Part shown: positions 1 through 64,000 of the stretch, in pieces
How the letters are laid out: each line of letters begins with the position of its first letter
Numbering within the stretch: the first letter of the stretch is position 1
Origin: Gammaproteobacteria bacterium
GTDB taxonomy: Bacteria > Pseudomonadota > Gammaproteobacteria > Pseudomonadales > Porticoccaceae
NCBI GenBank assembly: GCA_016191205.1
Contig: JACPPB010000009.1
Span: forward strand, 1 to 64,000
DNA: 64,000 bases
Direction: 5' to 3'
Program-made: the position numbers and the translations under genes
Notes under the pieces: generated by a model
The model's database searches: none
The model's input: the letters and a program-made list of their open reading frames with translations, nothing else
Told to the model about the DNA's origin: nothing

Positions 1-599
1 AGGCCCATCCGGAGCGGGTTCTGGGTTTGGTGCTGCGCGGTATTTTCCTGTGCCGCAAAACGGACATCGACTGGTTTTATCAATACGGCGCGAGCTGCAT
101 CTTTCCCGACTACTGGCAGGATTTCATCGGCCAGATTTCCCCTGAAGAACGTCACGATCTGCTGCACGCCTACCATCGACGCCTCACCGGGGATAACGAC
201 ATCATCCGCATGGCGGCTGCCAAGGCCTGGGCGCTGTGGGAGGCGCGCTGTGCCACCCATGAGCCCAACGGCCATGTCGTGGCCCGCTTCGGCAGTCCCC
301 AGGTCGCCATCGCCATGGCGCGCATCGAGGCGCACTACTTCGTCAACGATGCGTTCATCGCCGAAAACCAGATCTGTCGCGACGCGCACCTGCTGGCGGG
401 TATTCCCATGGTGATCGTCCACGGCCGCTACGATGTGGTCTGTCCGGTGGATCAGGCATTCACGCTTCAGCAGGCGCTGCCCCACGCGGAACTGGACATC
501 ATCCGCGACGCGGGGCACGCCTCCAGCGAACCCGGCACCCTGGATGCACTGATTCGCGCCACCGATCGCTTCGCGGGCGAGCTGTCCGGAAAATTCTAG
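1..599 (+). CDS. pip: Prolyl aminopeptidase (proline iminopeptidase), 3' part
   Basis: C-terminal portion of an alpha/beta-hydrolase that removes N-terminal proline from peptides (S33 family, cytoplasmic). The frame is already open at base 3 and reads HPERV..LVLRGIF, a stretch typical of this family just after the nucleophile region, so the gene begins outside the window and the Ser nucleophile is not visible. The later part shows the Asp (HGRYDVVCP) and His (DAGHASSEP) of the catalytic triad in the expected order and spacing. The stop is at 597-599, one base before the dtd start, so the two genes are probably co-transcribed. Confidence 0.9.
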   Translation, partial: AHPERVLGLVLRGIFLCRKTDIDWFYQYGASCIFPDYWQDFIGQISPEERHDLLHAYHRRLTGDNDIIRMAAAKAWALWEARCATHEPNGHVVARFGSPQVAIAMARIEAHYFVNDAFIAENQICRDAHLLAGIPMVIVHGRYDVVCPVDQAFTLQQALPHAELDIIRDAGHASSEPGTLDALIRATDRFAGELSGKF

Positions 600-600
600 C

Positions 601-1038
601 GTGCGCGGCCTGCTGCAACGGGTGCGGCGCGCGGCCGTCGTGGCCGGCGGCGCCGAAGTGGGCGCCATCCGGCAGGGTGTGCTGTTGCTTGTCGGCATCG
701 CCCACGCGGATACCGTCGCAAGCGCCGATACCCTGCTCGACCGGGTACTGCGCTACCGCCTGTTTCCGGACGCCGAGGGCCGCATGAACCTCAGCCTCGC
801 CGACATCGGTGGCGGTCTGTTGATCGTCTCCCAGTTCACCTTGATGGCCGACACCCGCAAGGGTTTGCGACCGAGCTTCACGCCCGCCGCGCCGCCGGGG
901 CAGGCCGAGCACCTCTACAACCACTTCGTCGCGCGGGCGCGGGAGCGCCACGCGCCGGTTGCCTGCGGTGTGTTCGGCGCGGACATGCAGGTGGAGCTCG
1001 TCAACGACGGTCCGGTGACTTTGTTGCTGGAAGTGTAA
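601..1038 (+). CDS. dtd: D-aminoacyl-tRNA deacylase Dtd
   Basis: Hydrolyses D-amino acids (and glycine) mischarged on tRNA, a chirality proofreading step in the cytoplasm. The 145-residue length is normal. Both family signatures are present: SQFTLMAD about residues 80-87 and the substrate-facing LVNDGPVT near the C-terminus (about 133-140). The start is GTG at 601, directly after the peptidase stop. No separate Shine-Dalgarno stands out, so translation is probably coupled. It faces uvrD tail to tail; the 93-base gap between them holds no clear terminator. Confidence 0.96.
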   Translation: MRGLLQRVRRAAVVAGGAEVGAIRQGVLLLVGIAHADTVASADTLLDRVLRYRLFPDAEGRMNLSLADIGGGLLIVSQFTLMADTRKGLRPSFTPAAPPGQAEHLYNHFVARARERHAPVACGVFGADMQVELVNDGPVTLLLEV

Positions 1039-1131
1039 TGCCTACGGCCTGTTAACGCTGTCCGCGCAGCTGCGTGGCTGCCCCTCAATTCTTCCCACGT
1101 CCCGCAGCCTTCGGGCGCGGGAGACGACGAA

Positions 1132-3318
1132 TCAGGTGAGCGCGCTCAGCCCGGCAAACTGCATTACCAGCCATTTGGTGCCGCCGCTGCGGAAGTTGAC
1201 CTGGACCCGCGCCTGCGGACCGAGCCCTTCGAAACCCAGCACCACGCCTTCGCCGAATTTTTTGTGCGCGACCCGTTGCCCCAGCACGAACCCGGTGCCG
1301 TTGTCGGCGAGCTTGGCGGTGCCGGTGGAAGGGCGGGTGGCGTAGCTCACGGGCCGCGCCGCGAAGCTGACCGGCCGGGTGATGGTGGCGCGCAGGCGCA
1401 CTTCTTCGAGAAGTTCTGAGGGAATGTCGCGCAGAAACCGCGACGGCGTATTGAACTGTTCGCGGCCGTGAAGGTTGCGCGTCTCGGCCCAGGTCAGATA
1501 CAACTTGGTCATGGCGCGGGTGATGCCCACATAACACAGCCGCCGCTCTTCCTCGAGGCGCCCGGGTTCGTCGAGGGACATTTTGTGGGGAAACAGGTTT
1601 TCTTCCACGCCGGCCATGAACACCAGCGGAAATTCGAGCCCCTTGGCGGAATGGAGCGTCATCAATTGCACGGCGGCGGTATCGCCCTCGGCCTGGGCAT
1701 CGCCCGCGTCGAGCGCGGCGGCGTCGAGAAACTGCGGCAACAGGGGTTGGTCCGGCACTTCCGGCACAAAGGCCCGGCAGGCACTGATCAGCTCGTCGAG
1801 GTTTTCGACGCGGGCGGCACCGCGTTCACCGGTTTCGCGGCGGTGGAATTCCAGCAGCCCGGTGCGCGTGAGCACCCGATCGGCCAGCTCCGCCAGATCG
1901 AAGCGATCAACGTCGGCGCGCAATTCTTCGATCAGCGCGGTGAAACCGCGCACCGCGCCGGCGGCGCGTGCCGGCAGGTCGCTGACGCCATTGCGCAACA
2001 CCTGCCAAAGCGAAATGCCGCCCGCGCGGGCGACCTCGCGCAGTTGCGCGACGGTGCGCTCGCCGATGCCGCGGGTCGGCACATTGAGCACCCGCTCCAC
2101 CGCCGCGTCGTCGTCGGGATTGACCAGCAGGCGCAGGTAGGCGAGGGCGTTGCGGATTTCGAGGCGCTCATAGAAGCGGTGGCCGCCATGAATCCGGTAG
2201 GGAATGGCGGCGCGCAGCAGCGCCTCCTCCAGCACCCGCGATTGCGCGTTGGAGCGGTAGAGCAGGGCGACTTCGTCGCAGCTGCCACCGGCGGCGAGCC
2301 AGACCTGGATGCGCTCGGCGATGAAGCGCGCTTCATCCTGTTCGTTGTACGCGGCGTAGACGGAAATGCGCTCGCCGCGTTCGCCGCTGGTCCAGAGTTC
2401 TTTCCCCATGCGCCCGGCGTTGTGGGCAATAACGGCATTGGCGGCATCCAGAATGGTAGCGGTGGAGCGGTAGTTCTGTTCCAGTCGCACAGTGCTCGCG
2501 CCGGCGAAGTGGCGGCTGAAATCGCGGATGTTCTCGATCCGCGCACCGCGCCAGCCGTAGATGGACTGGTCGTCGTCGCCGACCACCGTCACCCGACTCG
2601 ACTCCCCGGCCAGCAGACGCAGCCAGGCATATTGAATGGCGTTGGTGTCCTGAAATTCGTCCACCAGCAGATGGCCGAAGCGCTGCTGGTAGTGGGCGAG
2701 CAGCTCCGGATGCCGCAGCCAGAGTTCGTGGGCGCGCAGCAACAGCTCGCCGAAATCCACCACTCCGCCGCGGGCGCAGGCGGCCTCGTAGTCGCGGTAG
2801 ACCCCCAGCATGGCGGCGACGAAGGGGTCGCCGGTCTCCTGGATGTGCTGGGGACGCAAGCCCTCGTCTTTCTGGGCGTTGATGTACCACTGCGCCTGGC
2901 GCGGCGGCCAGCGCTCGGTGTCGAGCCCGCGCGCGACATAGACCCGCTTGATCAGCCGCAGCTGGTCGTCGGCGTCGAGGATCTGGAAATTTTCCGTGAG
3001 CCCCGCATCGCGCCAGTGGGTTTTCAACAGGCGGTGGGCCAAACCGTGGAAAGTGCCGACCCACATGCCTTGCGCGGCCATGCCCAGCAGATCGGCGAGG
3101 CGCTCGCGCATCTCCCGCGCGGCCTTGTTGGTGAAGGTGACGGCGAGGATGCCATGGGGCGAAACCCCCGCGCCGCGCACCAGCCAGGCGATGCGGTGCA
3201 CCAGCACCCGGGTCTTGCCGCTGCCGGCGCCGGCCAGCACGATCAGGTGGCCGGCATCGTGGGCAACCGCCGCGCGCTGGGCGTCGTTGAGGGGATCGAG
3301 AATGGGGGACAGGTTCAT
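1132..3318 (-). CDS. uvrD: DNA helicase II UvrD
   Basis: Superfamily 1A 3'-5' DNA helicase for nucleotide-excision and mismatch repair. The 728 residues show all the expected motifs in order: Walker A GAGSGKT (30-36), motif II VDEFQDTN, motif III GDDDQSIYGWRGA, LEQNYRS, LHSAKGLEFPLVF and the C-terminal VGITRAM. The C-terminal tail ends in a Tudor-like segment (VAHKKFGEG..) seen in UvrD/PcrA. The ATG start is at 3318. It is divergent from the RpiR-type regulator. Rep is the main alternative, but the length and the C-terminal tail favour UvrD. Confidence 0.95.
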   Translation of the reverse strand: MNLSPILDPLNDAQRAAVAHDAGHLIVLAGAGSGKTRVLVHRIAWLVRGAGVSPHGILAVTFTNKAAREMRERLADLLGMAAQGMWVGTFHGLAHRLLKTHWRDAGLTENFQILDADDQLRLIKRVYVARGLDTERWPPRQAQWYINAQKDEGLRPQHIQETGDPFVAAMLGVYRDYEAACARGGVVDFGELLLRAHELWLRHPELLAHYQQRFGHLLVDEFQDTNAIQYAWLRLLAGESSRVTVVGDDDQSIYGWRGARIENIRDFSRHFAGASTVRLEQNYRSTATILDAANAVIAHNAGRMGKELWTSGERGERISVYAAYNEQDEARFIAERIQVWLAAGGSCDEVALLYRSNAQSRVLEEALLRAAIPYRIHGGHRFYERLEIRNALAYLRLLVNPDDDAAVERVLNVPTRGIGERTVAQLREVARAGGISLWQVLRNGVSDLPARAAGAVRGFTALIEELRADVDRFDLAELADRVLTRTGLLEFHRRETGERGAARVENLDELISACRAFVPEVPDQPLLPQFLDAAALDAGDAQAEGDTAAVQLMTLHSAKGLEFPLVFMAGVEENLFPHKMSLDEPGRLEEERRLCYVGITRAMTKLYLTWAETRNLHGREQFNTPSRFLRDIPSELLEEVRLRATITRPVSFAARPVSYATRPSTGTAKLADNGTGFVLGQRVAHKKFGEGVVLGFEGLGPQARVQVNFRSGGTKWLVMQFAGLSALT

Positions 3319-3461
3319 TGCGGGATTCTAACAAACGCCACCCGCAATTAATGGTTTTGGTGGCGCCGCGACGCGAAACGAGGGCCAACCTGCGCCGCTG
3401 CGGCCCGCTGGCGCTCGCCGGGAATAAACTACAATCGCGCCAGTGCGCGACGGAGTAGCCG

Positions 3462-4310
3462 GTGAAGCCCGCCGAATTGACACGAACCATCAACGCCGCA
3501 CTGCCCACTCTGCGCAAGGCCGAACGCAGGGTGGCCGACTATGTGCTGATCGATCCGGAACAGGTGGTGCGCATGCGCATCGTCGATCTGGCGCGCCACG
3601 CCGGGGTCAGCGAGCCGACGGTGGTGCGCTTTTGCCGCGCGGTCGGCTGCGGCGGCTTTCAGGATTTCAAGCTCGCCCTGGCCCAGCAACTGGCGGCCAG
3701 CCCCGGCTTCGGCCAGATCGCCGTCACCGATACCGATTCGGTGCGCGAGTACACCGACAAGGTGTTCGATACCACGGTGGACAATCTGCTCAAGGTCCGC
3801 GACAGCCTGGACCCGCAAATGCTCGATCGCGCCATCCGCGCGCTGTGCGCGGCGCGGCGGGTGGAGTTCTACGGCTTCGGCGCCTCGGCTCCCGTCGCCT
3901 TCGACGCCCAGCACCGGTTTTTCCGCCTGCGCCTGGCCACCGCCGCCTATTCCGATCCCCACCTGCAGAACATGTCGGCCACGTCGCTGGAGCCGGGCGA
4001 CGTCGTGGTCGCATTTTCACAGTCGGGCCGCACCCGGGCGCTGCTCGACTCGATCAAACATGTGAAAAAACATGGTGCCATCGTGATCGGCCTCGCGCCC
4101 GGCCACACGCCGGTGGCCGCCGCCGCCACCATCCCCATTGCCATCGACGTCAAGGAAGATTTCCAGCTCTACACGCCGCTGTCATCGCGCATCGCGCATC
4201 TGGTGGTAATCGATGTGCTGGCCATCGGCGTCGCGCAGCGCAAAGGCCCCGAACTCGAAGACCATCTGGTGCGCATCCAGGAGGGATTGCGCAGCCTGCG
4301 CACCAGTTGA
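3462..4310 (+). CDS. MurR/RpiR (HexR-like) transcriptional regulator
   Basis: A 282-residue DNA-binding regulator. Residues 1-75 form the RpiR-type helix-turn-helix (RIVDLARHAGVSEPTVVRFCRAVG), and about 125-255 form a SIS sugar-phosphate-binding domain (FYGFGASAPVA, SQSGRTRALLDS). It resembles HexR, which senses KDPG and controls central carbon genes. No zwf, edd or pgl gene lies nearby, so the HexR assignment is only by likeness. GTG start at 3462 with a weak GGAG about 8 bases upstream. A TACAAT at 3430-3435 could be its -10 element, but I see no matching -35. Confidence 0.9.
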   Translation: MKPAELTRTINAALPTLRKAERRVADYVLIDPEQVVRMRIVDLARHAGVSEPTVVRFCRAVGCGGFQDFKLALAQQLAASPGFGQIAVTDTDSVREYTDKVFDTTVDNLLKVRDSLDPQMLDRAIRALCAARRVEFYGFGASAPVAFDAQHRFFRLRLATAAYSDPHLQNMSATSLEPGDVVVAFSQSGRTRALLDSIKHVKKHGAIVIGLAPGHTPVAAAATIPIAIDVKEDFQLYTPLSSRIAHLVVIDVLAIGVAQRKGPELEDHLVRIQEGLRSLRTS

Positions 4311-4442
4311 CTGGCGCGCCACTGCATGCTGTACGCTGTTGCCCCTTCGGGCGATCCACCGATCGCACTACGCGATCCTGGAGAAACACTATTGCGTCGT
4401 ATCATTCGAAACAGCCCTGATCTCCGCTAATCACACCAACCG

Positions 4443-5807
4443 ATGAGGCCCATGATGGATTATTTGCTTCTCAACCTACGCGCTGCATTGACGTTCTTGA
4501 TCGCCGCAACGCTTTCGGCCGTCGCATCCGCCGCAACCTTCCCCGGCCCGGCGCCTTGCGACACCACATTGCAGGCGTGCATCGATGGCGCTGCGGCGGG
4601 CGACACCATTGAGCTGGCCATCAACACCGAGATCCTCGAAGTGGTTACGGTCGATAAATCCCTGACCATTGGCCCGGCGGCGGGATTTACACCGATCCTG
4701 CAAGGTCTTTTTACGATTGCGACCACCACCAATGTAGATGTCACCGTACAGGGCATTACCGTTACCCTCCTGTTGGAGGGGCGCTTGGGTTTCGGTGGCG
4801 GGAATCTGACCTTCCGCGTTTTGAACAATGACATCAACGCCAGCCAACGCAGCGCCATCGCCGTCGGCGATGGCTCCGCAGCCGGAACCTACGGCACCAA
4901 AACCGCCATCATCACCGGCAATCGCATCACGCAATCCGCCGGAGCCTTCGGCAGTTGTGCCACGGCCATTTCCATCGTCGGAACCTCCGCTGGGTTTGAC
5001 GCCACCATCACTGACAATCAGATTATCGCCACCGATTTGTCGCAGTGTGGCGGCATTGAGGCCGTGGTCGGTGCGGGTCCGTCAGGTACCGCGCTCATTG
5101 ATCGCAACCGCATCACTGGCAGCAATTTCGACTATGGTATTGAGGCCCGCAATTTTGGTGCTAACCCAGGCGATCCGGCCGGATTGATCACGGCACAAAT
5201 ATCCAACAATCTCGTCACCGGCCAGAACGGCAATGTGGGCGCGCCCGGCAGCATTGTTATTTCCGCGGACGGCAACAATGCTCTGGCCGACGTCCAAGTG
5301 GTCAACAACACCCTCGCCAGCGGTCGCACCGGCATTTTGGTAAGCGCACGCACCGATTTGGGCGCCAACATTACCGGTGGGCTCTACAACAATATCGTGG
5401 CGTTCATGAGCTCGTACGGGGTGGGCATAGATACCGGCTTGTCCGGTTTTTTGAACAGCCACAACTTGCTGTTTGGCAACAGCGCTCCCAGCGACTTCAC
5501 CCCCGGCCCCGGAACACGTACCGGCAATCCGGCATTTGTGGATGCCACCGGCGGAAACTATGCCCTGCTGCCCAGTTCCGACGCTGTCAATGTCGGGCTG
5601 GACTCCGCGCTGCCCGCGGCATTTACTCTGGACCTGCCGGGCGGGCCACGGCGGATTGCGATCATCGACATCGGCGCTTTTGAATCTTCAACCGCGCTGC
5701 CCATCCCAACCTTGAGCAACGCTATGCTGTGGTTGCTGGGAGCTTTGTTGCTCCTGGCAGCAGCGGCGCGCGGCCCGATGTGGCCACGACGCCGATCAGT
5801 TGGTTAG
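4443..5807 (+). CDS. Secreted beta-helix protein with IPTL-CTERM sorting tail
   Basis: Exported protein of about 454 residues. The N-terminus has a hydrophobic signal peptide (TFLIAATLSAVASA) with an AXA cleavage site. The body is rich in short Asn/Asp/Gly/Thr repeats (ITDNQI, IDRNRI, ISNNLV, VVNNTL, LYNNIV) that look like coils of a right-handed parallel beta-helix, ending in a choice-of-anchor-like segment (NPAFVDATGGNYAL, DIGAFE). The last 34 residues start IPTLSNAMLW, continue with a hydrophobic helix and end in a basic tail (WPRRRSV). This tripartite form matches the IPTL-CTERM signal handled by exosortase XrtH. No exosortase gene is in the window. The start could also be ATG at 4452 or 4455. 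Function unknown; probably cell-surface. Confidence 0.85.
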   Translation: MRPMMDYLLLNLRAALTFLIAATLSAVASAATFPGPAPCDTTLQACIDGAAAGDTIELAINTEILEVVTVDKSLTIGPAAGFTPILQGLFTIATTTNVDVTVQGITVTLLLEGRLGFGGGNLTFRVLNNDINASQRSAIAVGDGSAAGTYGTKTAIITGNRITQSAGAFGSCATAISIVGTSAGFDATITDNQIIATDLSQCGGIEAVVGAGPSGTALIDRNRITGSNFDYGIEARNFGANPGDPAGLITAQISNNLVTGQNGNVGAPGSIVISADGNNALADVQVVNNTLASGRTGILVSARTDLGANITGGLYNNIVAFMSSYGVGIDTGLSGFLNSHNLLFGNSAPSDFTPGPGTRTGNPAFVDATGGNYALLPSSDAVNVGLDSALPAAFTLDLPGGPRRIAIIDIGAFESSTALPIPTLSNAMLWLLGALLLLAAAARGPMWPRRRSVG

Positions 5808-5841
5808 TTTGGGCAACCCCCTCCCGATACAGGAATCCCCA

Positions 5842-6255
5842 ATGATCACCAAGCAACTCACCGCCAAACTGCACGTCGCCGGCCAGATCACGGCAGACGA
5901 CGTGAAGCAGGCTGCCGCCCAGGGCTTCACCGCCATCATCAACAACCGCCCCGACGGCGAAGAGCCCGGGCAGCCGCCGGCGGCCGAGATCGCGGCTGCC
6001 GCGAAGGCCGCCGGCCTCGCCTATGTTCATCAGCCGGTCGTCGGCAGCAATATCAGCGACGCCGATGTCGGTACCTTTGCGCGGCTGGTCGCGGAAACAC
6101 CCGGCAAGATCCTCGCCCACTGCCGTACCGGCACCCGCTGCACCATGCTCTGGATGCTGTCCCGGGCCGGCACCCAGCCAGCGGACGAGTTACTCGCTAC
6201 CGCACGCGCCGCGGGTTACGATCTGGAGGCGCTGCGCTCCCGACTGGCGCGCTGA
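5842..6255 (+). CDS. TIGR01244/DUF442-type phosphatase
   Basis: A 137-residue cytoplasmic protein of the beta-lactamase-hydrolase-like phosphatase family (DUF442). The family layout is clear: N-terminal [12 protein letters not shown], central [14 protein letters not shown], and the catalytic loop HCRTGTRC with its nucleophilic Cys and phosphate-binding Arg, as in BlhA-type proteins linked to sulfide metabolism in other bacteria. The ATG at 5842 was chosen because AGGA lies 8 bases upstream and the family starts there. No sulfide oxidation gene is nearby, so its substrate is unknown. Confidence 0.88.
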
Positions 6256-6319
6256 GCGGCGGAAACCGGGCAAACGCTGCTCGTCAAACATTCCTCCCCA
6301 GGAAGCGAGAGAACAACCT

Positions 6320-6724
6320 ATGAGCATCGTGCAAGAGTTCAAGGAATTCGCGGTCAAGGGCAATGCCGTCGATATGGCAGTCGGCATCATCATCGGTGCC
6401 GCCTTTGGGAAGATCGTGTCGTCCGTCGTGGGCGATGTCGTCATGCCGCCGATCGGCATGCTGCTGGGCGGCATGGACTTTTCCGCCCTGGCACTGACCC
6501 TGAGTCCCGCCACGGCCGACACCCCGGCGGTCGTTATCGGCTACGGCAAATTCATTCAGACCCTGGTGGATTTCATCATTGTGGCGGTTGCCATTTTCAT
6601 GCTGGTAAAAGGCATCAACGCGCTCAAACGCAAGGAAGCGGCGGAACCCGCCGCCCCGGCCGAGCCCTCCGCCGAACAAAAACTGCTCGCCGAAATACGG
6701 GATCTGTTAAAGCAGTCGCGCTAA
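6320..6724 (+). CDS. mscL: Large-conductance mechanosensitive channel MscL
   Basis: Inner-membrane pentameric channel that opens under high membrane tension and protects against hypo-osmotic shock. At 134 residues it has normal length. Landmarks are the amphipathic N-terminus ([17 protein letters not shown]), TM1 with the gate region ([23 protein letters not shown]), the periplasmic loop, TM2 ([16 protein letters not shown]) and a charged C-terminal helix ending [11 protein letters not shown]. Start ATG at 6320 with GAGAG upstream. Convergent with the transporter gene that follows. Confidence 0.97.
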
Positions 6725-6818
6725 CAGTGCCGAGGGGTAAACCCTTGCGCCACCCCGGGGCACGATTCCCGCGGAACGTGTTCCGGGACATACCCGAACA
6801 ATCGCGTCACGCGGCAGC

Positions 6819-8189
6819 TCATCTGCGTCGCGTTCGCCGCGCCATCGACGCACGCATGCCGGACAGAAACTCCGGCGCGCGCGCAAACAACAGCGCGGCC
6901 ACCGCGGTATTCAACAGCGCCAGCGTCAGGAAGAAGCCTGGCATACCGAGCCCCGCGACGCCGAGCAGCAGGATACCCAGAACGCTGGCGGCGACCATGA
7001 ACAGCGCATTCAGGATGTTGTTGAAGGCGATGACCCGGGCGCGTCGGTCAGGCTCCGTGTGCGCCTGGACATGGGCATAGAGCGGCACGACATAGAGGCC
7101 GCCCGACAACCCGAGCAACAGGATATCGGTCAACACGCGCAGCATCGGCAGGTGCTCCGACAGCGCCAGCGGGCCCAACCGCTGCGTCCCGGCCGCGACC
7201 ATCGCGGCGGCCTGGGACAAATCCAGACCAAACAGACTCAGGCCAATGGCGCCGAGGGGGACCAGGCCAATCTCGATCCGCGGACCGCTCAGCCGCGCGC
7301 AGAGCAAGGCGCCGGCGGCAACACCCACGACGAAAACGGACAGCAGCAGGGCAATCACCGGCGGCGTGCCGCCGAGCACCGACATCGCGAAATGGGGCAT
7401 CTGGGTGAGGTAACTCGCACCCAGCGCCCAGAACCAGGAAATGCCGAGGATGGCAAAAAAAACGGTTCGCTGCGGCGCGATCCCCCGATAAAGCGCCACC
7501 AGTTGTCGCAGCGGATTCCAGTCCAGCGGCAATCCCGGTGCCGCCGCCGGCGCCGCCGGAATCTCGCGACTGGCGAACCAGCCCAACAGCGCAACCAGTA
7601 TGATCGCCGCGCCGATACCCGCCGCCGGATCGGGGCGGCCCGCCAGCAGGGTGCCGCCGATGGTCCCCAGCAGAATGGCGACGAAAGTGCCCATGCCCAC
7701 CTGGGCGTTGCCTGCCACCAGTTCCTCGGCATGGAGATGCTGGGGAATGATCGCGTACTTGAGCGGCCCGAAGAATGCCGAGTGCGTGCCCATCGCGAAC
7801 AGCAGCGCCAACAGCGGCCCCCACGCCCGCATCTGAAAGGCGAGCGCGGCCAGTACCATGATCATTATCTCTGCCAGTTTGATCCAGCGGATCATCCGCG
7901 CCTTGTCGTACTTGTCGGCGAGCTGGCCGGCGAGCGGCGAGAACAGAAAGAACGGCAGGATGAACAATCCCGCCGCCAGATTGACCAGCGTATCCACCCG
8001 TTCACCGGCGACGGCGCCGCTGACCAGCAACACCAGCAGCGCGTTCTTGAACAGGTTGTCGTTGCAAGCGCCACCGAACTGGGTCAGAAAAAACGGCAGA
8101 AAACGACGCTGCCGCAGCAGGGCAAACTGACTGCGACGCGGGTGATCAGGGGCTTTCCCGGCATCCGTTGGCGCAGGCGGCAGGCTCAC
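6819..8189 (-). CDS. MFS transporter, LplT-like lysophospholipid flippase
   Basis: Major facilitator protein of 456 residues with about 12 hydrophobic segments. The N-terminal signature FFLTQFGGACNDNLFKNAL is typical of the LplT group, which moves lysophospholipids inward for reacylation. In other bacteria the partner acyltransferase is fused or adjacent; here it stands alone, although a separate plsC lies at 26.1 kb. The GTG start at 8189 is the most upstream good one. Substrate is inferred from family only. Confidence 0.85.
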   Translation of the reverse strand: MSLPPAPTDAGKAPDHPRRSQFALLRQRRFLPFFLTQFGGACNDNLFKNALLVLLVSGAVAGERVDTLVNLAAGLFILPFFLFSPLAGQLADKYDKARMIRWIKLAEIMIMVLAALAFQMRAWGPLLALLFAMGTHSAFFGPLKYAIIPQHLHAEELVAGNAQVGMGTFVAILLGTIGGTLLAGRPDPAAGIGAAIILVALLGWFASREIPAAPAAAPGLPLDWNPLRQLVALYRGIAPQRTVFFAILGISWFWALGASYLTQMPHFAMSVLGGTPPVIALLLSVFVVGVAAGALLCARLSGPRIEIGLVPLGAIGLSLFGLDLSQAAAMVAAGTQRLGPLALSEHLPMLRVLTDILLLGLSGGLYVVPLYAHVQAHTEPDRRARVIAFNNILNALFMVAASVLGILLLGVAGLGMPGFFLTLALLNTAVAALLFARAPEFLSGMRASMARRTRRR

Positions 8190-8282
8190 ACAGACCGCCC
8201 ATTCCGTCCGGCGCGCGCCGGGCGTGCCGCCGCCGCGCTCGCGAGTCCAGCTTCGCTATCGGCGACGTCACGACGACCGACA

Positions 8283-9086
8283 TCATTCATCGCTGTACCG
8301 CGCTGCCCGTTTTTCCAGAAACGCCGCCGCGCCTTCCTCCAGAAAGGGGCCGAGACACATCACCTGCCCGCGATCCTCCAGGGCGATCACGGCCTCCAGG
8401 CTGCCGGCATCCTGGGACAGGTTGAGCCCCTCCTTGGTCAGGCGCAGACCCAGCGGCGACATGGCCGTCATCTCGGCGGCGAGCGTCCGTCCGGCGTCTT
8501 CCAGCGCATCCGCCGCCATCACGTCCGACACCAGGCCGATGCGCACGGCGCGCTCGGCATTGACGAAGCGGCCGGTCATCATCATTTCGGCCGCGTTGGT
8601 GGCGCCCACCGCGCGGGGCAGGAAATAACTGATGCCGACGTCGCAGCCGGTGAGGCCGATTTTCGCCATCGCCACATTGAAGCGCGCGTTGTCGGCGGCG
8701 TAGCGCACGTCGGACGCGAGCGTAAACGCGATGCCCGCGCCAGTGGCCGCGCCCTGCACCAGCGCGATGATGGGCTGCGGGCAGCGCCGCATGCGCAGGA
8801 TGATCTCCGCCACCCGCCGCTGGCCGCGCGCGCCGGCCGCCACGCTGGTGGTGAAATCGCCGGCTTCATTCAGGTCGAGGCCGGCGCAGAAATGTTTGCC
8901 GGCGCCGCGCAACACCACCACTCGCACGGCGTGATTGAAATAGAGGCCACCGAAGTAATCGAGCAACTCGTCCATCATCGCCCGGTTGAGGGCGTTGAAC
9001 TGTGCCGGCCGGTTCAGTGTCAGCCAATCGACACCGTCGCGGTGTTCGACGGTCAAAGTTGCGTAGGATGGTTGCGCCTTGGTCAT
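8283..9086 (-). CDS. Enoyl-CoA hydratase/isomerase (crotonase) family protein
   Basis: A 267-residue crotonase-fold enzyme acting on acyl-CoA thioesters. The oxyanion-hole segments are visible: HFCAGLDL (about 66-73) and the GAATGAGIAFTLASDVRYA stretch (about 110-128), followed by GCDVGISYFLPR where hydratases carry catalytic acids. The exact reaction cannot be told. The ATG at 9086 is preferred over a longer frame because GGGAG sits 7 bases upstream. It is divergent from the LpxR-like gene, with about 110 bases between the two starts. Confidence 0.9.
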   Translation of the reverse strand: MTKAQPSYATLTVEHRDGVDWLTLNRPAQFNALNRAMMDELLDYFGGLYFNHAVRVVVLRGAGKHFCAGLDLNEAGDFTTSVAAGARGQRRVAEIILRMRRCPQPIIALVQGAATGAGIAFTLASDVRYAADNARFNVAMAKIGLTGCDVGISYFLPRAVGATNAAEMMMTGRFVNAERAVRIGLVSDVMAADALEDAGRTLAAEMTAMSPLGLRLTKEGLNLSQDAGSLEAVIALEDRGQVMCLGPFLEEGAAAFLEKRAARYSDE

Positions 9087-9196
9087 GACTTGCTCCCGGA
9101 TGTCGTGTGGTGACGGGAGAATATCAGGAATGCCAGACACTCCGGATCCGCTCCGTTGCCGCGGTTACAATGGCCCGCCTGACCGGGAGCTTGTCC

Positions 9197-10252
9197 ATGT
9201 CGCGCCTGTTTACGCCGCACCTTACTCCGACGGCGCTGGCCATCGCGTTCCTCTGCTGCGTGGCGTTGCGGGCCGCGGCCGCCGACCCCGGTCCCTGGAC
9301 GGTCAATGTCTATTTCGAAAACGATCTCTTCGATGAAACCGACCAGAACTACACCAACGGCATACGTCTGTCCTGGATTTCGCCGGATACCACGTCCTAC
9401 CAGAACGACCCGGCATTCCCTTCCTGGTTACGCGAAGCCAACCGGCATCTCCGCCTGCTGCACAGCAACGATCCCGGGCTCCAACACAATCTGGTGGTAA
9501 GCGTCGGACAGCTGATGTTTACGCCCGACAACGTGCAGGCGACGGCGCCGGTACCCGATCAGCGGCCCTATGCCGGCTACCTCTATGGCGGCATCGCCTA
9601 TCACACCCGCAGCGACTGGCGGCTGGATGTAATGGAGCTCGATCTCGGCATCGTGGGTCCGTCCGCGCGTGCGCATGAGACACAGAACTTCATCCACCAC
9701 ATGCGCGGTTTCGACACCTACAACGGCTGGGACAACCAGTTGCGCGACGAGCCGACGGTGCAGCTGCTGTACGAAAAGAAACGTCGGCTGGCCCGGACCA
9801 CCTGGAGTGGCGGTTTCGGGCAGGACTTCATCGGCCATACGGGCGTCAGCCTGGGCAATGTCGCGACTCACTTCAATTTCGGCGGCGAATACCGCATCGG
9901 CTGGGACCTGCCGGACGATTTCGGCACCTCCGCCGTGCGCGCCGGCGGCGACAACAGCGCCCCCGGCCGCAACGGACCGCGCCGCCGCGGTGGGGCGCGG
10001 GTGTACGGACTGCACGCCTTCCTCGCCCTGGATGCCCGGCTGGTGGCGCGGGATATGTTTCTCGATGGCAACACCTTCAGGGATAGCGCCAGTGTCGACA
10101 AGAAAGCTGCGGTCGCCGACCTTGCCACGGGGGTAAGTTTTCTTGCCGGACGCTGGAAAGTCTCCTATGCCAACATACTCCGGACCCGCGAGTTCGACGG
10201 CCAGCCCCATCCCCATCGCTATGGCTCCATCAGCCTGTCTTACAGCCTGTGA
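9197..10252 (+). CDS. LpxR-like lipid A 3'-O-deacylase family protein
   Basis: Outer-membrane beta-barrel enzyme family (DUF2219) that removes the 3'-acyloxyacyl group of lipid A. The 351 residues begin with a signal peptide (ALAIAFLCCVALRAAAA), then VNVYFENDLF and DQNYTNGIRLSW. The Asn-Asp pair matches the position of the catalytic Asn/Asp at the N-terminus of mature Salmonella LpxR. The sequence ends in Tyr-Ser-Leu, a plausible barrel C-terminal strand. The ATG at 9197 is supported by GGGAG 7 bases upstream. Its stop overlaps the ubiC start by four bases (GTGA). Enzyme activity is inferred. Confidence 0.85.
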   Translation: MSRLFTPHLTPTALAIAFLCCVALRAAAADPGPWTVNVYFENDLFDETDQNYTNGIRLSWISPDTTSYQNDPAFPSWLREANRHLRLLHSNDPGLQHNLVVSVGQLMFTPDNVQATAPVPDQRPYAGYLYGGIAYHTRSDWRLDVMELDLGIVGPSARAHETQNFIHHMRGFDTYNGWDNQLRDEPTVQLLYEKKRRLARTTWSGGFGQDFIGHTGVSLGNVATHFNFGGEYRIGWDLPDDFGTSAVRAGGDNSAPGRNGPRRRGGARVYGLHAFLALDARLVARDMFLDGNTFRDSASVDKKAAVADLATGVSFLAGRWKVSYANILRTREFDGQPHPHRYGSISLSYSL

Positions 10253-10800
10253 CGGCAACATCAGCCAAGATCGATCCCCGGCGTGCGCTGCCGCGCTGGC
10301 AGCGGCAGACCCGCGCGCCGCTAACGATTCCGCCGCCGTGGCAACCCTGGCTGCTCGACCAGGGCTCGCTCACCGCCCGCCTGGTGGCGGCGAGCGGTGG
10401 TGCTTTCCGCGTGGAGGTGCTGGCGCAGGCGCTGCGTCGACCTTCGCGGGAGGAGCGCATCGCGCTCGACCTGCCTGCACGCCAGGTCGCGCTGGTGCGC
10501 GAAGTGTTGCTGCGCGGGCGCGATGAGCCCTGGGTCTATGCCCGCAGCGTAATACCGCTTGCGGTATTGCACGGCCGCTATGGCTTTCTGCGCCGCCTGG
10601 GCACCAAGCCCCTGGGCGCACTGCTGTTTCGGGATGCCGGAATCCGTCGCGGAGCCATCGAAGTGACACGACGAGCGCCACCGCGATTTCTGTCCACCGT
10701 CGTGGAAGACGGACCCGCCTGGGTACGCCGTTCCTTGTTTTATCTGGACCGGCAGCCGTTGTTGGTGGCGGAAATGTTTTTGCCGGGCTTCAGCCCCTAA
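10249..10800 (+). CDS. ubiC: Chorismate--pyruvate lyase UbiC
   Basis: Converts chorismate to 4-hydroxybenzoate and pyruvate, the first committed step of ubiquinone synthesis, in the cytoplasm. The 183 residues contain [12 protein letters not shown] near residue 35, VYARSVIP about 98 and LGALLF about 121, all typical of UbiC. The GTG start at 10249 overlaps the previous stop by four bases, so translation is probably coupled to the LpxR-like gene. The ubiA gene follows 29 bases after the stop, forming the usual ubiCA pair. Confidence 0.93.
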
Positions 10801-10829
10801 ACTGTCGCCATATCCGTCCGGATTTCGCC

Positions 10830-11708
10830 ATGCAGACCGCACTTCAGCGTATGCCCGATTTCGCACGCCTGATGCGGCTCGACCGCCCCATAGGCACTCT
10901 GCTCCTGCTGTGGCCGACCCTGTGGTCGCTGTGGTTTGCCGCCGGAGGCATGCCCGACCTGGATGTGCTGACGATCTTTGTGCTGGGCGTGGCGCTCATG
11001 CGCGCCGCTGGCTGCGTGATCAACGACTATGCGGATCGCAATATCGATGGCGCGGTAGCCCGCACCCGGGATAGGCCACTCGCCACCGGCCGGATAACGC
11101 CGCGCGAGGCGTTGCGGCTCTTTGTGGGACTCTGTCTGATGGCTTTTCTGCTGGTGCTGCTCACCAACCGGCTGACCGTGCTGCTGTCTTTGGGCGGCGC
11201 GGCGCTCGCGGCCCTGTACCCCTTCGCCAAGCGTCACACCCATCTGCCCCAGTTCGTGCTGGGCGCCGCCTGGGCCTGGAGCATTCCCATGGCCTTTGCC
11301 GCCCAGACCGGAACCGTGCCGACCGCCGCCTGGTCGCTCTACGCCGGCGTGGTGCTCTGGACCGTGGCTTTCGATACCTACTACGCCATGGTGGATCGCG
11401 ATGACGACCTCAAGCTCGGGGTGAAATCCACCGCCATTCTGTTTGGCACCGACGACCTGCTCATCATCGGCGCGCTTCAGGTGCTGGCGCTGCTGGCCTT
11501 CGCGCTTGCCGGCAGCAGTTTTGGTCGCGGCCTCTGGTATTACCTGGGGCTGGGCGCGATGGCGCTGTGGTTTTTTCACCAGCACCGGTTGGCCCGCCAG
11601 CGCGACCGCGGCGGGTGTTTCCGCGCCTTTCTCGGCAACAACCGGGCCGGCGCCACGCTCTTTCTGTTTATGCTGCTCGATTACCATTGGCCGCTGGGTC
11701 CGGGCTGA
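10830..11708 (+). CDS. ubiA: 4-hydroxybenzoate polyprenyltransferase UbiA
   Basis: Inner-membrane prenyltransferase that attaches the polyprenyl side chain to 4-hydroxybenzoate in ubiquinone synthesis. The 292 residues include the two Asp-rich Mg-diphosphate motifs NDYADRNID (about 67-75) and [12 protein letters not shown] (about 183-194) and eight or nine hydrophobic helices. It follows ubiC in the same direction. The phoB gene starts 88 bases later with its own Pho-type operator, so ubiA probably ends this transcription unit in normal conditions. Confidence 0.96.
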
Positions 11709-11730
11709 CGACGGCGATTGGTGCCTCTGG

Positions 11731-11759
11731 CTGTCATAATGCTGACATGAGGCGGTCAT
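11731..11759 (+). promoter_or_regulatory. Pho box upstream of phoB
   Basis: Three 7-base half-sites repeat with an 11-base period: CTGTCAT at 11731-11737, CTGACAT at 11742-11748 and CGGTCAT at 11753-11759, separated by 4-base spacers AATG and GAGG. This is the PhoB-binding layout. It lies 37 bases before the phoB start codon, which suggests autoregulation of phoBR. Confidence 0.85.
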
Positions 11760-11796
11760 CCAATGAGCTGCGGAAATTGCGAGGAGCAAAAGCGCC

Positions 11797-12492
11797 ATGG
11801 CTGACGCCCGAATTCTGGTAGTAGATGATGAACCCGCCATTCGCGACATGATCGCGGTGGCGCTGGAAGTGGCAGGCTTCGAATGCCTGCACGCCGAAAA
11901 CGCCCGCGCCGCCCACGCGCTGATCATCGACAAGCAGCCGGATCTGGTCCTGCTCGACTGGATGATGCCGGAAACCAGCGGGCTGGAATTGCTGCGCCGC
12001 CTGCGCCGCGACGAGTTGACCGCGAATTTGCCGGTGATCCTGCTCACCGCCAAGACTGAAGAGGACAATCAGGTTCAGGGGCTCGATGCCGGCGCCGACG
12101 ATTACATCGCCAAACCCTTTTCACCGCGTGCGCTCATTGCGCGGATTCGCGCCCTGCTGCGCCGCCGCGAGCAGGGTGCCAGCGAGACACCCATCGAGGT
12201 GCAGGGCCTGGTCTACGATCCGGTGAGCCATCACGTGACCCGCGCCGGCGTGCCGGTTGCCATGGGGCCGACGGAATACCGGCTGCTGGGATTTTTTCTG
12301 ACTCACCAGGACCGCGTCTACTCCCGCGACCAGATTCTCAGCCACGTCTGGGGCGGCAACGTGTACATGGATGAGCGCACCGTCGATGTCCATATCCGCC
12401 GCCTGCGCAAGGCGCTCGGCAGCCATGACCGCTTCATCCAGACCGTGCGCGGCGCCGGCTACCGGTTTTCCGAGAAACTGGTTGTCAGCTAG
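11797..12492 (+). CDS. phoB: Phosphate regulon response regulator PhoB
   Basis: OmpR-type transcriptional activator of the phosphate regulon. The 231 residues comprise a receiver domain (phospho-acceptor Asp in LVLLDWMMPE about residue 53, conserved Lys in DDYIAKPF about 107) and a winged-helix effector domain (VDVHIRRLRKALG, RGAGYRF). Start ATG at 11797 with GAGGAG 10 bases upstream. Its TAG stop shares one base with the phoR GTG start. The upstream Pho box suggests positive autoregulation. Confidence 0.97.
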   Translation: MADARILVVDDEPAIRDMIAVALEVAGFECLHAENARAAHALIIDKQPDLVLLDWMMPETSGLELLRRLRRDELTANLPVILLTAKTEEDNQVQGLDAGADDYIAKPFSPRALIARIRALLRRREQGASETPIEVQGLVYDPVSHHVTRAGVPVAMGPTEYRLLGFFLTHQDRVYSRDQILSHVWGGNVYMDERTVDVHIRRLRKALGSHDRFIQTVRGAGYRFSEKLVVS

Positions 12493-13781
12493 TGTTCACT
12501 CCGGGCCTGCGCAGTGAACTGCAACGCATCGCCCTGTTGGCGGTGCTGCTGGTCGCCGCCGGCTATTTCAACGGCTATTCGCTGTTGACCCTGATTGCCG
12601 GCGGCAGCCTCTACATGCTCTGGACCCTGCACCGGATCCACCGCCTCAACCGCTGGCTGGCGGCGGGCGGACGTGACTTTCCGCCGCCGGCGTCCGGCGT
12701 CTGGGGCGAAGTCTCCGACCACCTTTACCGGCTGCGCCAGCGCAACAACCGCCATCGCCAGGATCACCTCAACCTGCTCACCCGGATACGGCGGATCACC
12801 GACGCCCTGGACGAGGGCATCGTGATTCTCGACGCCGACCGCGCCCTGGAATGGTGGAACCCGGCGGCGGCAAAACTGCTGAGCCTGCAGCGCGGCGACG
12901 AAGGCGCGCCCATCATCAACCTGGTGCGGGCACCCGCCTTTGTCGCCTTTATCCGCGCGGGTCTCTTCACCGAGCCCGTGGAACTGGAAGCTCCCAGTGA
13001 TCCGAACCAGGTTTTGCAGTTCAGTGCCAACCACTTCGGCAACAATGAAGTGGCGCTGGTGGTGCAGGATATTTCCCGCCTGCGCCATCTCGAACAGATG
13101 CGCAAGGAGTTCGTGGCCAATATTTCCCATGAGCTGCGCACACCGCTGACAGTCCTCACCGGGTATCTGGAGACCCTGGGCGACAGCGACGCCGAAGTCC
13201 CGGCAAGCTGGCGGCAGGCGCTCGGGCAGATGAACGAGCAGACCCGGCGCCTGACGCTGCTCACCGAGGATCTGGTGACCCTGTCGCAACTGGAGTCCAC
13301 CGCCCTTCCCGCGCGCACCGAACCGGTGCCGCTGCAACCCCTGCTCGGCGGGATCGTCGCGAACGCGCGCGCGCTCGGCGGCAGCGCGCACCACTTCGAA
13401 CTGGACTGCCCCGACACTCTGATCGCCCAGGGCGCGGCCCGCGAGCTGCACAGCGCCTTCGCCAACCTGGTCTACAACGCAGTCAAACACAATCCGCAGG
13501 GCTGCACGATCCAGGTGCGCGCGGGCAGTGACAACGGCCGTCTGTGGGTCGAGGTGAGCGACAACGGTATCGGCATCGATGCGCGCCACCTGCCCCGTCT
13601 CACCGAACGCTTCTACCGCGTCGAGGGCAGTCGCGCCAGCAGCTCCGGCGGCACCGGTCTCGGTCTCGCCATCGTCAAGCACTCGCTGTTGCGCAACGGC
13701 GGGCATCTGGAAATCCGCAGCACCCCCGGCAAGGGCAGCACCTTTCGCTGCGAGTTCGAACCTGTACCGACACGGTGCTAG
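12492..13781 (+). CDS. phoR: Phosphate regulon sensor kinase PhoR
   Basis: Membrane histidine kinase that controls PhoB according to the state of the Pst transporter and PhoU. The 429 residues contain an N-terminal hydrophobic segment (ALLAVLLVAAGYF..SLLTLIAGGSLYMLW), a PAS region (DALDEGIVILDADRALEWWN), the phospho-acceptor His in ANISHELRTPLT, and the ATPase boxes NAVKHN, VSDNGIGID and GGTGLGLAIV. There is no large periplasmic domain, as in other PhoR proteins. The start GTG overlaps the phoB stop by one base. Confidence 0.97.
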   Translation: MFTPGLRSELQRIALLAVLLVAAGYFNGYSLLTLIAGGSLYMLWTLHRIHRLNRWLAAGGRDFPPPASGVWGEVSDHLYRLRQRNNRHRQDHLNLLTRIRRITDALDEGIVILDADRALEWWNPAAAKLLSLQRGDEGAPIINLVRAPAFVAFIRAGLFTEPVELEAPSDPNQVLQFSANHFGNNEVALVVQDISRLRHLEQMRKEFVANISHELRTPLTVLTGYLETLGDSDAEVPASWRQALGQMNEQTRRLTLLTEDLVTLSQLESTALPARTEPVPLQPLLGGIVANARALGGSAHHFELDCPDTLIAQGAARELHSAFANLVYNAVKHNPQGCTIQVRAGSDNGRLWVEVSDNGIGIDARHLPRLTERFYRVEGSRASSSGGTGLGLAIVKHSLLRNGGHLEIRSTPGKGSTFRCEFEPVPTRC

Positions 13782-14866
13782 AGCCGGTGTCCGATTACCC
13801 TTTTCTGAAGCCCGAATTTCTGTCCGCGCTGGAAGACAGCGGCAGCGCTACCGCCGCCACCGGCTGGGAACCGCGCCACCTCGGCAGTGTGGATGGCGCC
13901 CTGTTCATGCCGCTGTATGTAAAGACCCACTCCTACGGAGAGTACGTCTTTGACTGGGCCTGGGCCAATGCCTACCATCGCAGCGGACTGGCTTACTACC
14001 CCAAGCTGGTGACCGCAATCCCGTTTTCGCCGATTACCGGCCCGCGCCTGCGGCTCGCCACCGGCGCCAATACCGAGTGGGCGGCCACGACGCTGCTGGC
14101 GGCGGTGGCCGAAGCCGCGGAAGCGACCGGCGCCAGCAGCTGGCATCTGTTGTTTCCCGATGCGGCCACCCGCGCGCTGTTACGCGGTCGCGGCCTGCTG
14201 GAACGCACCGGCGTGCAATTTCACTGGCACAACCAGGGTTACGAAAGCTTCGAGCACTTCCTCGCGGGACTGGCGTCGCGCAAGCGCAAGATGATGCGCC
14301 GCGAGCGCGGCACGGTTGCGGATCAGGGCCTGACCGTCACCATGCTCGAAGGTCCCGCAATCGGCGCGGAGTTGTGGTCGTTCTTCCATGGCCTGTACCA
14401 GAACACCTACGCCAAACGCAGCGGCAATGGCGGCTACCTGACGCCGGACTTCTTTCGCCGCATCGGGGCAACCCTGGCGCATCAGATTGCCATGGCGGTC
14501 GCCTACGCTGCCGGCAAACCGGTGGCCGCCGCTCTTTATTTTCATGATGGGGAGACGCTCTACGGCCGCTACTGGGGTTGCGTCCGGGAATACGAGTGCC
14601 TGCATTTCGAGCTCTGTTGCTACCAGGGCATCGACTACGCGATCCGGCGCGGTCTGACGAAATTCGACGCCGGTGCCCAGGGCGAGCACAAGATTGCCCG
14701 CGGTTTCGCGCCAGTCGAAACCTGGTCGCTGCATTGGATTCGCCATCGCGGCTTCGCAACCGCCATTGCCGACTTTCTGGCGCGGGAGCGCGAACACAAT
14801 CAGGAGTACATGGCCGCCGCCCGGGCGCAGTTGCCCTATCGCCAGGACAGTCAGCGGGAGAGCTGA
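13775..14866 (+). CDS. FemAB-like GNAT-fold N-acyltransferase (PF04339 type)
   Basis: A 363-residue protein resembling the family annotated as peptidogalycan biosynthesis/recognition proteins, which have a doubled GNAT fold like FemAB. Features seen are PLYVKTHSYGEYVFDWAWANAY near the N-terminus, SRKRKMMRRER, YAKRSGNGGYLTPDFF and the C-terminal GLTKFDAGAQGEHKIARGF. It has no signal peptide. The GTG at 13775 overlaps the end of phoR by seven bases; GTG at 13787 is an alternative. The tight link to phoBR is suggestive of induction under phosphate limitation, but its substrate is unknown. Confidence 0.82.
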   Translation: MLEPVSDYPFLKPEFLSALEDSGSATAATGWEPRHLGSVDGALFMPLYVKTHSYGEYVFDWAWANAYHRSGLAYYPKLVTAIPFSPITGPRLRLATGANTEWAATTLLAAVAEAAEATGASSWHLLFPDAATRALLRGRGLLERTGVQFHWHNQGYESFEHFLAGLASRKRKMMRRERGTVADQGLTVTMLEGPAIGAELWSFFHGLYQNTYAKRSGNGGYLTPDFFRRIGATLAHQIAMAVAYAAGKPVAAALYFHDGETLYGRYWGCVREYECLHFELCCYQGIDYAIRRGLTKFDAGAQGEHKIARGFAPVETWSLHWIRHRGFATAIADFLAREREHNQEYMAAARAQLPYRQDSQRES

Positions 14867-14873
14867 GGTGGCT

Positions 14874-15533
14874 TCAGGAATCGCGCCGCCAGACCAGCAA
14901 GCGGTTGTTGGCCGGCATCGCGTTGTCTTCCCGCAGTGCGAGTCCCGCGCTCGCCGCAAGCTCCACCACCGCCTCGAAATCGCGAATGCCCTGGTGTGGA
15001 GCGCAGGCCTTCAGCCACTGGTCGAAACGGGCGTTGCTGGCCGATGTGTACGCGCCACCGTAATTGAAGGGCCCATAGACGGCGAGGACGCCGCCCGGGA
15101 CCAGCACGCCGGGCAAGCCGGCAAAGAACGCCTGCACGGCGCTCCAGGGCATGATGTGCAAGGTGTTGGCGGTGAACAGGCCATCGACCGGCGTGACACC
15201 CCAATGTGGCGCGCGGACGTCGAGTGCGATGGGCCGCAGCAGATTGGGCGCGGGTTCGGCTTCCCGCCACTGTTCAATCCCCGGAAGGTTTTCCGGGACG
15301 TCGCTCGGCTGCCAGCGCAGTTGCGGCAGGCGGGGCGCGAAGTGGACGGCGTGCTGACCGGTGCCACTGCCAATTTCGAGCACAGTCCGACAAGAGGCAA
15401 ACACCTGTTCCAGCACCGCAAGAATGGGCGCCTTGTTGTTCTCGCAGGCCTGCGAAAAGGGCTTCTCCACGCTGCTCAACCTCGTTTTCCGGCCACACAC
15501 CGGCATTCCCCGCAGCGAATTTGCCGCTACCAT
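14874..15533 (-). CDS. DUF938 SAM-dependent methyltransferase-like protein
   Basis: About 219 residues of a class I methyltransferase fold. The family motif KPFSQACENNKAPIL comes first, followed by the SAM-binding loop VLEIGSGTGQHAVHFA, an acidic PSDVP at the end of the second strand, and DGLFTANTLHIMPW. The substrate is unknown for the family. The ATG at 15533 has AGGA 6 bases upstream. Members of this family usually start close to KPFSQ, so GTG at 15470 is a real alternative giving about 198 residues. It converges on the FemAB-like gene with an 8-base gap. Confidence 0.85.
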   Translation of the reverse strand: MVAANSLRGMPVCGRKTRLSSVEKPFSQACENNKAPILAVLEQVFASCRTVLEIGSGTGQHAVHFAPRLPQLRWQPSDVPENLPGIEQWREAEPAPNLLRPIALDVRAPHWGVTPVDGLFTANTLHIMPWSAVQAFFAGLPGVLVPGGVLAVYGPFNYGGAYTSASNARFDQWLKACAPHQGIRDFEAVVELAASAGLALREDNAMPANNRLLVWRRDS

Positions 15534-15623
15534 TGCGATCCTGTGCCCACGACGGAACCCCGGTGGCGACGCGCGGGTCATTATAGCCAGCCACCATCGG
15601 CCGCCAGTCCAGGAGTACCTCGC

Positions 15624-16886
15624 TTGACCGCCGTCAGATTCGCACTGCTTGTCACCCTGTCGCTCGGCATCGGCGCCTGCGCCACCAATCCGGTCACCGG
15701 CCGCGAAGAACTTTCGCTGGTCTCGGGCAGCGAGGAAATCGCCATCGGCGAACGGCAGTATGGCCCAGCCCAGCAATCCCAGGGTGGACCCTACTACCTC
15801 GATCCCAGGCTGCAGGATTACGTGCGGTCGGTAGGTAACCGGCTCGCGGCCGGCAGCGACCGGAAACTGCCCTATGAGTTCGTGGTGCTGGACAACCCGG
15901 TGCCCAACGCGTGGGCGCTGCCGGGTGGCAAGATCGCGGTGAACAGCGGATTGCTGCTGCAACTTCGCGACGAGGCCGAGCTGGCCGCCGTGGTCGGCCA
16001 CGAAATCGTCCACGCCGCCGCGGGTCACAGTGCCAGCCAGATGAGCAAGGGCTCGCTGATCAATCTGGGCGCGGAACTGCTCGGAGTCGCGGGACAGCAA
16101 GCGGGGCTCGGCAATTTGGGCGGGCAGGCCGCACAACTCGGCGCCGGTGCCTGGATGGCACATTACAGCCGCAGTGCGGAGCTCGAAGCCGACGCTTACG
16201 GCATGGATTACATGGCGCGCGCCGGCTACGACCCGCAGGCCGCCGTCGAGGTGCAGGAAACCTTCGTGAAACTGGCCGCGGGTGGCAACTCCGATTTCAT
16301 CAGCGGGCTGTTCGCCAGCCACCCGCCGTCGCAGGAGCGGGTCAACGCCAATCTGCGCCGCGCCCAGAACTTCCCCCCCGGCGGTACCCGCAACGCGGAA
16401 GCCTACCAAAGCGCCACCGCGCGGTTGCGCAAGGATGCTCCCGCCTACGAAGCGGAGACGAACGCGTTGGCAGCCCTGAAGCGCAAGGATGCCTCTGGCG
16501 CCATTAACGCGCTGGATCAGGCCATTGCCATCGAGCCCGGCGAAGGCCGCTTCTGGGAGTTGCGCGGTCACGCCCGGGCGATGCTGAAACAATGGCCGGA
16601 CGCCGACGCCGATTTCACCGCCGCGATCAGTCGCAATCCCGGCTACTTCCGCCACCACCTGGTGCGCGGGGCACTCAGATTCGAGCGCAAACAGTACCAG
16701 GAGGCGCAGCGCGATCTGGAGGAAAGCCGCCGGCTACTGCCGACGCCGCTCGCCAGCCTGTATCTGGGGGAAATTGCGGAGGCGAACGGTGCCATCCGCC
16801 AGGCCGACACCTACTATCGGGAAGCGGCAGCCGACAATGGCGCCGTCGGCCAGCGGGCGCGGGAGCACCTGGGCGCCGTCCGCTGA
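15624..16886 (+). CDS. M48 metalloprotease lipoprotein with TPR domain (BepA-like)
   Basis: Periplasmic zinc protease probably involved in outer-membrane protein quality control. The 420 residues start with a lipoprotein signal (LGIGAC lipobox at about residues 15-20), followed by an M48 domain with HEIVH at about residues 129-133 and a downstream Glu in SAELEADAYGMDYM. The C-terminal third has tetratricopeptide-like repeats (ALDQAIAIEPGEGRFWELRG, LESSR..LPTPLASLYLG). The start is TTG at 15624, chosen because AGGAG lies 8 bases upstream and the lipobox then falls in the right place. Confidence 0.9.
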   Translation: MTAVRFALLVTLSLGIGACATNPVTGREELSLVSGSEEIAIGERQYGPAQQSQGGPYYLDPRLQDYVRSVGNRLAAGSDRKLPYEFVVLDNPVPNAWALPGGKIAVNSGLLLQLRDEAELAAVVGHEIVHAAAGHSASQMSKGSLINLGAELLGVAGQQAGLGNLGGQAAQLGAGAWMAHYSRSAELEADAYGMDYMARAGYDPQAAVEVQETFVKLAAGGNSDFISGLFASHPPSQERVNANLRRAQNFPPGGTRNAEAYQSATARLRKDAPAYEAETNALAALKRKDASGAINALDQAIAIEPGEGRFWELRGHARAMLKQWPDADADFTAAISRNPGYFRHHLVRGALRFERKQYQEAQRDLEESRRLLPTPLASLYLGEIAEANGAIRQADTYYREAAADNGAVGQRAREHLGAVR

Positions 16887-16900
16887 CAGGCGGTATCCGC

Positions 16901-17599
16901 TCAGTCCTGTTCGTCGGGATGAACGTGACGAATGTCCTTGCCTTCCACCAGAAATACGATGTGTTCGCAGATGTTTTTGGCGTGATCGCCGATACGTTCC
17001 AGCGCGCGCAGTGCCCAGAGCACATTCATGACCCGGGAGATGCTGCGGGGGTCTTCCATCATGTAGGTGACCAGCTCCCGCACCGCGGAGCGGTAGTCGA
17101 GATCGATCTGCTTGTCCTTGGCCATGGTTTCGCGCGCGGCCTGGGCGTCGAAGCGACTGAAGGCATCCAGACAGCCGCGCAAGGTTTCGCGCACACCGTT
17201 GGCGATATGCCGTGCCTCGACGTAGCCGCGTGGTGCCAGCCCTTCCTCGCTGAGCCCGATCGCCATTTTGGCGATGCGCTGGGCTTCGTCACCGATGCGC
17301 TCGAGGTCGCGCACCGAGCGGCTCACCGCCAGGATCATCCGCAAGTCGGTTGCCGCCGGCTGGCGGCGGGCAATGGTGGTAGTGCAGGCATCGTCGATGA
17401 TGAGCTCCATTTCATCGATTTTTTTCTCGGCTTCAAGTACCTGCATCGCGAGCTCGCTGTCCGCGAGCTCCAGCGCCATCATGGCATCGTGAAGTTGTTT
17501 CTCCACCATGCCGCCCATCGCCAGGGTCTGGCTTTTGAGATGCTCCAGATCGGCGTTGAACTGGCGCGAGATGTGCTGGTCGAGCGACACTTTTTCCAT
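16901..17599 (-). CDS. phoU: Phosphate-specific transport accessory protein PhoU
   Basis: Cytoplasmic regulator linking the Pst transporter to PhoR and repressing the Pho regulon when phosphate is ample. The 232 residues consist of two helical PhoU repeats, each with an acidic metal-binding signature (ERIGDEAQRIAK in the first, ERIGDHAKNICE in the second). Last gene of the pst operon, 10 bases after pstB. Start ATG at 17599 with GAGGAGG upstream on the minus strand. Confidence 0.97.
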   Translation of the reverse strand: MEKVSLDQHISRQFNADLEHLKSQTLAMGGMVEKQLHDAMMALELADSELAMQVLEAEKKIDEMELIIDDACTTTIARRQPAATDLRMILAVSRSVRDLERIGDEAQRIAKMAIGLSEEGLAPRGYVEARHIANGVRETLRGCLDAFSRFDAQAARETMAKDKQIDLDYRSAVRELVTYMMEDPRSISRVMNVLWALRALERIGDHAKNICEHIVFLVEGKDIRHVHPDEQD

Positions 17600-17609
17600 A
17601 ACGACCTCC

Positions 17610-18479
17610 TCAGCCGAAACGTCCAGTGATGTAGGCCTCGGTTAATTCATGCTGCGGCGAGGTGAACACCATCTGAGTATCGTTCACTTCGATCAGCTTG
17701 CCGAGATGAAAGTAAGCGGTGCGATGCGAGACCCGGGCCGCCTGCTGCATCGAGTGCGTGACGATGGCGATGGTGTAATTTTCCGCCAGCTCCGCGATCA
17801 GTTCTTCGACCCGCGCGGTGGCGATGGGATCCAGCGCGGAACAGGGTTCGTCCATCAGGATCACTTCCGGATTGATGGCGATTGCGCGGGCGATGCACAG
17901 CCGCTGCTGTTGACCGCCGGACAGGCCGGTGCCGGGCTGGACGAGGCGATCCTTTACCTCTTCCCACAGACCCGCCTTGCGCAGGCTGCCCTCGACGACT
18001 TCATCGAGCTCGATACGCCGACTTGCCAGTCCGTGCAGTTTCGCGCCGTAGGCAACGTTGTCGTAAATGCTTTTCGGAAAGGGATTGGGCTTCTGAAATA
18101 CCATGCCAACCCGCGCCCGCAGCGCCACCGGATCCATTTTCGGCGCGTAGATGTCCTCGTCGTCGAGCAGAAATTCCCCGGTGACGCGACAACCGACCAC
18201 CGTGTCGTTCATGCGGTTCAGGGCGCGCAGAAAAGTGGACTTGCCGCAGCCCGAGGGACCGATCATGGCGATGACCTGATTGCGGCCGATATCCAGCCCG
18301 ACGTCGAAGATCGCCTGTTTCTCGCCGTAGTAGACATTCACGTTGCGGGTCCGCATCTTGGCGGCGTCGACGAAAGGTTTGCCCGTCGTACGCTGGGTCA
18401 GCAGCTCGCTCAGCTCGGTAACGCGGTGGCGGCCCGGCGCTGCCGCCGCCGACGCTGAATCCAGTGCTGCCGTGGTCAT
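17610..18479 (-). CDS. pstB: Phosphate ABC transporter ATP-binding protein PstB
   Basis: ATPase of the high-affinity phosphate importer. The 289 residues show Walker [10 protein letters not shown], the signature [15 protein letters not shown], Walker [14 protein letters not shown] and the switch His ([11 protein letters not shown]). There is an N-terminal extension of about 40 residues, rich in Ala/Ser, compared with E. coli PstB. ATG at 18479 was chosen over an upstream ATG at 18509 because AAGGAGG lies 8 bases before it. It sits 13 bases after the pstA stop. Confidence 0.97.
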
Positions 18480-18492
18480 CTCGCTGCCTCCT

Positions 18493-19776
18493 TCACCAGC
18501 GCCGTTCAAGGCGCTTGCGCAATACTACTGCCAATGCATTCATCAAGGTGAGAAACGCCAGCAACACCATGATGGCGCCGGAAGTTTTCTCGACAAACGC
18601 GCGCTCGGGACTGTCTGCCCACAGGAAAATCTGCACCGGAAGCACCGTGGCAGGGTCCGTGAAGCCGTGCGGTATATCAACGATGAACGCCACCATGCCG
18701 ATCATCAGCAGCGGGGCGGTTTCGCCGAGCGCGCGGGCCATGCCCAGGATGGCTCCGGTCAGCATGCCGGGCATGGCCAGCGGCAGTACATGGCCAAGTA
18801 CCACCTGCATGCGGGACGCACCGACACCGAGCGCCGCTTCCCGGATTGACGGCGGCACGGACTTGATGGCAGCGCGGCTGGAGATGATCACGGTCGGCAA
18901 CGTCACCAGGGCAAGCACCACGCCGCCCAGTACGGGCGCCGAGCGCGGCATGTGAAAAAAGTTGATGAACACCGCGAGGCCCAACAAGCCGAAGATGACG
19001 GACGGTACCGCCGCCAAATTATTGATGTTGACTTCAATGAAATCGGTCCAGCGGTTTTGCGGCGCGAACTCCTCCAGATAAATTGCCGCGGCAACACCGA
19101 TCGGAAAGGACAGCAACAGGGTGATCGCGAGGGTCAGCAGGGAGCCTTTGACTGCACCGCCGATGCCGGCCTGCTCGGGCTCGCGGGAATCCCCCCGGGT
19201 AAAGAAATCAAGATTGAAGCGGAGGGCGATTTCGCCCTTCTCGAGCAGACTGTCCACCCATGCAAGCTTTCTCTCACTCATTCTGCTGGTGAACTCGGCG
19301 CCGCCGCCACGGCTTTTGAACCAGGCGTCGATATCGTCGTCGGCGAGCAGCCAGAGCGTCTCGCTGGCACCCAGCAACGCGGGGTTGGCCCGCAAACGAT
19401 CCTGCAACTCGTAGCCGGCAGCGTTGCTGATGAGCGCGCTGAGCTCCCGCCGCTCGGCACGCTCCACGGGCGCGCCGAAGCGCTGGTGCAGCGCCTGGCG
19501 CACCACCGCCTCGTAGTCACCGAGCGCCAACGCCGCCGGATCGGTGGCGCTGGCGATGCCGAGCACGTCCGGATCGTAATGGACTCGCAACTGCACATAG
19601 GTCTGCCGAAAAGCCCCGTGACCCTTGCCAATGATGTCGGTGAGGAGGAGCAGCACCGCGAGCAGACCGAAGGAGACCGCCGCGATGCCGTACAGCCGGA
19701 ATCGCCGCTCCGCGCGGTAGCGGCGTTTGAGACTGGCGCGGATGATCTCCGCCGTGGAAGCCTTGCGCTCAGTCAT
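18493..19776 (-). CDS. pstA: Phosphate ABC transporter permease PstA
   Basis: Inner-membrane permease subunit. At 427 residues it is much longer than E. coli PstA (296). The extra N-terminal part, about residues 1-150, has one membrane segment ([23 protein letters not shown]) followed by a periplasmic domain of the DUF3333 type found in many Pseudomonas-like PstA proteins. The C-terminal half is the transport domain with five membrane helices and the [25 protein letters not shown] coupling loop. It overlaps pstC by 8 bases. Confidence 0.95.
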
Positions 19777-21157
19777 AGAGCTCCCGATATTTTTTCACGA
19801 TGTACAGTGCGATCACATTGAGCAGCAGCGTGATCAGAAACAGCATAAGCCCCAGCGCAAAGGCAGCGAGGGTTTTCGGGCTATCGAACTCCTGGTCCCC
19901 CACCAGCAGGGTCACGATCTGGACCGTAACCGTGGTCACCGCTTCCAGTGGATTGAGCGTGAGTTTCGCCGCCATCCCCGCCGCCATGACCACAATCATG
20001 GTCTCGCCAATGGCGCGCGAGGCGGCCAGGAGCACACCGCCGACGATGCCGGGCAGGGCAGCGGGGATGATCACTTTCTTCACGGTTTCGGAGCGGGTCG
20101 CACCCAGCGCCAGCGAGCCATCGCGCAGACTGCGAGGCACCGCCGTGATGACGTCATCGGCGAGCGACGAGACAAAGGGGATGATCATCACGCCCATCAC
20201 CAGACCCGCGGCCAATGCGCTTTCGGACGAAACTGAAAGCCCCAGGCTCGCGCCCAGATCGCGGATAAAAGGCGCCACCGAAAGCGCCGCAAAGAAGCCG
20301 TAGACCACGGTCGGCACCCCGGCAAGAATCTCCAATGCCGGCTTGGCGATATTGCGGAGCCGCGAACCCGCGTATTCGCCCAGATAAATGGCGGACATCA
20401 GACCCACCGGCACTGCCACCAGCAGTGCAATGGCGGAAATCAACAGGGTACCCATGAACAAAGGCACCGCACCGAAAGCACCCGAGCTTCCCACCTGATC
20501 CGCGCGGATCGCCGTCTGCGGGCTCCATTCGAGCCCGAACAGAAAGTCGGTGAGCGGCACCGCCTCGAAGAAGCGCAGCGACTCGAACAGCACCGACACC
20601 ACGATGCCAAGGGTGGCAAAAATGGCAATGCTGGCGCAGGCCAGCAGCGCCCAGCGAAATACCCTCTCCACCTCCTGGCGAGCGCGCAACTGCGGGGACA
20701 TCCGCCGCACACCCCAGAGCAAACCGCTGATCGCGACACCCAGGGTGATGACCGCAACCAGCAGTTGGCCGGTGCCGCGCAGCGCGTTGTAGCGTTCCGC
20801 CGCCGCCACCACCGCGGCCGGCTGGTCGGCGGCCGGCAACGCACCGCTCGCCACATTGACGACGGTGCTCAGGAAGAGGCTGCGCTCCGCGGGTCCTGCC
20901 GGCACCGCGTCCGCCGGCAGCCCCGCCAGCACCAGCGACTGCACCACAGGGTCGTCGAACATCAGCCACAGACAAAGAACGACGAGTGCCGGGAGCCCGC
21001 ACCAGATCGCACCGCGCAATCCGTAGTAAAGCGGCAGTGAATGCAGGTGGCGAATACCGCCCAGGGGTTTGGCGAGCGCCAACGAACGACTGTGCGCCCA
21101 GAAGTACGCCGCTGCGATCAGCAGCGCCAGTGTGATGATCAGGTTAACCAGAGACAT
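19769..21157 (-). CDS. pstC: Phosphate ABC transporter permease PstC
   Basis: Partner permease of PstA. The 462 residues exceed the E. coli protein (319). The extra N-terminal half contains three membrane segments and a periplasmic part (AERSLFLSTVVNVASGALPA). The transport domain shows the conserved coupling loop GSLALGATRSETVKKVIIPAALPG. The overlap with pstA suggests coupled translation. The gene is separated from pstS by 117 bases that hold a terminator-like hairpin. Confidence 0.95.
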   Translation of the reverse strand: MSLVNLIITLALLIAAAYFWAHSRSLALAKPLGGIRHLHSLPLYYGLRGAIWCGLPALVVLCLWLMFDDPVVQSLVLAGLPADAVPAGPAERSLFLSTVVNVASGALPAADQPAAVVAAAERYNALRGTGQLLVAVITLGVAISGLLWGVRRMSPQLRARQEVERVFRWALLACASIAIFATLGIVVSVLFESLRFFEAVPLTDFLFGLEWSPQTAIRADQVGSSGAFGAVPLFMGTLLISAIALLVAVPVGLMSAIYLGEYAGSRLRNIAKPALEILAGVPTVVYGFFAALSVAPFIRDLGASLGLSVSSESALAAGLVMGVMIIPFVSSLADDVITAVPRSLRDGSLALGATRSETVKKVIIPAALPGIVGGVLLAASRAIGETMIVVMAAGMAAKLTLNPLEAVTTVTVQIVTLLVGDQEFDSPKTLAAFALGLMLFLITLLLNVIALYIVKKYRELYD

Positions 21158-21223
21158 CTGCCATCGCCTGCCGCCGTGTCGTACCCAATGGTGCCGGGCT
21201 CGAAAGTAGTGTGCCTGAACATC

Positions 21224-21248
21224 AAAAAGGCCCGGCCTGAGCCGGGCC
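21224..21248 (-). terminator. Hairpin terminator/attenuator between pstS and pstC
   Basis: Read on the minus strand, a perfect 8-bp GC stem (GGCCCGGC / GCCGGGCC) with a 4-base loop is followed by five T residues (A-run at 21224-21228 on the plus strand). This is a standard intrinsic terminator shape. Because it falls inside the pst operon it probably works as a partial terminator that keeps pstS expression above that of pstCAB-phoU. Confidence 0.8.
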
Positions 21249-21274
21249 CTTGCATCGGTTCCGGGACGCGAAGC

Positions 21275-22345
21275 TTACTTCAGCCCCGCCGATCCGCCCA
21301 TAGTCACCTTGTTGGCGGCCTTCGCGGCCATGGTTGCGCGCAGCGGCGCCGGCATCGGGATCAAACCCTTTTCAGCCAGATAGCCATCCTCGCCCCAGGC
21401 CTTTTCGCTGGTGAATTCGGCCAGATAGCCCTCGATGCCAGGTACCACGCCGATGTGCGCTTTCTTGACATAAATAAAGAGCGGGCGCGACACCGGATAC
21501 GATTTGTTGGCGATGTTGTCGAAGGTGGGAGCAACTCCGTTGATGGCGGCGCCCTGCACCTTGTCGCTGTTCTGCTCAAGGTAGCTGAAGCCAAACACGC
21601 CCAGCGCATTGGGGTTGGCGGCGAGTTTTTGCACGATCAGGTTATCGTTTTCACCAGCCTCCACAAAGGCGCCGTCCTCCCGCAGGGTGTGGCATATGTT
21701 GGCGTATTCCACCTCGTTCACTTTCTTCAAATCCTTGATCCACTCAAAGGAGTTGCAACCGGACTCCATGGCCAGCTCGACAAAGGCATCCCGCGTACCC
21801 GAGGTGGGCGGCGGTCCCAGTACTTCAATCTTGGTGTCGGGCAAGGAGGGGTTGACGTCCTTCCAAGTTTTGTTGGGGTTGGGCACCAGCTTCGGGCCGT
21901 ACTTTGCGGGAATGCCCTTCGCCAAAGCCAGGTAGATGTCCTTGGTGGTGAGTTGCAGTGGTGCTCCCTTGATCGATTTGGCCAGCACGATGCCGTCAAA
22001 GCCGATCTGGATTTCGATGATATCCTTCACGCCGTTCGCCTGGCATGCGTCGAATTCGGCCTTCTTGATCTGGCGGGAAGCGTTGGCGATATCCGGATGA
22101 CCGGTGCCCACGCCGCCGCAGAATAGCTTCATGCCGCCACCAGTACCGGTGGATTCCACCTTGGGTGTCGCACCATTGTTGGCCTTGCCGAAGCGCTCGG
22201 CCACCACGGTGGCGAACGGATACACCGTCGAGGAGCCGACCATGCTGATGGTGTCCCGTGACTGCGCGAATGCGCCGGTGCCGACCAACGCCAACGCGGC
22301 ACCAACGCCCAAACCGCAAATACTGCTTCTGAGGGTAGCCTTCAC
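21275..22345 (-). CDS. pstS: Phosphate ABC transporter substrate-binding protein PstS
   Basis: Periplasmic phosphate-binding protein. The 356 residues begin with a signal peptide (GLGVGAALALVGTGAFAQ). Binding-site segments are MVGSSTVYPFATVVAERF, STGTGGGMKLFC and IANASRQIKKAEF. It belongs to the longer Pseudomonas-type PstS group. The GTG at 22345 is supported by AGGAG 7 bases upstream. First gene of the operon, under a Pho box array about 50 bases upstream. Confidence 0.96.
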   Translation of the reverse strand: MKATLRSSICGLGVGAALALVGTGAFAQSRDTISMVGSSTVYPFATVVAERFGKANNGATPKVESTGTGGGMKLFCGGVGTGHPDIANASRQIKKAEFDACQANGVKDIIEIQIGFDGIVLAKSIKGAPLQLTTKDIYLALAKGIPAKYGPKLVPNPNKTWKDVNPSLPDTKIEVLGPPPTSGTRDAFVELAMESGCNSFEWIKDLKKVNEVEYANICHTLREDGAFVEAGENDNLIVQKLAANPNALGVFGFSYLEQNSDKVQGAAINGVAPTFDNIANKSYPVSRPLFIYVKKAHIGVVPGIEGYLAEFTSEKAWGEDGYLAEKGLIPMPAPLRATMAAKAANKVTMGGSAGLK

Positions 22346-22395
22346 ACTTTATCTCCTGTGAGAGTGATTTCGCTGCGCCAGCCTAGACGCGAAGA

Positions 22396-22435
22396 ATGAC
22401 CAGACTATGAACAAAATATGACGGCAATGTGTCAG
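22396..22435 (-). promoter_or_regulatory. Pho box array (four half-sites) upstream of pstS
   Basis: On the minus strand, four 7-base half-sites repeat every 11 bases: CTGACAC (22435-22429), CCGTCAT (22424-22418), TGTTCAT (22413-22407) and TGGTCAT (22402-22396), with 4-base spacers ATTG, ATTT and AGTC. Ten bases downstream TAGGCT (22385-22380) could be the -10 element. The layout indicates PhoB activation of the pst operon. Confidence 0.88.
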
Positions 22436-22460
22436 CGGGCGCCGCGCGCCCTCGACACCC

Positions 22461-22489
22461 TCGTCACCCTCCGGGGGTGCCGATATAAT
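22461..22489 (+). promoter_or_regulatory. Sigma70-type promoter for glyQS
   Basis: A consensus -10 TATAAT at 22484-22489 and a partial -35 TCGTCA at 22461-22466, separated by 17 bases. It lies 29 bases before the glyQ start codon. Confidence 0.75.
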
Positions 22490-22518
22490 CGCCGGCTCTT
22501 GAACCAGGGGGCGGCGCT

Positions 22519-23466
22519 GTGGCGATGCCTGATCTCGCGACTTTTCAGGGTCTGATTCTAGCGCTCCAGAACTACTGGGCGCGCCAAGGCTGCGTCATTT
22601 TGCAGCCGCTGGACATGGAGGTCGGCGCCGGCACTTTCCATCCTGCCACGTTCCTGCGCGCCATCGGGCCGGAAACCTGGAACAGCGCCTATGTGCAACC
22701 CTGTCGGCGCCCGGCCGACGGCCGCTACGGGGAGAACCCCAACCGGCTTCAGCATTATTACCAGTTTCAGGTCGTGCTGAAGCCTTCGCCCGCAAACATT
22801 CAGGAGCTGTATCTGGCGTCCCTGCGCGAACTCGGCTTCGACGCCGCCGTTCACGATATCCGCTTTGTCGAGGACAACTGGGAATCGCCGACACTGGGCG
22901 CCTGGGGTCTGGGCTGGGAGATCTGGCTGAACGGCATGGAGGTGACCCAGTTCACCTACTTCCAGCAGGTGGGCGGCCTGGAATGCTATCCGGTGACCGG
23001 CGAGATCACCTACGGCCTCGAACGCCTGGCCATGTACCTGCAGGGCGTCGACAGCATTTTCGATCTGGTGTGGACCCGCGCCCCTGACGGCGGCGTCGTC
23101 ACCTACGGCGATGTGTTTCACCAGAACGAGGTCGAGATGTCGCGCTTCAATTTCGAGGAGGCCGATGTGGCATTCCTGGCCCGCACTTTCGACCATAGCG
23201 AGAGCGAGAGCGCACGCCTGGTCGCCGCCGGCCTGCCGCTGCCCGCCTACGAGATGGTCATGAAAGCCTCCCACGCGTTCAATCTGCTGGATGCGCGTCA
23301 TGCCATCTCGGTAACCGAACGCCAGCGCTACATCCTGCGCGTCCGCACGCTGGCCCGGGCCGTAGCCCAGGCTTATTTCGATGTCCGCCTGGCGCTGGGC
23401 TTCCCGCTCGCGCCCCCGGCACTCGCGGACGAAGTCCGCCACCTGGCTTGCGGCGGCCATTCGTGA
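22519..23466 (+). CDS. glyQ: Glycyl-tRNA synthetase alpha subunit
   Basis: Catalytic subunit of the bacterial alpha2beta2 glycyl-tRNA synthetase. The 315 residues carry class II motifs: [37 protein letters not shown] (read as overlapping short motifs [16 protein letters not shown] and GRYGENPNR) and [13 protein letters not shown]. The start is GTG at 22519; ATG at 22525 is possible. Its stop overlaps the glyS start by four bases. Confidence 0.97.
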
Positions 23467-25544
23467 GCCGCTCGCTTCTGGTGGAAATTGGTACCGAGGA
23501 ACTGCCGCCGAAGGCACTGCGGTCGCTAATGGAGGCGCTGGTGGCGGGAATTCAGGCCGGCCTCGCCGGCGTCCAGCTCGAACACGGCCCGGTGCGGGGG
23601 TTCGCGACCCCGCGGCGCCTCGCGGTGCGGGTGGCCGGACTCGCCGAGCGCCAGCCGGATATCCGCGTCGAGAAGCTGGGTCCGGCGGTCAGTGCCGCCT
23701 TTACCGCCGACGGCGTGGCAACCCCGGCCGCCCAGGGATTTGCGCGCAGTTGTGGTCTGACCGATCCGGCCGAACTGCTGCAAGTCGAGACCGATAAAGG
23801 TCCGCGGCTCTGCTTCCGGGAAACGCGAGCCGGCGCGGCGACCCGCGATCTGATTCCCAAGCTGGTGCGCTCGGCGCTCGGCGCTTTGCCGATTCCCCGC
23901 CGCATGCGCTGGGGCGCCAGCCGGGTGGAGTTCGTGCGCCCTGTGCACTGGGTGGTCCTGCTCTTCGGCGACGAGCTCATTCCCGCCGACATTCTCGGCG
24001 TCCGTGCCGGCAACACGACGCGCGGACACCGGGTTCACGCGCCTGGCGAGCTAGTGCTTACTTCGCCAGAAAGCTATGAGGAGCAACTGCGTGACGTCTG
24101 CGTGGTAGCCGATTTCAATGCCCGCCGGGACACCATCGTCGCCGGCGTCACCGCGCTGGCGACACGCGCCGGTGGTACGGCGTTACTCGATCCGGATTTG
24201 CTTGACGAAGTGACAGCGCTCAACGAATGGCCGGTTCCACTGCTGGGCCGTTTCGAAGCGCACTTTCTCGCGGTGCCGCGCGAGGCGCTGGTCAGTTCCA
24301 TGCAGGAACACCAGAAATATTTTCCGGTAATCGCCGCCGACGGCGCCCTGCTGCCCGTGTTCATTACCGTTGCCAATATCGAAAGTGGCCAGCCGGAGCT
24401 GGTGGTGGCCGGCAACGAACGTGTCATCCGGCCCCGTTTCGCCGATGCCGCTTTCTTCTACCAGACCGATCTCAAAACCACCTTGGCGGCACGGCGCGAG
24501 CGACTCCGCACCATCGTCTACCAGGACCGCCTGGGAACCCTCTACGACAAGACCGAGCGTCTTGCGCAACTGTGCGAGTTCCTCGCGCCGCAGGTCGGCG
24601 CCGACCGCCGCCACGCCATACGCAGCGCCGAGCTGGCCAAATCGGATCTGGTGAGCGCCATGGTGCAGGAGTTCGGCGAACTGCAGGGCACCATGGGGCG
24701 CTATTACGCCCGCCACGATGGCGAAGCCAGTGAAGTGGCCGAGGCGCTGTTCGAGCACTACCTGCCGCGCCACGCCAGCGACGTGCTGCCGGCGACACCG
24801 GTGGGCATCGTGCTCGCGCTGGCCGACCGTCTCGACACCCTCACCGGGATCTTTGGCGTGGGACTGGAGCCTACCGGCTCCCGCGACCCCTTCGGGCTGC
24901 GCCGCGCCAGCATCGCGATCTTGCGCATCCTCATCGAGAGCGAGCTTGATCTGGATCTTGAGCCCTTGCTGATGGCGGCCGCCCGCGGCCATACTCAGCT
25001 CGGTGATCCCGAGGCGCTGGCAAACCGCGTCTTTGCCTACATCATGGGCAGGCTGCGCGCCTTCAGCGAAGAACAGGGCATTTCAACCGAAGCCTTTCTG
25101 GCGGTGTCCGATCTTGGCGTTGCCAGGCCGCTGGATCTCTGGCGTCGCATGTTGGCGGTGGAAGCTTTTGCCAAGCTGCCGGAGGCCGCCAGTCTGGTCG
25201 CCACCGACAAGCGCATCGCCAACCTGCAACAGCAGCAAACCCTGGATGGCGGCACCGTGGACCCGGCGCTGTTTGAGACGGAAGCCGAGCATGCGCTCTG
25301 GGCGCGCCTGGGTGCGGTCGATCTTCGGCTGCGGGATCTGGTTTCCCGCGGCGATTACAGCGGGGCACTGGACAGCCTCCGGCAATTGCGGGACCCGGTC
25401 GATCGGTTTTTCAAGGACGTCATGGTCATGGCCGACGATGCCGCCCTGCGCCGTAATCGCCTGCGGTTGCTGGCCGCGCTGCGCGCGCGGTTCATCGCCA
25501 TCGCCGACCTCTCCCAGCTCGCGGCGCGGACCGGAGCCCAATGA
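23463..25544 (+). CDS. glyS: Glycyl-tRNA synthetase beta subunit
   Basis: tRNA-binding subunit that pairs with GlyQ. The 693 residues start [15 protein letters not shown], as in the family, contain [11 protein letters not shown] and the HD-like segment [27 protein letters not shown], and end in an anticodon-binding domain ([22 protein letters not shown] as [10 protein letters not shown] plus following helix). GTG start at 23463 within GTGA, so translation is coupled to glyQ. It overlaps gmhB by four bases. Confidence 0.97.
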
Positions 25545-26104
25545 CCTCCTGGGTGATCCTGGACCGGGATGGCGTGATCAATGCGGACTCTGACCACTTC
25601 ATCAGGAACCTGGGCGAATGGCGGCCGCTGCCCGGCAGCATCGACGCCATTGCGCGCCTGTGCCGCGCCGGCTTTCGGGTGGCCGTGGCCACCAACCAAT
25701 CCGGAGTGGGACGCGGCCTGATCGCGCCGGAGGCCGTCGCCGCCATCCACCGCGAGCTGGAGCGGTTGGTGGGCGCCGCCGGAGGCCGGATCGCCGGTAT
25801 CTTTTTTTGCCCTCACCTTCCGGAGGATGGCTGCGACTGCCGCAAGCCCCGACCCGGTCTTTTGCGCAGCATCGCGGCGCGGTTTGCCATTGATCTGACC
25901 GGGGTTCCCGCCGTTGGCGACAGCCTGCGCGACTTGGAGGCGGCACTCGCCGTGGGCTGTGAACCGATACTGGTGCGCACCGGCAACGGCCAGGCAACGG
26001 AACGTGCGCTCGCTTCGCATCCGGATGCCCGGCTGCACCGCGTCCTCATACTGGACGATCTTGCCGCCGCCGCGGATTTCCTGATCACGGGGCGATCATC
26101 ATGA
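25541..26104 (+). CDS. gmhB: D-glycero-D-manno-heptose 1,7-bisphosphate 7-phosphatase
   Basis: HAD-family phosphatase in the ADP-heptose branch of LPS core synthesis. The 187 residues show the nucleophile motif LDRDGVIN (8-15), ATNQSGVGRG, a Cys/His zinc loop (CPHLPEDGCDCRKPRPG) and the acidic VGDSLRDLEAA motif. Its start overlaps the glyS stop and its own stop overlaps the plsC start (ATGA-type overlaps), forming the glyQ-glyS-gmhB-plsC unit seen in Pseudomonas. Confidence 0.94.
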   Translation: MTSWVILDRDGVINADSDHFIRNLGEWRPLPGSIDAIARLCRAGFRVAVATNQSGVGRGLIAPEAVAAIHRELERLVGAAGGRIAGIFFCPHLPEDGCDCRKPRPGLLRSIAARFAIDLTGVPAVGDSLRDLEAALAVGCEPILVRTGNGQATERALASHPDARLHRVLILDDLAAAADFLITGRSS

Positions 26105-26823
26105 AGCTGTGGCTGGCACTGCGTTCACTGGCGTTTTACTGCGGCTACGTCGTCATCGTCGGGTTCTTTTCGTCCCTTGCGTTCACGGTGGGAATGCTGC
26201 TGCCACAAGCACCGCGACAAACCCTGGCGACCACCGCCAACGCCCTGGTCGTGGTCTGGCTGCGTCTCTGCTGCGGCGTGAAGCTGCGGGTCGAAGGACG
26301 GGAAAACATCCCCCAACGACCCTTTGTTGCGCTGAGCAAGCACCAGTCCAGCTGGGAAACTTATTACCTGCAGCGCCTGTTGCGGCCGGTGAGCACGGTG
26401 CTGAAGCGGGAGCTGCTGAAGATTCCCTTCTTTGGCTGGGGCCTCGCGGTGGTGGCGCCCATCGCCATCGACCGCGGCAATCCCCGGGAGGCGCTGCGCC
26501 AGGTGATGGAGCAGGGTCGCGAACGCCTGGACGCCGGGATGAACGTGTTGCTCTACCCCGAAGGAACGCGCATTGACGCGGGCGTGACCGCTCCGAAGTT
26601 CAACCGCAGCGGCGCGGCGCTGGCCATCGCTGCCGGGGTTCCCGTGCTGCCGATCTGCCACAACGCCGGGGCCTGCTGGCCAGCCCACAGACTCATCAAA
26701 TACCCGGGGACCATCACCCTGGTATTCGGCAAACCCATCGACACCACGGGACGCGATGCGAAGTCCATCACAAACGACGTAGCGGAGTGGATGGAAGCAA
26801 CACTTGCCGGGCTGACTGGTTAG
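26101..26823 (+). CDS. plsC: 1-acyl-sn-glycerol-3-phosphate acyltransferase (PlsC family)
   Basis: Membrane-associated acyltransferase that makes phosphatidic acid from lysophosphatidic acid. The 240 residues have an N-terminal membrane helix (YVVIVGFFSSLAFTVGMLL), the catalytic SKHQSSWET (HX4E variant of the usual HX4D, known in this group), VAPIAIDRGN, YPEGTRI and VPVLPICHNAG. Last gene of the glyQ operon, overlapping gmhB by four bases. Confidence 0.92.
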   Translation: MKLWLALRSLAFYCGYVVIVGFFSSLAFTVGMLLPQAPRQTLATTANALVVVWLRLCCGVKLRVEGRENIPQRPFVALSKHQSSWETYYLQRLLRPVSTVLKRELLKIPFFGWGLAVVAPIAIDRGNPREALRQVMEQGRERLDAGMNVLLYPEGTRIDAGVTAPKFNRSGAALAIAAGVPVLPICHNAGACWPAHRLIKYPGTITLVFGKPIDTTGRDAKSITNDVAEWMEATLAGLTG

Positions 26824-26887
26824 TTGGTGCGAGCACCCGATGTTATGATTTTGTCAGGATTTTCCAACCCTAGAGGGAGGCACGGCT

Positions 26888-27043
26888 GTGGCGGATACCT
26901 ACAAAGGTCCCGAGCGGCGTCGCGAGCAACGCCGGAAAAAAACCGACCGGCGCGAGGAAGTGCGCTTTGAGCCGGATCTGGAAGACCGTCGCAAGAATCA
27001 CGGCCAGCGCCGGGAAGATAAGCTTTTTGGGGGAAGAAACTGA
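26888..27043 (+). CDS. Small Arg-rich protein of unknown function (51 aa)
   Basis: A short ORF with a strong Shine-Dalgarno (AGGGAGG just upstream of the GTG at 26888) and a TGA at 27041-27043. Of its 51 residues 13 are Arg, 5 Lys and 12 Asp/Glu, with repeated charged clusters (PERRREQRRKK, TDRREE, EDRRKN, QRRED). It ends KLFGGRN. There is no membrane segment or Cys motif. It lies 64 bases after plsC and faces gyrB. I do not recognise a function; a nucleic-acid or ribosome-associated role would fit the charge pattern but is a guess. Confidence 0.65.
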   Translation: MADTYKGPERRREQRRKKTDRREEVRFEPDLEDRRKNHGQRREDKLFGGRN

Positions 27044-27131
27044 CCGCTATCAGCCCGAAGCGGCGTTACGGTCTTTCGACCGACAGTGGGCCGCTCCCCG
27101 TCTTCTGGCCAACCTGCTCTGACCACCTTGG

Positions 27132-30706
<3,575 letters not shown>

Positions 30707-30734
30707 GGGAGAACGCTCCCCGGCGTGAAGGCGC

Positions 30735-31838
30735 CTAGAGCCGCATCGGCATGATTACATAGGCAGAATCGCTGTCTTCCGGGTTGGTGAGCAACACACT
30801 GCTGTTGGCGTCTGCCAGACAAAATCGCACCCGCGACCCGGGCAGGGCGTTCAAGACGTCCAACAAATAGCTGACGTTGAACCCCACTTCGAGCTGATCG
30901 CCCTCATAGTCCACCGAAACCTCCTCCTCGGCGCGTTCCTGCTCGGGATTGTTGGCGACGGCGGTTAAAGTGCCCTGGGTGAGCCCCAGTCGTACTCCCC
31001 GGTATTTCTCGTTCGACAAAATCGCCGCGCGATAAAACGCCTGGCGCAGCGTCTCGCGATCACCTTCCACTATCTGGTTGCCGTTGCGGGGCAGCACTCG
31101 CTCGTAGTCTGGATAGGCGCCATCCACCAGCTTCGTGGTCAAACGGTAGTCCGCGCCCTCCACCCGCACATGGTTGGTGCCGATGACAACATGCGCATCG
31201 GCGGCGTCGCCCAGCAAACGGGCCAGCTCCTGGACACCCTTGCGCGGCAAAATGGCCTGAATCCGCTCTGCCGATGTTACATCGACGCCGGCATCCGCGA
31301 GCGCCAACCGGTGCCCGTCGGTGGCCACCACGCGCAGGCGTCCAGTGGTGATCTCCCACAGCATGCCATTGAGGTAGTAACGGACATCCTGCTGCGCCAT
31401 GGCAAAGGAGGTCTGATCGAGCAATCGCTTGAGTCTGTTCTGGCTGATCAGAAACTGGATACGGCCGGGTTCCCGATCAACCGCGGGAAAATCGTCCGCC
31501 GGCAGCGTTGCCAGGGTGAACCGGCTGCGCCCGCTCTGGATCCGGACGCGGTTCTCGGAATCCGTCGACACCGTGATGGCTGCGCCGTCCGGTAGCGAAC
31601 GGCAAATATCGAGCAGTTTGCGCGCCGGGACCGTTATTTGGCCAACCTCGACCACACCGTCCAGGGGCAGCGTGCCCCGGATTTCGACCTCGAGGTCAGT
31701 ACCCGTGATACACAGCTCCCCCGGTTCAAGGCTCAGCAAAACATTGGCCAGTACAGGAAGTGTCTGGCGCCGCTCCACCACCCCGGCGGCGAGCTGCAGG
31801 GGTTTCAGCAAGGATTCTCGAACAACGGTAAATTTCAT
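30735..31838 (-). CDS. dnaN: DNA polymerase III beta subunit (sliding clamp)
   Basis: Ring-shaped processivity clamp. The 367 residues match the family from MKFTVVRESLLKPLQLAAGVVE through the three clamp domains to the C-terminal VIMPMRL, the usual MPMRL ending that contacts the clamp loader. It follows dnaA by 60 bases and precedes recF by 28 bases, on the same strand. Confidence 0.98.
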   Translation of the reverse strand: MKFTVVRESLLKPLQLAAGVVERRQTLPVLANVLLSLEPGELCITGTDLEVEIRGTLPLDGVVEVGQITVPARKLLDICRSLPDGAAITVSTDSENRVRIQSGRSRFTLATLPADDFPAVDREPGRIQFLISQNRLKRLLDQTSFAMAQQDVRYYLNGMLWEITTGRLRVVATDGHRLALADAGVDVTSAERIQAILPRKGVQELARLLGDAADAHVVIGTNHVRVEGADYRLTTKLVDGAYPDYERVLPRNGNQIVEGDRETLRQAFYRAAILSNEKYRGVRLGLTQGTLTAVANNPEQERAEEEVSVDYEGDQLEVGFNVSYLLDVLNALPGSRVRFCLADANSSVLLTNPEDSDSAYVIMPMRL

Positions 31839-31898
31839 CGACTTCCCTTCAAGAGGATTCGCTGGGGTTACGGGAAATCGCGCCGGCCTATCATCTGG

Positions 31899-33362
31899 TC
31901 AGGTCTTGAGCGCCCGGGTAAGGATTTTAATGTCTTCGGCGATATCGTGGGAGGTTTCTTGCAAGGCTTTTATGGTGCGGCAGGCATGCAACACCGTGGT
32001 GTGATCCCGTCCCCCGAACGCCTCGCCGATCTCCGGCAAACTGCGTGTCGTCAACTGCTTCGCGAGGTACATCGCCACCTGCCGCGGGCGCGCTACGGAG
32101 CGGCTGCGGCGTTTGGACAATAGATCGGAAAGTTTGAGTTTGTAATAGTCCGCGACCGTCCGTTGAATATTCTCAGCGGTGACCAGCTTGTCCTGCAGCG
32201 CAAGCAAATCCTTCAGCGTTTCCCGAACAAAGTCCACATTGATGGTCCGTCCGGTGAAGTGCGCGCTGGCTATCACCCGCTTCAACGCGCCTTCCAGCTC
32301 CCGCACGTTGGCCTGGATACGCTGTGCCATAAAAAAAGCCACATCGGACGGCAGCGCCACGCCAGCCTGCTCCGCCTTGCGCAACAGAATGGCGACCCGG
32401 GTCTCCAGCTCCGGAGGCTCAACCGCAACCGTCAAACCCCAACCAAAACGGGACTTCAACCGCTCTTCAACGCCGTCAATTTCCTTTGGATAACGGTCGC
32501 TGGTCAGGATCATTTGCCGACCACCTTCCAGCAGCGCATTGAAGGTGTGAAAAAACTCTTCCTGGGATCGGTCCTTGCGGGCAAAAAACTGGATGTCGTC
32601 AATCAAAAGAGCATCGACGGAACGATAGTAACGCTTGAACTCGTTGATGGCGTTCAGTTGCAACGCCTTCACCATGTCGGCAACAAAGCGTTCGGAATGC
32701 AGATAGACCACCCGCGCGCCCGGGTTGGCGGCGATCAACTGGTTGCCCACCGCGTGCATCAAATGCGTTTTACCCAGTCCCACTCCGCCGTAAATAAACA
32801 GCGGGTTGTAGGATCCACCGGGGTTTTGCGCCACTTGACGTGCTGCGGCGAGCGCCAGTTGGTTGGATTTACCCTCGACGAAGGTCTCAAACAGGAAGTT
32901 GTCGTTCAGGTGGTTTTCAACGTGATAGCCCGCCTGAGGCAGAAGCTGCCCCTGGTCGGTATAACGCGGATTGCGCGGCGCAGCGACACTTGACGGCTTC
33001 GGCGCTACCTGCTGGGCAGGCGTCCGCGCGGCATTCTCCCCGAAGGCGGCGCCCGTCGTGCCGGTATCGCTCGCAGGATACTGTTCCTGCGGGAACCCCG
33101 GAGCGGTCTCGCGAAGGCTGTTCGAAGCGGTTACCTCCATGGCAACCGATTGATTTCCATCGATTTTTCGGTAAATCTCCCGAATTCTGTCGAGAAACTT
33201 GTCCGCCACCCAATCCTGCACGAAGCGATTGGGTGCCAACAGCCGCACAGCACTCTCCGACATCACATCAAAGCGCAGCGGTTGGATCCAGGTCTCGAAT
33301 TGCTGTGGTGACAACTCGTCGCGCAGACAGCCAAGGCATCGTTGCCAGATCGCTTCGCCCAA
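31899..33362 (-). CDS. dnaA: Chromosomal replication initiator DnaA
   Basis: AAA+ protein that binds DnaA boxes and opens oriC. The 487 residues show domain I ([21 protein letters not shown]), a Pro/Ala-rich linker, the AAA+ domain with Walker [12 protein letters not shown] and Walker [10 protein letters not shown], and domain IV with the DNA-binding [16 protein letters not shown] and [12 protein letters not shown]. The start is TTG at 33362, supported by AGGGGG 8 bases upstream and an in-frame stop not far above. The upstream region carries DnaA boxes. Confidence 0.97.
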
Positions 33363-33419
33363 AATCCGTGCCCCCTGCTTGCGTTGTTTTCAGCCGCTCC
33401 CAACTGCGGCGGCAGTGTA

Positions 33420-33630
33420 GCCGCTCAGAGGCTACTTATCCACACCACCGGGAAAAGTAAAATAGTTGGCATGAGAACTTTATTATTTATTTTCAATTGG
33501 TTACGAATAATTCCGGGAACCGGTCATCCACAGGAGCGGTGGAGAAAATTGCTCATTTTTCAATCAGTTCTGTGGATAACCTGTTATTAATACGTCTATA
33601 GCCAGTGTCTTTCCTGTGGAGTTCCAGCGC
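33420..33630. other. Candidate oriC between dnaA and mnmE
   Basis: The 357-base gene-free stretch 33363-33719 contains perfect DnaA boxes TTATCCACA at 33436-33444 and TGTGGATAA (opposite orientation) at 33571-33579, a one-mismatch box TCATCCACA at 33524-33532 and a weaker TGTGGAGTT at 33615-33623. Between the first two lies an AT-rich run at about 33477-33515 that could be the unwinding element. Position next to dnaA fits the Pseudomonas-type origin. The dnaA promoter must also be here, but I cannot place it. Confidence 0.8.
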
Positions 33631-33719
33631 ATGACCACCAAGGCTGAACGCGACTTCATTTCTGTCGGACAATCCTCCCGCGCATTGTCCTGATCATCCC
33701 CGATGCCAACTCCATTCAC

Positions 33720-35093
33720 TTATTTCCCGATGCAAAAGGTACCAAAAATCTCTCCCAGCAAGTCTTCTGTGGTAAAAACCCCTGAAATGGTGCCAAGTTC
33801 CCGCTGTGCTTGCCGCAACTCTTCGGCGAGCAGTTCCGGCCCGTGCCGTTGGGCATTCAACCTCGCCCGCGCAATGTGCGCGGCTGCCGCATCCAGCGCC
33901 GATAAATGCCGTCGCCGCCCGGAAAACTCGGCCGCGGACCCTCCGTTTCCCCTAGCCCGAGCGATCAGATGGGCCCGCAAGGCATCCAGCCCGGCACCGG
34001 TTGCGGCGGACACCACCTGGATCGGCACGGGGCCACTGCGCTCCCCGACAGAGAGGTCGGACAAGTCGGCTTTGTTGAGTACCAGGGTCAGGCGCCCGTC
34101 TTGCGCACAGGCGGCGAACTCCTCTGTTATCAATTCGTGTGGTTCTTTCCATTGTTCCCGCTGGGAATCCACCACCAGCAGTACGCAATCCGCCCGCTCG
34201 ATCTCCATCCGGGCACGCCGCATGCCCTCCGCCTCGATCAGATCGTCGCTGTCGCGCAGGCCAGCTGTGTCAACGAGATGTACGGGGACGCCCCCCAGCT
34301 GGATCGTTTCCCGCAGCACATCACGGGTAGTTCCAGCTATCTCGGTGACGATGGCCGTTTCCTGACCGGATAGCGCATTGAGCAATCGCGACTTGCCCGC
34401 GTTGGGCGAGCCGGCTATGGTAACGCGAATACCTTCCCGCAAGACGACACCCTGCCGTACCGAAGCGTGCAAGGCTTCGAACGCAGCGAGCAGTGCATCA
34501 AGCCGGGCTAGCAAGGGCCCCGTGTTTTCCGTCTCGCCAACGTCCTCGTCCGGGAAATCCAGCGTGGATTCCACCTGGACCCGCAGACTGACAAGGGCGT
34601 CGGTGAGCGATTGAACCCGTTTCGAAAACTCGCCCTGAAGCGAGCGCATGGCGCCGCGCGCAGCCGCTTCGGTGTCCGCGGCGATCAAATCCGCGACCGC
34701 TTCGGCCTGCACCAGATCGAGTTTGCCGTTGAGAAAAGCGCGTTCGCTGAATTCACCCGGTCGGGCAAGCCTTGCCCCCAGTGCCATCACCCGGCGCACG
34801 AGCATGTCCATCACCACCGGGCCACCATGACCCTGGAGCTCGACAACATCCTCGCCCGTGAACGAGGCTGGTGCGCGGAAATAAAGCGCTATGCCTTCAT
34901 CGATGGCGCTGCCGTCCTGATCCAGAAATCGGCAGTGCACCGCCCGACGGGGTTGGATAGGGCGATCACACAGGGTCGGCAGCAAGGCAACGAGAGAGGC
35001 ACCAGAAATCCGGATCACTCCCACACCGCCGCGACCGGGCGCGGTGGCTACCGCGACGATGGTGTCCGCGTCGGTCGCCAGCGGGTTCGGCAT
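33720..35093 (-). CDS. mnmE: tRNA modification GTPase MnmE
   Basis: GTPase that with MnmG makes cmnm5/mnm5 groups on wobble uridine of tRNA. The 457 residues show the folate-binding N-terminal domain (APGRGGVGVIRISG), the GTPase domain (GSPNAGKSRLLN, GTTRD, DTAGLRD, NKADL) and the C-terminal FCIGK with its essential Cys. The ATG at 35093 is used; a GTG one codon earlier is possible. It lies close behind yidC. Its orientation is opposite to the usual one relative to dnaA and mnmG. Confidence 0.96.
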   Translation of the reverse strand: MPNPLATDADTIVAVATAPGRGGVGVIRISGASLVALLPTLCDRPIQPRRAVHCRFLDQDGSAIDEGIALYFRAPASFTGEDVVELQGHGGPVVMDMLVRRVMALGARLARPGEFSERAFLNGKLDLVQAEAVADLIAADTEAAARGAMRSLQGEFSKRVQSLTDALVSLRVQVESTLDFPDEDVGETENTGPLLARLDALLAAFEALHASVRQGVVLREGIRVTIAGSPNAGKSRLLNALSGQETAIVTEIAGTTRDVLRETIQLGGVPVHLVDTAGLRDSDDLIEAEGMRRARMEIERADCVLLVVDSQREQWKEPHELITEEFAACAQDGRLTLVLNKADLSDLSVGERSGPVPIQVVSAATGAGLDALRAHLIARARGNGGSAAEFSGRRRHLSALDAAAAHIARARLNAQRHGPELLAEELRQAQRELGTISGVFTTEDLLGEIFGTFCIGK

Positions 35094-35097
35094 CACA

Positions 35098-36626
35098 TCA
35101 CTCAGCGATGATCCGCCGCGTAATTACCCATTGCTGGGCGATGGACAACACGCTGTTGACGGTCCAGTAGAGCACCAGCCCGGCAGGGAAAAAGACAAAG
35201 AAAAACGAAAACATCACTGGCATTACTTTCATGACCTTAGCCTGGGTCGGGTCCGGAGGTGCCGGCTGCAGGGTTTGCAGCACAAACATGCTGATGCCGT
35301 TAAGGACCGGCAGCACATAAAGCGGGTCCCGAACCGACAGATCGGCGATCCAGAGAATCCAGGGAGCATGCCGCAACTCGACGCTTTCACTGAGCACCCA
35401 GTAGAGCGCAATAAACACCGGCATCTGTATCAACATGGGCAGACAACCACCCATGGGATTTACTTTTTCACGTTTGTACAGCGCCATCACTTCCTGGGAC
35501 AACTGTTGTCGATCAGAACCATGACGCTCACGCAGACTCTGCATTTCCGGTTGCAGCTTGCGCATCCGCGCCATTGAGCGGTAACTGGCTGCGGACAGCG
35601 GAAAAAACGCCAGCTTCAGCAACACGGTGACGACGATAATCGCCCAGCCCCAGTTACCGAGCCAGTTGTGCAGCAACTGGAGTCCGGCAAACAGAGGTTT
35701 CGCTATCCACCAGAGCCAACCGTAGTCGATCGTCAGATCCAGATGGGGCGCGATTTCCCCTTGCCCAGACGACGCAATTTATAATGATTGGTTTCCGCCT
35801 GATCGGGAATCCAGGCGCTCACAAAATAATGTTGGACCATGGCGACCCAACCACCCGTAAGCTCAGTCTCGAACGGCTTTTTATTCAAGTCATCAAACTT
35901 TATTTTCTTGTAGTTTTCGTCGGGCGTAGACAGCGCGGCACCAAGATACGACTTCCTACCAAACGCATCGCCGGAGGTCGGAATGTGCCGATCGCGCTGA
36001 AGCTGACCGAACAGGCGCCCGCTCCAGGGCGCGGTGCCCCGATTGTCGATGTGATAGACGACATCGACCAAGTAACTTCCCTTTCGCAAAACGAACTCTT
36101 TGGTGATGGATACATCACCCTGCTGATACGAGAGCGGGACATGCAGCTCTGCCGACCCATCGAGCGCATAGTCTGTGCGGTCTGCCACAAACCGGGGCCG
36201 CTCCTCGGCGCGATCCGTTCCATTGGCGCCAATGAGACCACTCTGGGCCACGTAAATCTGGTCTCGCGTGCGATTCAACATCAAAAACGGCGGGGAGTCG
36301 TCACTCAACTCCGCCGGGTGTTCCGGCAACGTCGCGCGCACGATATCCCCACCCTGGGTGTCTATCACCAGATCGAGCACGTCCGTCTTAACGCGAATCA
36401 GCCGTTCGCTGGCATCTGTTTTCGTCGGTCTCGACGCCGCACCACTGCTGTCGGCCGCCGTCGGTACGGCAGTTGCCGCTGGAGGACTCTCGGGTATATA
36501 AACCGCTTGATTCGTCGCGGCGATCGGTTTGGGCAGCCTCGCTTCGCTGAATTCATTCCAGCGCACGAACAACACGGCAAACACGGCAAAAATGGCCGCC
36601 AACAACACATTGCGTTGCCAATCCAC
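35098..36626 (-). pseudogene. yidC: Membrane protein insertase YidC, frame broken by a deletion
   Basis: YidC inserts proteins into the inner membrane and is normally essential. The first frame (36626-35733, 297 codons) covers TM1 (NVLLAAIFAVFAVLF) and most of the periplasmic P1 domain up to FVSAWIPDQAETNHY. It then runs out of frame into KSRPIWI and stops. The rest continues in another frame: [15 protein letters not shown], then [15 protein letters not shown] and the whole insertase domain to 35098. About 35-40 residues of the end of P1 seen in other YidC proteins are missing at the junction near 35757-35763. The downstream frame has only a TTG (35676) without a ribosome site. This is either a real lesion or an assembly/sequencing error. 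Confidence 0.85.
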
Positions 36627-36628
36627 GG

Positions 36629-36871
36629 TCAGGACTCCAAATCAGCGGTACAAGTCGGATGGCGCACCGGATCGTAACCGCCCGGGTGCCAAGGATGGCA
36701 TTTGCCTATCCGGCATGTGCCCATCCAGAGTCCGCGCCACAGACCATACCGTTGGAGTGCTTCCACGGCGTAGGCCGAGCAGGTTGGATGAAATCGACAA
36801 TGAGCCCCGAGCATCGGGCTGACCATCCATTGATAACAGCGGATGAGCGCGATCAGGGCGCGGGCTGGCAC
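36629..36871 (-). CDS. yidD: Membrane protein insertion efficiency factor YidD
   Basis: Small inner-membrane-associated protein that aids YidC-dependent insertion. The 80 residues contain [24 protein letters not shown] (the YidD signature with three conserved Cys, read as [12 protein letters not shown] and [17 protein letters not shown]). The GTG start at 36871 is backed by AAAGGAGAGG upstream, which lies inside the end of rnpA; the two genes overlap by 19 bases. It ends just before yidC. Confidence 0.93.
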
Positions 36872-37254
36872 GGTGGAGCCTCTCCTTTGAGCGCGGCAGC
36901 CAATTCCCGCCACGCTTCACAAAGCACGCGAGTTTGCCGACCCGGCGCCAGTTCGTCTATGCCGCGCCGGGGCAAAAACAGAATATCGACGGCACCGAGG
37001 AGATGCAGGTGTTGACGAAACGTTTCGCGAGCCACCCGCTTGATCCGATTGCGTCGGGTGGCAAGGCGGATGTTCTTGCGCGCTACCACCATTCCCAGGC
37101 GGGGACCAACACCCTGATTGCGTCGGAAAAGTACCAGGTAGTAACGGCGGGAGATGCGCTTCTCGGTGCCGGAGAAAACGGCCTGAAAATCAGCCGCCGT
37201 CAACAGTCGTCGCGCCCGGGTAAACGATGCGGCAGGCGCGACACCGCTGGTCAC
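36853..37254 (-). CDS. rnpA: Ribonuclease P protein component
   Basis: Protein cofactor of RNase P for tRNA 5' maturation. The 133 residues show [17 protein letters not shown] at the start and the RNR motif ([14 protein letters not shown]). The GTG start at 37254 lies 7 bases after the rpmH stop. A normal partner of rpmH and yidD. Confidence 0.95.
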
Positions 37255-37261
37255 AGGCTGC

Positions 37262-37396
37262 TCAGGCGGTCAGACGCTTGCGCCCTTTGGCCCGGCGACG
37301 TTTGAGTACCAGTCGGCCCTTGGCAGTGGCCATGCGAGCCCTGAACCCGTGGGTCCGTTTGCGCTTGATATTGCTGGGTTGGAAAGTACGCTTCAT
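37262..37396 (-). CDS. rpmH: 50S ribosomal protein L34
   Basis: A 44-residue ribosomal protein, easily missed by length cut-offs. It begins MKRTFQPSN, continues with [12 protein letters not shown] and ends [12 protein letters not shown], matching L34 along its whole length. ATG at 37396 is preceded by AAGGA. First gene of the rpmH-rnpA-yidD-yidC-mnmE run, with a likely promoter 60-90 bases upstream. Confidence 0.98.
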
Positions 37397-37455
37397 GGTC
37401 CTTCTGGCTCCGGTCGCTGCCGCAGCGACTCGATGTGCTTCACGGCGGGGCGTGG

Positions 37456-37484
37456 ATTCTAAAGAAATCGGCTCCAGCGTTCAA
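37456..37484 (-). promoter_or_regulatory. Sigma70-type promoter for rpmH-rnpA
   Basis: On the minus strand a -35 TTGAAC (37484-37479) and a -10 TAGAAT (37461-37456) are separated by 17 bases, about 60 bases before the rpmH start codon. Confidence 0.65.
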
Positions 37485-37885
37485 TGCCGTGATTTACTGC
37501 CTGTCCACCCTGGGTCAAAAATGTTGTTGGCGACGCATCCCCGGTCGATACGAAACATCTGTCTCCTGTCTCGGCCACCAGAAGCTGGGGATAACCTGTG
37601 CTTGGCTTCCCAAAATAAGCACAGACGGATGTGATGGTCGGAAGGCCGCTGACTTGTTAACAATCGACCCCCAGCTTGCTGGTCCACCCTATGCCGTTCG
37701 ATACAGGGGTTTCATTACGATAAAAGCTATTACTATCAATAAGATAAGTTTGTTATACGGGGTTTCCTGGCAATGTAATAACTACAAGAACTCTTTAACT
37801 ATCCATTCTTGAGAAGAAAACCAATACTCTACCCATAAGAGAAAATCGCGGTGCATTCTCTTAACCCCCGCGGGAAGACTGGCTT

Positions 37886-37891
37886 TATAAT
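37886..37891 (+). promoter_or_regulatory. Possible -10 element for mnmG
   Basis: A consensus TATAAT 29 bases before the mnmG start codon. No good -35 is found at 17 bases (the nearest, TTAACC, is 19 bases away), so this is tentative. Confidence 0.45.
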
Positions 37892-37920
37892 CAGCGGTCA
37901 TCCCCAAAATTTCAGCGACC

Positions 37921-39804
37921 ATGCGCTTTCCGGCGGTATTTGATGTCATCGTTATCGGCGGCGGGCATGCGGGCACCGAAGCCAGCCTGGCGGCCGCGCG
38001 GATGGGATGCGCCACCCTGCTGATCACCCACAATGTCGAGACCCTGGGCCAGATGTCCTGCAATCCGGCGATCGGGGGCATCGGCAAGAGTCACCTGGTC
38101 CGGGAGATCGACGCGCTGGGTGGCGCCATGGCGCGTGCCACCGATGCCGGCGGTATCCAGTTCCGGGTCCTGAACGCGCGCAAAGGCCCCGCCGTGCGGG
38201 CAACCCGGGCGCAAGCCGACCGGGTGCGCTACAAGGCCGCAATCCGCCACGTACTGGAAAATCAACCCAATCTCAGCCTGTTCCAGCAGGCGGTGGATGA
38301 CCTGCTCGTTGAGGGAGAGCGGGTTGTCGGAGTGGTGACGGCGACCGGTATCGAGTTCCAGGCACGGGCCGTGGTGCTGGCGGCCGGGACTTTCCTTGGC
38401 GGCCGGATCCACGTCGGCATGCAGAATCATGCGGGAGGGCGCGCAGGCGATCCCCCGTCCCTCCGCCTGGCGGATCGTCTGCGCGAGCTGCCGTTCCGGG
38501 TGGATCGTCTGAAGACGGGTACGCCACCGCGGATCGACGCCCGCTCCATCAATTTCGAAGGGCTTGCCGAGCAGTGGGGTGACCAACCCGAGCCCGTGAT
38601 GTCCTACCTCGGTTCGGTGGCAGAGCACCCGCGTCAGGTGTGCTGCTGGGTTACTCACACCAATGCCGGCACCCACGACATCATTCGTGGCGGCCTCGAT
38701 CGCTCACCCATGTACGCGGGAGTGATCGAAGGTATCGGCCCCCGCTATTGCCCGTCGATCGAAGACAAGGTGGTGCGATTCGCCGACAAGAGCAGCCATC
38801 AGATTTTTATCGAACCGGAAGGCCTGGAAACCCACGAGGTCTATCCGAACGGCATTTCCACCAGCCTGCCGTTCGATGTGCAACTGCAACTGGTGCGGTC
38901 GATCAAAGGCTTCGAGCAGGCTCACATCACGCGCCCTGGATATGCCATCGAATACGATTTCTTTGAACCCAGGCATCTGCGCCCGACTCTGGAAACCAGG
39001 GAGCTCCGGGGACTGTTTTTCGCGGGACAGATCAACGGCACCACGGGTTACGAGGAGGCCGCTGCCCAGGGATTGCTGGCGGGCATCAACGCCGCGCGGC
39101 AGGTGCGGGAGCGGGATTCCTGGACGCCGCGGCGTGATCAGGCCTACATCGGCGTGATGGTGGACGATCTCATTACCCATGGCACCCGCGAGCCCTACCG
39201 CATGTTTACCAGTCGCGCGGAGTACCGGCTGCTGCTGCGCGAGGATAATGCCGACCTGCGGCTCACGGAGGTCGGTCGTGAACTGGGCCTGGTGGATGAC
39301 GCGCGCTGGGCCGTTTTCTGCGCGCGGCGCGAAGCCATCGAACGCGAACAGCGGCGGCTCGCGGGCACCTGGGTACACCCCGGCTCCCCCGAAGCAAACG
39401 CGTTGGCAGCGCGACTCGAAAAACCACTGACCAGAGACGTCAGTCTGCTCGATCTGCTGCGCCGCCCCGAGCTTGATTACGCCGCATTGGCCGCCATCAA
39501 CTGCGGCGGTGCCGACGCCGCCATCGGTCTGCAGGTCGAGGTCGAAGCCAAATATGAAGGGTACATTGCGCGCCAGCGCGACGAGATCGAGCGCATGCAC
39601 CGCCAGGAAGGCACAGCGATCCCGTCCGATTTCGACTACGGGACGGTAACCGGGCTGTCCAACGAGGTGCGCCAAAAACTCGGGGCGGCCTGCCCCGAAA
39701 CCCTGGGCAGGGCGGCGCGTGTCCCCGGTGTTACCCCGGCCGCTGTTTCCCTGCTGCTCATTCACCTGAAAAAGCGCACGCTCCAGCGCGAACACCTGGC
39801 CTGA
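37921..39804 (+). CDS. mnmG: tRNA uridine-5-carboxymethylaminomethyl modification enzyme MnmG
   Basis: FAD-dependent partner of MnmE in wobble-uridine modification. The 627 residues show the FAD-binding [19 protein letters not shown] at about 11-29, the conserved [21 protein letters not shown] region (short motifs GGIGKSH and REIDALGG), [18 protein letters not shown] and the C-terminal helical domain. ATG at 37921. It starts the mnmG-rsmG-parA-parB run, with the next start one base after its stop. Confidence 0.97.
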
Positions 39805-39805
39805 T

Positions 39806-40456
39806 GTGAGAAGTGACCACACCGATTTGGACGGATTGTTGTCCGCCGGGTTGTCGGCGTTGGACCTCGAAACCCCATCCCTTCGCGAGCAGAAGCTGCT
39901 GGATTACCTGGCGCTGATGCGCCGCTGGAATCGGGTGTACAACCTCACGGCGGTGAAGGATATCGAGACCATGGTCGATCGCCACCTGCTCGACAGTCTG
40001 GCGGTAGCGCCTTACCTGCGGGGTGAACGCTTTCTGGACGTGGGCAGTGGCGCCGGACTTCCCGGAATCCCCCTGGCGATCTGGTTTCCCGAGCGCCGGT
40101 TCGTCCTGCTCGACAGCAACGGGCGCAAGACCCGATTTCTGGTGCAGGCGAAAATCGAACTCGGGCTCGCCAATGTCGAGGTCATTCAGGCACGCGTCCA
40201 GGATGTGCAACTCGCGGGGGGGTATGACGGCATCCTGAGTCGGGCTTTTTCTTCGCTGGCGGATCTGGTGACCGCTGCGGGCCGCCTGTTGACCCCTGAC
40301 GGCACCATTTACGCGTTCAAGGGGACGCGACCGGAAGCCGAGTTGTGTGCGCTGCCGAAACCCTATAGGGTCCGCGCTCTGCGGCCATTGGCCATTCCCG
40401 GCGCAAACGCCGATCGCCATCTGGTGGAACTCACGGCCGATACGGGTATTTCCTGA
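39806..40456 (+). CDS. rsmG: 16S rRNA (guanine527-N7)-methyltransferase RsmG
   Basis: Methylates G527 of 16S rRNA. The 216 residues include YNLTAVKDIETMVDRHLLDSL and the SAM-binding loop FLDVGSGAGLPGIPLAIWFP (motif DVGSGAGLPG). The GTG start at 39806 is just behind the mnmG stop. The parA TTG follows the stop by one base, so the four genes are likely co-translated. Confidence 0.95.
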   Translation: MRSDHTDLDGLLSAGLSALDLETPSLREQKLLDYLALMRRWNRVYNLTAVKDIETMVDRHLLDSLAVAPYLRGERFLDVGSGAGLPGIPLAIWFPERRFVLLDSNGRKTRFLVQAKIELGLANVEVIQARVQDVQLAGGYDGILSRAFSSLADLVTAAGRLLTPDGTIYAFKGTRPEAELCALPKPYRVRALRPLAIPGANADRHLVELTADTGIS

Positions 40457-40457
40457 C

Positions 40458-41228
40458 TTGACCCACATTTACGCGATAGCCAATCAAAAGGGCGGCGTCG
40501 GCAAGACGACCACCAGCGTGAACCTGGCAGCGGCACTGGGGCGGTTGCGACAACGGGTTCTGCTGGTGGATTTCGATCCCCAGGGCAATGCCACCATGGG
40601 CAGTGGTGTCGACAAAACCGCGCTGGAGTGCTCGATCTACGAGGGAATTACCGGAAAGGCCGATCTGCATCGGATCCTGACGCCCTGCCCGGAAGCCGGT
40701 TACGACCTGCTGCCGGCCAATGGCGATCTGACCGCCGCGGAAGTCGAGCTGCTGAACATCAGCGGACGCGAGCGCCAATTGCAATTGTTGTTGCGCACTG
40801 CAGACCCCTACGATTTCGTCATCATCGACTGTCCACCGTCGCTCAATATGCTCACGGTCAACGCCCTGGTGGCGGCGGACAGTGTGATCATCCCGATGCA
40901 GTGCGAGTACTACGCCCTCGAGGGCTTGACGGCACTGGTGGACACCATTGCCCGGGTAAGTCGGGCGGCAAACCCCAGGCTCCGGGTGGAGGGTATCCTG
41001 CGCACCATGTACGATGCCCGCAACAGCCTCACCAATGAGGTGTCCGATCAGTTGCACCACTATTTCGGCGACCGGGTGTACCAAACCGTGATTCCCCGCA
41101 ATGTACGTCTGGCCGAAGCGCCGAGCCATGGCAAGCCCGTGCTGCAATACGATCGCTATTCGCGCGGGGCCGTCGCCTACCTGGGATTGGCGGACGAGAT
41201 CCTGCGACGACGAGGCAACGCCACATGA
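40458..41228 (+). CDS. parA: Chromosome partitioning ATPase ParA (Soj)
   Basis: Deviant Walker ATPase that moves ParB-parS complexes over the nucleoid. The 256 residues start directly with AIANQKGGVGKTTTSVNLAA and contain VLLVDFDPQGNAT and VIIDCPPSLN; there is no N-terminal helix-turn-helix, as expected for chromosomal ParA. The TTG at 40458 is the only start that fits the family N-terminus; upstream codons in this frame overlap rsmG. Confidence 0.95.
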   Translation: MTHIYAIANQKGGVGKTTTSVNLAAALGRLRQRVLLVDFDPQGNATMGSGVDKTALECSIYEGITGKADLHRILTPCPEAGYDLLPANGDLTAAEVELLNISGRERQLQLLLRTADPYDFVIIDCPPSLNMLTVNALVAADSVIIPMQCEYYALEGLTALVDTIARVSRAANPRLRVEGILRTMYDARNSLTNEVSDQLHHYFGDRVYQTVIPRNVRLAEAPSHGKPVLQYDRYSRGAVAYLGLADEILRRRGNAT

Positions 41229-41238
41229 GTAGATCCTC

Positions 41239-42111
41239 ATGAGCGGCGGCCGCAAAGGACTCGGACGTGGTCTCGAAGCCTTGCTGGGCAGCGGTGCAAA
41301 GGATGTCGGTACCGTTACCGCCTCGGTGAGCGCGCCGGAAACCGAGTACCGGACCCTGCCGATCGACCGGCTCCGGCGCGGGCGCTACCAGCCGCGCCGG
41401 GACATGGATCCCGAAGCGCTGGAACAACTGGCCGAATCCATCCGCCACCAGGGTTTGATGCAGCCGCTGGTGGTGCGCCGTCTGGAAGGGGAAGACTACG
41501 AGATCATCGCCGGCGAGCGCCGCTGGCGGGCGGCACAAATGGCGGGCTTCCATGAAGTGCCGGTGTTGCTGAAGGTCGTCGATGACGAAACCGCGCTGGC
41601 GCTGGCGCTCATTGAAAACATCCAGCGCGAGGATCTCAACGCCATGGAAGAGGCCATCGCCCTGGTCCGGCTGCAGGACGAATTCGGCCTCAATCAGCAA
41701 CAGGTGGCGACCGCGGTTGGCAAGTCGCGCGCTGCGGTGGCGAACCTGATGCGTTTGGTAAAGCTGGCCCCTGAAGTGCAGGAACTGCTGGCGCGTGGCG
41801 ACCTGGAGATGGGCCATGCCCGGGCGTTGCTTTCGCTGGCGCAAAGCGACCAGCTGGTCGCGGCCCGCAGGGTTGTCGCCGGAGGCCTCACTGTTCGCCA
41901 GACCGAAGCGTTGGCGCGCAAGTGGCAAGCTCCCGAAACCACGAGTGCGCCGGCGCGGCAGGATCCGGATATTGCGCGTCTGGAAGAAGATCTATCAAAC
42001 CGGCTGGGTGCTGCGGTCGACCTGCGGCACGGCAGCAGCGGCAGCGGCCGACTCGTGATCCACTACACCAGTCTGGATGTACTGGATGGCATCATCGCGC
42101 GGATCCGGTGA
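41239..42111 (+). CDS. parB: Chromosome partitioning protein ParB (Spo0J)
   Basis: CTPase and DNA-binding protein that loads on parS and spreads. The 290 residues have the N-terminal KGLGRGLEALLG motif that stimulates ParA, the CTP-binding GERRWRAAQMAG, the ENIQREDLNAMEEA segment, a helix-turn-helix (QQVATAVGKSRAAVANLMRLVKL) and a C-terminal dimerisation tail. Its targets are likely the two parS sites in recF. Confidence 0.96.
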   Translation: MSGGRKGLGRGLEALLGSGAKDVGTVTASVSAPETEYRTLPIDRLRRGRYQPRRDMDPEALEQLAESIRHQGLMQPLVVRRLEGEDYEIIAGERRWRAAQMAGFHEVPVLLKVVDDETALALALIENIQREDLNAMEEAIALVRLQDEFGLNQQQVATAVGKSRAAVANLMRLVKLAPEVQELLARGDLEMGHARALLSLAQSDQLVAARRVVAGGLTVRQTEALARKWQAPETTSAPARQDPDIARLEEDLSNRLGAAVDLRHGSSGSGRLVIHYTSLDVLDGIIARIR

Positions 42112-42174
42112 CACAAGCTTCTGCAACAACGATGGCGAAACGCGTTTCTCGTGTTTATCGAGGGAGTTTCCGCC

Positions 42175-42203
42175 TTGCCTCACCCGGTCACCCTGAATAT
42201 AAT
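42175..42203 (+). promoter_or_regulatory. Sigma70-type promoter for the atp operon
   Basis: TTGCCT (42175-42180) and a consensus TATAAT (42198-42203) are separated by 17 bases. They lie about 100 bases before atpI and after the parB stop. Confidence 0.75.
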
Positions 42204-42301
42204 GCGCCGCGCCTGAAGGACTGCCAGTTGCAGTCGCACATCCGGCTTTGGACCAGTGCAGCGCGCCGGTGTTCCCGGGGTTTTGCCACGACAGCTTTGG
42301 C

Positions 42302-42715
42302 ATGAGTGTCATGCCGCGCGCAGAATTTCCGCCGGTGGGGCGCGGTGCGCTGTTGGTCCGGGTGGCGATACTGCAATTGGCTGTTACCACGAGCTGTGCG
42401 TTGATAGCGCTGTGTTGGGGCCGGGGTGCGGCCTTGGCAGCGCTCTTGGGCGGAATGAATGCGCTGGCATCCAGCGTCGTGTTCGGCTCGATAGCGTTGG
42501 TTTGCGCGCGCGGTCGATCCCAGCGCGCCGTGTTGACGGCGTTTTTTCTGGGCGAAGCCGGAAAATTCCTGGCGGTAGCAACAGGTTTTGTGCTGATTTT
42601 TCATGTTGCCGGGTCGGGGTTGTCGCGCGGCAATACACTCGTGCTGTTCGGAGTGTTCACCGCAACCCTGGTCGCCCAGGGCGCTGTAGCGACCGTCCGA
42701 AAGAGTGCACGGTAA
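42302..42715 (+). CDS. atpI: ATP synthase subunit I (AtpI)
   Basis: Small membrane protein that helps assemble the c-ring. The 137 residues contain four hydrophobic segments (VAILQLAVTTSCALIALCW, ALAALLGGMNALASSVVFGSIALV, FLAVATGFVLIFHV, VLFGVFTATLVAQGAVA). Identified by this topology and its place before atpB. The ATG at 42302 is used; in-frame codons further upstream would lengthen it and lack support. Confidence 0.85.
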   Translation: MSVMPRAEFPPVGRGALLVRVAILQLAVTTSCALIALCWGRGAALAALLGGMNALASSVVFGSIALVCARGRSQRAVLTAFFLGEAGKFLAVATGFVLIFHVAGSGLSRGNTLVLFGVFTATLVAQGAVATVRKSAR

Positions 42716-42758
42716 CGACCGCTTTTAACGCCGCCCGACGCCGTCCACCCCTGGGTGA

Positions 42759-43631
<873 letters not shown>

Positions 43632-43639
43632 CAAGCTAA

Positions 43640-43915
<276 letters not shown>

Positions 43916-43955
43916 TCCCGGGCGATAGCCCCAGAAAACGATCGAGGTTGTCGCT

Positions 43956-44426
43956 GTGAATATCAATCTGACCATGATCGGGCAGGTAATCTCGTTTGCC
44001 ATCTTCGTGTGGTTCTGTGCGAAGTACATCTGGCCGCCGATCATCAACGCCATGGCCACGCGGGAAACCAAGATAGCGGATGGTCTGGCCGCGGCCGACC
44101 GCGCGGTGCGCGATCTGGAACTGGCGCAGGACAAGGCGACGGATCAATTGCGCCAGGCCAAACAGGAAGCCGCCGGAATTATCGAGCAGGCGCGCAAGCA
44201 GGCCGGTGTCGTCATCGAAGAGGCCAAGCAAAAAGCCCGCGAGGAAGGCGAGCGTCTGCTTGTCGCAGCAGAGGCTGAAATCGAGCGCGAGTTCAACCGT
44301 GCCAGAGAAGAGCTGCGCAGCAAGGTTGCCCAGCTCGCCATTGCCGGCGCGGAACAAATTCTTCAGCGCTCCGTTGGGGAGGCAGCCAACAGCGAGTTGG
44401 TGGACAGCCTCGCAGCGCAGCTGTAG
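43956..44426 (+). CDS. atpF: ATP synthase F0 subunit b
   Basis: Peripheral stalk subunit of 156 residues: a single N-terminal membrane helix ([26 protein letters not shown] as helix core [11 protein letters not shown]) followed by a long charged coiled coil ([22 protein letters not shown]). GTG start at 43956. Lies 40 bases after atpE. Confidence 0.96.
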
Positions 44427-44435
44427 GAAAAGACC

Positions 44436-44972
44436 ATGGCCGAACTCAGCACCCTCGCCCGGCCCTACGCCAACGCAGCATTTGAATATGCCGTTGCCGA
44501 AAGCGCGCTGGAACCCTGGTCGCAGGCCCTTGGGCTCCTGGCCGCGCTCTGTGGAGAGGAAAAAATTGCCGTGCTGCTGCGTTCGCCGGTCCATGCGGGT
44601 CCGGATCGCGTCGCGCTGTTGCTCGAATTGTGCGAAGGCTCCCTGAGTGGCGGCATGCAGAATTTTTTACGGGTGATGGCGGACAACAATCGGCTGCCGC
44701 TGCTGCCGGCCGTCCACGAACAGTTCCAGGCGCTCAAAGCCAATCTGGAGCGCACCATCAATGTGGACGTCGCCACGGCGGCGCCACTGAGCGAGGCGTT
44801 GCGCGCGCGGTTGACGGCGGCACTTGGCAAGCGCCTGGGCCGCGACGTCCGTGTCGCGGTCACCATCGATCCGACGCTGCTGGGCGGCGCCGTGATCCGG
44901 GCGGGTGACACGGTAATCGACGGGTCACTGCGCGGACGCCTCAACAAGCTCGCCGATGCATTACTTTCCTAG
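44436..44972 (+). CDS. atpH: ATP synthase F1 subunit delta
   Basis: Cap of the F1 head that joins it to the peripheral stalk. The 178 residues include LARPYANAAFEYA at the N-terminus and the C-terminal signature DPTLLGGAVIRAGDTVIDGSLRGRL. Start ATG at 44436, 9 bases after atpF. Confidence 0.96.
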   Translation: MAELSTLARPYANAAFEYAVAESALEPWSQALGLLAALCGEEKIAVLLRSPVHAGPDRVALLLELCEGSLSGGMQNFLRVMADNNRLPLLPAVHEQFQALKANLERTINVDVATAAPLSEALRARLTAALGKRLGRDVRVAVTIDPTLLGGAVIRAGDTVIDGSLRGRLNKLADALLS

Positions 44973-44990
44973 GAATCGAGGAATCACGAC

Positions 44991-46535
<1,545 letters not shown>

Positions 46536-46564
46536 ACACCTAGAACGCCGGGAAGCTGACCGCG

Positions 46565-47425
46565 ATGGCCGTTGGAAAAGAAGTCAAGACCAAGATCACC
46601 AGCGTCAAAAGTACGCAAAAGATCACCAGCGCCATGGAGATGGTCGCGGCCAGCAAAATGCGCCGCGCCCAGGATCGAATGGCGCTGGGCCGGCCTTATG
46701 CGGAACGCATTCGCGGCGTGGTGGGGCATATCGCCAACGCGTCGGCGGAGTATCGCCACCAGTACATGGACGTGCGCGAGGTGAAACGCGTGGGCTTCAT
46801 CCTGGTCTCCACCGACCGGGGTCTTTGTGGCGGTTTGAACATCAACCTCTTCAAGATCGCCCTGAAAGCCATGGCGGAATGGAATCGTCAGGGCGTCGGT
46901 ATTGATGTCTGCGCCATAGGTGCCAAGGCCAGCGCATTTTTCGGTAGCCACGGCGGCAACGTCGTCGCCAGCGTGCGAGATCTCGGCGACAAGCCATCGG
47001 TGCAGACGCTGGTCGGCAGCGTCAAGGTGATGCTCGACAGCTACGAGGAAAAGCGCCTCGATCGCTTGTTTCTTGTGAGCAACAAGTTTGTTAATACCAT
47101 GACCCAGAAGCCCGCGCTTGAGCAGTTGTTGCCGCTGGATCCCGCCGGCGACGACAGCATGAAACATCACTGGGATTACCTGTACGAACCCGACGCCAAA
47201 GAGCTGCTCAATGGACTGCTGGCGCGCTACATCGAGTCCCAGGTGTACCAGAGCGTGGTGGAGAACAATGCCTGCGAGCAGGCCGCGCGGATGGTGGCGA
47301 TGAAGAATGCCACCGAAAACGCGTCAACCCTGATCGACGAGTTGGAACTGCTTTACAACAAGGCACGGCAGGCGGCGATCACCCAGGAGTTGTCCGAGAT
47401 CGTCGGCGGCGCGGCCGCCGTCTGA
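46565..47425 (+). CDS. atpG: ATP synthase F1 subunit gamma
   Basis: Central rotor shaft, 286 residues. The N-terminal helix [31 protein letters not shown] (motif [15 protein letters not shown]), the central [11 protein letters not shown] and the C-terminal helix [25 protein letters not shown] are all in place. Confidence 0.97.
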
Positions 47426-47471
47426 ATCGGCTTGGCACCAGCAACGTATATTTCGTATTGCGAGAGGATAA

Positions 47472-48851
<1,380 letters not shown>

Positions 48852-48878
48852 TCACCGCGGGCGGGGCGTAAACCAGCG

Positions 48879-49310
48879 ATGGCCATGATGTTTCACTGCG
48901 ACATAGTGACCGCCGAGAAATCGATGTTTTCGGGCTCGGTGGAAATGCTGGCACTGACTGGCACGCTGGGCGAGCTGGGCATTACCTATGGACACACGCC
49001 CCTGCTCACCGGCATCAAACCGGGCCCGGTGCGCGTCATCCGCCAGGGTGGCCAGGAAGAGATTTATTTTCTCTCCGGCGGCTTTCTCGAAGTCCAGCCC
49101 ACGTTGGTGACCATTCTTGCCGATGCCGGTGATCGCGCCAGCGACCTCGACGAAGCCGCCGCGCTGGAGGCCAAGCGTCAGGCCGAGCAGGAGCTGCAAA
49201 ATCGCGGCGCCGAGATGGAGTACTCCGCGGCACTTGCCCGCTTCGGCGATGCCGTGGCGCGCCTGCGCACCATCGAGGAGTTGCGCCGCCGCGCCCGCCA
49301 CGCGGGCTGA
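48879..49310 (+). CDS. atpC: ATP synthase F1 subunit epsilon
   Basis: Rotor subunit that can inhibit ATP hydrolysis. The 143 residues have the N-terminal beta-sandwich (HCDIVTAEKSMFSGSVEML, LGELGITYGHTPLLTGIKPG) and a C-terminal helical hairpin (DEAAALEAKRQAEQEL). Last gene of the atp operon; a terminator follows. Confidence 0.96.
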   Translation: MAMMFHCDIVTAEKSMFSGSVEMLALTGTLGELGITYGHTPLLTGIKPGPVRVIRQGGQEEIYFLSGGFLEVQPTLVTILADAGDRASDLDEAAALEAKRQAEQELQNRGAEMEYSAALARFGDAVARLRTIEELRRRARHAG

Positions 49311-49371
49311 TCCCGAGCCGGGACCAACCCTTCGGCACGCGAGACTCCGCCAGTCATTTCCCCCGATCTCT

Positions 49372-49390
49372 GACGCCGCCGGCGTCTTTT
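49372..49390 (+). terminator. Intrinsic terminator of the atp operon
   Basis: A 6-bp stem GACGCC/GGCGTC with a 3-base loop, followed by TTTT. It lies 62 bases after atpC and 47 bases before glmU. Confidence 0.7.
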
Positions 49391-49436
49391 GGCCCGCTGT
49401 TATACTGGGTCCGGTAGCGAACTCGACAGGGTCATC

Positions 49437-50810
49437 GTGCAGACACAGATCATCGTGCTCGCCGCAGGCAAGGGGACCCGGATGCATTCCGCCCTGCCCA
49501 AGGTCCTTCACCTCCTCGCCGGCAAGCCCCTGCTCGCCCATGTCCTCGATGCGGCCCAAAGGCTCCCTGGTCAGCGCACTTGGGTTGTTGCCGGCGCGGA
49601 CCTGGCGGTGGTGCAACAGGCTTGCGTCGGCTATCCGGTTTCCTGGGTTGAGCAGCGCGAACCGCTGGGCACCGCGCATGCGGTGAGCCAGGCACTGCCC
49701 GAACTGGACGACTCCGGCACCGCGCTGATTCTCTACGCTGATGTGCCGCTGCTCGAGCCGGCCACGCTCACCGCCATGGTGGCGTCTGCCGCCCAAGGCG
49801 CGCTGGCGCTGTTGACGGTGCACACTGAACATCCCACCGGCTACGGCCGCATCCTGCGTGATGGCAGTGGCGCGGTGACCGGAATCGTCGAAGAAAAAGA
49901 CGCGAGCGCTGAGCAGCGTGCCCGCACCGAAATCAATACCGGAATCATCGCCGTGCCGGTGCAGAAGCTGCGCGCCTGGCTGGCCCGGGTCGGCAATGCA
50001 AATGCGCAGGGCGAATACTATCTGACGGATATCGTCGCCCTTGCCGCGGCGGAAGGCGCGGTGATTCAGACCTTCCATCCTCACAGCCTGGCGGAGATCG
50101 AAGGCGTCAACGACCGCGCCCAGCTTGCCCGCCTCGAGCGGCGTTACCAGCAGCGGCTGGCCGAGTGCCTGCTGGCCGCCGGCACGACGCTCGCCGATCC
50201 GGCGCGCTTCGACTGCCGTGGCGAACTGCGCGTCGGCCGCGACGTGTTCATCGACATCAATTGCGTATTCGAGGGCCGCGTGATGCTGGGCGATGACGTC
50301 CGCATCGGCCCCAGCTGCGTGATTCGCGATGCGCAAATCGGTCGCGGTGCCGTGATAAAGGCGAATACCGTGATCGAAGGGCCGGTCGTCGTCGCCGCCG
50401 GCGCCCAGGTCGGCCCTTTCGCCCGGTTGCGGGAGGGCACACACATCGGCGAGCAGGCGCGGATCGGTAACTTCGTCGAAACCAAGCAGGCGGAGTTCGG
50501 GCGCGGCAGCAAGGCCAACCACCTCGCCTATGTCGGCGACGCTTCGTTGGGCGAGGACGTGAATGTGGGCGCGGGCACCATCACCTGTAACTACGATGGC
50601 GTCGCCAAGCATCGCACCGACATCGGCGCTGGTGCTTTCATTGGCTCCAACAGCGCGCTGGTGGCGCCGGTTTCCATCGGCGCCGGCGCCACCATCGGCG
50701 CCGGCTCCACCATCACCGCCGACGTGCCGGCCGGGCACCTCGGCGTCGGTCGTGGCAAGCAGCGCAACATTCCCGGTTGGCGGCGGCCCCCAAAAAAGGA
50801 TGACCACTGA
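49437..50810 (+). CDS. glmU: Bifunctional GlcNAc-1-P uridyltransferase / GlcN-1-P acetyltransferase
   Basis: Makes UDP-GlcNAc for peptidoglycan and LPS. The 457 residues comprise an N-terminal nucleotidyltransferase (VLAAGKGTRMHSALPKVLH) and a C-terminal left-handed beta-helix of hexapeptide repeats (IGPSCVIRDAQIGRGAVIKA and similar) with the acetyltransferase site NHLAYVGDA. The GTG at 49437 gives the family length; its stop shares one base with the glmS ATG. A TATACT at 49401-49406 may be a weak -10. Confidence 0.96.
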   Translation: MQTQIIVLAAGKGTRMHSALPKVLHLLAGKPLLAHVLDAAQRLPGQRTWVVAGADLAVVQQACVGYPVSWVEQREPLGTAHAVSQALPELDDSGTALILYADVPLLEPATLTAMVASAAQGALALLTVHTEHPTGYGRILRDGSGAVTGIVEEKDASAEQRARTEINTGIIAVPVQKLRAWLARVGNANAQGEYYLTDIVALAAAEGAVIQTFHPHSLAEIEGVNDRAQLARLERRYQQRLAECLLAAGTTLADPARFDCRGELRVGRDVFIDINCVFEGRVMLGDDVRIGPSCVIRDAQIGRGAVIKANTVIEGPVVVAAGAQVGPFARLREGTHIGEQARIGNFVETKQAEFGRGSKANHLAYVGDASLGEDVNVGAGTITCNYDGVAKHRTDIGAGAFIGSNSALVAPVSIGAGATIGAGSTITADVPAGHLGVGRGKQRNIPGWRRPPKKDDH

Positions 50811-52639
50811 TGTGCGGCATCGTTGCCGCCGCCGCCCAGCGCAATGTGGCGGCCATTCTGCTCGCGGGTCTCAGGCGTCTGGAGTATCGCGGCTACGATT
50901 CGGTGGGCATGGCAATCGTCGCCGACGGCGCCCTGCACTGCCGCAAGCATGCCGGCAAGGTCGCGCTGCTGACGGACGATCTGGCACGTCTCCCCTTCCC
51001 GGGCCATCTTGGCATCGCTCACACCCGCTGGGCAACGCATGGCAAGCCAAACGAAGTAAACGCTCACCCCCACCGCTCGGGTCCGATTGCTCTGGTCCAT
51101 AATGGCATCATCGAGAACTTCCGCGCCCTGCGCGCGGAGCTCGAGGCATTGGGCTATGAATTTCAGTCAGACACTGATACCGAAGCGGTCGCCCATCTGA
51201 TGCACCACCTGCTGAAGCAGGGTCTGGATCTCGCCGGGGCCTTGGATGCCGCAGTGACAAGGCTGGAGGGCGCCTACGCGCTGGCGGTGGTCTCGGCGAC
51301 CGAGCCCGGCACCCTGGTGGGCGCGCGCAGCGGCAGCCCGCTGGTACTGGGGGTCGGCATCGAGGAACACTTTCTCGCCTCCGATCCCCTGGCGCTGCGC
51401 CAGGTCACCGACCGGTTCGTGTACCTGGAGGAAGGTGACCGGGTCACCTTGACGGCGGTGGACTATCAGGTACGCGACCGCGATGGCGTGGTGGTGGTGC
51501 GCCGCGTCCACACCTTGTCCGACGTTGTCGATCACGCCGACAAAGGTGGTTTCCGCCACTTCATGCTCAAGGAAATCCATGAGCAGCCGGCAGTGCTGGC
51601 CGCCACCCTGGAAGGCCGCATCAGTGCGCGCCGGATCCTGCCCGAAATATTCGGCGCATCCGCAGCCGAACGCTTTGCGGGGGTGGAAAACCTGCATCTG
51701 GTGGCCTGCGGCACCAGCTATCACGCCGGACTGGTGGCGCGTTACTGGCTAGAGGAATGGGCCGGTATCCCCTGCCAGGTCGAAGTCGCCAGCGAATATC
51801 GCTACCGCAAGGTGGTGGTGCCGAAAAATACCCTGTTCGTCGCCATCTCCCAGTCCGGCGAGACCGCCGATACCCTGGCGGCGTTGAAGGTGGCGCGCGA
51901 GGCGGGCTATCTCGACAGCCTCGCCATCTGCAACGTGGCCAACAGCTCGCTCGTGCGGGAGACCGGCCTCGCCCTGCTCACCCGCGCGGGTCCCGAGATC
52001 GGCGTGGCGTCCACCAAGGCGTTCACCACCCAGCTGGTGGCGCTGCAACTGCTGTGCATCGCCATCGCCCGGGCGCGCGGCAGGCTGTCCGTGGAGCGCG
52101 AAGCCGAGCTGGTCACCGCCTTGCATGCCCTGCCCGAACTGAGTCGACGGGTATTGGCACTCGACGCCGAAATCGAAGCCACGTTCGAGTGCTTTGCCGA
52201 CAAGCACCACGCGCTGTTCCTCGGCCGCGGCGTCCAGTATCCCATCGCCCTTGAAGGTGCGCTGAAGCTCAAGGAAATCTCCTACATCCACGCCGAGGCC
52301 TACCCGGCCGGGGAGCTCAAGCATGGCCCCTTGGCGCTGGTCGATGCGGATATGCCGGTGGTTGCGGTTGCGCCCAACAACGAGCTGCTCGAAAAACTCA
52401 AGTCCAACCTGCATGAAGTACAGGCGCGCGGCGGCGCGCTGTTCGTGTTCGCTGATCGCGACGCCGGGTTTCGCGATCAGCCGGGAGTGACGGTGGTCAG
52501 TTTGCCCCACGTCCCCAAGAGCCTCGAACCCATCGTCTACACCCTGCCCTTGCAGCTGCTCGCCTATCACGTTGCGGTGTTGAAAGGCACCGACGTGGAT
52601 CAGCCGCGCAATCTTGCCAAGTCGGTTACGGTCGAATAA
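50810..52639 (+). CDS. glmS: Glutamine--fructose-6-phosphate aminotransferase
   Basis: Makes glucosamine-6-phosphate, the first step toward UDP-GlcNAc. The 609 residues start MCGIVAAA with the glutaminase Cys at position 2, have AHTRWATHGKPN and GSPLVLG in the amidase domain, and two SIS domains (AISQSGETADTLAAL, GRGVQYPIALEGALKLKEIS) ending in DQPRNLAKSVTVE. It overlaps glmU by one base, leaving no room for a leader riboswitch or sRNA target between them. Confidence 0.98.
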   Translation: MCGIVAAAAQRNVAAILLAGLRRLEYRGYDSVGMAIVADGALHCRKHAGKVALLTDDLARLPFPGHLGIAHTRWATHGKPNEVNAHPHRSGPIALVHNGIIENFRALRAELEALGYEFQSDTDTEAVAHLMHHLLKQGLDLAGALDAAVTRLEGAYALAVVSATEPGTLVGARSGSPLVLGVGIEEHFLASDPLALRQVTDRFVYLEEGDRVTLTAVDYQVRDRDGVVVVRRVHTLSDVVDHADKGGFRHFMLKEIHEQPAVLAATLEGRISARRILPEIFGASAAERFAGVENLHLVACGTSYHAGLVARYWLEEWAGIPCQVEVASEYRYRKVVVPKNTLFVAISQSGETADTLAALKVAREAGYLDSLAICNVANSSLVRETGLALLTRAGPEIGVASTKAFTTQLVALQLLCIAIARARGRLSVEREAELVTALHALPELSRRVLALDAEIEATFECFADKHHALFLGRGVQYPIALEGALKLKEISYIHAEAYPAGELKHGPLALVDADMPVVAVAPNNELLEKLKSNLHEVQARGGALFVFADRDAGFRDQPGVTVVSLPHVPKSLEPIVYTLPLQLLAYHVAVLKGTDVDQPRNLAKSVTVE

Positions 52640-52710
52640 CGCCGGACCGGTCCTGCATCAGACCCGGTGCGGCGCGTCAAAACATCGTGTCGAGGGCGGC
52701 CGGCCCCGGC

Positions 52711-54606
52711 TCATTCGGCCTGTACGGTAACCAGGGATTCTTCTGCGGCGATCCAGTCCGCTTCCAGTTGCTCCGCGCGCTGGCGCAGCTTGCCCTGGCG
52801 CTGGAGCAGCGCGGTGAGTTGATCGCGAGCATCGGCGCCATACAGCGCGGGAGCCGCCAGCTCCTGTTCCAGCCCCGCGAGTTCGGCGCCCACCCGATCC
52901 AGCTCCGCGGCGAGACGGGAGGCGCGTTCCTGCAGTGGGCGCAATTCCGCGCGTCGCGCCGCGTCGCGCCGGCGCTGATCGCGCCGGTCCCCGCCGTCGA
53001 TCGCGGTGTTTGGTGCGGCCGGACGCGCCGCGTTCCGGGCACGGCGTTCGAGCCAACGGCGGTAGTCCGCGAGGTCGCCATCGAAGACGGTCACCGCGCC
53101 ATCGCTCACCAGCCAGTAGGTATCCACCGTGGTGGCGAGCAGATGGCGGTCGTGGGAGACCACCACCAAAGCGCCGGCATAGTCCTGCAATGCCAGCGTC
53201 AGCGCCGCGCGCATTTCCAGATCGAGGTGATTGGTGGGCTCGTCGAGCAGCAGCAGGTTGGGGGCCTGCCAGACCAGCAGGGCCAGCACCAGGCGGGCTT
53301 TTTCACCACCCGACAGCGGCGCCACCGGGTTGCTTGCCAGATCGCCGGCAAACCCGAAACCGCCGAGGAAATCGCGCCGGCGCTGCTCGGTGGCGACGGG
53401 ACTGAGTCGGGCGAGGTGTTCTAGAGGGCTGGCGCCGGGATCGAGTTGCTCCAGTTGGTGCTGGGCGAAATAGCCGATGCGGAGGTTGGCGCTGGTTTCG
53501 AGCGTGCCGGTCAGCGGCGGCAGCTCGCCCGCGAGCGCGCGTACCAGGGTCGATTTGCCCGCGCCATTGGGGCCCAGCAGGCCGATGCGATCGCCCGGTG
53601 AGAGTTGCAATGTGATGCCGTCGAGGATCGGCGGATCACCGTACCCCAGGCGCGCGCTGTCCAGGCTCAGCAGCGGGTTGCCGGCGCGCGGCGGTTCCTT
53701 GAAGCTGAAGCGGAAGGGATTGTCGACCTGGGCGGGAGCCACCAGCGTCATTCGTTCCAGCGCCTTGATCCGGCTTTGCGCGGCGCGCGCCTTGGTCGCC
53801 TGGGCGCGGAAGCGGTCGACGAAGCGCTGCATATGGGCCACGGCGCGCTGTTGCTGCTCGTAGGTCGCCTGCTGTCCCGCCAGGCGCGCCGCGCGCTGGC
53901 GTTCGAAATCGCTGTAGCCACCCCGGTACTGGTGCAGTTGCCGGTGTTCGATGTGGAGTACTTCGTTGACCACGGCGTCGAGGAAATCGCGGTCGTGGGA
54001 GATCAGCAACAGGGTGCCGCGATAGGCCTTCAGCCAGTCTTCCAGCCACAGCACCGCTTCGAGGTCGAGGTGGTTGGTGGGTTCATCGAGCAGCAGGAGG
54101 TCGGACGGACACATCAGCGCCCGCGCGAGGCCGAGGCGCACGCGCCAGCCGCCGGAAAACGCGGCGGCCGGGCGTTGCTGATCGGAGGCGCGAAAGCCGA
54201 GGCCGGACAGCAGCGTCGCCGCGCGGGCGTGGGCGGTGTAGCCGTCCACCTGTTGATAGTGAGCATGGGCGCGGCCGATGGCGGTGCCGTCGCCATCGGC
54301 GTCGGCACGCAGGACTTCGCGCTCGGCGTCCCGAAATCCCGGATCGCCGTCGAGTACCAGGTCGAGGGCGGAGCGCTCCAGGTCGCCGAGATCCTGCGCC
54401 ATATGGGCGATGATCCACTGCTTCGGGATGGCGGTCTCGCCGGTCTCGGACGAAAGTTCGCCGCGCAACAAGGCCAGCAGCGAGCTTTTGCCACTGCCAT
54501 TGGCGCCGATCAGGCCGACGCGATGGCCCGGGTAGAGCGTCGCCGAGGCGTTCTCCAGCAGGGGCTCGACATGCCGGCGCAAGGTAATGCCGGTGAGTTG
54601 GATCAC
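52711..54606 (-). CDS. ABC-F family ATPase (YheS/Uup type)
   Basis: Soluble protein with two ATP-binding cassettes and no membrane domain, of the group that acts on ribosomes. The 631 residues show Walker A GANGSGKSS and GPNGAGKST, signatures FSGGWRVRLGLARAL and LSGGEKARLVLALL, LLLDEPTNHLDLE twice, a linker with basic helices between cassettes, and a C-terminal coiled coil (ELRPLQERASRLAAELDRV). YheS is the closest by feel; it is not an exporter. Convergent with glmS. Confidence 0.92.
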   Translation of the reverse strand: MIQLTGITLRRHVEPLLENASATLYPGHRVGLIGANGSGKSSLLALLRGELSSETGETAIPKQWIIAHMAQDLGDLERSALDLVLDGDPGFRDAEREVLRADADGDGTAIGRAHAHYQQVDGYTAHARAATLLSGLGFRASDQQRPAAAFSGGWRVRLGLARALMCPSDLLLLDEPTNHLDLEAVLWLEDWLKAYRGTLLLISHDRDFLDAVVNEVLHIEHRQLHQYRGGYSDFERQRAARLAGQQATYEQQQRAVAHMQRFVDRFRAQATKARAAQSRIKALERMTLVAPAQVDNPFRFSFKEPPRAGNPLLSLDSARLGYGDPPILDGITLQLSPGDRIGLLGPNGAGKSTLVRALAGELPPLTGTLETSANLRIGYFAQHQLEQLDPGASPLEHLARLSPVATEQRRRDFLGGFGFAGDLASNPVAPLSGGEKARLVLALLVWQAPNLLLLDEPTNHLDLEMRAALTLALQDYAGALVVVSHDRHLLATTVDTYWLVSDGAVTVFDGDLADYRRWLERRARNAARPAAPNTAIDGGDRRDQRRRDAARRAELRPLQERASRLAAELDRVGAELAGLEQELAAPALYGADARDQLTALLQRQGKLRQRAEQLEADWIAAEESLVTVQAE

Positions 54607-54646
54607 GGTTTATGAGTTCCGGGGTGGTGCTTGAGTGGCAGGTTGT

Positions 54647-55363
54647 TCAACGTCTGGCGTGGAGAATGGGACTGACGATCGCCGCCACCCGGTCCGGCGA
54701 ACAATGCAGGTACAGCGACTGGTCCAGCCAGCGGCGATCCGGGTAGTAAGAAAACAGGAACTGGCCATCCTTGAGGTTCTCCACCACCTTGTTGATGATG
54801 TTGGGGCGGACCGCCGGACAACCGTAACTGCGGCCGATGCCGCCTTTGAGCTGGATCCAGATCGGATCGACGTACTCGGCGGAGTGAATCACGATTTTGC
54901 GTTTGCGCGCGAGGTCGTTGATGCCGGGTTCGAGCCCGTCCATGCGCAGCGAATAACCGAAATTGCCGTAGTAGGTTTCGGCGGTGCGGAACAGCCCCAG
55001 GCTCGACTGACGACTGCCCATGTCGTTGGAAAACTGTGTTGCCATTTCATCGCCCGATCCGCGGCCGTGGGCGACGTGATCCTCGATCAGCAGCCTGCGC
55101 CGTTCCAGGTCGAAGATCCAGAACCGCTGTTTGGTGGACGGCAGCGAAAAATCGATTACCGCGAGTCGCTGCGCGGGATGCACACCGCCGGCGACCGCAC
55201 AGTTCATGGCAGTCACCGCCTTGGTCAGCACCTGGCGGTTCAGCGCCGGAGCACTGCGCGCCAGTGCCTGGGTCAGAGATTCGCTGCGCGGGTCCGCCCA
55301 CGCCTCCAGTGGCAGCAGCGCGAACACCAGGGCGGTCAGCATCAGGCGCGATACGGCGGCCAT
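54647..55363 (-). CDS. Periplasmic L,D-transpeptidase-like protein (YkuD_2 type)
   Basis: A 238-residue exported protein annotated in relatives as murein L,D-transpeptidase catalytic domain family. It has a signal peptide (LMLTALVFALLPLEAWA), the fold segments VIDFSLPSTKQRFWIFDLE and VAHGRGSG, then IHSAEYVDP and the catalytic SYGCPAVRP with its Cys. ATG at 55363 has AGGAG 9 bases upstream; codons upstream in the same frame run toward the tRNA and are not supported. Activity is inferred. Confidence 0.85.
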   Translation of the reverse strand: MAAVSRLMLTALVFALLPLEAWADPRSESLTQALARSAPALNRQVLTKAVTAMNCAVAGGVHPAQRLAVIDFSLPSTKQRFWIFDLERRRLLIEDHVAHGRGSGDEMATQFSNDMGSRQSSLGLFRTAETYYGNFGYSLRMDGLEPGINDLARKRKIVIHSAEYVDPIWIQLKGGIGRSYGCPAVRPNIINKVVENLKDGQFLFSYYPDRRWLDQSLYLHCSPDRVAAIVSPILHARR

Positions 55364-55489
55364 GGGTGAACGTCTCCTGTCGTCGCGCCGGGGAATTGAT
55401 GGGCGCCGCGCAAGCGCACGCTGATTCTGCATCACAAAGCGGTCTTGATGCACGCCGTGATGGTTGAAACCCGGTGATGCCGGGACGTC

Positions 55490-55566
55490 TGGTGCCGGAA
55501 AGAGGATTTGAACCTCCGACCAACGCATTACGAATGCGCTGCTCTACCGAGCTGAGCTATTCCGGC
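55490..55566 (-). tRNA. tRNA-Thr (anticodon CGU)
   Basis: On the minus strand the 77 bases fold as a cloverleaf: acceptor GCCGGAA/TTCCGGC, D-arm GCTC..GAGC, anticodon stem GCGCA/TGCGT with loop TTCGTAA (anticodon CGT, so Thr ACG codons), T-arm GGAGG TTCAAAT CCTCT. The 3' CCA is encoded. It lies 12 bases after the dsbA stop, so it is probably transcribed from the cytochrome c4/dsbA side or from an unseen promoter. Confidence 0.96.
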
Positions 55567-55578
55567 GGGAGCGAGAGT

Positions 55579-56262
55579 CTACTTGGCGGTCGCCGCGCTG
55601 TCACTTCCGTGGTGTTTGGCGCGAGCGGCGCGTTCCGCCGCTATCAATTGGTCGACGACAGCGAGCATGGCCTCGTGGCTGCCGGCCTGGCTGGCGGAGA
55701 CCCGGTACTTGCCTTCGACCACGATCTCCGGCGTGCCGGTGATCTTGTAGCCGCGCTGGCGGGCGTCGGCCTGGCCTACGGCACTGCCGACGCCGAAGGA
55801 GTTGAACGTCTTGCTGAAGGCGTCGCCATCCACGCCATGAGCCACGAAGATCTTTTTGATGTCGTCCTCGGTGCCCAGTTTGTCGTGGCCTACGTTCATG
55901 GCATCAAACAATGCCTGGTGGAGGGGATCCAGCACATTGAGTGCTTTGGCGGTGTAGTACGCGCGCGCGTGCAACTCCATGGTGGGATGCCAGATGGCCG
56001 GGCTGCGCACCAGCACCACATCGGCGGGTAGCGTCTTGCTCCATTTTTCCAGCAGGGGCTCGAACGCGTAACAGTGACCGCAGCCATACCAGAACACCTC
56101 GGTGACTTCGATCTTGCTGGCATCGCCGGTACGCACCGGCTCATCAAGCACGGTGTAATGCTTACCGGCGACATAGTCGGCCGCGTTGGCCAGCGTGGCG
56201 GTGAGCACCAGAACCGTTGTCATCAGCGCCTTCAATGCAAGGGTTTTCAACGATGGACCCAC
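55579..56262 (-). CDS. dsbA: Thiol:disulfide interchange protein DsbA
   Basis: Periplasmic oxidant that makes disulfide bonds. The 227 residues have a signal peptide (ALMTTVLVLTATLANA), the active site YGCGHCYAFEP and the cis-Pro loop TGTPEIVV. GTG at 56262 was chosen because AGGGAGG lies 7-8 bases upstream; ATG at 56280 lacks one. It lies about 110 bases after the cytochrome c4 gene, in the cc4-dsbA order seen in Pseudomonas. Confidence 0.93.
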   Translation of the reverse strand: MGPSLKTLALKALMTTVLVLTATLANAADYVAGKHYTVLDEPVRTGDASKIEVTEVFWYGCGHCYAFEPLLEKWSKTLPADVVLVRSPAIWHPTMELHARAYYTAKALNVLDPLHQALFDAMNVGHDKLGTEDDIKKIFVAHGVDGDAFSKTFNSFGVGSAVGQADARQRGYKITGTPEIVVEGKYRVSASQAGSHEAMLAVVDQLIAAERAARAKHHGSDSAATAK

Positions 56263-56371
56263 TGGGGTTACCTCCCTCATTGGTTGGACGGGCGCCGCCC
56301 GCAAGCTGCGCCCACCGTTCGACACGGCACATCCGCCACAGTTGCAGGCGCGTCCGGGGTCTGCCCGATAA

Positions 56372-57013
56372 TTACTTCAGGCCAGCGATGAAATTTGCGA
56401 CCGCGGCGATTTCCTGGTCGGTCATATGGGCGGCGACTCCGCGCATGATGGCGTTTTCATCGTTGCCCCGGGCTCCGGGCCATGCCGCGTCGTGGGCGCC
56501 GTCGCGGAAAGCGCGCAGCTGTTTCGCGAGATATTCGGGGTGTTGCCCGCCCAACGCTGGATAACCGGCGGGGGCGTTGCCATTGCCCACCGGCGAATGA
56601 CAGCCGGTACAGGCCGGCACGCCGGTATCGAGGTTGCCGGCGCGGTAGACGGTGGCGCCCAGGGCCACGGCCTTGGCATCATCTTTTGCGCCCGCCCACT
56701 GGCGCGGCTGGGCGGCAAAATAGGCAGCGATATCGGCGAGATCCTGCGCGTTCAGCTCCTTCAGCAATCCGGACATTTCCGGGACGGTGCGCTGACCGGA
56801 CTGGATGTCGCGCAGTTGCTTGAGCAGATATTTGTCTCCCAGCCCGGCGAGGTTGGGAAAATTCGGGGCCAGACTTGCCCCGCTGACGCCATGGCAACCG
56901 GCACACACGGCAGTTTTACTTTTGCCGGCATTGGCGTCGCCAGCAGCCAGGGTTGCCGGCGCCAGCGCGACCGCCATCGCACCGGCCAGGCACAGAAGCA
57001 TCGCTTTCATCAT
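56372..57013 (-). CDS. Cytochrome c4, di-haem
   Basis: Periplasmic electron carrier between the bc1 complex and terminal oxidases. The 213 residues have a signal peptide (MLLCLAGAMAVALAPATLA) and two haem sites, CAGCH (about 36-40) and CTGCH (about 136-140), each in a cytochrome-c-fold domain with the later Met ligand regions (PEMSGLLKELN and NAIMRGVAAHM). Start is ATG at 57013. Divergent from engB across 223 bases. Confidence 0.94.
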   Translation of the reverse strand: MMKAMLLCLAGAMAVALAPATLAAGDANAGKSKTAVCAGCHGVSGASLAPNFPNLAGLGDKYLLKQLRDIQSGQRTVPEMSGLLKELNAQDLADIAAYFAAQPRQWAGAKDDAKAVALGATVYRAGNLDTGVPACTGCHSPVGNGNAPAGYPALGGQHPEYLAKQLRAFRDGAHDAAWPGARGNDENAIMRGVAAHMTDQEIAAVANFIAGLK

Positions 57014-57236
57014 ATTCTGCTCGCTCGATTTGGCTAGAATGGGCGCCCGTGCGCGTGGGCCGGCGCGACGGGGGCGGAGTATATACCAATCACCGGCGGA
57101 GCTTAACGCGGCGCGCGACGGGACGACGGTCTCAGGCACGCGTCGATGACTATCTTCCTTCCCTCGGGCGGGCGCAACGCGGCACGACCCCGCGCCAGAA
57201 TGACCATCACGCAGACATTTCCCCAGGACCAAAGCC

Positions 57237-57935
57237 ATGTCCAAAGACTCTGGCCGGAGTGCCGACCAGGCCCCGGAAATCCTGCTCGAAGCCTCGGGAG
57301 ACGCGGTTTCGCAGGGGGCTCGCAAGATCGACTACCACCGCGCCGTTTTTCTTAAAAGTGCACCGACGCTCGCGGATTGCCCGCCGGATCAGGGTGTCGA
57401 AGTGGCTTTCGCTGGGCGCTCCAACGCGGGCAAATCAAGCGCGCTCAACGCGCTGACGCGCCAGGGCAAGCTGGCGCGCACCAGCAAGACGCCGGGGCGT
57501 ACCCGGCTGATGAACTTTTTTGCGCTGGCGCCGGGGCAGCGCTTGGTCGATCTGCCCGGTTACGGCTACGCCAAAGTGCCCAAGGCGATGAAGGCCGAGT
57601 GGGACCAGCATCTCGCGCACTACCTGCGAGCGCGCTCCTCGCTGCGCGGGTTGGTGCTGTTGATGGACATCCGTCACCCGCTGCAAACTTTCGATCAACA
57701 CATGCTGGCGTGGGCCGCGGAGGCGGCGCTGCCGGTACATGTACTCCTCACCAAAGCGGACAAACTCAATCGCGGCCCCGCCCAGGCGACGTTGCTGGGG
57801 GTGCGACGCGAGGTTGCCCGGGTGGGCCTCGCGGAGGTCACCGCGCAGACCTTTTCCGCGCAGACGGGACTTGGATTACCGGCGCTCGAGGCACGCTTGT
57901 CGGACTGGCTGGCGGATAGCGCGGACCCGCCTTAG
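57237..57935 (+). CDS. engB: Ribosome biogenesis GTP-binding protein EngB (YihA/YsxC)
   Basis: GTPase needed for 50S assembly. The 232 residues contain G1 [21 protein letters not shown]3 [10 protein letters not shown] and G4 LLTKADKL. The N-terminus has about 35 extra residues relative to the E. coli protein; a later start cannot be ruled out. Its place opposite cytochrome c4-dsbA is conserved in Gammaproteobacteria. The 57014-57236 gap must hold both promoters; I see TATACT on the minus strand (57084-57079) but no firm -35. Confidence 0.93.
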
Positions 57936-58060
57936 CGGACCGCAGAAAATCTGCTGCGGCAGCCATCTGTGCTGTTGCGCGGTGCTCGAGTCGATAAGTG
58001 TCGGTAGGTTGTGCCCTGCACCTGGCATTGGCTTTTCACCGCGACGTTTTTAACAGTCTG

Positions 58061-60712
58061 TCAGGCTGTTGGCGAGCAGGTACGCCGGCGCACCGCAAAA
58101 TTTTCCTGACGCAGTTTTATCAGGATTGCCGACGCGCGCTCCGCATCTCCAACCCGTACCAGCGCGTGCAGTATGCGCGCAAGCTTTTCGAGCTCACCCA
58201 GGCGATAGACCGCGACGATACCGGCCAACTGATGGCAAGCCTCGCGGGCGCTGCCGAGATCGGCGTCGGCCAGGAAATCATGGGTGCGGGACACCAGGCG
58301 TTCGATCTCGTCGAAATAGGGTTCTTTGGGCATGGTGTCGCCACTGCCGAACCACTCGGCGACGAGCGTACCCGTGCGCCCCGACAGTTGCAGCAACGCC
58401 TCCAGCAGTTGGCGTTCGTCGTAGGGTTTGCCCAGAACACGCGCTACCCGCACCCGGCCGAGCTCGCGCCCTTCATCGAGGAGTTGGTCGGCGGTAAGCA
58501 CCACGACCGGCGTTGCCGCATTGAGCATTCCAGGCTGCTGGATTTGCAGCAACGCGCCAACGCCGGTGATCTCCGGCATGTGAATGTCCATGAGAATGAC
58601 GTCGAATTTCTGTTCCCCGCAGGCGGCAATGGCCCCAAGCCCGTCCGGAACCGCCCGATGAGTGCAGCCGGTGCGTTCCAGCAGGGTAGTGAGCAGCAGG
58701 CGGCTGAAATCATTGTCTTCCGCCACCAACACCTGAATCCCGCTCAGGTCCGCATGCCCGGGTGAGCGCACGACGGTATCGGTCAACGCGGCCACAAAGT
58801 CCCGGATACCGGCAGGCTTGCCAAGCCAGTGAACGTTGGGGTGATTATCGATGAGATCCCTGGGGATGGTTTCGTGCAGGGTGCGCAGGGGCAGTTGCAC
58901 GATGATCGGGCAGCGCAGCTCTTCAAGGACGTGACGCAGGGACATCAGCTGGCGTTCCGGTGGTTCGCCAAGTGACCAGTTGATCACCAGCGCGGCAGGG
59001 GTGGTGTCGGTCATGGCGTCGATCAGGTCATCGAAGGTGGCCAGCATGTGCGCATCGTCGAACAGGCGCTGCAACAGGGACCGGGCGCTGTTGCGTCCGA
59101 GCGCGTCGGTGTCATAGACCAGCACCTGGCCGGCGTGTTGCGGCGATGTTGCGGCGGACTGCCACTGCAAGGGCAAACTGACCCTGAAGTCGCTGCCGGC
59201 GTCCGGATTGCTGCTCAGCTCAATGGTCCCGCCCAGCAACTCCACATGACGGCGCGCGATGGCGAGGCCGAGTCCGGTGCCCCCGAAGCGACGGGCGATG
59301 CTGGTGTCCGCCTGCACGAAGGCCGCGAAAATCTGCTGTTGCTGGTCGGGCTCGATGCCGACCCCGGTGTCGCTCACGGTGATGGAGAAGTCGCCCGCCG
59401 GGCCCAGGCCGCAGAGCACCAGCACATGGCCGCGGGGAGTGAATTTCACCGCATTGCCCACCAGGTTGGCGAGAATCTGGCGCAGCCACCTGGCGTGGCC
59501 GAAAGCATGTGCGGGGACGGCAGGGTGGATGTCCAGATAGACTTCGACGCCCTTGGCGTGCGCCGCCGGCGCCAGCAGGCGGACGCAATCCTCGATGCAT
59601 TCCAGCACATCAAAAGGTTCCGCACGGCTGCTTTCGGCGCCAACCTGAAGTTTGGTGAACTCGAGAATGTCGTCGATCATCGCCAGCAGCGACACGGATG
59701 CCTGGTCGATGATGTGGCAATAATTGCGGTCGGCGGCGTTCTGCAGATCGCGTTCCAGCAGGCGCACGAAGCCCTGGATCGATGTCAGCGGGGTACGCAG
59801 TTCGTGGCTCATCCGCGCCAGGAAGTCGGTCTTGGCACGATTGGCCGTTTCCGCGCGTTCTCCGGCGATTTCCAGCTCCTGGTTCTTGGCCCGCAACTCG
59901 TCGAGCGTCCGGGAGAGGTCCCGGGTAGCCTGCGCAACCTGCTGCTGGAGATCGAGCTGACTGCGTTCAACCGAATCGGCAAGATGGTTTATGCCGGCAG
60001 CCAGGTGGGCGAGTTCATCGCGCGTGGTGGTTCGCGCGCGCGCGGCGAGATTTCCTTGCCGCAGCCGTATCACGGTGTTGGTGAGGTCGCGAATGGGGGT
60101 GACGACGGAGCGCGATAACACCAATGCCATCAGCAGCGCGGTCCCCAGTACGCCGGCACCGATGCCGATGCTGCTCACCACGGTGGCGTGCTGGGCGCGG
60201 CGCGCCTCCGTGAGATCCATGGCGATCACCACCCAACCGAGCGGAGCGCGGGGCGGCCCGGCAGTGGTGGCCGGATAGTCGTCCACCTCCACGGGGACCG
60301 CATAGACGCCGCGCTCCAGGATCAGCACGTCACGCATTTCACGCGCCGCCGTGCCCAGGGGTTGCGTCAGATCCAGGTCCGGGCCGGGAGCCGGAAAGGC
60401 AGTGCTGGAGACCATGACCCGGCGCTGCCGGTCGAGGAAAATGACACCGCGAATGCCGGGAACCGCCGCGATGGACTCCGCCATGGCTTTGAGCTGCGCA
60501 AGATTGCTCGAATAAAGGGCGAAATCCACCGTATGGGACAAGTAATCGATCATGCGTGCGCCGGACTCCTCCACCTTGCGCAGGATGTCGCCGTGCCGGC
60601 CATGGATGCTGTAGGCGGTCAGCAACGCGGTAATCAGGAGCAACGGCAGGGAGCCGATCAGCAGCAAGCGCAGCTGCAGGTTGCGGCGAATGTCGAGCGC
60701 GGAAAACTTCAT
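58061..60712 (-). CDS. BarA-like tripartite hybrid sensor histidine kinase
   Basis: Inner-membrane sensor of 883 residues. In order: TM1 (LLLIGSLPLLLITALLTAY, about 15-34), a periplasmic domain of about 140 residues, TM2 (GAGVLGTALLMALVL), HAMP and coiled coil, HisKA (FLARMSHELRTPLTS), ATPase (NLVGNAVKFT, VSDTGVGIEPD, GGTGLGLAIA), a receiver-like domain without a clear phospho-acceptor, a full receiver (ILMDIHMPEITG) and a C-terminal Hpt domain (ACHQLAGI). The layout is that of BarA, which signals to a UvrY/GacA regulator. No such regulator is adjacent. It overlaps the upstream binding-protein gene by four bases. Confidence 0.9.
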   Translation of the reverse strand: MKFSALDIRRNLQLRLLLIGSLPLLLITALLTAYSIHGRHGDILRKVEESGARMIDYLSHTVDFALYSSNLAQLKAMAESIAAVPGIRGVIFLDRQRRVMVSSTAFPAPGPDLDLTQPLGTAAREMRDVLILERGVYAVPVEVDDYPATTAGPPRAPLGWVVIAMDLTEARRAQHATVVSSIGIGAGVLGTALLMALVLSRSVVTPIRDLTNTVIRLRQGNLAARARTTTRDELAHLAAGINHLADSVERSQLDLQQQVAQATRDLSRTLDELRAKNQELEIAGERAETANRAKTDFLARMSHELRTPLTSIQGFVRLLERDLQNAADRNYCHIIDQASVSLLAMIDDILEFTKLQVGAESSRAEPFDVLECIEDCVRLLAPAAHAKGVEVYLDIHPAVPAHAFGHARWLRQILANLVGNAVKFTPRGHVLVLCGLGPAGDFSITVSDTGVGIEPDQQQQIFAAFVQADTSIARRFGGTGLGLAIARRHVELLGGTIELSSNPDAGSDFRVSLPLQWQSAATSPQHAGQVLVYDTDALGRNSARSLLQRLFDDAHMLATFDDLIDAMTDTTPAALVINWSLGEPPERQLMSLRHVLEELRCPIIVQLPLRTLHETIPRDLIDNHPNVHWLGKPAGIRDFVAALTDTVVRSPGHADLSGIQVLVAEDNDFSRLLLTTLLERTGCTHRAVPDGLGAIAACGEQKFDVILMDIHMPEITGVGALLQIQQPGMLNAATPVVVLTADQLLDEGRELGRVRVARVLGKPYDERQLLEALLQLSGRTGTLVAEWFGSGDTMPKEPYFDEIERLVSRTHDFLADADLGSAREACHQLAGIVAVYRLGELEKLARILHALVRVGDAERASAILIKLRQENFAVRRRTCSPTA

Positions 60713-61656
60713 GGCTGCTCCCGCAGGGCGGCGGCATATCGGGACTCCAGCACGGCGGCGACCGGCAAGGCAATGCCGAGGGCGTTGGCCACGGTGGCGT
60801 TGGTGGTCAAGGTGTAATACCGCGGCGGTTGCAAGCCGGGCGGAAACAGCCCGTGCACCAGCCGTTCGGTGACGAGTTCGGCGCCCTGCTGGCCGATATT
60901 CTCAGGGGACGAATACACCGATGCCAAAGCGCCGGCATCGGTGTAGGCGCGGGAAAAACCGATGACCGGAATCCTGGCGCGAAAACTCAATTGCAGTAGC
61001 CAGTTGGCGACCGCGCGATTGAAATCGGCGCTATCGGGTAAAACCACCACCACCTGCGCGGCCTTGATCAGTGGCGAGAGTCTGGCGATCGGGTTGTCGT
61101 CGGGTTTGAGAACGTCGATCAGCGGCTTGAAACCAAGCGCGGTGGCCCCGCCTTCGAGAGCGGCGTCATGCTTGCGGGAAAGCGGCCCCAGCACCGCGGA
61201 CAGGGTGCGCGCCTCTGGCATCAGCAAGCGCGCCAACTGCAGCAGACGCTGCGGCGGCTGGTCGAGTGCCACCGCAGTGTTGTTGCCGAGCCCGGGGTCC
61301 CGCGCGCATTGTTCGCGCCAGAAATCGCTGGTGACGAACAGATGCAGGGCGGGTCGGTCGGGATAGCGGGCGCGCAGGTCGGTCAACGCCTGCGCGCCGA
61401 TGCTGACCAGGATGTCTTCCTCAGGCCAGTTCCCGGTCTGGGTGTGAACGCTGACGACCGTCTCGGGCGTGAGCAGTCGGAGGTGGTGCTGGAGACTGTC
61501 CGCTGTCGCTTGGTAATACGGCATATCTCCCGCAAGCAGCAGACGGACCGTGGCGTCCGCCTGGAATGGCGCGCCGCAGCACAGGAACAGCAGCAGAAAC
61601 GACCACGCAGTGCGCAATCGGTGGCGTCCTCCCCTGCTGTAGCCGGTCTCTCTCAC
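60709..61656 (-). CDS. Periplasmic ABC-type substrate-binding protein (PF04392-like)
   Basis: A 315-residue exported protein with a signal peptide (AWSFLLLFLCCGAPFQADA) and a type I periplasmic binding fold: ILVSIGAQALTDLRARYPDRPALHLFVTS, VVVVLPDSADFNRAV, RIPVIGFSRAYTDAGALASVYSSPENIGQQGAEL. No permease or ATPase genes accompany it. Its four-base overlap with the hybrid kinase suggests it binds a ligand for that sensor rather than feeding a transporter. Ligand unknown. Confidence 0.82.
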   Translation of the reverse strand: MRETGYSRGGRHRLRTAWSFLLLFLCCGAPFQADATVRLLLAGDMPYYQATADSLQHHLRLLTPETVVSVHTQTGNWPEEDILVSIGAQALTDLRARYPDRPALHLFVTSDFWREQCARDPGLGNNTAVALDQPPQRLLQLARLLMPEARTLSAVLGPLSRKHDAALEGGATALGFKPLIDVLKPDDNPIARLSPLIKAAQVVVVLPDSADFNRAVANWLLQLSFRARIPVIGFSRAYTDAGALASVYSSPENIGQQGAELVTERLVHGLFPPGLQPPRYYTLTTNATVANALGIALPVAAVLESRYAAALREQP

Positions 61657-61719
61657 TAACCGAACTCCCTGTCCATGGGCTTTTGCCCGTGCATCCAGGC
61701 CGCTGTCGTCTACTCCGGA

Positions 61720-63786
61720 TCAATCGGGAAAATCCAACCGGGCGCGCAGATAAACCGCCGTGTCGAACCTGTTTTCCTGGTTGAACTCGGAATAATCCTG
61801 CCCGAGATTCTGCGCCACCAATTGCAGGTCGCCTTTGCTCGCACCCGCCTTGAAATGCCATGTGGCTTGGGCATCGACCCGGGTAAATCCGTTGATCGGG
61901 TTCCCGTTGCGCCAATCCACCGCGCTTTGCGCGTAAACAAAAACGCCAAAATCGAGCGCGTCCGACCACCGATGGTTGACCAGTAGACCACCGGAATGGC
62001 GTGGAGTGCCACCGTCAAAACTCCGGTACTGGATAACCGGGTCGAAGCGGGCTATGCGCCGACTGTTGATGTCCTGATTGGCATAGTGCAGGCGGAACCA
62101 GGTGCGGGGCGACAGATGATAGGTGATTTGAGTTTCGACGCCGGCGGTGTTCCAGCGGGCGACGTTGTCGCGCACCAGGCGTTCGTTGTCGAAAAAAGGT
62201 GGCAGGGCCGTGATGCTTTCGCGGTAGTCGTCCAGCCCGTCGCGGACCTGCTCGCGAAACAGCTTGATATCGAAGTCGATCCCCTGCGCGGGAAGGCGGG
62301 CCAGGTAGGCCAGCTCCAGGCTGTTGATGCGTTCGGCGCCGAGGTTTGCCGCCACCCGACGCTGATCGTCGGTGATCACGTCGCCCAGGCGGAAAACCTG
62401 GCGTTCGTCGGCTTCCGTGATCGAAGGCGCGCGCTGACCTCGCGCGTTGCTCAGGCGCAGGGTATGGTCCGGATGGATGAGGTAGTTGAACGACACGCGC
62501 GGCGATACCAGCGTACCGATCGGGGTTTTTTCCAGCATCGCCCCGGTGGAGATAGTCAGGTCCGTGGTCGGCAGCCATTCGCTCTGGGCAAACAGGCGCA
62601 GGCGTTGCTCATCGTGCGTGGCGCCATCGTCAAATAAGAACCGGCTTTCGACGCCATCCCAGCGCGTCCCTACACCCCACACGCCAGTCAGCGAGTCGCA
62701 CAACCGTATCCGCTGCACCGCTTCGAGGTCGTAACGTTCCGATACGATGGTGTGAAAACCCTGTACCGAGTGCTGGTCCGGAATACCCAGCAGCAGCGGT
62801 ACAAGAGCAGGGCTCACTCCGAGCAACGCGGAAATCGGGCCCAGATCGCGTACGCCATAAGTGCGCAAATAGTTGTGGTACAGGGTCAACTCGAAATCGC
62901 TGGTGTCGGACAGTTGATGCCCCCAGCCAACGCGCTGGTGCTGGCCGTAGTAACGCACCGGCAGATATTCGTCCAGCCGGTCGGCATCCCCGAATACGGT
63001 GTCCTGGCGGCTGAAGCCGCCATCGAAACTGAGCGTATCGGCGAGGCTCGGGGTGTAGGTGGAGCGTAGCCCAAGGTTCCAGGTTTCGGCGCCGTCGTCG
63101 GGACCGGCGGCGTTGAAGTTTGGAAAGCCGTCGTTGTGGTCGAAGCCCAGGGACACGCGATAATTGAAATCCTCGATCTGGTCGCTGTGACGCACCCCCA
63201 CTTGCTGGGTGCCCCGATCGCCCGTGGTCGCGCGGACACGGGTGCCCCGATCCTGGACTGCCGACCGGGTGATGATGTTGACCGCGCCTGCAAAGGCGTT
63301 GGATCCGTGCGCCGCGGCACTGGGGCCGCGCACGATCTCGATGCGGTCGATGTCGTCGAGGTCGATGCCCAGCGCGCCCCAGACCACGGTGGACTGGACC
63401 GGGTCGTACACCGAGCGGCCGTCCACCATGACTTCGAGGTGGTTGGGCAGTTCGCGGCCCTGGCCGTGGTAATCGATGCCGAAGCGATTGGCGTTGGGTG
63501 CGTAGGCCTGGAATCCCGGCACTAACCGGAACACATCCACCCAGTTCATGGCGCCCGCGGCCCGCAGCATGTCGGCGGTGATCACGGTGACGCTGGCGGG
63601 AGCCCGGGCGGCGGTCTGCGGGAGGCGGCTCGCTACGGTCTGGAGTGGAATCTCGCCCAACAGATCGCCTTCACTGAGGGTGTCGGAGTGGGCTGGCGCG
63701 GCACCGCCCGTCATTGCCAACCATCCGATGGTCGCAGACAGGATGCGGATACCCTTTGGGAGCGCATTTTTAAGCTGTTGCAACAC
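61720..63786 (-). CDS. TonB-dependent outer-membrane receptor
   Basis: A 688-residue receptor: signal peptide (GIRILSATIGWLAMTGGAAPAHS), plug domain (ASVTVITADMLRAAGAMNWVDVFRLVPGFQ; motifs VMVDGRSVYDPV, IDRIEIVRGPSAAAHGSNAFAGAVNIIT) and a 22-strand barrel ending YLRARLDFPD. The GTG at 63786 was chosen because AAGGA lies upstream and a standard signal peptide follows; ATG at 63828 has no ribosome site. It heads a three-gene run with the binding protein (63 bases downstream) and the hybrid kinase. The substrate cannot be told from sequence. Confidence 0.9.
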   Translation of the reverse strand: MLQQLKNALPKGIRILSATIGWLAMTGGAAPAHSDTLSEGDLLGEIPLQTVASRLPQTAARAPASVTVITADMLRAAGAMNWVDVFRLVPGFQAYAPNANRFGIDYHGQGRELPNHLEVMVDGRSVYDPVQSTVVWGALGIDLDDIDRIEIVRGPSAAAHGSNAFAGAVNIITRSAVQDRGTRVRATTGDRGTQQVGVRHSDQIEDFNYRVSLGFDHNDGFPNFNAAGPDDGAETWNLGLRSTYTPSLADTLSFDGGFSRQDTVFGDADRLDEYLPVRYYGQHQRVGWGHQLSDTSDFELTLYHNYLRTYGVRDLGPISALLGVSPALVPLLLGIPDQHSVQGFHTIVSERYDLEAVQRIRLCDSLTGVWGVGTRWDGVESRFLFDDGATHDEQRLRLFAQSEWLPTTDLTISTGAMLEKTPIGTLVSPRVSFNYLIHPDHTLRLSNARGQRAPSITEADERQVFRLGDVITDDQRRVAANLGAERINSLELAYLARLPAQGIDFDIKLFREQVRDGLDDYRESITALPPFFDNERLVRDNVARWNTAGVETQITYHLSPRTWFRLHYANQDINSRRIARFDPVIQYRSFDGGTPRHSGGLLVNHRWSDALDFGVFVYAQSAVDWRNGNPINGFTRVDAQATWHFKAGASKGDLQLVAQNLGQDYSEFNQENRFDTAVYLRARLDFPD

Positions 63787-64000
63787 TCTGCTGTCCTTGC
63801 ACGGCAGGCGGAAACCAAAGTGCAGCATTGTAGCGGCGGACTGTCGCTTTGCCAGCCAAGGGCTTTTGGAGGCGGCGGTTTGGCTGACAGCCCTGGCGTC
63901 GGCGTGTACCATTCCGGTCGCTCCACCGCCTCCGGTCAGCGTGGTCGTGACGGCGACCCGCTGCGCCATCGCGAGCGGCGCTCATGCGGTCGTGACCGGG
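63787..64000. other. Region upstream of the TonB receptor, no gene seen
   Basis: 214 bases to the window edge. I see no convincing gene, promoter or Pho-type repeat here. Confidence 0.4.

Follow-up and report, generated by a model that had tools for sequence, protein, structure and literature searches.

Why should a TonB-dependent receptor, a solitary periplasmic binding protein and a hybrid histidine kinase be encoded side by side, and do they serve the uptake of a nutrient or the transmission of a signal? This question is raised by three genes that lie head to tail on the minus strand (58061-63786) of a marine-type gammaproteobacterial genome of 2.5 Mb, the nearest named relatives of which are the Porticoccaceae. 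The products are referred to here as T (receptor), S (substrate-binding protein) and K (kinase), and the stretch of DNA analysed, the opening 64 kb of contig C8, as the window. The reading favoured below, to which we give a probability of roughly 0.55, is that T and S constitute a trans-envelope input module on a BarA/GacS-type kinase that drives UvrY/GacA and Csr. Since the ligands of GacS have been described as unknown (PMC7695008), the operon brings an old question within reach of experiment.

Organization of the operon

The genes are transcribed in the order T, S, K (Table 1), with a gap of 63 bases between T and S. The stop codon of S and the start codon of K share the sequence ATGA, which suggests that the two are translationally coupled. 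The initial annotation, made from the sequence, had described a receptor, a binding protein and a hybrid kinase on one strand, the last two overlapping by four bases, and had listed a permease, an ATPase and a DNA-binding regulator as missing. Coordinates, domains and overlap agree with this description, and no permease, ATPase or regulator gene is encoded in the operon. A search of the surrounding 19 kb against Rfam found neither a riboswitch nor a known RNA, and terminator-like sites in the T-S gap do not exceed the level expected by chance. The sole tRNA found in the window is a tRNA-Thr (CGT) at 55490-55566. In most members of the window's family, K faces genes for a 2-hydroxyacid dehydrogenase and a class-V aminotransferase, and in many of them T is divergent from a pdxH-like gene (L034-L050); this serine/PLP-type neighbourhood is conserved at those loci and is missing in the window.

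Table 1. Positions of the genes, domains and sites of the operon within the window
Feature	Coordinates	Strand	Basis and remarks
T, TonB-dependent receptor	61720..63786	-	Pfam PF07715 + PF00593; GTG start at 63786, start checked
S, orphan periplasmic substrate-binding protein, type-I fold	60709..61656	-	GTG start, 315 aa; weak PF04392 match
K, BarA/GacS-family hybrid histidine kinase	58061..60712	-	ATG start, 883 aa; domain matches, alignment, tree
S stop / K start overlap, ATGA (4 bases)	60709..60712	-	
sCache_4 periplasmic sensor of K, residues 39-176	60185..60598	-	Pfam and alignment
HisKA of K, invariant His303	59645..59836	-	Pfam and alignment
Receiver of K, invariant Asp709 and Lys762	58394..58732	-	Pfam and alignment
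Hpt-like C-terminal region of K, approximate	58103..58315	-	Alignment; Pfam Hpt in homologues
Weak sigma-70-like promoter match 5' of T	63827..63855	-	Consensus match only

Distribution and conservation of the gene set

Homologues of S were identified in 28 of 58 related genomes, at 30 loci. At 29 of these 30 loci T, S and K are adjacent, in the same order and on the same strand, and this arrangement, kept over 25-60% identity, extends down to values of about 20-30%. Named GTDB loci, which were identified with an alignment-based S query and include those of Marinobacterium, Pontibacterium and Nitrincola, carry S and K in every case (35/35) and T as well in 33 of the 35. Both Marinobacterium rhizophilum and Pontibacterium granulatum repeat the four-base overlap of S and K. 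Among 275 genomes drawn from across the class, S is encoded in 65, and 60 S loci from this draw were read out. A gene for a Cache-type sensor is located directly 3' of S in 53 of these, with a kinase core in 47, whilst a T-type receptor lies upstream of S in 43, and receptor, binding protein and sensor occur in order in 39. The linkage of T, S and K is thus far beyond chance, the co-occurrence check proposed in the initial annotation did not refute its reading, and the set recurs in many gammaproteobacterial families.

T was not found beside S in 17 of the 60 class-wide loci, some of which lie at contig ends whilst others have the arrangement response regulator-S-K. T is therefore common yet not universal, and S together with the sensor forms the constant core. 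These figures are also what would be expected if S and K were a sensing pair for a small molecule that enters through porins, T being a regulated target or an optional partner: S with a sensor is found more widely (53/60) than the complete set (39/60), and some loci have no receptor beside the pair. We consider this explanation rather unlikely, given that T is present at 29 of the 30 related loci and 33 of the 35 named ones.

A number of departures from the usual arrangement were also observed. The genome of the window encodes a second, divergent set of receptor, binding protein and kinase 22 kb past the window (L198, G000:C8 ~86546-94068), the kinase of which has 1470 residues and ends REC-Hpt-REC-GGDEF-EAL; comparable second sets occur at L229 and, as binding protein and kinase, at L230. 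Receptor genes are doubled in tandem ahead of the binding protein at L034 (G003) and L152 (G209). At L158 (G282) and L174 (G175), a receptor and a binding protein are followed by no sensor gene, the next genes resembling trmO, fabA and fabB, and UvrY is absent from both genomes. At L192 (G149), the sensor is a separate protein of 260 residues, the product after it has 545 residues and matches kinases weakly, and the upstream side is occupied by an OmpR-like regulator.

Domain structure and phylogenetic placement of the kinase

K is composed of Cache, HAMP, HisKA, HATPase, pseudo-REC, REC and Hpt regions, an order of the BarA/GacS type, and its degenerate first receiver sits between HATPase and REC as it does in BarA. 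Pfam Hpt has no match in K itself, in which this region is assigned by alignment only; the same model matches 16 of 24 K homologues, and the phospho-histidine motif is conserved (CHQLAG in K, consensus HQLxGIAGVF). The description of K as tripartite is therefore right in substance.

The top NCBIfam family for K is BarA, at 462 bits, under the equivalog cut-off of 890. This cut-off is reached in none of the 58 related genomes, including those with a typical orphan BarA; in the majority of the other families sampled from the order, orphan BarA scores 608-882 bits. K is nonetheless the best BarA match of its own genome; BarA matches in the window's family do not go beyond 525 bits, and for the majority of its genomes the top one is the T-S-linked kinase. 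Class-wide, kinases linked to S are the best BarA match in approximately 20 genomes, and one of them, L185 (G263), which starts directly after its S gene at a locus where T was not found, attains 908 bits against the cut-off of 890.

In a maximum-likelihood tree of kinase and receiver domains, most linked kinases fall together with 31 of 31 orphan BarA proteins in a clade of 95 rows (SH-aLRT 92), which the majority of other hybrid kinases do not join; L201, the E. coli-like reference, corresponds to an annotated barA. Within this clade linked and orphan members are intermixed, and at least 10 changes between the two states are required on the kinase tree. On this evidence K is assigned phylogenetically to the BarA/GacS kinase family, which goes further than the label 'BarA-like' that it had initially received. 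The cores of a minority of linked kinases are placed elsewhere in the tree, and exchange of kinase cores has therefore taken place at times.

Divergence of the sensor domain

The state of the sensor follows the linkage. When a profile of the sensors of the window's family was scored against kinases of other families, the median was 87 bits for the sensors of linked kinases and 47 for those of orphan BarA (p 1e-9), whereas no difference was apparent (p 0.7) between their kinase cores (277 vs 277) or receivers (109 vs 106). A phylogeny-corrected version of this comparison, which comprises four independent pairs and is underpowered, runs in the same direction without being significant, and the HK control leans likewise. 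Asp145 of K is shared by all sequences of the family alignment and lies in a periplasmic loop that orphan BarA generally lacks. The D-[YF] form is seen in 1 of 31 orphans, against 20 of 44 linked sensors from beyond the window's family, among which the strict motif is thus not universal. At two loci, L154 (G130) and L156 (G099), T and S are kept and a Cache-GGDEF-EAL protein, whose sensor still matches the profile, takes the place of K; genome G099 retains a separate orphan BarA. The divergence of the sensor, the Asp loop and these replacements with a matching sensor together favour contact between the sensor and S. Outputs on the same T-S input are interchangeable, as some relatives have a response regulator within the operon and others a Cache-GGDEF-EAL protein.

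The sensor of K is itself modelled as a Cache domain (pLDDT 83.6) with structural matches to DctB, CitA and WalK; the GacS NMR structure 5O7J was not found among the 50 fold matches listed. In E. coli, BarA senses protonated acetate through its own periplasmic Cache domain, with no such partners (PMC8639471), and the Cache domain of K could therefore likewise sense a small metabolite directly, the link to T and S being historical or a modulation of supply only. This counts against the preferred explanation. Direct sensing is also favoured by the working of orphan BarA without T and S and by the presence in K of a Ser at the position of BarA Thr98, where by sequence alignment a hydroxylated residue is kept. 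This alternative is nevertheless judged unlikely, since the adjacency and overlap of S and K persist over great divergence and S-linked sensors differ from orphan ones when the attached kinase cores do not.

The receptor and the binding protein

T has a signal peptide, Plug and TonB barrel, and Pfam detects no STN signalling domain at its N-terminus. FecA-type signalling was rejected for T, as there is neither an STN domain nor a gene for FecR or an ECF sigma factor.

The predicted structure of S is that of a type-I binding protein (pLDDT 92.6). Its nearest solved relatives by fold are CD0873 (Z 24.9), VC_1101 (22.4) and TrpX/SP1069 (21.1), and the structures matched include 3lkv and 3lft as well as, more weakly, the receptor-kinase partners LuxP and XylFII-LytS. 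NCBIfam TrpX matches two S homologues, far under its cut-off, and no lipobox was seen in S. The ligands of these relatives are Tyr, Phe and Trp (PMC6816091). When S is aligned by eye with these relatives, its invariant Asp208 falls on the Asp that is conserved in their PTDN/LIDN motif, and the two positions of specificity, occupied by Ala/Glu and Tyr/Gln (PMC6816091), correspond to an invariant Ser and to a Pro in S. Judged from these residues, the ligand may be amino-acid-like and need not be an aromatic amino acid.

The usual companion of S-type binding proteins is a CmpB-type ABC permease (PF06541), and a full ABC transporter for S encoded elsewhere with better linkage had been named at the outset as a finding that would speak against signalling. 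PF06541 was found in 0 of the 58 related genomes by a search whose positive control, Lactococcus lactis, gives matches, and S therefore looks like an orphan used for signalling.

TonB receptors often adjoin two-component genes, and PfeR/PfeS with PfeA provide the model for a system of local control. On these lines T, a normal receptor, and S could import a nutrient by way of an inner-membrane carrier whilst K regulates nothing except their expression, which is improbable for an operon without a permease, in genomes without PF06541, whose kinase belongs to the global BarA/GacS family and can be replaced by GGDEF-EAL outputs.

The probable response regulator and Csr

The genome of the window encodes one CsrA and one UvrY/GacA-like regulator (223.6 bits; NCBIfam UvrY cut-off 280), the gene for which is followed by uvrC (L071). 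In the window's family UvrY occurs in all 20 genomes with an operon of the window's form, compared with 2 of 13 without S, and the four members in which a LuxR-type regulator opens the operon are all devoid of it. These data were pooled with the class draw, UvrY being scored as present at E <= 1e-60 and also for a single truncated gene at the end of a contig. Genomes that encode a regulator within the operon then lack UvrY in 9 of 13 cases, and the remaining genomes in 3 of 63 (Fisher p 9e-7). This pattern argues for UvrY/GacA as the distant partner of K, although shared ancestry has to be reckoned with and part of the correlation may reflect joint loss in small, streamlined genomes. The remote regulator of K is likely to be the UvrY/GacA-type protein encoded beside uvrC. 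The 1470-residue hybrid kinase at C8:89656-94068 was rejected as a UvrY partner, as it ends in GGDEF-EAL and kinases of this size class are also present in genomes that lack UvrY.

Proposed mechanism and its significance

The initial interpretation of the operon as a signalling unit is supported, and the trans-envelope input module favoured here would operate in four steps. Firstly, a ligand that is scarce or bulky would cross the outer membrane through T. S, whose usual permease is absent from the related genomes, would then capture this ligand and serve signalling rather than transport. In a third step, modelled on the action of LuxP on LuxQ and consistent with the gene linkage and the divergence of the sensors, liganded S would act on the Cache domain of K and set the balance between kinase and phosphatase activities. 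Finally, phosphate would pass from His303 to Asp709, to the Hpt histidine and on to the UvrY/GacA-type regulator encoded elsewhere beside uvrC, which would control Csr/Rsm; the domains and genes for this route are present, and the partnership is presumed.

A literature search, from whose coverage subscription journals were largely absent, found no description of the T-S-K operon. Taken singly, TonB receptors, BarA/GacS and pairs of a binding protein with a kinase are all familiar. What appears to be new, as it was not found in the literature searched, is their fixed combination, with BarA/GacS-clade kinases as the output in many families. It can be proposed, tentatively and with somewhat less confidence than the mechanism itself, that in Gammaproteobacteria BarA/GacS was widely, and perhaps ancestrally, wired to an outer-membrane receptor and a periplasmic binding protein, that the orphan form of E. 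coli and Pseudomonas is reduced, and that the cassette is portable and able to drive cyclic-di-GMP enzymes as well. The BarA/GacS pathway controls virulence, biofilm formation and secondary metabolism in many bacteria, and a kinase that shares an operon with its own S and T offers a biochemical handle on the long-sought BarA/GacS signal.

Comparison with known systems

Several established systems resemble parts of this operon. FecA-FecR-FecI shares with it a TonB receptor at the head of a signalling chain; T differs in having no STN domain and no accompanying FecR or ECF sigma gene. TrpX, VC_1101 and CD0873 (ABC_sub_bind) are the nearest solved relatives of S by both sequence and fold, although S has no ABC transporter, no lipobox was seen in it, and it differs from them at the two specificity positions. 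In common with LuxP-LuxQ, TorT-TorS and XylFII-LytS, a type-I binding protein adjoins a kinase and no transporter was found, and LuxP and XylFII rank among the lower fold matches of S. In contrast to these pairs, the operon adds an outer-membrane receptor, its binding protein belongs to the ABC_sub_bind/TrpX type and its kinase to the BarA family. The closest parallels to the kinase are BarA/UvrY and GacS/GacA (Csr/Rsm), with which K shares its domain order, clade, Cache sensor and Hpt, and its genome a UvrY-like gene followed by uvrC, as in the classical gacA-uvrC arrangement, together with CsrA. Unlike BarA and GacS, K shares its operon with a TonB receptor and a binding protein, scores under the BarA equivalog cut-off and has a diverged sensor that carries an extra conserved Asp loop.
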